Source: a virus
Direction: 5' to 3' (one strand)
DNA: 27,284 nucleotides
Virus record (IMG/VR): IMGVR_UViG_3300031625_000021
Coordinates: 1-27,284 of that record
Below are positions 1 through 27,284 of this stretch, one piece after another (the stretch's first letter is position 1; every line of letters starts with the position of its first letter). The notes below the pieces were generated by a model. The model did not search any database, was not told where the DNA came from, and worked only from the letters and a program-made list of their open reading frames with translations. The position numbers and the translations under genes were made by a program.

Positions 1-333
1 GACTTTTTTAATCGGGTCGATAATAGTATGTTCCGTGTTGCCTATAGTTATCTTCCTCAAAGTACTATCTCTGACATTACCAAATTCGCCGCGCTCAAAG
101 TAGATAACTCCTACGACCATCATTTCTGGCTAGGGGAGTTCCACGATGGTCTTTTAGGTGAAGTGCCCACGGAAAGGGTTGACGAGTTTATGCCAATTTT
201 CAAGGAAGCAATGGAAATGGAAGTAGATTGTTCCTTAGGGAGTATGCCTCGGGATTTTGTCCTGAGCATACCTTGTGAATTAGAAACATCAACAACACAT
301 TGGAAAGACACACAGGAGTATAAATGCGAGTAA
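1..333 (+). CDS. hypothetical protein, 5' end outside window
   Basis: The frame is open from base 1 with no stop, so the gene probably begins upstream of the window; the first in-window ATG is at 28 (101 residues from there) and has no good ribosome binding site in front of it. The protein is acidic and soluble-looking, with an aromatic patch (HHFWLGEFHDG) in the first half. I recognise no family. Its last codons overlap the next gene by 10 nt (ATG at 324), so it is part of a translationally coupled cluster with the three small genes that follow. Role unknown; position upstream of a replication ATPase suggests an early gene (inference). Confidence 0.6.
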   Translation, partial: DFFNRVDNSMFRVAYSYLPQSTISDITKFAALKVDNSYDHHFWLGEFHDGLLGEVPTERVDEFMPIFKEAMEMEVDCSLGSMPRDFVLSIPCELETSTTHWKDTQEYKCE

Positions 334-500
334 AAATAAATGACGAAGTATACCCACTGCCTTTGGAACACGTCGAAATAAAAACCTGGGAGGCTAGCCC
401 AAAGTACGCGGCGATCCAATTAAACTTTTACGCGCACAAAAAATACGCGGAGCAATTGTTAGAGAGCCTTAAAAAAGAGAAAGAAGGAGAACTGTTATGA
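324..500 (+). CDS. small hypothetical protein (58 aa)
   Basis: ATG at 324 is preceded by an AGGAG ribosome binding site at 313-317, overlaps the upstream gene by 10 nt, and its TGA forms an ATGA overlap with the next start at 497. The product is 58 residues with a charged, helix-forming C-terminal tail (KKYAEQLL then LKKEKEGE). No family is recognised and no catalytic motif is visible. The good ribosome binding site and tight coupling on both sides are the evidence that this is a gene. Function unknown. Confidence 0.65.
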   Translation: MRVKINDEVYPLPLEHVEIKTWEASPKYAAIQLNFYAHKKYAEQLLESLKKEKEGELL

Positions 501-757
501 CTATGTTAGACCTACCAGACGCTTACCCCCACCTTAACTACGGACTACTCCCTGAGTATATTAGAGGAGCTAGCATGATCGAAGTAAAAACAATGACTCC
601 AGACGAGTCTCTAGGAAAGTGCGTATTATGTGAATTAATTCTACTGATTAAAGTTTTATTTCTGGCCCATACCGGACCAATACAAAGTAACTTTAATTTT
701 TCCGTTTGTTTACCTTGCGTAACAGATATGCAGTTGGCCTTAGGGGGTCACAAATGA
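497..757 (+). CDS. small protein with two CxxC pairs
   Basis: ATG at 497 overlaps the previous stop (ATGA) and has an AAGGAG site at 483-488. The 86-residue product has two CxxC pairs, CVLC near residue 42 and CLPC near residue 73, separated by a hydrophobic stretch (LILLIKVLFLAH). This spacing fits a small zinc-ribbon or a redox Cys protein; zinc binding is inference. It overlaps the next gene by ATGA at 754-757. No named family recognised. Likely an early phage protein of nucleic-acid or protein-protein interaction type, but this is only a guess from the Cys pairs. Confidence 0.6.
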   Translation: MTMLDLPDAYPHLNYGLLPEYIRGASMIEVKTMTPDESLGKCVLCELILLIKVLFLAHTGPIQSNFNFSVCLPCVTDMQLALGGHK

Positions 758-1146
758 GCACGTCACCACGTACCCCATTCCCGGCAAATGCAGATGAGTG
801 CCCCGAATGTAAAGAAATGGCACTACCCGTGCCCAAATCAGAAATAGTCTCCGCCATTGCTTGTCAAGCGTGCGGCGCGATTATTGATGTTAAGAACGGA
901 ATAATGGAGGTTTCGCCGCGTACTAAAGGGACTAAAATAGAAACTTACTATGTTACATTTTTTGACGTAAGTCCGTTTTTTCGCTGGCATGTGGAAGTTG
1001 AAGCTTCCTCAAGGCAAAAGGCAGTAGAGGAAGTTGAAAGACACTTTGGGAAGAATTATTGCAGGATTAAATCTGCTAAGGATTGGGCAGACGTTAAGGA
1101 CTTACATAACAAAGGTAGAGTAGGAAGGACTTTGAAGGCATACTAA
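754..1146 (+). CDS. zinc-ribbon-like small protein (130 aa)
   Basis: I chose the ATG at 754 because it overlaps the previous stop (ATGA) and lies just after an AGGGGG site; an upstream in-frame ATG at 706 would overlap the previous gene by 52 nt. The N-terminus holds a CPEC pair and a CQAC pair about 25 residues later, the arrangement of a zinc ribbon. The C-terminal half (YYVTFFDVSPFF, then a basic helix and GRVGRTLKAY) looks like a small alpha/beta domain with a basic tail. Zinc and nucleic-acid binding are inferred. The frame stays open for 45 codons after its TAA (see intergenic entry). Confidence 0.6.
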   Translation: MSTSPRTPFPANADECPECKEMALPVPKSEIVSAIACQACGAIIDVKNGIMEVSPRTKGTKIETYYVTFFDVSPFFRWHVEVEASSRQKAVEEVERHFGKNYCRIKSAKDWADVKDLHNKGRVGRTLKAY

Positions 1147-1301
1147 GGCACCATAGCCGCGACCCTTCGTAAGGCGGTTGACAACAGCCTACTATCCAAG
1201 GAAGAGGACGGAGCATATCGGAGGATCGGAATTAACAGAGCAGAAACGACCAAACCCCACCAAGTAGCCCCTCACAGGAAATGAAGAGCATATGACGTTC
1301 A
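1147..1301 (+). other. intergenic stretch, in-frame open extension of upstream gene
   Basis: A 155-nt gap inside an otherwise overlapping gene cluster. In the frame of the upstream gene the sequence stays open from after its TAA (1144-1146) to TGA at 1282-1284. There is a TTGACA at 1178-1183 but no TATAAT-like box at 16-18 bp, so I do not call a promoter. No tRNA fold or strong hairpin was seen. It may be a leader for the ATPase gene or a decayed gene end. Confidence 0.35.
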
Positions 1302-2516
1302 ATGCCCAAACGCAAAAATTTTATACAACAGTTCTTGGAGTACACCTCTAGTGCAGAATCGCCAACAAGTTATTTCAAGTGGACCGCCGTAGCAATGATC
1401 GCCGCCGTTTTACGGGACAACGTGAAATTAGAATTAGGGCTGCAAACAATCTACCCTAACGTCTACATTTTACTCCTTAGTAAAGCTAGCAGCAACACCC
1501 GCAAAGGGACGCCCCTAAAAATCGGCCTGAAGCTCCTACAAAAAGTGGACGCCACAAGAATATTCTCCGGGCGCAAATCTTTCCAAGGAATTTTAAAAGG
1601 GCTCGCGGAAGTCTACACTAGAAAGTCTGACGGAAAAGTTTTCGCCGGCGCATCGGCATTACTTTACAGCGAAGAACTGTCCAGCAGCTTTGTGCAGGAT
1701 CAACAATTAGTTGACACGATTACAGATTGGTTTGATTATCATTCTAGGTGGGACAATACTTTATCTGCAATGGACTCGGTTCGCGGCCTAGAGAACGTGT
1801 GCATCACCATGCTGTCAGCAGCCAACGAGGCCAACGTAGACTCCCTGTACGACCGCCGGGCGGCTAAGGGTGGCTTATTAGCCCGTACGCTGGTCGTAGC
1901 GGAGTCGAAGCGCCGACACAAGGACTCGCTCATGTTCGCCCCGAAGCGCGCAGACGACAACGAGCTGTTCATGCGCCTCAAGGAAATATCACAACTAAAA
2001 GGGAATTTTACTTTAGATGAAGACGCAAAAGTAGAATACGATAAATGGTATATGTCCGTCGAGGACGAAGATTTCACAGACAGCGGAGTAGAAGGGCGAA
2101 TAGGAACAATAATTCTGAAGGTGGCAATGATCTACAGCGCCGCAGAAAGAGTCGACAAAATCATCACCAAGCGGAATATTCGCGCGGCCCTAGATGATTG
2201 TTTGGGGCTAATGGTTAATACACGCAAGTTAAGTACCGGGCGCGGCACCGCCCCAACAGCAGAGATAAGCGCAAAAATAATGCGTTCACTCTTTGAAGCA
2301 AAGGATCACACCCTAAAGGTTCAAGTAGTTATGAGAGCACTTCTTGGTGAAGTGACAAAAGAGAGTTTTGATCTAGCAATAGAAACTCTCCAAGCTTCGG
2401 CTTTAGTTGTAGTGGTGCCAGTGGAAAATGAAGTTTGCCTGGTTCTGCAACCAATAGCGCTAGAAATGTACGAGAAAGCTAAAGAGAAGCTTGCAAGAAA
2501 GAAAGCTAGGGGCTAG
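1302..2516 (+). CDS. DUF3987-like phage replication ATPase/helicase
   Basis: The 404-residue protein has the layout of DUF3987-type P-loop proteins, thought to act as replicative helicase/primase-associated ATPases in phages and plasmids. Visible elements: N-terminal helical segment (FLEYTSSAESPTSYFKW), an altered Walker A region SKASSNTRKGT at about residues 60-70, a Walker B-like LLYSEELSS at about 120-128, a sensor-like ITMLSAAN near 169-175, and GGLLARTLVV around 190-199 with a possible arginine finger. The C-terminal third is helical with a basic tail. No primase domain is present. ATG at 1302 is the first possible start (in-frame TGA at 1293) and its ribosome binding site is weak. Its TAG overlaps the convergent late gene's stop. 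Confidence 0.75.
   Translation: MPKRKNFIQQFLEYTSSAESPTSYFKWTAVAMIAAVLRDNVKLELGLQTIYPNVYILLLSKASSNTRKGTPLKIGLKLLQKVDATRIFSGRKSFQGILKGLAEVYTRKSDGKVFAGASALLYSEELSSSFVQDQQLVDTITDWFDYHSRWDNTLSAMDSVRGLENVCITMLSAANEANVDSLYDRRAAKGGLLARTLVVAESKRRHKDSLMFAPKRADDNELFMRLKEISQLKGNFTLDEDAKVEYDKWYMSVEDEDFTDSGVEGRIGTIILKVAMIYSAAERVDKIITKRNIRAALDDCLGLMVNTRKLSTGRGTAPTAEISAKIMRSLFEAKDHTLKVQVVMRALLGEVTKESFDLAIETLQASALVVVVPVENEVCLVLQPIALEMYEKAKEKLARKKARG
2513..2516. other. shared CTAG: overlapping convergent stop codons
   Basis: The palindrome CTAG gives TAG on the + strand (2514-2516) for the ATPase gene and TAG on the - strand (2515-2513) for the last late gene. There is no space between the convergent units for an intrinsic terminator. 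Confidence 0.9.
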
Positions 2517-4858
2517 AAATTATCTCCGCTGGCTGTGCCTGAGAACATGGCATCTACATCTTGTGGGTCTAATCGTACTGAATCAGACCCTTGATTATTT
2601 CTTTTTGCTTGTTCGCCTATAGAAATTGGGGTTACTTGTTTAGTTGCAGGATCAACAACAGAAACCGAAAATCTAATTGTCTGCCCCGGCTTACTTGCAA
2701 GTAACCCAGCTATCTTACGCCCAGTCCCAGCAGACTTGGCGGGGGCGTTAATTAACCCGCGCACGAATTTAGCTGATTGGTCGTCCACAAGAAAGCTTGA
2801 AAAATTATCTAGGCCCATGCCAATAACTACAAGCCCGCCGGCACCAACTGCCGCTCTTCTGATTGGCCCGCCATCAATATATCCTTCCCCACCTGCGGCC
2901 CCCACCAGTCCCCCAAGAGTTGCCAACGTCCCATAAACAAATACGCGCCCCCCAAGTATTTGCAAAGAACTAGTAAAACCGTCACTAATTACCGGGTTGC
3001 TCTCTATAGCCAAACGTAGAAGATTCTCCATATCCTTTTGCTTCTTGGGTGAAAATGCTTCTGTATATAGGGCGTTTTTCTTTAAACTAAGGAGAACGTC
3101 CTGCGGGTTAACTGGGATAACATTAGTCTCTTTAATTCCAGAAGCAACCCCTTGAATAATGTCTGAATCTGGAATGGCCGCTTGAACAACTCCTTTATTA
3201 GTTATTTCCTTAGCAGCCTGCACAGAATCAGAGAAGGCGTTTCGTATTATTTCTGCTTGTAAAGTCTTTTTGTCCCCACCTAGCATATCGATGTAACGCT
3301 TAGCTTCACTGCTGTTTTTCTTTGCGGAATTTAAGAAGGCTTCTGCACTTTCAGGAAGTTTCCCGCTTCTTATTATCTCTTTTACAGAATCCTCCTTAGC
3401 AAGACTCCAGGTATCTCCAAGCTTTTTATTCGCAGCATTGGCAGCCCTAAGATCCTCAACATTTCCACCTAATTTAGCAAACCCATCTTCTAAACCTTCT
3501 CCCAAAATTTTTACAAATTGTTTATTAAAACGCCCATAAATATTAGTTTCATCTGGAATTCCTTCACGTAGTCCTGTTCTAAGATCCTTTACAGGAAAAT
3601 ACCCGTGCCTAAAATCGGGTTGGCCGTCGGGTAATATTCCTTTAGGGCTTATCATATCATCGAGATCTAGTAAAAGGGCTGTTAACTGTTTTTTCTGCGC
3701 AGCAGGTAATGGCGTAGAACTACGTATTCTCGCTTGCGCTTCCCCTCTAAGAACATCTAATTTCCCGATTACTGAACTCATGTCAATTGGGCCCTCAATA
3801 ATTTCAACAGCCCCACCGCTTAATCTTCGCTGAATAGTATTAGAAGGGTGCAGAACTGGCCCCTCGGCAAGGGCATATAAGTCGTCCTTAGCCTTATAAG
3901 CGGCGCCTAGTACCTCAAGGCTTTGCTTCTTAGCAATGTTCCCAAGAACTGCTTGCCCCGCGGAGTTGCCAACAACATTTGGCGGCAGATCAAAAGCTAC
4001 TTTCAACGCTGTAGCTAAACCTTCAGTGTTAACTACTTTGATAGCTTCTAATCTATCGCGCTGAAATAAAGTTTCGAGCGTGGTTATAATCTTTGATCCT
4101 AACTTCTTACTTTCTCCTCCCCCCGCAGTAGTTCGAAAGAACGGGGCACCCTTTTCTTTTAAAAACTCTTGCCCTTCTTTAGCTGCAGCTGAAAAGTTAT
4201 CTGCAAGTCTTTGGGCTGTCCTGGTTCTGCTTAACGCTCCTGCAGCTTTTCCGAGTATTTTGGGAGCACCTTCAAAAACAATTTCCTCAAGGGCGCTGTC
4301 CGCAACAGCATTCCCTGTGCTCCCCACATAATTTTTTAGGAAATTGTTATCATTAGGATCAATCCCTAAAATGTGCTCATCAGCCGCAACTTTTATTCCA
4401 GAACCAAGAATTGCTCCGGTACCGTACCCGATTGCCGCAGGAAATGGACCACCCAGACTCCCTATTGCACCTCCTATCGCCCCTCCCACAGGGGGAATAA
4501 GTCCCGTAAGCGTAGGACCAGCGTGCCTTTTAAAATCAGGGTCATTTAGCACTTCATCAGGAATAATTCTTTGCCCCGAAAATAAAGAGGGAGTCCCCGT
4601 GTCCCTATAAGCATCACTATTTAGAAATTCCTCCCTACCTGCAAATGCTTTCTGCTCCTCTATAGCTGCTAATAGTCCGGGAGGCGGGGGAGGCCGACCG
4701 AAATTAGGGGCGAGGGGATCTGTAAATTGTTGCTCTGGCTCAGGGGGACCAGAAAAATTAGGTGCATTAGGATCTCCTGAAAATTGCCCTTCTGGAGTAG
4801 CACCCCTAAAAAGTAAACTTACCTCTTCTGCGGTTAGTCGGGTGGGTTTTTGTGGCAT
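2513..4858 (-). CDS. large internal virion / DNA-ejection-like protein (781 aa)
   Basis: Last gene of the late unit. The N-terminus is proline-rich with two copies of a DPxAPNF motif (about residues 29-35 and 47-53) and a run of five prolines. Residues ~115-158 are a Gly/Ala-rich hydrophobic stretch (GGAIGGAIGSLGG, AAIGYGTGAILG), and a second such region lies near 655-710 (LATLGGLVGAAGG, AAVGAGGLVVIGMG). The middle is mostly charged helix. Short-tailed phages often place large, helical proteins with such membrane-insertable glycine zippers at the end of the structural cluster, as ejected channel or internal core proteins; that role is inferred, not shown. ATG overlaps the upstream gene's TAA (TAATG). 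Confidence 0.7.
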   Translation of the reverse strand: MPQKPTRLTAEEVSLLFRGATPEGQFSGDPNAPNFSGPPEPEQQFTDPLAPNFGRPPPPPGLLAAIEEQKAFAGREEFLNSDAYRDTGTPSLFSGQRIIPDEVLNDPDFKRHAGPTLTGLIPPVGGAIGGAIGSLGGPFPAAIGYGTGAILGSGIKVAADEHILGIDPNDNNFLKNYVGSTGNAVADSALEEIVFEGAPKILGKAAGALSRTRTAQRLADNFSAAAKEGQEFLKEKGAPFFRTTAGGGESKKLGSKIITTLETLFQRDRLEAIKVVNTEGLATALKVAFDLPPNVVGNSAGQAVLGNIAKKQSLEVLGAAYKAKDDLYALAEGPVLHPSNTIQRRLSGGAVEIIEGPIDMSSVIGKLDVLRGEAQARIRSSTPLPAAQKKQLTALLLDLDDMISPKGILPDGQPDFRHGYFPVKDLRTGLREGIPDETNIYGRFNKQFVKILGEGLEDGFAKLGGNVEDLRAANAANKKLGDTWSLAKEDSVKEIIRSGKLPESAEAFLNSAKKNSSEAKRYIDMLGGDKKTLQAEIIRNAFSDSVQAAKEITNKGVVQAAIPDSDIIQGVASGIKETNVIPVNPQDVLLSLKKNALYTEAFSPKKQKDMENLLRLAIESNPVISDGFTSSLQILGGRVFVYGTLATLGGLVGAAGGEGYIDGGPIRRAAVGAGGLVVIGMGLDNFSSFLVDDQSAKFVRGLINAPAKSAGTGRKIAGLLASKPGQTIRFSVSVVDPATKQVTPISIGEQAKRNNQGSDSVRLDPQDVDAMFSGTASGDNF

Positions 4859-6240
4859 TATTGTGTTCCCAATACTGAAATATTTAGGGTTGGGTTATTC
4901 CTTTGCACTGTTTGTAGGACTTCTTCGGGGGATACAGTCCGTCCTTGTCTCGTAGTTTCTGCTTCTGCCTTACTCGTTAATGTTTGTATATCTATAGTGT
5001 ACCGTTCCCCCAAAGAGAAATTACCAGCCCCAAGTCCCTCATTATTTTTTCCCTTATTTAACATTTCTTCAGCGGCAGCTACTTCTGCAACCGACATTAA
5101 TTGGGAAAAATATTCCCGCATCTGTGGGGATTTAGCTTTTCCTTGCAAACCCTTACGCTTATTGTTGATCATATCTTTTAAATCAGAGATATTCTCTTTA
5201 AATTGGGCGATGCTATTTCCAAAAAGCTGTATCACTCCACCCTTAGTACGAATAATATCTAATTCAGTAAGACGATCTTCACCAAAAATTCTAGCAACCT
5301 GAGGTAGCCTAGCTTCGAGTGCTGCTTTTCTTTCATTATACCGAGAGTTGGGGTTAATAGATTGCCAAAAAGCCAATACTTTAGCAGCAATCGGAGTGTC
5401 CCCGAAAACCTCCTCATGCTCATCTATTAACCGTTCCATCATATCTATAATTTGGACCGTTTCCTGCACCTCCAGTAATTCTTTTCTGGCCTTCTCTGGA
5501 ATAAAGGCTAGTCCAGCTAGCTCTAATTGATTAGCAAGGGCGGGAGTAAGTTTTGATGTAGGTAGTTGGCCGGAAGCCGCAAGATACATAAATGTCTCAG
5601 TGCCTCTCGTGTTGTCCCCGGATTGTTTTCTCTCATACTCAATTCTAGATACAATTTTCCTATTCTCGAATCTCTGGGTTTCCACCTGCTCCTTAGTTAT
5701 TCTATTTTCTTCCGCTATTTTTATCTTATAAGGGTGCCGCGCTTGCGCAAGTGCATCTTCCTTGTAAAAAGCACCTTGACTAGCAAAATCTTGAGCTCTT
5801 TGTGCTTCTGCTTGCGCATTAAGACGATTTCTACTTACTTCTTGAGTAGAGAATTCAACAGGACCGCCAGGAGAGTCCGCAGTAAATATAGTATCTCCCC
5901 CACGCTGCTCATGTATGGGGACCTCTCTTAAATTTCTAACTGCGTTATCGAGATTGGGGACATCTCCAGGCCCAAGATTTACAGAAGCTTCAAACACCCG
6001 TTGAGCGGAAGCATTATCCTGCTTAAGCTTTGCTTCCGCTACTCTCTTCTCAGCAGATTCTCTAGCTAAATCCGCAACTTCCATTTCGCGACGCAGTTTA
6101 TTACTTTCGCTATTGATCTTAAAAGCCTGGGCAGAAGCAGATCGTAAACGGTTTTGCTCTGCTTCAAAGTTAGCTTGCTGCTCTTGCCGATCTCTGTTTG
6201 CAAAAATTCTTTCTAGTATTGGGTTGTTAAAACTTGACAT
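4858..6240 (-). CDS. coiled-coil internal virion-like protein (460 aa)
   Basis: Highly charged, Ala/Gln/Glu/Arg-rich protein predicted by eye to be largely coiled coil: the first ~90 residues (RDRQEQQANFEAEQNRLR and following) and the region around residues 150-215 are helical heptad-like. No Cys-rich, enzymatic or membrane segment is apparent. It sits between a Gly/Ser-rich small protein and the 781-residue ejection-like protein and is coupled to the latter by TAATG. This matches the usual position and style of podoviral internal core or ejection proteins; precise role unknown. An AAGGG site lies about 10 nt upstream of ATG at 6240. Confidence 0.65.
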   Translation of the reverse strand: MSSFNNPILERIFANRDRQEQQANFEAEQNRLRSASAQAFKINSESNKLRREMEVADLARESAEKRVAEAKLKQDNASAQRVFEASVNLGPGDVPNLDNAVRNLREVPIHEQRGGDTIFTADSPGGPVEFSTQEVSRNRLNAQAEAQRAQDFASQGAFYKEDALAQARHPYKIKIAEENRITKEQVETQRFENRKIVSRIEYERKQSGDNTRGTETFMYLAASGQLPTSKLTPALANQLELAGLAFIPEKARKELLEVQETVQIIDMMERLIDEHEEVFGDTPIAAKVLAFWQSINPNSRYNERKAALEARLPQVARIFGEDRLTELDIIRTKGGVIQLFGNSIAQFKENISDLKDMINNKRKGLQGKAKSPQMREYFSQLMSVAEVAAAEEMLNKGKNNEGLGAGNFSLGERYTIDIQTLTSKAEAETTRQGRTVSPEEVLQTVQRNNPTLNISVLGTQ

Positions 6241-6261
6241 GGTTATTTTCCCTTACCAAAA

Positions 6262-7101
6262 TTAAGAGCCGAAATTAAGGGTATCGGTATTTTCACGGGT
6301 AGGTCCAAATACTTCAGTTGACCCACCAATACCAAAATCCCTATTACTTCCATAGCCGCCGTTAAATCCGCCGCCAAAACCCCCACCACTACCCGAAAAA
6401 CGTCGTTGTACCGTGTCAGCAGCAAAACCACCAAGACTTTGTAGCGCACCTCGCCAACCACCACCACCAGAACTAGTACCGGTACTAGTCCCACGCTGTG
6501 TTTCGGTACCACGCTGTGTTTCAGTACCTTGTTGTGAAGTATTTTGAGTGCCAGTTTCACGGGTTCCAACAGGGATAGACCTAAGGAATCCGGCGCCAGC
6601 ATTTAAGCGGGCAAGTCTTTGCTGCTCATCAAATTGAATCGCTTGCAATCTTTGCCTCTGCAATTGTTCTTCCAGGCTCCCGAACTGTTCTCCCCGGAAT
6701 TGTTCCGCGGAGCCACGCTGTAACGCCGCCGCCGCGGAACTCCCCAGCCCTTGCTGTCTAAGCAGACGACTCAAGTCTTGCTGGAAGTTATTTGTTTGCC
6801 GGCCAATGCGCGCCCGCTGTCCAACGCCGAATTGATTAACCTGGTCCTGCGCCAAATTACCTGGCCGACGTAATTCTGAGCTGAATTGATTAAACAGCTG
6901 CCCCCGTAGGGGCATAGAATCTTCGGAGATTATTGGCTGCGTAGAACGATCAAAGGAACTACTACCGCTTCTGTTAAAGTTAGTAGTTCTGTTAAAGTTA
7001 GTAGTTCTATTTTGATTTTGACTGCCACCTTTACGGTTGCCTAGCGCACCGCCTATGGCAGAAATCCCGGCTAAAGCCAACGGAACGAAAGGAAAACCCA
7101 T
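6262..7101 (-). CDS. low-complexity Gln/Arg/Gly-rich internal virion-like protein (279 aa)
   Basis: The N-terminus MGFPFVPLALAGISAIGGAL is a hydrophobic, membrane-active-looking segment. It is followed by an Asn/Arg repeat (RTTNFN twice), a Gln/Arg/Leu-rich helical region (residues ~85-170), then Thr/Gln/Gly-rich low complexity (RGTETQ twice) and a glycine-rich tail (GGGFGGGFNGG). N-terminal hydrophobic helices on small proteins next to ejection genes are typical of phage ejection proteins that insert into the host envelope; I infer such a role. Two 18-bp tandem repeats and an 18-bp perfect palindrome lie inside the gene, so its sequence is evolving partly by repeat copying. Two nt separate it from the upstream stop. 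Confidence 0.6.
   Translation of the reverse strand: MGFPFVPLALAGISAIGGALGNRKGGSQNQNRTTNFNRTTNFNRSGSSSFDRSTQPIISEDSMPLRGQLFNQFSSELRRPGNLAQDQVNQFGVGQRARIGRQTNNFQQDLSRLLRQQGLGSSAAAALQRGSAEQFRGEQFGSLEEQLQRQRLQAIQFDEQQRLARLNAGAGFLRSIPVGTRETGTQNTSQQGTETQRGTETQRGTSTGTSSGGGGWRGALQSLGGFAADTVQRRFSGSGGGFGGGFNGGYGSNRDFGIGGSTEVFGPTRENTDTLNFGS
6472..6489. repeat. 18-bp perfect palindrome inside coding sequence
   Basis: ACTAGTACCGGTACTAGT is its own reverse complement across all 18 bases. On the coding (-) strand it encodes Thr-Ser-Thr-Gly-Thr-Ser, so it could be chance from low-complexity coding or a protein/DNA site. Confidence 0.85.
6491..6526. repeat. 18-bp tandem repeat, two copies
   Basis: Two adjacent 18-bp units (6491-6508 and 6509-6526) differ at one base and encode the repeated RGTETQ in the Gly/Gln-rich protein. 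Confidence 0.9.
6970..7005. repeat. perfect 18-bp tandem repeat, two copies
   Basis: The unit TCTGTTAAAGTTAGTAGT occurs twice in tandem without a mismatch and starts a third time at 7006. It encodes the duplicated TTNFNR of the 279-residue protein, indicating recent slippage duplication. Confidence 0.9.
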
Positions 7102-7103
7102 GA

Positions 7104-7418
7104 TTACTCCTCTTTTTTCTCACTAACACAATTAAGATAAAGGCTATCGTCTTCAGCCTTAATAGCTACAGAACAACCTTCAAAACCTTTTTCCGTCGCA
7201 ACGCCTACAATAACTGCGTTGACGGCACCCTGCATCTCTTGGAACTGCTTCTGCTTCTCATCTATTTGCGCGACCAATTCCCGTAGCGCCGCCTCCATAG
7301 TTTTGAGCTTGGTCAATTGCCGGGAGACGATAAGTTCCTCTGCAGGTTCTAAGGTAACTTCCACTTGTCCAAAAGCCATTGACGAGAACATAATCGCAAC
7401 AATATATAACTTTTTCAT
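7104..7418 (-). CDS. small exported coiled-coil protein with signal peptide (104 aa)
   Basis: MKKLYIVAIMFSSMAFG is a classic Sec signal peptide: two Lys, a hydrophobic core, and AFG before a predicted cleavage at G17/Q18. The mature part begins QVEVTLEPAEE, continues as a heptad-like helix (residues ~33-66) and ends in a small domain with two cysteines (C82, C97) that could form a disulfide if exported. No family recognised. A purine-rich AAAGAAG site precedes ATG at 7418. It is flanked by a fibre-like protein and an internal virion-like protein, so either it is a virion component or an envelope protein made late; its export is the strongest inference. Confidence 0.65.
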   Translation of the reverse strand: MKKLYIVAIMFSSMAFGQVEVTLEPAEELIVSRQLTKLKTMEAALRELVAQIDEKQKQFQEMQGAVNAVIVGVATEKGFEGCSVAIKAEDDSLYLNCVSEKKEE

Positions 7419-7431
7419 TTGAATCTTCTTT

Positions 7432-8595
7432 CTAAGGATCGGTATCTGTTAACAGGACACTAAATGCACGTCCAGTTTGTGCGCACACTAAAAGATAAGG
7501 TGGGTCATCGCTAGATAACGCCGACCAACCATTTGTAACCCCGGCGCAGGAAGTATCAACAAAAGATGCCTCTGCCCCTGCAACTCTGTTATAAAAATTT
7601 CCTGCCCCTACATATAACGTAGAATTTGAAGCAGCTCCAGTTGCAATTCCCCCTGTGGCTGTAGTGACCCCAGAAATAGTTATACTATTTCCGTCTATGA
7701 CACCAAAGAAAGCAGCGCCTCTAAAAGCGGGAGAGGCTCTACCTATCGTAGCAATATATGCCTCGGTCCAATAAAGTCCTGAAGATCCTAAATCTCTAGC
7801 GCCACCAGGTAAAAAATCATAATAAGAAGTAGTACTAGAAGTAGCAGAATTCCAGTGCATCATCCTGTTAACGCCGGCAGTATCTACTAAATCTAGCTGT
7901 TGATTTACAGCATTGTACTGGAAAGTAAAGCTTGAAGTTTTATCTGCCTTCGTTATTTCAATCTCATGGGCATTCCAGACATCTGCGAAACCCCACCTAA
8001 TTCTAGTGGTGTTAGTCGCCAGATCGTACAGAGAATCCGTAGCCCATTCTTGTGTGATCCCCCAATCGTTTACGATATTAGTGCCTGCTAAAATATAATC
8101 ATTATCTTGAGGAGTAAGAACTCTGATTGTTGCCGTAGTCAAACCATCTACTTCAAATCTAATTTCTTTTGTGGGGTCTACACTTCCTTCAACAATAGAG
8201 GTAGTATCTACTTCCGGAAGTCTCGCGCAACCAGTGCAAGTGCCCGAGATGTCTAGATCAACTAGCCAAGCCTTTTTCCATCTATAAGCATCAAAGCCTA
8301 AATCATATGTGTTATTTATTCCAGGAAAAAGTATTGCCTCAAATAGCACTTCTGCGGGCGACACAAAAGAACGAAATGACACCACTATATTAGCCCCGCT
8401 ATCTACCAATTTTGTGGCATTTGCGGCCTGGTATAAGAAAGTGTGACTAGTGAAAGTCTCTAGGTTATCCTGGAATGCTAAGCCCGCGGGGGAAACAATC
8501 TTAGCGTTTGTACGAACAATGATCTCGCCCACCTCAGTATCCTGAGCAACGCTTACCGCCAAAGAAAGAAGGAATAAAGCAATTAGTTTTTTCAT
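7432..8595 (-). CDS. fibre-like protein with signal peptide (387 aa)
   Basis: MKKLIALFLLSLAVSVA is a Sec signal peptide with a likely cut after A17 giving Gln at +1. The mature chain is beta-rich, Thr/Asn/Gly-rich and resembles phage fibre shafts: LGFDAYRWKKAWLVDLDISG, then FLPGGARDLGSSGLYWTEAYI, two related steps that recur in receptor-binding/fibre-type proteins. Four cysteines occur in the mature part (GTCTGC, TSC, LVC), an even number compatible with disulfides. A C-terminal domain (WSALSSDDPPYLLVC) may be the tip. Coupled to the gene before it by TAATG. Receptor binding is inferred. The signal peptide on a presumed virion fibre is the oddity. Confidence 0.65.
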   Translation of the reverse strand: MKKLIALFLLSLAVSVAQDTEVGEIIVRTNAKIVSPAGLAFQDNLETFTSHTFLYQAANATKLVDSGANIVVSFRSFVSPAEVLFEAILFPGINNTYDLGFDAYRWKKAWLVDLDISGTCTGCARLPEVDTTSIVEGSVDPTKEIRFEVDGLTTATIRVLTPQDNDYILAGTNIVNDWGITQEWATDSLYDLATNTTRIRWGFADVWNAHEIEITKADKTSSFTFQYNAVNQQLDLVDTAGVNRMMHWNSATSSTTSYYDFLPGGARDLGSSGLYWTEAYIATIGRASPAFRGAAFFGVIDGNSITISGVTTATGGIATGAASNSTLYVGAGNFYNRVAGAEASFVDTSCAGVTNGWSALSSDDPPYLLVCAQTGRAFSVLLTDTDP

Positions 8596-9101
8596 TATGT
8601 GTCCAACTTTATTGGGGGTGCCACCATGTACGCTACCGTCACACTTTCAGCAGACATCAGATACGTGGTAGTATCATTTATTCCAGTCCTTACAGTCATA
8701 TTTGTAAAACCCTTCCAGTCCGACGGCCAGCTAGTGACGTCCCAGCCTCCTGTAGCATCCTGTTTTATCTCCACCAGGTATAAGGAATCGGGAACTAAAA
8801 CGTAAGCACCATTTGCAATCGCTATGTCCGCGGTTAAAGTAATGCGAATAAACTTAACTTGTCCCGCAGCTGCTACAGAAACCGCATTAGTAATAGTATT
8901 AACTACTCTCGTAACCGTTAAATCTTCAGTTGCGGCAACTAATTCGTCCTGGGTAACATAGTCTGCGCCGGCCACCGATCTACCATTATTGATACTCCGC
9001 ATCCCATGACGATCAATATTGTTGGTATTCTGGAACGAAAGTAATTGCTCTATCCGTCGGATAGCCGCCTCGCAATCTGCAATTGTTGTAATTTTAGGCA
9101 T
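8595..9101 (-). CDS. tail-associated hypothetical protein (168 aa)
   Basis: Short soluble protein, no signal peptide. An N-terminal helix (DCEAAIRRIEQLLSFQ) could be a trimerising or docking coil; the rest is beta-rich (ITLTADIAIANGAYVLVPD, then TVRTGINDTTTYLMSAESVTVAYM), like a small fibre tip or baseplate-type domain. It is joined by TAATG to the nozzle-like gene before it and the fibre-like gene after it, so a part in the tail tip is likely. No family is recognised with confidence. Confidence 0.6.
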   Translation of the reverse strand: MPKITTIADCEAAIRRIEQLLSFQNTNNIDRHGMRSINNGRSVAGADYVTQDELVAATEDLTVTRVVNTITNAVSVAAAGQVKFIRITLTADIAIANGAYVLVPDSLYLVEIKQDATGGWDVTSWPSDWKGFTNMTVRTGINDTTTYLMSAESVTVAYMVAPPIKLDT

Positions 9102-12100
9102 TACTTGTCAAACTTAATCTTTTTCAAGCTAGTTGGCATTCCACTTGTTCCCACCCTAAACTCCCCGCCGGACCTATAGAAGATCGCCGCCGACGCAAAT
9201 TCGATGCGCGCCGTTCTACCTTTGCGAGCTTTAATAAAGTTGAACTCGTAGGTACTAAGCACATTGGCAAGAACCGTTAGAGTCCCGCTGTCTGCGGAGA
9301 CATCATCAATAAACAATTCCCAGGTTATAGAAGTATTGGTGGGATAAACAGTGATCGCGCCCTGCTTGAACCAAACAACCTTGTCAGCAATGATTGGGCC
9401 AACCTGGTCAATGCGTTTGCCTGGGGGGAATATCTCTACAATTGTTGGCGCATGCAACTTATAAAATTCAAATGGGTTTCCATTCCCATTTAACGTTATC
9501 TCAAAGTCCACGCCCATTAAATCTGTAGTAATGTAATAAAAAGCGGTGGCCTTCGCTGGAGTATTGATTGAAACCGTAGGAGCCGCGACATTATCTATTA
9601 GTAGCTCGACATCAACTGCTAGCCCGCGGGTATCAATAACTAGGGGAATTCGCCTAATCCGCTTAATTTCCGGGCTGCCGAAGTTAGTAATTGGCAACAC
9701 CGCATACTTCGTGGGCGCCGGGAGAATCTCAAATACCGTTTCCTCTAGATCAATTGTGTAGTATTCAAAGGCGGTTGCCCCCGACAGCTTAATTTGTAAA
9801 TCGGTCCCACGGACATCCGTCGTGAAATAATGAATATGCGTTCGCGCATTAGGAGTATTCGCATTAGAAGTAGCCACCGCAACACTATCAATAATGGGCG
9901 TGACCGTAACATTGGCCCCAAAAGTATTGATAACGATTGCAAGCCTAACGAACTTTTTAAGACCTGATTTCCCTAGATTTGTTTCGGGGGTAAGGTAGAA
10001 TTTAACAAGATCAGGTAGAACCTGAATCTTTTCAGGCTTCAGCATCTCATAGAATTCAAACTGATCGGTGAGTAGAGTCCCCTCAATGACTAGGCCAACT
10101 TCGTGCCCATTTTGCTCAGAGGTAAAGAATATGCGCTCTACCGTTTTTCCAGCCACACCGCCGGAAAATGTCGTGGCCGCCGCGCCAACTTCCACTTCGT
10201 CTACTGTTGGGGTTACGACGACAGAGTTAGCCAAACGGTCCAGAACAAATGGGACTTCGTAGAAACGTTTCCGCCCCGCACTTCCGTAGTTTGAGCCTAG
10301 AACTCTTAGGTGATTATTGGGTATCGGGCGCGCGTTGTAAGTTACCGCCCAGTAGTACAACTCAAAGGCTGCAACTCCAGCGCCGCCAACATCTTCTATC
10401 TCTAGTTGATAAGAATGCTTGAGGTGGATCGCATCTGCATCAGATATCTTTAGGTTAAGGACAGCAGTGGGCGAAAGAACAAAATTACCGTAATCTTTAG
10501 TTGCAGCAGCGTTATCGGCGCGCACCACTATATGAACATTCGAGCCTCCACTATTTCCCCAAATAGTTATTTGCCCAAGGTCTTTTCTCTGGAGCGGCGC
10601 GCCCCCGTCAAGATAGCCAGACATTATGTTAAATTGCTGATGAGTGCTTCCGTCTAACTTCGTCCCAGTATCAAGGATACGCATCTTCCTATCTGCAACA
10701 TTTGTAAATATGGCCAGCAAAGTCCCATCTTCCTCCACAAACAACTTGGTGGGGTTCACAAAATAAGGCCGCCAATATTGTCTAATCAGGTCAAAAACAA
10801 AAACCCGCCGCGTCCCGTCAGAAAGGGTCACCGAACACCAGAGCTGATTTTTTGTGGTTACACAAGAAGAATTGACAGTATTCCCACTACGCATGTCAAC
10901 ATATGGATTGCCGTACCTAGCCTCATTCCGATAAAGTAAAGAAGTAGCCCCAACAATAGATTTGCTGCTAACCCCTGAAAGGACGCGCCACCCATCACTA
11001 GCAAAATAAATTGCAGTATCATCATAAACCGTAACTGCATCAGAAATAGGGGGGTGCCCAAGACCCAAAGGCCGTAAATTAAAATCAACCGTAAAATCAG
11101 CTAAAACGGTACCGGTTCCCGAAAGCTCATAAATATCGTTTGTAGTGCCAATTAAAAGAGAGGACTCCCCCACTTTCCGCACCCATAAATTCAATTCATT
11201 AGAAGCGCCAGAAACATCTAAGATATTCCGCGAGTCAACTGCATCTGGGTTATCTGCTTGCGAGGGGTAAATTTTATCGTCCGTCGTATAAATCATTCTC
11301 CCAAAATACGGCCCCGCAATCGCTTGCATGTCTGTAGGAGGGTGAATTAAGAATAAGTTAGCGATAGGACCTAAAGCGGCATCGACCTCGGAAAGAGAAT
11401 CTTCAAATAAAACGGTGTTAATTCTAGTTGCAACGCGATGGTACGTGTCCCCTAAAATATCTCTAGGGTTAGTGAAATCATTGTTAAGTTTCTTCCTGTA
11501 GATCCATATTTCATTTACAGAAGTTCCCCAACCAGTAGGAACGTCTGGAGCAACGTTTATCTTATCCCTGTCCGAAATAAGTTGTACGGACACCCCTGCC
11601 GGGCTTACCGCAGTATATTTCCCATTATCATAGACATTAACTTGAAGATATTCGTATACCCCATTAAAAGTGCCTAACCCACCAGTAAAGGACATCTCTG
11701 GGCCAAGAGTTAGAACATTAGGCCCAGAGTACTCCGCGGTTATCCAAACTTCTTTGATGTCTGACCAATCTAACGTGGTGTCAGTACCAACTCTGGTAAA
11801 GTCACTGCGATTTAACTGTACTTTCGCCCAGCTATTAGTCTGGAGATCGAACTGATCACTTTCTAATTTGAGATCAACCCGATAGGATTGAAGAAAAGTG
11901 TAGGGAACCGATAAACTGGTTAATGAAAATTCAATACGTAAATTAACTAACCCTGGGGGTTCCTGCGATTTAATATCTAATGCAAAAGTATCTTCCGGTG
12001 CGGCATTACCCGTTCCCCCCAGATCACTGCCATCTATTGCTTGAATTAGCCGCATTGAAGCAATATTAGTTCCAACTTCGGTGACAACTTCTACGTTACC

Positions 12101-12610
12101 TGAGGGATAAGTTACAGAAGCTCCTATAATTTTGGCGTAATTAAGACGAGTTCCGCCTACTTCTTTAATTAATTTAGACTGCAGGGTAACTGTAGGAGCC
12201 GCCGGCGTTTCTACCCCTAGCGTGCGTAAAGTTGTGCCGTCCCATTTATCGCTGCTCGCCCCATTATTCATTATCACTTGATTCGTATAAGAACCAAATG
12301 CAGGAGTTTGACCGGAGCTTCCCCCGGTGATTAGGTTTGCCCCTCCCACAGGTTTTATAGTTCCGTCAGTAAAACCCGCGAGGCGGTGAACCGTAGCCCC
12401 AATCCTTTTAGAAAATAAGCTAGTGGGAACTTTCGAGCTAGCAGTAAGATCAAAGTCTTCCACCACAGAAGTTCCGCGCGTTAGGCGAACTTGCCCCTGC
12501 TCCGACAACTCCAGGTTATCGAATTTAAGATTTCCGGCTGGGGGGGAATTTACGTCAGACGCATCGGGAGTCCAACCTAAACTGAAATCTCTTTGTCCTA
12601 ATTCAGCCAT
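9101..12610 (-). CDS. giant tail nozzle-like protein with repeated C-terminal modules (1169 aa)
   Basis: The N-terminal ~770 residues are beta-rich with features of podoviral tail nozzle / stabilisation proteins (T7 gp12 or P22 gp10 type): opening AELGQRDFSLGWTP, and a propeller-like core with FGRMIYTTDDKIYPSQ, WVRKVGESSLLIGTTNDIY and AIYFASDGWRVLSG. From about residue 765 four related modules of roughly 95-110 residues follow, each starting near an NFG/NYG-(x)-KR motif and ending in FEFY-type strands (FEFYEMLKP, FEYYTIDLE, FEFYKLHAP, then a divergent last copy). This is far longer than T7 gp12 (about 800 residues). Its ATG overlaps the upstream gene's TGA by 8 nt. Assignment is from layout and fold style, not from a search. 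Confidence 0.6.
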   Translation of the reverse strand: MAELGQRDFSLGWTPDASDVNSPPAGNLKFDNLELSEQGQVRLTRGTSVVEDFDLTASSKVPTSLFSKRIGATVHRLAGFTDGTIKPVGGANLITGGSSGQTPAFGSYTNQVIMNNGASSDKWDGTTLRTLGVETPAAPTVTLQSKLIKEVGGTRLNYAKIIGASVTYPSGNVEVVTEVGTNIASMRLIQAIDGSDLGGTGNAAPEDTFALDIKSQEPPGLVNLRIEFSLTSLSVPYTFLQSYRVDLKLESDQFDLQTNSWAKVQLNRSDFTRVGTDTTLDWSDIKEVWITAEYSGPNVLTLGPEMSFTGGLGTFNGVYEYLQVNVYDNGKYTAVSPAGVSVQLISDRDKINVAPDVPTGWGTSVNEIWIYRKKLNNDFTNPRDILGDTYHRVATRINTVLFEDSLSEVDAALGPIANLFLIHPPTDMQAIAGPYFGRMIYTTDDKIYPSQADNPDAVDSRNILDVSGASNELNLWVRKVGESSLLIGTTNDIYELSGTGTVLADFTVDFNLRPLGLGHPPISDAVTVYDDTAIYFASDGWRVLSGVSSKSIVGATSLLYRNEARYGNPYVDMRSGNTVNSSCVTTKNQLWCSVTLSDGTRRVFVFDLIRQYWRPYFVNPTKLFVEEDGTLLAIFTNVADRKMRILDTGTKLDGSTHQQFNIMSGYLDGGAPLQRKDLGQITIWGNSGGSNVHIVVRADNAAATKDYGNFVLSPTAVLNLKISDADAIHLKHSYQLEIEDVGGAGVAAFELYYWAVTYNARPIPNNHLRVLGSNYGSAGRKRFYEVPFVLDRLANSVVVTPTVDEVEVGAAATTFSGGVAGKTVERIFFTSEQNGHEVGLVIEGTLLTDQFEFYEMLKPEKIQVLPDLVKFYLTPETNLGKSGLKKFVRLAIVINTFGANVTVTPIIDSVAVATSNANTPNARTHIHYFTTDVRGTDLQIKLSGATAFEYYTIDLEETVFEILPAPTKYAVLPITNFGSPEIKRIRRIPLVIDTRGLAVDVELLIDNVAAPTVSINTPAKATAFYYITTDLMGVDFEITLNGNGNPFEFYKLHAPTIVEIFPPGKRIDQVGPIIADKVVWFKQGAITVYPTNTSITWELFIDDVSADSGTLTVLANVLSTYEFNFIKARKGRTARIEFASAAIFYRSGGEFRVGTSGMPTSLKKIKFDK

Positions 12611-12932
12611 TTTTTATCCTACTGACTACTCGAAAATGCCCAACCAGTCCTGCAAAAATTGCGGCTAACATGGCTAAAAAGACCGCCCACTGCCTATCGT
12701 CCCGCGCAGAAATTGCATCTTTAATCTCCACAGCTAACCCGGTTATAGCAGCACCATTCCTGATTATAGCTTCGCGGTCATTAGCCGACGCACTAATTTG
12801 TTGTATGGTTAATTGCTCTAATTTCCGCAATCTCTTTTCATGATCGGCGGATGTCTCTGCCCAAGGCGTCGCCGCAGTTAAACTAAGGCACATAAAAATT
12901 ACTGCGCTAGTACCTAAAAACCTGTGTAGCAT
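12603..12932 (-). CDS. coiled-coil protein with N-terminal signal and C-terminal membrane helix (109 aa)
   Basis: The first ~25 residues (LGTSAVIFMCLSLTAATPWA) form a signal peptide or membrane anchor. Residues ~28-60 (HEKRLRKLEQLTIQQISA) are a coiled coil, and ~83-101 (AVFLAMLAAIFAGLVGHF) a transmembrane helix with a basic tail. A coiled coil followed by a C-terminal membrane helix recalls XhlA-type holin-associated proteins, but the N-terminal signal is extra and the placement among tail genes is unusual. It may also be a spanin-like or virion-membrane protein. The stop overlaps the nozzle gene start by 8 nt. An AGGTTAAGAG site is weak but plausible. Confidence 0.55.
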   Translation of the reverse strand: MLHRFLGTSAVIFMCLSLTAATPWAETSADHEKRLRKLEQLTIQQISASANDREAIIRNGAAITGLAVEIKDAISARDDRQWAVFLAMLAAIFAGLVGHFRVVSRIKNG

Positions 12933-12947
12933 AAGTACTCTTAACCT

Positions 12948-13001
12948 CTAATTAAGAAGTAGAAAAAGGGCTACTACCGATACTACCAGATTAAAAAACA
13001 T
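12948..13001 (-). CDS. 17-residue hydrophobic peptide
   Basis: In the 81-nt gap between two exported-protein genes lies ATG at 13001 preceded by a clear AGAGGAT ribosome binding site, reading MFFNLVVSVVALFLLLN and TAG. It is almost entirely hydrophobic, enough for one short membrane helix. It could be a functional membrane micro-protein or merely a leader peptide. Supported by the ribosome binding site and the hydrophobic content only. Confidence 0.4.
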   Translation of the reverse strand: MFFNLVVSVVALFLLLN

Positions 13002-13013
13002 TTAATCCTCTAT

Positions 13014-13367
13014 CTACTGCAATGCTTCTTCTTCAGCTTTAAGAGAGGCGTCAGCAGCTTCCTTGGCAATCAAGGCGTCCCGATATGCTTGGGGGAGCAA
13101 AGTAGCATCAACAAGGGCCGCTTCCTGGATTGCCCGACCCTTGAACACCTCAACAACCTCTTGTGCCTTCATCTCAAACCAAGTTAAAGCTTCTGAATTG
13201 CTAACCACCCCATCTTTGTCTGTGTCTGTTTCTTCCATAAATTTAGCAGCCAAAAATGCCTTAATGGGAGCAATTGACGATGTTTGAAACGTCAACGTGA
13301 TTTGTCTGCTAACAGTCTGTGCAAAGACTGGGCTAACAAATAAAAACAAAACAATAAAATACCTCAT
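13014..13367 (-). CDS. exported EF-hand-containing protein (117 aa)
   Basis: MRYFIVLFLFVSPVFA is a signal peptide with a likely cut after A16 leaving Gln at +1. Residues 48-59 (DTDKDGVVSNSE) match a canonical 12-residue EF-hand calcium loop: Asp at 1, 3 and 5, Gly at 6, Val at 8, Ser at 9, Glu at 12. The flanking sequence (KAFLAAKFMEET before, ALTWFEMKAQEVVEVF after) supplies the two helices. A C-terminal Ala/Lys/Glu helix follows. The strong AAAAGGAG ribosome binding site is 4 nt before ATG. It lies directly after a signal-peptide fibre gene. Calcium binding is inferred from the motif; the partner and role are unknown. Confidence 0.65.
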   Translation of the reverse strand: MRYFIVLFLFVSPVFAQTVSRQITLTFQTSSIAPIKAFLAAKFMEETDTDKDGVVSNSEALTWFEMKAQEVVEVFKGRAIQEAALVDATLLPQAYRDALIAKEAADASLKAEEEALQ

Positions 13368-13378
13368 AAGAACTCCTT

Positions 13379-15457
13379 TTAGTTCACACTTCGTGCGCCG
13401 GATTCGTACCAGTTGGTTCCGTCACACCAAAGATTGATTGTGTCATCAGCAGTGGTGACGAAATTTCCAGCTATCTTCAAATTTCCGCCGTCAGTAAGAG
13501 TTAAAATCCCATCAAAGATCAAGACAACCTCTCGCCCGTTGTTTGCTGCATCGCAGGTATTTAGCGTGGTGATTGTCGTAGTTCCGGTAATGTGAAACAA
13601 ATTCCCCGCCGTTAAAGCTGTTGTTGTGGCACTCGCCACATTTGCAGAATCGGCGTAGGTAATAGTTCCCGTGGTCGTGTCAATGCCACCCCCAGCAGGG
13701 AAAGCCATATAAGAAATTCCAGAGTTACTCTGAACATTTAATATATCTCCCGATTGCCCTGGACCTTCCTTGAATATAACCTTCGTGTCTCCAGTAGTCG
13801 CAGTCCAATCCCAGACACGGAACGTGGGAGCAATAAAATGCCAGGCCCCAGCATTGTCTACGTTTGCTCTACTGGTGGCGCTAGTAACAATATGTAAAGA
13901 ATGCGCGCTATTGTTTCCTATCACCCCAAGTGTGTCCTGCGCTTGTATTATCACAGTAACATTATTAGTGGTATCCTTAGCAGTAATAGTGGGGGTAGAT
14001 GCATGGCTGAAACTGTGGTTCGCACCTGTGAAAGTGTTCGACCCGGACAAAAGAGCAACATCCGCAGTATTAGAAAGATCGGTCGATGCCGCTTGAGCAA
14101 ATGCTGTACCGTTGAATAGTAGAGACTGGTTAACGGGCAGGGGGATGAAAGTGCCTGTACCGGCTCCCGTGCCTATAAATGCCTCGTTGTCCAGAATACT
14201 TGCCGGGGGAGTGGTTTCTAAATCATTAGTTTCTGCGACATCAGAATCTGCTTCGCAACTAAAGGTATTTGTAGCTGCCGTATAACTTAAACTAAACTCA
14301 GTATTACAGTTAGGTATTGTTGCGTATGCGGCAGTATTAACCCCCGAACCAAGAAGTACTTGGTCATCCGCAGAGTTTCCTGTAACTACCGTAGCATTTA
14401 TCTGCCCCTCTTCTTCCAGATCCGCTGTGGGGTCCGTGCCCGCATGTTCTTCACTTTCTAAGCGGAAATCTATTGCAGCCTGCCCGGTCCCTAAAGTACC
14501 CCCAATTGCAGAGAGATCAAAATTAGCTTCTATTGCGTCAATAACAATAGTTCCGATACCAAAAGTTACTGATAGCTCATTCCCAGCTTCAGCAGATAAA
14601 GTAAGATGTTCCTGCGCGGTTGCTCCCGCATTTGTTTTAATTAACTGGTTTGCAGTCCCGTTAGGAAGTCGGGCTAAAACAAACTGCCCCGCAGTGGTTG
14701 CAGAGGTATTTAAGCCATCTACGGTAGTATCGTTATGAGTATGAGAATCATTAGCAACTACAGTTGCACCCGGGAGTCCAGAAACATCCCCAACTAATGC
14801 AGTATGCGTAAAAGCAATAGTATCGGTAGCCGCAGTTCCAGTTAAAGTAAAAGCCGAATCGACCGTAATTATTAGAGTATCGGAAGCACTAGCAAGGGGA
14901 TCGGTTCCTGATGGCACGTCTACAGTAGTAAAAGAGGTTACCGTGCTCCCGGGACAAGTAATGTACTCAACATTAAGGCCGCCAGTCGCCACTACTACAC
15001 ATTCCCCAGCAACAGGAGAATCGGCTACATCAGATAACTTTGCAGTCGTAATAGTGTCGTCAGCAACTACATGGCTCAGATCTGAAATATCTGCCTCTAC
15101 AACCGTGATAGTGTTACTGGCAGTGTTAATAACCTTGCTGGTAAGAGTACTAATCGACGAAATAGTGTGGTCCGCCGCCACCGTGTGGGACAGATCCGAG
15201 ATATCCGCTTCCACTACAGTAATAGTATTTGAAGCAGTATTAAGTACTTTGTTAGTTAAGGTACTAACTGACGATATTGTGTGATCTACCCCAAAAGATT
15301 TAATGTTAGCCCAAGTGATATGCTTAGTCTGCGTAAGACTAGTATCAACGATAACTAAAATGTCATCGTCAGCAGGGGTAGCGACGAGCGCCGGCAAGTC
15401 ACTAATCTTTTGCCCGTAAAGGCTAACGCACAAAAAGAGTAGAAGTAGTTTTTTCAT
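13379..15457 (-). CDS. tail fibre-like protein with signal peptide (692 aa)
   Basis: MKKLLLLFLCVSLYG reads as a Sec signal peptide with a cut after G15 and Gln at +1. Mature residues 58-133 consist of two 38-residue repeats (33 of 38 identical). The rest is Thr/Ala/Gly/Asp-rich beta structure of the kind seen in phage fibres and ends with the fibre-tip-like segments LTDGGNLKIAGNF and NLWCDGTNWYE. Six cysteines are in the mature part. The ATG overlaps the adaptor gene's TAA and has a GGAGAT site. It follows the adaptor and precedes the nozzle gene, as expected for a fibre or spike. Receptor binding is inferred; the signal peptide is atypical for a fibre assembled in the cytoplasm. Confidence 0.7.
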   Translation of the reverse strand: MKKLLLLFLCVSLYGQKISDLPALVATPADDDILVIVDTSLTQTKHITWANIKSFGVDHTISSVSTLTNKVLNTASNTITVVEADISDLSHTVAADHTISSISTLTSKVINTASNTITVVEADISDLSHVVADDTITTAKLSDVADSPVAGECVVVATGGLNVEYITCPGSTVTSFTTVDVPSGTDPLASASDTLIITVDSAFTLTGTAATDTIAFTHTALVGDVSGLPGATVVANDSHTHNDTTVDGLNTSATTAGQFVLARLPNGTANQLIKTNAGATAQEHLTLSAEAGNELSVTFGIGTIVIDAIEANFDLSAIGGTLGTGQAAIDFRLESEEHAGTDPTADLEEEGQINATVVTGNSADDQVLLGSGVNTAAYATIPNCNTEFSLSYTAATNTFSCEADSDVAETNDLETTPPASILDNEAFIGTGAGTGTFIPLPVNQSLLFNGTAFAQAASTDLSNTADVALLSGSNTFTGANHSFSHASTPTITAKDTTNNVTVIIQAQDTLGVIGNNSAHSLHIVTSATSRANVDNAGAWHFIAPTFRVWDWTATTGDTKVIFKEGPGQSGDILNVQSNSGISYMAFPAGGGIDTTTGTITYADSANVASATTTALTAGNLFHITGTTTITTLNTCDAANNGREVVLIFDGILTLTDGGNLKIAGNFVTTADDTINLWCDGTNWYESGARSVN
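15059..15286 (-). repeat. two 38-codon direct repeats, protein-conserved but DNA-diverged
   Basis: Copy 1 is 15173-15286 and copy 2 is 15059-15172. The encoded units both begin DHTISS and contain NTASNTITVVEADISDLSH; five residues differ, while most codons differ synonymously. The duplication is therefore old and held by selection on protein, not a recent DNA copy. Confidence 0.85.
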
Positions 15458-16203
15458 TAGATCTCCAGCAAAATCTCAACGCCATCTTCTCCGGTAAGCG
15501 GCGTCCCGCTTTCAGCCAACAACGGAATAGTTCTAGCACCCAACGGAACAATTAACTCAGGTAGGCGGTCGATGTAGGACTTTTTTTTTCTTTGGTGCCC
15601 GCCCAGCAGGTACATTGCGCCGGCATGGTTAACTTCCGAGTCGCGGTACATCTCCAGCATTTGATTATATCTGGATTCGTGATATCTAGAAGCATCAATA
15701 TTCTGCCCCAAGCCCTCACGTAAAAAAGCGTGCCATAAAACATAGTGTTTCACAGTACGCCGGGCGAGGTAATCTGGGAGCACAAAATCAGTCGCGCTAA
15801 TGGTAGGGTCCATTTTCGCAGTGACAACTAAAAGCGTAGTGATATCATCCTGGTAGATCGAAGTATCGTCAGCCGTGAGAACTTCCTGGGGCGCGGGCAA
15901 CAATCTTATGGACGCAAGGTTATCGAACCCGCGCATATAATAGATCGGCGGCGACCCTTCTTTCTCTAGGAGCTGGTCTGCCCCCTGGACAATCTCATCT
16001 ATGGTTATAGGGCAAAGGGCGTCCCCTTTCCAAGTAACCCTGATAATGTCCTTAACACCTGCGGGAAGGGTGTAGATCGCCTGATCAACTACAGTAGTAA
16101 TTGAAAACCGCTCAAAAAAGGGTAAAAGACGCCGAGAGATGTCCAGCTCCGCATCTTCCGCAAGCTGAGTTAAATAAGCGTCAGTAAAAATTTCTAAAGG
16201 CAT
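15457..16203 (-). CDS. head-tail adaptor-like protein (248 aa)
   Basis: The N-terminal half (LAEDAELDISRRLLPFFERFSI, then DQAIYTLPAGVKDIIRVTWKG) has the helical-bundle plus beta arrangement of phage adaptor proteins that attach to the portal, and PPIYYMRGFDNLASIRLLPAP is typical of such proteins. The later helices (ARRTVKHYVLWHAFLREGL, ASRYHESRYNQMLEMYRD) resemble the helical part of the adaptor. A run of nine A on the coding strand (near 15583-15591) encodes part of QRKKKS and could allow slippage. ATG overlaps the stop of the 30-codon gene (TAATG) and the TAA overlaps the fibre ATG. Family assignment by pattern. Confidence 0.7.
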   Translation of the reverse strand: MPLEIFTDAYLTQLAEDAELDISRRLLPFFERFSITTVVDQAIYTLPAGVKDIIRVTWKGDALCPITIDEIVQGADQLLEKEGSPPIYYMRGFDNLASIRLLPAPQEVLTADDTSIYQDDITTLLVVTAKMDPTISATDFVLPDYLARRTVKHYVLWHAFLREGLGQNIDASRYHESRYNQMLEMYRDSEVNHAGAMYLLGGHQRKKKSYIDRLPELIVPLGARTIPLLAESGTPLTGEDGVEILLEI

Positions 16204-16295
16204 TAGTCGTTAAGATATCTACGCAAGTAGGCTAAAAGCGTTGACTTTAAACGCAACGCAGAACGACTAGTAGGGTCTTCCGTTGGAGCTGCCAT
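16203..16295 (-). CDS. 30-residue micro-protein between the two adaptor genes
   Basis: ATG at 16295 has an AGGAAG ribosome binding site a few bases upstream, lies inside the end of the upstream adaptor gene in another frame (29-nt overlap), and ends in TAA that forms TAATG with the next adaptor start at 16203. The product (MAAPTEDPTSRSALRLKSTL and ten more residues) is basic at its C-terminus. Without this gene the next adaptor would sit 63 nt from the upstream stop, unusual in this cluster. Either a real micro-protein or a translational coupler. Confidence 0.5.
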   Translation of the reverse strand: MAAPTEDPTSRSALRLKSTLLAYLRRYLND

Positions 16296-16938
16296 TACTT
16301 CCTATCCTATGCGGCCAAAGGAACATAAACTGGTCCGTCCTTTGCCGCCCGTTCGATAACACTTTCGCGCGCTGTAGGGCATCTCGATATTGCACGTAAT
16401 ATGTTTGCGCTTTGGCGTATTCTTCCGCCTGTTCAAATAAATCTGCAAGGACTCCCCATTCAATAACCTGAGGGTCTAAATCTGCAAAGTCCATTACCGT
16501 TCCATCGGCCAAATCCGCGGGGATGGAGTTGTAATAAATCTCGACGGAATCTACTGTCGTTTTGGGGTGCGGGTAAAAGCCCACATATTTACTATCTGCA
16601 ATAACATAACAAGTTGGCCGCCCCGCCCTTGTTTCCCATTTCGAGTCCATCATTTCTAGCTGCTGAAACCCTACCCGATCCAGCCAACTTTTGCTCTCGA
16701 CACTCCAAATCTTATCTACATTTTTAAAATCTGAAATAATGTTATACAGGTGATAGTAGACAGTGTTCGCCTCGTAGTCCATTACGAACTGCTTAATAAA
16801 TGGCCGCACATGTACTACGATATCATGATAAATGTCCTGTATGGAGTCATTCACCGCAGTCGTAGTAAAAAAAGTGGCAGCGGCATCGTTGAGAGTCGCC
16901 AAAACCCTTGTCCGAACCGCTGCCCTAGTGTTTGCCAT
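16267..16938 (-). CDS. head-tail adaptor-like protein (223 aa)
   Basis: N-terminal helices (ANTRAAVRTRVLATLNDAAA, then VNDSIQDIYHDIVVHVRPF) followed by a beta domain (NTVYYHLYNIISDFKNVDKIWSVE cut by DSKWETRAGRPTCYVI and YVGFYPHPKTTVDSVEIYYN) and C-terminal helices (WGVLADLFEQAEEYAKAQTY). This arrangement, with the VGFYPHP/EIYYN strand pair, is characteristic of phage adaptor proteins attached below the portal. A pair of such genes, this and the 248-residue one, is common in short-tailed phages. No strong ribosome binding site is seen before ATG at 16938. Assigned by pattern, not search. Confidence 0.7.
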   Translation of the reverse strand: MANTRAAVRTRVLATLNDAAATFFTTTAVNDSIQDIYHDIVVHVRPFIKQFVMDYEANTVYYHLYNIISDFKNVDKIWSVESKSWLDRVGFQQLEMMDSKWETRAGRPTCYVIADSKYVGFYPHPKTTVDSVEIYYNSIPADLADGTVMDFADLDPQVIEWGVLADLFEQAEEYAKAQTYYVQYRDALQRAKVLSNGRQRTDQFMFLWPHRIGSNGSSNGRPY

Positions 16939-16954
16939 TTTGGTTTAGGGGGAA

Positions 16955-17416
16955 TTAACCAGGAGTCCCTAGTTTGATTAGTTGAGAAGCAGTCTGCCGA
17001 GCACCATTAGGAAATTCTGAACCGCTACCATGCCGACCGCTGAAACCTGAAGGATAAAACAGGTCAAAATTACCTACGTTCCCCGTTTCTTTATGCTTGA
17101 CAACTAAAGCCAAGCCCGCGTCAATAAAACCTACGGGACTTCCATCACCATCGGGGTCCGTGGCAATAACTTCAAGCTTAAAATCTTCTAGCCCGATCTT
17201 TAATCGGTTACGCCCCCAGACATGATACTGCTGGCAAGCCTTTTGAATGATTAAAAGTTGTGCAATTGTATCTTCATCAAGATCTTCTACCCTGGCAGCG
17301 TCATGCCCAGGACCAAAAAATCGCATTGCTTCAACAATTTCATCATCGCGCATACCTCCGGGATTTTCCCGCACTACGTTTGGGGTAAAAACTTCAACCA
17401 ATCCTGGAATCTTCAT
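16955..17416 (-). CDS. virion-region hypothetical protein (153 aa)
   Basis: No family recognised. The protein has an acidic middle (DDEIVEAMRFFGPG, RVEDLDEDT), a helix (AQLLIIQKACQQYHVWGRNR) and an acidic turn DPDGDG that could bind calcium. It ends in a Gly/Ser/Asn-rich region (GFSGRHGSGSEFPNG). It starts three bases after the methyltransferase stop with an AAGGAGAT ribosome binding site and precedes the adaptor genes, so a head-completion or modification-related role is possible. Function unknown. Confidence 0.6.
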   Translation of the reverse strand: MKIPGLVEVFTPNVVRENPGGMRDDEIVEAMRFFGPGHDAARVEDLDEDTIAQLLIIQKACQQYHVWGRNRLKIGLEDFKLEVIATDPDGDGSPVGFIDAGLALVVKHKETGNVGNFDLFYPSGFSGRHGSGSEFPNGARQTASQLIKLGTPG

Positions 17417-17977
17417 CTAATCTCCTTCACTCTTAAAGGGGTAATCCGCAGAAGCATACACTTCGTCGTAAAACAACTTCTCCCGCGACATTACTTTTTC
17501 CGAGGCGGTACACCTCAAAACTTGATAGTGCGGGCCGTCGTCTTCCTCTGCGACCGCAAATTCAGCAAACCCCAAAGGCGCAAGAATACCTAGAAGATAC
17601 GCCGAAGAAATTACACAAACATGATAATCTGACGGAACTAGTTGCCGCCCATAAATTGTTGCTTCCCAAAATTGCCGGTCGTCGTCCGTGGCCGTCTTTA
17701 GCCGCTCCACACAATTAAAGAAATCAGGATAAGATAAGAAAAGCTCGCCACCAATACCCAGAACACGCCTAATTTCACTAAAGATCGCATAGTGGTGCTT
17801 CTTTTCGACATGCTCAATCGTGTGGTACATAACCACTTCAGAAACTTCCCCGTCTTCAAAGGGCAGTTTATTCTTGATAAAGTCTAGCGATAGATCAACA
17901 CCTGGAAGTTCTTGGACATCAATGTTCACGTAACCGTCAATTACGTTATGCCCGCAGCCTAAGTTTAATTTCTTCAT
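17417..17977 (-). CDS. SAM-dependent class I methyltransferase (186 aa)
   Basis: The N-terminus KKLNLGCGHNVIDGYVNID is the SAM-binding motif I (LNLGCG, residues 4-9) with the acidic ribose-binding residue D20. MYHTIEHV (about residues 50-57) and EIRRVLGIGGELFLSYPD complete a Rossmann methyltransferase of the compact type often found in sugar and surface-polysaccharide gene sets (COG4627-like). It overlaps the glycosyltransferase stop by ATGA, so the two are translated together. A substrate is not visible; a sugar or glycosylated virion protein is a sensible guess from the neighbour. Smaller than DNA methyltransferases and lacking their (D/N)PPY motif, so DNA modification is unlikely. Confidence 0.8.
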   Translation of the reverse strand: MKKLNLGCGHNVIDGYVNIDVQELPGVDLSLDFIKNKLPFEDGEVSEVVMYHTIEHVEKKHHYAIFSEIRRVLGIGGELFLSYPDFFNCVERLKTATDDDRQFWEATIYGRQLVPSDYHVCVISSAYLLGILAPLGFAEFAVAEEDDGPHYQVLRCTASEKVMSREKLFYDEVYASADYPFKSEGD

Positions 17978-18747
17978 GCGGATACTTTCTTGAATTCCAG
18001 TTTAAGCACGGCGTCATGGTATTCCTCGCCCCGATCGCCCCGGTCTTTTTCCGGCACGCAGCCAAGGAAAATCTCATCGAACGCGCGCATCATATTTACA
18101 TTCTGCGAATTAACTTCTACGATCTGGCTTACTAGGTGGCTCGTAATAACCCCATAGTGCCCTAGCAATTTCGTGCCCGGCGACTCATTGTGAATCTTGA
18201 CACAAAAATAGACGTCCTCAGTATTCTGCGTCCCTGTTAAGAAATAGGGCGCTTTCATTTCTCGGAGAAGATCACCTCTAATCAGCGCGCAGGAAAAGCC
18301 TACCGCGTCTACTTCCGTTATTGGTTGGTCTTTATCGACCCTATTAGATATCTTTGCATAGTCGTAGTAATGTTCTAGGTGCGCCTCCTTTTCAGTCTTT
18401 GAGGTGTACTTAAAATACATGGGCGGATAAGGGTAGGTGCGAACCAAAGTATTTCCTGCAACTACTCCAGTGCTACCCGAACCTATTGCCTCGTAAAGCA
18501 TCTTAAAACAATGCTGGGGGACTAAAACGTCATCGTCTAGGAACATCAAGTAGTCCCAATCGTTCACTAAAAGAATTCTCGCGGACTCGTTACGCATACG
18601 GTCGATAGACATTCGCCCCGGCGCAAATAGGTGGAACTTAAAATCTGGAAAATCGCTCGCACAATCATGCCAAAAACTACAATGGCTAGAGTACGCTAGG
18701 GCATTAACCGAAGTTAAACAATTTACAGCTATTAAAATATGTTTCAT
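17974..18747 (-). CDS. GT-A type glycosyltransferase (257 aa)
   Basis: GT2-like fold: N-terminal beta strand MKHILIAVNCL, the nucleotide-sugar/metal-binding run FLDDDV (Asp 71-73), a donor-loop region, VDAVGFSCALIRGDLL as acceptor strand, and the NTEDVYFCVKI motif (Glu177/Asp178) that resembles the catalytic ED of GT-A enzymes. The protein transfers a sugar from a nucleotide donor; donor and acceptor are unknown. It follows the decoration-like protein after a 77-nt gap and overlaps the methyltransferase by ATGA. Likely acceptors are virion proteins or a host surface glycan. There is no membrane segment, so it is probably cytoplasmic. Confidence 0.8.
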   Translation of the reverse strand: MKHILIAVNCLTSVNALAYSSHCSFWHDCASDFPDFKFHLFAPGRMSIDRMRNESARILLVNDWDYLMFLDDDVLVPQHCFKMLYEAIGSGSTGVVAGNTLVRTYPYPPMYFKYTSKTEKEAHLEHYYDYAKISNRVDKDQPITEVDAVGFSCALIRGDLLREMKAPYFLTGTQNTEDVYFCVKIHNESPGTKLLGHYGVITSHLVSQIVEVNSQNVNMMRAFDEIFLGCVPEKDRGDRGEEYHDAVLKLEFKKVSA

Positions 18748-18824
18748 TTAATTCTTTCTAACAGGAGGGAGAGGTTGATAAACTCCCGAGGCTTAAAAAC
18801 CCCTCCCGCCCGTTCGCAACGGAG
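18748..18824 (-). other. intergenic spacer with hairpin and U-run
   Basis: Just after the decoration-like gene's stop the - strand has a perfect 5-3-5 inverted repeat (CCGTT-GCG-AACGG, 18810-18822), then GCGGGAGGGG and TTTTT (18799-18795). The 10-nt distance between stem and T-run is too long for a standard intrinsic terminator, so it may be an attenuator or mRNA-processing/stability element that reduces expression of the glycosyltransferase relative to capsid genes. Confidence 0.3.
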
Positions 18825-19334
18825 TTACATAGAACGTAGCCAAACATTCATAGTGGTAATTCTACGAAGTCCAGTCTCGGAAGTTGTTGAAGCCGCAGTA
18901 GCAACGGAAGCCGCAGTCCCCATTGCAACAGCTCTTGCATTTGCAACAGTAGCAGCGCCCGCAGTTGAACGCGACAAAGCATTCCCTACGGTATTAGGGA
19001 GTAATACATCCCCCAAAGCAATTGCCGGAGTGGTTGCCCAAGTGTCAGTAGAAGCAGCCCGAGTTCCCCTAAGAATATTTACATTCCTAGCGAAACCAGA
19101 AACGGTAACTTCTGCACGCCCTGCTGCGGGAATACCTGCAACGGCAATTCCAATAAAGAAGCTATGCGCAGATGTTACAGAGGAGCTACTTAACTCTTCC
19201 ACATCATGCCCGTCATCCGTACCATTCATAGAAAGGCAAACAGGATTACCGGCAACAATTGCAACTGTAGAAGCATTTCCCGCAAGATACGTGACTACTT
19301 CTGGCTTAACATCGTTTAGTGTTTTGAAATTCAT
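18825..19334 (-). CDS. head decoration-like protein (169 aa)
   Basis: Directly after the major capsid gene. Small, Ala/Thr/Ser/Val-rich beta protein: VTYLAGNASTVAIVAGNPVCLS, IGIAVAGIPAAGRAEVTVSGFARNV, IALGDVLLPN and a long Ser/Thr/Ala stretch (AGAATVANARAVAMGTAA, SVATAASTTSETG) near the C-terminus. The order 'internal space for a value, capsid surface strand, GDVL' is the pattern of DUF2190-like and similar phage decoration proteins that bind the outside of the capsid. The many exposed Ser/Thr could be glycosylation targets of the glycosyltransferase downstream (inference). AAAGGAGT ribosome binding site. Confidence 0.65.
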   Translation of the reverse strand: MNFKTLNDVKPEVVTYLAGNASTVAIVAGNPVCLSMNGTDDGHDVEELSSSSVTSAHSFFIGIAVAGIPAAGRAEVTVSGFARNVNILRGTRAASTDTWATTPAIALGDVLLPNTVGNALSRSTAGAATVANARAVAMGTAASVATAASTTSETGLRRITTMNVWLRSM

Positions 19335-19346
19335 TGTGGTACTCCT

Positions 19347-20417
19347 TTACGCCACGATGCCGCGTGAAATATTAGTCAGAACGCCGTGTTTACGACGATT
19401 CGTCATGACAGTGTTGCCGCGCCAGAAAATATGCGCTGCTTTTGCGTTCTGCAGAGGCATTTCCATAAAGGGCCGCATCTTAAAGTTTGTTTCCGAGTCA
19501 TAAATGACCTTGAAGTACTTTGAATTGAGCGCCCACATTGTTCCGAGCGCGCCCGAAGCAGTTGCATCAAGTCCGCCACCAGAAAGATCAGGAACCTTCT
19601 CGTCCCAAGTGATCGCAGTGCCGTTATGAGAAACTGACTCAAACGGGAAGTTAGCAACAGGCTGGGGATCACTACGATTACGCTGATAAATTGCAAACTT
19701 CAACGTAATAAAAGTGGTCAAATCAGTGATTAGCAAGTCAGGCTTTCCGCCCGTACCTTTTCCGGCATTTGCGATAAGCAAATCAACTTCCCGAAGCAAC
19801 GCATCATAAGTAGTCGCCGTTGAAGCAGTTTGCTGACTCTGCCACCAAGTTTCCGTGGCCGGATCAATGTTTCCAATTACCCCAGTTGTAGGATCAAGGG
19901 GAACTAATTGCCCAAGGGGCGTAATTCCCAAAGAACCATTCCTGGCAGAAACACGCGGAGTGTTCAAAGCGCCCGCACCATTCCCCTGGAAAAGCATCTC
20001 AGGAATAAATTCCTGCATACCATCACTGGCCTGCTGAAGTTTCGTCTCCACCAAGTTAATGATTCGCTGGGCGTTTTCGCGCCGCTCTTTGTGCGAAACG
20101 ATAATCGAAGTAGAAACGTCTCGCCAATCAAACAATGCCTTAGTGACACCATCAATCGGGGTAACGTCTAAAGTATCGTACCCAGAATAAGTGTCCGGCG
20201 CATTATTTGCATAACGCAGCGGCGCTTCGATATTCGTCCCGCCATCCTGGGACTCGTAAGTCCCGTTCTTTTTAATCAAGTGCCAAAGAGCGTTGTTAGA
20301 CGTGATATTGTCTTCCATCGTCTTTCGACTAGCGGCCAGCGACTGAGCAAAAACATAATCGAGATTTAATGTTTTTGTTGAAGGTACGCCGGCTCGCCCA
20401 TAAGTAGCTGTAGCCAT
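19347..20417 (-). CDS. major capsid protein, HK97-fold (356 aa)
   Basis: Located after scaffold and before decoration, with the layout of HK97-fold coats: N-arm (ATATYGRAGVPSTKTLNLD), E-loop area (NGTYESQDGGTNIEAPLRYA), spine-helix-like ENAQRIINLVETKLQQASD, P-domain and A-domain strands, and the ending ALNSKYFKVIYDSETNFKM, AKAAHIFWRGNTVMTNRR that is typical of capsid C-termini. It is the highest-expressed structural protein by inference. No protease gene is present, so head maturation probably occurs without proteolysis. Three bases separate it from the scaffold stop. Confidence 0.8.
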   Translation of the reverse strand: MATATYGRAGVPSTKTLNLDYVFAQSLAASRKTMEDNITSNNALWHLIKKNGTYESQDGGTNIEAPLRYANNAPDTYSGYDTLDVTPIDGVTKALFDWRDVSTSIIVSHKERRENAQRIINLVETKLQQASDGMQEFIPEMLFQGNGAGALNTPRVSARNGSLGITPLGQLVPLDPTTGVIGNIDPATETWWQSQQTASTATTYDALLREVDLLIANAGKGTGGKPDLLITDLTTFITLKFAIYQRNRSDPQPVANFPFESVSHNGTAITWDEKVPDLSGGGLDATASGALGTMWALNSKYFKVIYDSETNFKMRPFMEMPLQNAKAAHIFWRGNTVMTNRRKHGVLTNISRGIVA

Positions 20418-20420
20418 AAA

Positions 20421-21200
20421 TTACTCTCCATCAATATAAAGTTCTTCCTCGGAAGCGTTATCAAGCGTCTGCCTAATAGCGTCCCCGATGGATAGTTTAC
20501 CATCTGGGTGTTTAGTGATCCTGCCATCGGAAACACTCGAAGATTTCAAGCCATCGCCTTTAGCGGCAGCCGAAATCTTTTGTACTTTTCGTACCCGTTT
20601 ATTTAGTTTTTCCTGCCCCGCGGTGGCCAAGGTGTGTAAAGTATCAAGGTACTCTTTAATACTTACAGTAGGCCCCTTGGGAAACCTGGTGGATATTTGG
20701 TCCATTTTATTATATAAGGCATCTCCAGGCTTAAAACCATGCCGAACTTGCGCGGACTCTAGCTCCCGTGTAAGCTCTGTCTGGTGATTTGTTTCTTGGA
20801 TCTTTGTAAACTGGGGCGCAATTTGAGTTCTAACTATATCCTCTAGAGCTACCCCAAGTTTATCTGATAGGAATTCATAATCTGGCCCCAAAGCGTCTGC
20901 AACAATTTGCTGGGTACTCCGAGGGGCGTCTGGCGCTTTCTCTGGCTCTTTAGTAAAAGAAATTCCGTTAGCCGCAGCTAAATTTTGAATAGCTATTTTA
21001 CGATTCGGCCCCTGAAGCTGTTTTAATAGTTCTCGGGCCGCTGCGATATCTTCAAGATCTTCTTCGGGTTCAGGCTCTTCATCTTCTTCAACTTCTTCTT
21101 CAGCTTGTTCCGAGTCTTCAATTTCGTCCGTCTCGACTACTTCAACTTCCGCCTCCGGCGCTTCTTCAACTTCTTCTTCATTTGCAACATCTGTGGCCAT
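20421..21200 (-). CDS. scaffolding protein (259 aa)
   Basis: The N-terminal ~55 residues are almost all Glu/Asp (for example EEEVEEDEEPEPEEDLED), followed by an Ala/Leu/Gln helical region, a central coiled-coil-like segment (NHQTELTRELESAQVRHGF) and a basic C-terminal part (EKLNKRVRKVQKISAAAKGDG). An acidic, helical protein encoded between portal and coat is the standard signature of a tailed-phage scaffold, which binds coat with a basic C-terminus and leaves the procapsid. AGGAG site before ATG at 21200. Confidence 0.75.
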   Translation of the reverse strand: MATDVANEEEVEEAPEAEVEVVETDEIEDSEQAEEEVEEDEEPEPEEDLEDIAAARELLKQLQGPNRKIAIQNLAAANGISFTKEPEKAPDAPRSTQQIVADALGPDYEFLSDKLGVALEDIVRTQIAPQFTKIQETNHQTELTRELESAQVRHGFKPGDALYNKMDQISTRFPKGPTVSIKEYLDTLHTLATAGQEKLNKRVRKVQKISAAAKGDGLKSSSVSDGRITKHPDGKLSIGDAIRQTLDNASEEELYIDGE

Positions 21201-21210
21201 TTTATTTCTC

Positions 21211-23103
21211 CTATTGTACTGATTGATTATTTACTTGCTGCTGTATTTGCCCGATATCGTTCGGCGTCGCATTGGCAGCATCCCTTTGCGCGATATTATT
21301 TTGATTGCCCCCAGGTTGTTCCCCTAGCTGGGCCTCTAATTGTTTCTCCAGCCCCAAAGCCGCCAGGGTAGTAAGTTTCTGCAGCTTTGCAATAACCTTT
21401 TCATTTTCGTAGCCTACTCGATACGCCAGTTCCCGTACCAAAGTAGGATCTAGCGACATAACTTTGTACTGATCTAGGAGAGCTAGGAACTCGACTAGGG
21501 AATTCTTAGCGTTATTATTTCCTAGGGGCGACAAGGTGTTGATGTCAATTCTAACATCGAAATCATCGTCCCCAAATTCATCAGAATTAATTAGTTGCCA
21601 AGATTCTTCCAGATTCTGCGCTTCAATCAACCCAAGGTCATCATTTGTATCTAAGTTGACTCGGATCCAGAAGTCGCTACTTAACTTTTCCTTAGCCTGA
21701 AGTAGGACTTCCCGGCCAATTGCACAAAGCCACTCAGCAATTATTGCCTGGTCGCGAGTTTCTCTAATTCCACTTCTAGCGTCCGCCAACTTTGCTTGCG
21801 TTGCCGTGGTCCTATTAGATTGCGCGCCAGTATTTCCCCGCTGCTCAGCAGAAATTCCCGCAATGTTATCAAAGTCCGCCATGGACAAATTAATGCTCTG
21901 GACATGAGAAGCGCCCAGATCAGCATTAGGCATGGGAACTATTGCCCTAGTGATATCTGTCATTTCGGTGAAAGCTATTGTTCCGTCCACCCCTAACCTA
22001 AGCTTCTGTAGTTCCTCGTTAGTGAATGCGGACTTATTCGCAATAAACTTCCGCTGGAAAGCTCTCCGGTGCGCGCGCGCACTTTCTCGATTCTCATTTA
22101 TTTCATCCTGCGCTGATAACCAGTTATATGTAAGAGGTAAAGGATAAAAACTCTCAAGACGAGGTCGGAACATAAGAGGGATGAGAGGAAGTCTTTTAAA
22201 TCTTGCCTCGAAAATAATCTCTGTAGTGCCATCGACAACAATTATCTTTCTTTTGTCTATGAGATCCCAGATATGCCAAATTTTGCACATCCCATTGAGA
22301 CGAAGTTCGTTTCCGTACAGTTCCTCTTCCTGGAAGTAGTCATCATAGTTATCATCTGTGACTGCATTAGAATTTCCCAGGGACTGCTCTTTAATTTTCA
22401 ACTTAGGGTTAGCCAGGAGATCCGAAACCTTCTCCCAAGCATAATAGCCTACCCAGGAACACCTATTTAGGTGTGGGTTATCTGTGCCCCCCACTCTAAA
22501 AGTCTTCGCCGGAATCCTTTTAACGTACAACTGCTCGTCTACAGGGATCTTTTCAGGCTCCCTAATTACTTCACCCTCTTCTGCCTCAGGATCAAAATGA
22601 TCAGCAGTAATCGGTTTATTCGCCTCAGGATTATCAACCCAGTTCGCAGAATAACCAACCTCGACCATTCCAAACCTAAAAAAAGCATCGAGGATACCTA
22701 ACTCTGTTTCTTTGGAGAAAGATTTGTTCCCCGCAAAGAGTGTATTGACAGTGTCCTCTCTAAGTTGCGCGCGCTGAAATGATCGCTCTGGGTTAAAATC
22801 TTGCCTTGAAGGTAGAGGCTTAATAGAAAATGAGGGTCTTTTGAATAATAGATTGGGCTGCTTGATGTCAATTGCAACGAAAAACTCGTTGTGGGTGTAG
22901 GCTTGGTAGTCATCGTCTTCTAAAGCTCCCCACTGATGCCCATAGTAATAACTTTCAAGCGTCTCCGTCTTATACTTCCGCGACCAGTTACCGTAATGCC
23001 TATTTGCGCGCGAAATCCTATCTGCCCACAAATTCCCTCTTGTGAGGAGATCGGCAGGAATTTCTTTTCCCTTAGAATCTACTAGTCTTGGAACTTTCGG
23101 CAT
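21211..23103 (-). CDS. portal protein (630 aa)
   Basis: Follows TerL with a 1-nt TAATG overlap. N-terminal half has HNEFFVAIDIKQPNLLFKRP, SFSIKPLP, a clip/wing-like beta region with WHIWDLIDKRKIIVV, and FRPRLESFYPLPLTYNWLSAQDEINENR, a segment typical of portal proteins of short-tailed phages. The C-terminal portion is helical (ATQAKLADARSGIRETRDQ, GLEKQLEAQLGEQ) and ends in a Gln/Asn-rich tail (IGQIQQQVNNQSVQ). The dodecameric ring would form the DNA entry and exit vertex. Length is close to common podoviral portals. Confidence 0.8.
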   Translation of the reverse strand: MPKVPRLVDSKGKEIPADLLTRGNLWADRISRANRHYGNWSRKYKTETLESYYYGHQWGALEDDDYQAYTHNEFFVAIDIKQPNLLFKRPSFSIKPLPSRQDFNPERSFQRAQLREDTVNTLFAGNKSFSKETELGILDAFFRFGMVEVGYSANWVDNPEANKPITADHFDPEAEEGEVIREPEKIPVDEQLYVKRIPAKTFRVGGTDNPHLNRCSWVGYYAWEKVSDLLANPKLKIKEQSLGNSNAVTDDNYDDYFQEEELYGNELRLNGMCKIWHIWDLIDKRKIIVVDGTTEIIFEARFKRLPLIPLMFRPRLESFYPLPLTYNWLSAQDEINENRESARAHRRAFQRKFIANKSAFTNEELQKLRLGVDGTIAFTEMTDITRAIVPMPNADLGASHVQSINLSMADFDNIAGISAEQRGNTGAQSNRTTATQAKLADARSGIRETRDQAIIAEWLCAIGREVLLQAKEKLSSDFWIRVNLDTNDDLGLIEAQNLEESWQLINSDEFGDDDFDVRIDINTLSPLGNNNAKNSLVEFLALLDQYKVMSLDPTLVRELAYRVGYENEKVIAKLQKLTTLAALGLEKQLEAQLGEQPGGNQNNIAQRDAANATPNDIGQIQQQVNNQSVQ

Positions 23104-24677
23104 TACCAGTCGTTTCCAATATGCGCCATGCGTAGCCTTGGGTCTCGTTTACCGTTAGAAGCAAGAGTAGACTTTCTAACATAGTCATAGGTCATATGCT
23201 TATCTACCGTTTTTTTTCTTTCTTCCCTGCCGCGGGGCCTCATCGAACCAAAGTAACGTAAACAATCGTAAGCATGATCTGGCACCCCTTTGACCCTAGC
23301 GTCACTAAAAGTTGCCTCGCCCTGGATAGTTTCCACCTGCACTCTCCTAGCGGCCCTAGTTTCAGAAATAACGTGCGCGCACCCATTGGGGGAATCAATT
23401 GAACGCTTGATAAAGAAAATCCTCGCGCAATTATTCTCCCCAGTAACCGGGTGGACAAGATATTCCTGAGTTACAAGCATTTCATCAATAGCATTTCGGC
23501 AGCGCCGCTCATCATTATCCGCAGGCGACCAATGAAGCGTGGGCGCATCTACCCTGCCATCCGTATAATCGTCTGCAACTGTCCAAAATCCACCATATTT
23601 TTCCGTATTCTTTTTAAAGATCGAAGGGTCCGCCCAACTCGCGGCGTACGTTTCATCTTCACTTAAATCTGAAATCTTTTGCCGATGCTCGGAGATTAAT
23701 TTCCCCGGGGCGTAGTATTCTCGATAGACAAAAACAAAACCTCTCCAGATGGAGAACCAAAGGCAAGCAGTCGGCGCCGACATTCCATGATCCATAACAC
23801 GGAATTTCGTACCTTCTCGAATGATCTGCTCGATAATTTCTTTCGGAGGGTTGTCAAGGATACTGGTCGGCGGAATTTCATGTATCGTACCTTCGGAAAT
23901 GCCCCACTCGCCCAAAAAGAAGCGCCTGTAGAAAGTGTCCCCGCGCTTTTTAAGCGTAGAAACATATTCTGGGGTTAAAGCAGGGTTGTCCGAAGTAACT
24001 GCCTGGTGCATTATATGCGTATCGGAGTATCTAAAACTAGTTCCTTCTGCATCTAATTGCAATTCGTTATGTACATCAGAATCAGGGTGAAAACGTTGGT
24101 AGATCCAATGTTCTTTTGCGTCGGGGTTGCAACCTAGCAGCATGTAAGCAGGAACTTGCCTAATTCCTCCGTGCAGCAATGGGAAATCTTCCTCATTCAT
24201 GCTGGCCGGAACTTTAGCGCCGTCCCAACGCCCTACACGACCATCAATGTGGTTGTAGATATATTCCCCAATTTCCTCTGCCTGGTCAATTACCACCGTG
24301 TTTATTTCTAAGCCACGGACAAGGTTCTCATCGTAATTTTCTAGATGTAGAAAAAGGAACTCACTACCGTTAATAAGTCTTAGATGCCCCTCATGCTGCG
24401 ACCAGCGCCCCCCATATTTCTCGGCGTAGGCTTCTTTCGGCATGGTCTTAAAGAAAGTGACCATGGTAGTATTAACTAAATCTTTAGATTTCTTCCTGAA
24501 AATAGCAGTACGGTACCCTGGGAAGGTCAACGCTAGCGTTTGCGCTTTTAAACATATGATAGTTGTCTTACCATTACCATACCCCCCAGATCCGCACTGG
24601 TTCCTCTTCGTCTCATTAAAGAAATTCCGTTGGAAATCGTTAATGAAGCCAAACTTAATTGGAATTGTTTCAGGCAC
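23103..24677 (-). CDS. terL: terminase large subunit (524 aa)
   Basis: ATPase-nuclease motor of DNA packaging. Q motif FQRNFF (~residues 15-20), Walker A CGSGGYGNGKTT (28-39), Walker B INTVVIDQAEE (125-135, Asp131 with Glu134/135), and coupling-motif-like LLGCNPD (180-186). Nuclease motif I is FRVMDHGMSAP (Asp296), motif II ASWADPS (Asp350), and motif III PDHAYDCLRYF (Asp471). The Walker A loop with two extra Gly is of the phage TerL kind. Start is GTG at 24677, which overlaps the previous stop by 8 nt; no strong ribosome binding site. It works with the portal and an unidentified small subunit. Confidence 0.92.
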   Translation of the reverse strand: MPETIPIKFGFINDFQRNFFNETKRNQCGSGGYGNGKTTIICLKAQTLALTFPGYRTAIFRKKSKDLVNTTMVTFFKTMPKEAYAEKYGGRWSQHEGHLRLINGSEFLFLHLENYDENLVRGLEINTVVIDQAEEIGEYIYNHIDGRVGRWDGAKVPASMNEEDFPLLHGGIRQVPAYMLLGCNPDAKEHWIYQRFHPDSDVHNELQLDAEGTSFRYSDTHIMHQAVTSDNPALTPEYVSTLKKRGDTFYRRFFLGEWGISEGTIHEIPPTSILDNPPKEIIEQIIREGTKFRVMDHGMSAPTACLWFSIWRGFVFVYREYYAPGKLISEHRQKISDLSEDETYAASWADPSIFKKNTEKYGGFWTVADDYTDGRVDAPTLHWSPADNDERRCRNAIDEMLVTQEYLVHPVTGENNCARIFFIKRSIDSPNGCAHVISETRAARRVQVETIQGEATFSDARVKGVPDHAYDCLRYFGSMRPRGREERKKTVDKHMTYDYVRKSTLASNGKRDPRLRMAHIGNDW

Positions 24678-24987
24678 TAGCGGCGGGTATTCCTGGTTCC
24701 TCGTGGATTACTGTGTCCAGCTCAGTATTAGCTTTCTTCCTGAGCCCCTCATTTACTCGCAGAACCTTTAAAGTATTCTGCATAGGAATTAGGACGTCCT
24801 CCACTTCTACGAATCTGTAAGGGTACTGTCTAGAAACGCAAAACTCTAGGGCTTCAACCCTAGCTGTCTCTATGCTCTCTGAGAAGAAAAACTTTGAATC
24901 AACTCGACCATTAGCGTAATACCGAAACTTAATCAACGCCTGTGGTTTCTTGTCCTCAACTATATTTTTATCTTGCTTATCTGGCAT
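24670..24987 (-). CDS. small hypothetical protein upstream of terminase (105 aa)
   Basis: I prefer ATG at 24987 to the ATG at 25002, because only the former has an AAAGAGG site 5 nt upstream and gives the 11-nt overlap seen at three neighbouring junctions. The protein has a basic N-terminal tail (PDKQDKNIVEDKKP) and a compact alpha/beta core (LIKFRYYANGRVDSKFFF, EALEFCVSRQYPYRFVEVEDV). No family recognised. It could be a DNA- or terminase-associated factor by position. Confidence 0.55.
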   Translation of the reverse strand: MPDKQDKNIVEDKKPQALIKFRYYANGRVDSKFFFSESIETARVEALEFCVSRQYPYRFVEVEDVLIPMQNTLKVLRVNEGLRKKANTELDTVIHEEPGIPAASA

Positions 24988-25342
24988 GTATGCCTCTTTC
25001 ATTATATGGATTTAGAACTTGTTGAACTTTGACTTCGTCCGCGCCCTGAATTATTAGTGCGATCTGGGGAGCTTGCGGCGCCGAATCTTTTGCTGCGACC
25101 GCGCCCTGAATTGCCAACGCCTGCGTAATAGCTTTTAGGCGCGTACTGTCTTTATCTGCATCTTGCGATATCGCTGCCAAATTTCCGCAAAGGTCCGCAA
25201 GTGCCGCACCGGAAGCATTTAGATATGCGCGCGCCTCTAAAGAACGGTCCTGATTATTTTCTGTGAGGCCGGATTCTGCAAGGACGGCATCTAAAGCCAT
25301 CTCGTCTACGACACTTGCCGGAGCAGTATGTTTAATTAGCAT
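24977..25342 (-). CDS. hypothetical protein, candidate small terminase (121 aa)
   Basis: Two genes before TerL in a packaging cluster with no other small-terminase candidate except the neighbouring 105-residue protein. Largely helical and acidic: DEMALDAVLAESG, ARAYLNASGAALADLCGNLAA, KDSTRLKAITQALAIQG, then a strand-like APQIALIIQGADEVKV. Small terminases usually carry an N-terminal helix-turn-helix, which I cannot confirm here. ATG at 25342 overlaps the previous stop by 11 nt. Functional assignment is from position only. Confidence 0.5.
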   Translation of the reverse strand: MLIKHTAPASVVDEMALDAVLAESGLTENNQDRSLEARAYLNASGAALADLCGNLAAISQDADKDSTRLKAITQALAIQGAVAAKDSAPQAPQIALIIQGADEVKVQQVLNPYNERGIHAR

Positions 25343-25475
25343 CTTCTTGCGAACTTTCCGGCGCGATATCTAAATCTTGCAACGTTATATTCCTTGGCGT
25401 ATGTAGGCACGCAACGCAAAGGCCCACCCAAATAAAGATAATGACGACGACATACAAATCTGTGTTACTCCGCAT
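25332..25475 (-). CDS. 47-residue single-membrane-segment protein
   Basis: ATG at 25475 overlaps the holin-like gene's TAA by 11 nt, and its own TAA overlaps the next ATG by 11 nt. The product has a short charged head, a membrane helix (LYVVVIIFIWVGLCVACL, about residues 7-24) and a hydrophilic acidic tail (DLDIAPESSQEDAN). Located next to the endolysin/holin-like genes, it may be a lysis accessory such as a small antiholin or a spanin-like protein; a lipobox-like VAC or GLC is present but weak. No homology recognised. Confidence 0.5.
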   Translation of the reverse strand: MRSNTDLYVVVIIFIWVGLCVACLHTPRNITLQDLDIAPESSQEDAN

Positions 25476-25674
25476 CGTCTTTTACCTTCTGACTCTTTAA
25501 GTAGGCCAGATAACCTGCGAGGCCCAGCCCCGCACTTTGCAGGAGATTCATTAACTCAGAACTATCTAATCTTGAGGCGTTGGCAACCATGGGCGTGTTT
25601 AGCCCGAGAATTAAAAGCGCACCGAGACCTAAATCTCGAAGCACTCTCTGCCAACTTAGTTTTGAATTAGTCAC
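25465..25674 (-). CDS. holin-like small membrane protein (69 aa)
   Basis: Two hydrophobic segments (residues ~11-31, VLRDLGLGALLILGLNTPMV, and ~41-59, MNLLQSAGLGLAGYLAYLK) with a charged C-terminal tail (SQKVKDDAE) fit a class II-like holin. It follows the endolysin gene after an 84-nt gap. GTG at 25674 is the only plausible start (upstream frame has a TAA within three codons) and has little ribosome binding site. Holin role is inferred from size, membrane layout and neighbour; no family is confidently recognised. Confidence 0.55.
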   Translation of the reverse strand: MTNSKLSWQRVLRDLGLGALLILGLNTPMVANASRLDSSELMNLLQSAGLGLAGYLAYLKSQKVKDDAE

Positions 25675-25758
25675 TTGATTTTAAAGCGGGTCCAGTAAAG
25701 ATTAAGGTCGCGCCTGACTTACGTCTCTCTGGCTTGTTGCGTTAACTGCTTTACCCCG

Positions 25759-26091
25759 CTAATCTCTTACCGGATCCCATTCTAAATGAAAATGCTCATT
25801 TAGTTTTCCCAAACCTTCTAGGGCAAAAAAATAATCCTTTGTTAGCCGCGCGCGGACTTTCTTAACGATATCCTTCTTTATTTTTAAACTCACGATATCA
25901 TTCGATCTAAAATCAACCGCGTCGCCTATGTAGTGCCGCGACCCTTTACTATGCTTTCCGTCTGTAACAGAGGTGATCGTAAACTCATACCCTAGCTCCG
26001 CTTCTAAGGACGTAATTAGGATAACCGCAAGTAGCACTTCTGCGCGCAGCCCTGAAATTTTTGGGCGCAATTTCCCTTTTTTAAATCTCAT
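25759..26091 (-). CDS. M15-family zinc peptidase endolysin (110 aa)
   Basis: I chose ATG at 26091 because it overlaps the previous stop by the 11 nt seen elsewhere in the cluster; an ORF extension to 26148 would overlap it by 68 nt. SRHYIGDAVDFR holds the M15 signature (H53, G56, A58, D60), and EHFHLEW gives the ExxH pair, E99 and H102, expected as catalytic base and third zinc ligand. The length matches the small single-domain L-alanyl-D-glutamate/D-Ala-D-Ala endopeptidases used as phage endolysins. It cleaves the peptide of peptidoglycan. No signal peptide, so it needs a holin to reach the wall. Confidence 0.8.
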   Translation of the reverse strand: MRFKKGKLRPKISGLRAEVLLAVILITSLEAELGYEFTITSVTDGKHSKGSRHYIGDAVDFRSNDIVSLKIKKDIVKKVRARLTKDYFFALEGLGKLNEHFHLEWDPVRD

Positions 26092-26275
26092 CCACTTGCT
26101 CAAGAACCTTAGCCAGGGTCTCCCTACGATCTTCTGGAATAAAGGCAACTAAAATTGGGCGCCAAAGCTCAAACCAAATTTGCGCCTGCTTAAACCGGAC
26201 TTCCGGCGGAGTGCCCTCTAACAGGTTGTTGATTAGTTTAAGCGCCTGCTCAACAATTCCGATGAAAGGCAACAC
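26081..26275 (-). CDS. small hypothetical protein upstream of endolysin (64 aa)
   Basis: Start is GTG at 26275, sharing one base with the upstream TAG (TAGTG), and a GAGGGAAG purine run lies upstream. Amphipathic helical protein: MLPFIGIVEQALKLINNL, then TPPEVRFKQAQIWFELWRPI, ending in a charged helix. Not long or hydrophobic enough for a clear membrane segment. Likely a structural or lysis-associated small protein; family not recognised. Confidence 0.5.
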   Translation of the reverse strand: MLPFIGIVEQALKLINNLLEGTPPEVRFKQAQIWFELWRPILVAFIPEDRRETLAKVLEQVDEI

Positions 26276-26436
26276 TATTTCCCGCTTCCCTCTGCCTGTT
26301 CTAAACCTACTTCAAGCCCGCAGCTTTTAAGCAAAGGAATTAGCTTTTCGTCCGCCGCTTTTTTTTTCTGCGCGCAGAGAGCGATTAAAGCCGCGGTAAA
26401 CTTAAATTTCAGCGGCGCCAAATTTTCATTTTTCAT
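26275..26436 (-). CDS. 53-residue hypothetical protein
   Basis: ATG at 26436 overlaps the previous stop (ATGA), and TAG overlaps the next start. The protein MKNENLAPLKFKFTAALIAL continues through a Cys, a Lys/Ala patch encoded by an A9 run (QKKKAADEK), and a C-terminal Cys (KSCGLEVG). Small, basic in the middle, with a helical core. No family recognised. The exact overlaps on both sides are the main support. Confidence 0.5.
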   Translation of the reverse strand: MKNENLAPLKFKFTAALIALCAQKKKAADEKLIPLLKSCGLEVGLEQAEGSGK

Positions 26437-26630
26437 TCGCCCAGCTCCAGGTGTTCATAAATTCCCGTGTCCGGCAATAGTTTCGCAAGCGGGGAACTTT
26501 CCAGGCGCGCCATGATTTCGAGGAGAACAGTTTCAGAAGCCTTAGGAGCATTAGAAAGTTCAGAAAACGCCGCGCCAGGTTCTACAGAATCTCCCATGCG
26601 TAAAAGATTTGTAGATAGTTCCCCGCCCAT
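26433..26630 (-). CDS. small acidic hypothetical protein, first gene of late unit (65 aa)
   Basis: ATG at 26630 is followed by MGGELSTNLLRMGDSVEPG and an acidic helical C-terminus (IMARLESSPLAKLL, GIYEHLELGE). There is no ribosome binding site in front of this ATG, and the candidate promoter at 26637-26665 would place the transcript start at about the ATG, so this gene may be leaderless. The internal Met12 lacks a ribosome binding site as well. Function unknown. Confidence 0.45.
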   Translation of the reverse strand: MGGELSTNLLRMGDSVEPGAAFSELSNAPKASETVLLEIMARLESSPLAKLLPDTGIYEHLELGE

Positions 26631-26636
26631 ACCAAT

Positions 26637-26665
26637 AGCTTAACACACCCCCCGCCGCCTGTCAA
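26637..26665 (-). promoter_or_regulatory. candidate leftward promoter of the late unit
   Basis: On the - strand a consensus TTGACA (26665-26660) is followed after 17 bp by TAAGCT (26642-26637). The -10 is weak (3 of 6) and the spacer is GC-rich, so an activator may be needed. The predicted start falls at or near the ATG at 26630. Confidence 0.4.
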
Positions 26666-26746
26666 GAAAAATCGCCCGCCCTAACCCCCTCCTTTTCAAA
26701 GACTTGCAGGGTTTCTGCCCCGGCGCCCGCGCCTGCATGGAACCCG

Positions 26747-26871
26747 TATTTCTAAAATTAAAAATAAAAAAATATAAAATTCAAAAAAACCCCCAAATTT
26801 TAAAATCTAAAATTCAAAATTTTAAAATTAAAAAAAATAAAAAAACTAAAAAAACTAAAATTAAAAATCTA
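26747..26871. repeat. 125-nt G-free A-rich low-complexity tract
   Basis: The + strand has no G at all from 26747 to 26871 and is made of A runs with TAAAATT/CAAAATT-type units and rare C. This would be strongly bent or easily melted DNA. It lies between the divergent promoters. A small open frame across it is only a low-complexity artefact. Confidence 0.85.
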
Positions 26872-26890
26872 GCCTGGTGTAATGTATAAT
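26861..26890 (+). promoter_or_regulatory. candidate secondary rightward promoter
   Basis: TGTATAAT with TATAAT at 26885-26890 and TTAAAA at 26861-26866 (4 of 6), spacer 18 bp. The -10 is excellent and the -35 is weak. The same TGTATAAT block occurs in the stronger promoter at 27150. Transcription would run through the inverted repeat array. Confidence 0.35.
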
Positions 26891-26910
26891 GAATATTTAG
26901 TACGTAAACA

Positions 26911-27098
26911 TACACTGGGGAGGTGTACCGGGGTCGGCTTCACTAACTTTGTTTTACAAAGTACTTAATATTACTAAGTACTACACAATGTTCTAACGTT
27001 ATGTAAACTTTACAAAGCTAAGTACTCTGCCGCGTAAAGTTAACAATGCTGCGCTCATATAACTTGATAGGGCCACGCAAAGAGTTTACATTTGTAAA
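26911..27098. promoter_or_regulatory. array of inverted repeats (candidate operators or origin iterons)
   Basis: Within ~190 bp: TACAC/GTGTA (26911-26927); ACTTTGT-TTT-ACAAAGT (26946-26962); AGTACTTA / TAAGTACT (26960-26967, 26975-26982, spacer 7) with a second TAAGTACT at 27019-27026; TGTAAA-C-TTTACA (27002-27014); and TTTACA-TT-TGTAAA (27085-27098). Two composite copies TTTACAAAG plus TAAGTACT-like lie 56 bp apart. Repeated dyads around promoters suggest binding of a dimeric regulator or replication initiator. Confidence 0.6.
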
Positions 27099-27125
27099 AT
27101 GTGTGGGCGGTGGGGGGTTTCCCGC

Positions 27126-27155
27126 TTGACGTATGCGAAGCATACCCTGTATAAT
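27126..27155 (+). promoter_or_regulatory. strong rightward sigma70-like promoter
   Basis: TTGACG (27126-27131) and TATAAT (27150-27155) separated by 18 bp, with TATAAT perfect and the -35 at 5 of 6. The expected start is about 27162. A small GTGC-AACC-GCAC inverted repeat (27163-27174) follows in the leader. It would drive the rightward gene beginning at 27245. Confidence 0.7.
27131..27145. promoter_or_regulatory. perfect palindrome in the promoter spacer (operator candidate)
   Basis: GTATGC-GAA-GCATAC is a perfect 6-3-6 inverted repeat sitting between -35 and -10 and sharing its first base with the -35 hexamer. A repressor bound there would block RNA polymerase, as in lambdoid or LexA-type control. 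Confidence 0.6.
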
Positions 27156-27244
27156 AATTGTAGTGCAACCGCACACGATCTTGAAGGAACAAACAACTTG
27201 GACTCACAATTTATCTATCTTCACCGGACAACGTAAAGGAAACT

Positions 27245-27284
27245 GTGAAACTCAACACATCAGAATGCTACACAGCAAACAGTG
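27245..27284 (+). CDS. start of rightward gene, partial at window edge
   Basis: GTG at 27245 follows an AAAGGA ribosome binding site by about four bases, starts MKLNTSECYTANS, and runs off the window. A second frame is open from TTG at 27181 to the window end, but its start has no good ribosome binding site. About 80 nt of leader separates the promoter from the GTG. Product unknown. Confidence 0.5.
   Translation, partial: MKLNTSECYTANS

Follow-up and report, generated by a model that had tools for sequence, protein, structure and literature searches.

Why would an uncultured, short-tailed phage encode signal peptides on proteins of its tail cassette, when folding and assembly of tailed-phage fibres are regarded as cytoplasmic processes? 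The question is raised by a 27,284-base IMG/VR virus record, the whole of which was analysed and is referred to here as the window. The minus strand of the window carries its structural cassette, in which terminase, portal and major capsid protein (19347..20417; phrog_9953, 1e-36; used as the query for relatives) were identified by PHROG matches. The cassette also holds an SU10-type adaptor (15457..16203, minus strand; Pfam PF24175, 4.3e-13) directly upstream of the gene for a 692-aa protein, five proteins that are candidates for a signal peptide, a 1169-aa tail protein without signal peptide that is putatively nozzle-like judging from its position (9101..12610, minus strand) and another three late proteins; genes for a scaffold-like, a glycosyltransferase-like and a methyltransferase-like protein were assigned by reading the sequence. 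The five candidates had no confident PHROG or Pfam family (sub-cutoff Pfam hits only for the 692-aa protein), and the 692- and 387-aa proteins had no sequence match in the PDB at an E-value of 0.1. For the 387-aa protein the only homologue found was in the related contig L008, and the AlphaFold model built from this two-sequence alignment had a pLDDT of 27.5.

The initial annotation had read Sec signal peptides with Gln at +1 in four proteins, at 7104, 7432, 13014 and 13379, and this was confirmed, with the coordinates right and all four genes on the minus strand. The leader of the 692-aa fibre-like precursor (13379..15457) is MKKLLLLFLCVSLYG/QKIS (codons at 15413..15457), with the predicted cut before Gln16, and is followed by a canonical KIS[ED]L fibre N-terminal domain. 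The 387-aa fibre-like precursor (7432..8595) starts with MKKLIALFLLSLAVSVA/QDTE (SVA/Q; codons at 8545..8595), the 104-aa precursor (7104..7418) with MKKLYIVAIMFSSMAFG/QVEV (AFG/Q), and the 117-aa protein (13014..13367), which has one EF-hand-like loop, with MRYFIVLFLFVSPVFA/QTVS (VFA/Q). The leaders were evaluated using a home-made score, which combines the charge of the n-region, the hydrophobic core and the residues at -3 and -1 and does not reward the residue at +1; a positive n-region, a hydrophobic core and small residues at -3 and -1, as in Sec/signal peptidase I substrates, were found in 4/4, with scores of 8.2 (104 aa), 9.9 (387 aa), 9.5 (117 aa) and 7.9 (692 aa). Since this score also gives false positives (7.97 for the glycosyltransferase-like protein at 17974, and 7-8 for a few off-frame ORFs), independent evidence was sought in relatives, in the gene starts and in the frequency of Gln at +1. 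In the window and its capsid relatives Gln was at +1 in 13 of the 35 high-scoring leaders of non-overlapping genes, compared with 1 of the 37 that come from overlapping ORFs off frame (p = 2e-4 by Fisher's test; the background of Gln is 4%).

A fifth protein of 109 aa (12603..12932, minus strand) is a weaker case. Its signal-like N-terminus and C-terminal hydrophobic helix, which had been pointed out at the outset, are present and flank a coiled-coil-like middle part, but the predicted +1 residue is Thr and the signal is less certain. A u-spanin would combine a lipobox with a C-terminal membrane helix, and no lipobox could be read in the sequence. Phage lipoproteins of the superinfection exclusion type were considered for the four leaders and rejected, as +1 is Gln in all of them and the lipobox Cys is absent.

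The start of the 692-aa gene agrees with its leader being translated. The leader ATG is the only Shine-Dalgarno-backed start of the 692-aa gene, and the ATGs of the 692- and 387-aa genes overlap the stop codon of the preceding structural gene (TAATG), that is, of the adaptor gene and of a 168-aa gene, respectively. The 117- and 387-aa genes contain internal GTG/TTG codons with Shine-Dalgarno-like matches. The related contig L008 (~90% identical) keeps all four leaders, with their hydrophobicity and their A/G-Q end, and in another contig, L007, the entire 692-aa protein is identical. Between the window and L008 an indel separates the two 692-aa leaders, the hydrophobic cores of the 692- and 387-aa leaders differ, the 117-aa leader is identical and the 104-aa leader has changed no faster than its mature part; for the 387-aa protein dN was 0.28 in the leader and 0.045 in the mature part, with small substitution counts over leaders of 15-17 codons each. 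Signal peptides typically evolve in this way, the core diverging while hydrophobicity and the cleavage end are kept.

What kind of protein received a leader could be read from the N-terminal domain of the 692-aa protein (residues 16-54; 15296..15412, minus strand), which a domain scan found to be encoded by 72 viral contigs. The homologues of 70 of these contigs, L140 included, start with M/L-A-D-[QK]-KIS[ED]L...VD and have no leader, usually behind a Shine-Dalgarno sequence, and only two, both of the window lineage, have the leader (MKKLLLLFLCVSLYG/QKISDL); this 70:2 ratio does not estimate a frequency, because the scan patterns (the window lineage and two MAD forms) are biased toward MAD forms and may have missed leader forms with other letters before KIS. 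The leader occupies the exact site of 'MAD', with the Gln of the MAD-QKISEL type becoming +1, so that cleavage would restore the usual N-terminus of the fibre. In PHROG, full-length homologues without the signal were matched to families of tail fibres and virion structural proteins, with E-values down to 5e-43, and the best reading of the 692-aa leader is that a canonical fibre acquired it as a derived feature. On this sequence evidence we consider the leaders to be genuine signal peptides of the Sec/signal peptidase I type and of the 'Q-rule' kind described below, added in this lineage to late tail-cassette proteins of which at least one, the 692-aa protein, would be a canonical tail fibre; we give this explanation as a whole a probability of about 0.8.

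The even numbers of cysteines in the mature parts had been taken as a sign of disulfides outside the cytoplasm. The counts of 2, 4 and 6 (104, 387 and 692 aa; the 117-aa protein has 0) are right, and the cysteines, which include Cys 82 and 97 of the 104-aa protein, are all conserved in L008 (12/12) and paired at a spacing of 3-43 residues. The argument drawn from them is weak, however, since Cys678 of the 692-aa protein (LWCDGTNWY) occurs in signal-less homologues too; the terminase likewise has 8 conserved cysteines. The pairs fit with, and would be compatible with, oxidation outside the cytoplasm.

Similar leaders recur among some 30 related contigs obtained by capsid searches, many of which were examined in pieces. 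Signal-peptide proteins with Gln at +1, three of them spike-like, were found in the late region of about half of the capsid-related contigs. On the strand of the structural genes in every case, such proteins occur in G001, G005, G006, G008, G013, G014, G017, G018 and L026; they include a 120-aa protein directly behind the tail protein in G001, proteins of 161, 749 and about 972 aa in G005, two proteins in G013, one of 562 aa in G017 and one of 362+ aa in L026. For G005, L026 and a 246-aa protein of G014 the script score was low or placed the cut elsewhere, and the +1 Gln was assigned by reading the sequence. One leader with Ala at +1 was found in G010, and no such leaders in other relatives such as G007, G011 and G015. 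The 562-aa protein of G017 matched tail spikes at 4e-10 and narrowly missed the cutoff for a pectate-lyase-like Pfam domain, and a search for its homologues returned only itself; the proteins of L026 and L025/G005 have weaker PHROG matches to tail spikes or tail proteins. Only a short stretch precedes the pectate-lyase-like part in the leader-bearing spikes of relatives. Two groups of controls were compared with the window. The structural cassettes of five relatives at the capsid level, of which three have known hosts, were free of leaders. Five phages that infect Bacteroidota (two of the five records covered in part) had none on the long tail proteins checked, their leaders being confined to other, mostly small proteins. 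The trait is thus not brought about by the capsid lineage alone, nor by a Q-rule host alone.

In Bacteroidetes most signal peptidase I substrates expose a Gln that is cyclised to pyroglutamate, which stabilises the protein (PMC5837995, PMC10653852). The same residue was at +1 in 9 of 17 high-scoring leaders, as determined by script, in two plasmid stretches of Granulicella tundricola (Acidobacteriota), and several of the remaining leaders have A-Q a few residues further on when inspected by eye; an Acidisarcina plasmid was left out because it had too few leaders. Since the +1 Gln of the phage leaders matches the Bacteroidetes Q-rule, which the Granulicella plasmids show too, the host is probably a Q-rule diderm. 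According to Shine-Dalgarno statistics, use of this motif is clear in several relatives, which speaks weakly against a typical Bacteroidota host. When genomes were scanned twice with capsid and terminase profiles, the sole hit was a distant terminase of an Anaerolineae MAG, and the portal and the 692-aa protein had no match in cultured phages.

The initial argument was that fibre-like proteins of the tail cassette, if they carry export signals, must either be assembled by an unusual route or act at the host envelope, and the leader evidence supports this. The late fibre and spike proteins are most likely exported and cleaved: the host would export the precursors via Sec, signal peptidase I would cut before Gln, and the Gln would then probably be cyclised to pyroglutamate. 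The cleaved 692-aa fibre would have the same N-terminal domain as the cytoplasmic fibres. From there, fibres may meet tails at lysis when the envelope breaks, or act free or surface-bound on the host envelope.

In the former case, to which we assign somewhat less than even odds, the fibres would fold in the periplasm and be joined to tails upon lysis or later, so that the tailed virions would carry receptor-binding proteins of extracytoplasmic origin. The genes sit among tail genes, with which they show translational coupling, both long fibre-like proteins of the window (692 and 387 aa) bear leaders, and the canonical N-terminus that cleavage of the 692-aa precursor would leave is where conservation with signal-less fibres is highest. 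The part of this domain in virion binding is itself putative, no tailed-phage precedent was found in the literature searched, and the short stretch in front of the pectate-lyase-like part of the relatives' spikes argues against it. For the 692-aa protein the balance is slightly in favour of rejoining the virion at lysis, given its intact fibre domain at the N-terminus. In its fullest form, with receptor-binding fibres that are Sec-secreted, pyroglutamylated, perhaps disulphide-bonded in the periplasm and fitted to tails only at lysis, the proposal is tentative and on present evidence rather unlikely.

In the latter case the exported proteins would act without the virion, as late envelope tools (free depolymerases, adhesins or receptor blockers) that aid release or exclude other phages, a plausible role in which we likewise place a little less than even confidence. 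The small leader-bearing proteins (104 and 117 aa) alongside the fibres, and the leader-bearing spike of G017 with its pectate-lyase-like domain and the spike-like matches in L026 and L025/G005, are in its favour, and the short stretch before the enzyme-like part of such spikes favours free action. In Bdellovibrio, moreover, the tail-fibre-like MAT adhesins have signal peptides and are exported (PMC10769870). Against these points, the 692-aa protein retains a fibre N-terminal domain for which a free enzyme or decoy has no obvious need, and a role in exclusion fits poorly with the position in a late operon.

Anchoring in the membrane or the virion by uncleaved N-terminal hydrophobic segments is quite improbable; virion membrane anchors had been among the possibilities raised in the initial annotation. 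An N-terminal hydrophobic helix is present in each protein, and that at 12603 has a C-terminal one as well, but the four leaders are short and end in cleavage motifs (A/G-Q) with an excess of Gln at +1, the canonical domain of the 692-aa protein starts exactly at the predicted cut, and none of the four has a strong second hydrophobic helix elsewhere (hydrophobicity maxima of the mature proteins 1.1-1.4 over 19 residues). Wrongly called starts, or N-termini that are hydrophobic by chance, are a very unlikely explanation of the leaders. The false positives of the simple score (17974, some off-frame ORFs) could be cited in favour of such an artefact; against it are the lack of an SD-backed downstream start in the 692-aa gene, the leaders in the independent contigs L007 and L008 and the +1 Gln excess.

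The exchange of MAD for a leader on an otherwise ordinary fibre, together with the recurrent leaders on spikes, suggests that some phages may send such proteins out of the cytoplasm. If the exported fibres return to the virion this would be a new assembly route, and if they do not, these phages would be using fibres as secreted tools at the envelope. Gln at +1 could moreover serve as a sequence-only hint to the hosts of uncultured phages, and its occurrence in Granulicella leaders points to a Q-rule in Acidobacteriota.

Compared with known systems, the structural cassettes of Bradyrhizobium phage ppBjS10J-1, Myxococcus Mx8 and Stenotrophomonas BUCT555, whose major capsid proteins are ~24-30% identical to a capsid of this clade, differ from the window in that no signal peptides were found in them. 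The MAT fibres of Bdellovibrio are fibre folds located outside the cell behind signal peptides and resemble the window proteins in being tail-fibre-like and putatively exported; they differ in being bacterial genes for predation with a conserved domain of ~130 aa behind the signal peptide (PMC10769870), and the likeness is a functional analogy only. Bacteroidetes Q-rule substrates share the +1 Gln with 4/4 window leaders and most late leaders of relatives, whereas here the leaders are phage-encoded and sit on fibre and spike proteins. Five genes of Porphyromonas gingivalis phages obey the Q-rule as well (PMC10367356); their function is unknown, whereas tail fibres and spikes are included here. 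A final comparison is with the MAD[QK]KIS[ED]L tail fibres, fibre-like in sequence and represented by full-length examples matched to phrog_8745, 24456, 892, 18345 and 19195, which share a homologous N-terminal domain with the 692-aa protein (about 45-65% identity over residues 16-54) and lack a signal peptide. With a leader in place of MAD, and hence of the cytoplasmic start, the 692-aa protein appears to be a derived variant of these fibres rather than a typical member.

A 362-aa product with a predicted Sec/SPase I signal peptide (NAFA/QAPV) was identified within the structural region of a 52-kb phage (L011:11477-12565) that had no match to the window's tail protein, and on this basis the occurrence of such leaders on late tail-region proteins may be broader than the window's clade. 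In Cellulophaga phage phi38:1 (L184:31090-31383) a leader with Gln at +1 (VASA/QEST) was carried by a 97-aa protein whose gene is not among the tail genes. Judging from the plasmids of the acidobacterium Granulicella tundricola (L105, L106), in which most confident signal peptides had +1 Gln, the range of the Q-rule seems to be wider than the Bacteroidota.

The 117-aa protein with predicted export contained a single EF-hand-like loop (DTDKDGVVSNSE, 13191-13226), which suggests putative extracytoplasmic calcium binding. In the 1169-aa tail protein (9101-12610), the C-terminal third appeared to contain about three beta-rich tandem repeats; the version of this protein in a capsid-related contig (G001) was longer (1382 aa). 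Glycosyltransferase-like and methyltransferase-like genes were located between the capsid and neck genes (17417-18747) and occupied the same position in several relatives (L006, L008, L022, L024, L025, and L026).

The 109-aa protein (12603-12932) began with a signal-like segment, was coiled-coil-like in its central part and carried a membrane helix at the C-terminus; in this topology it resembled a u-spanin, but it was without a lipobox.
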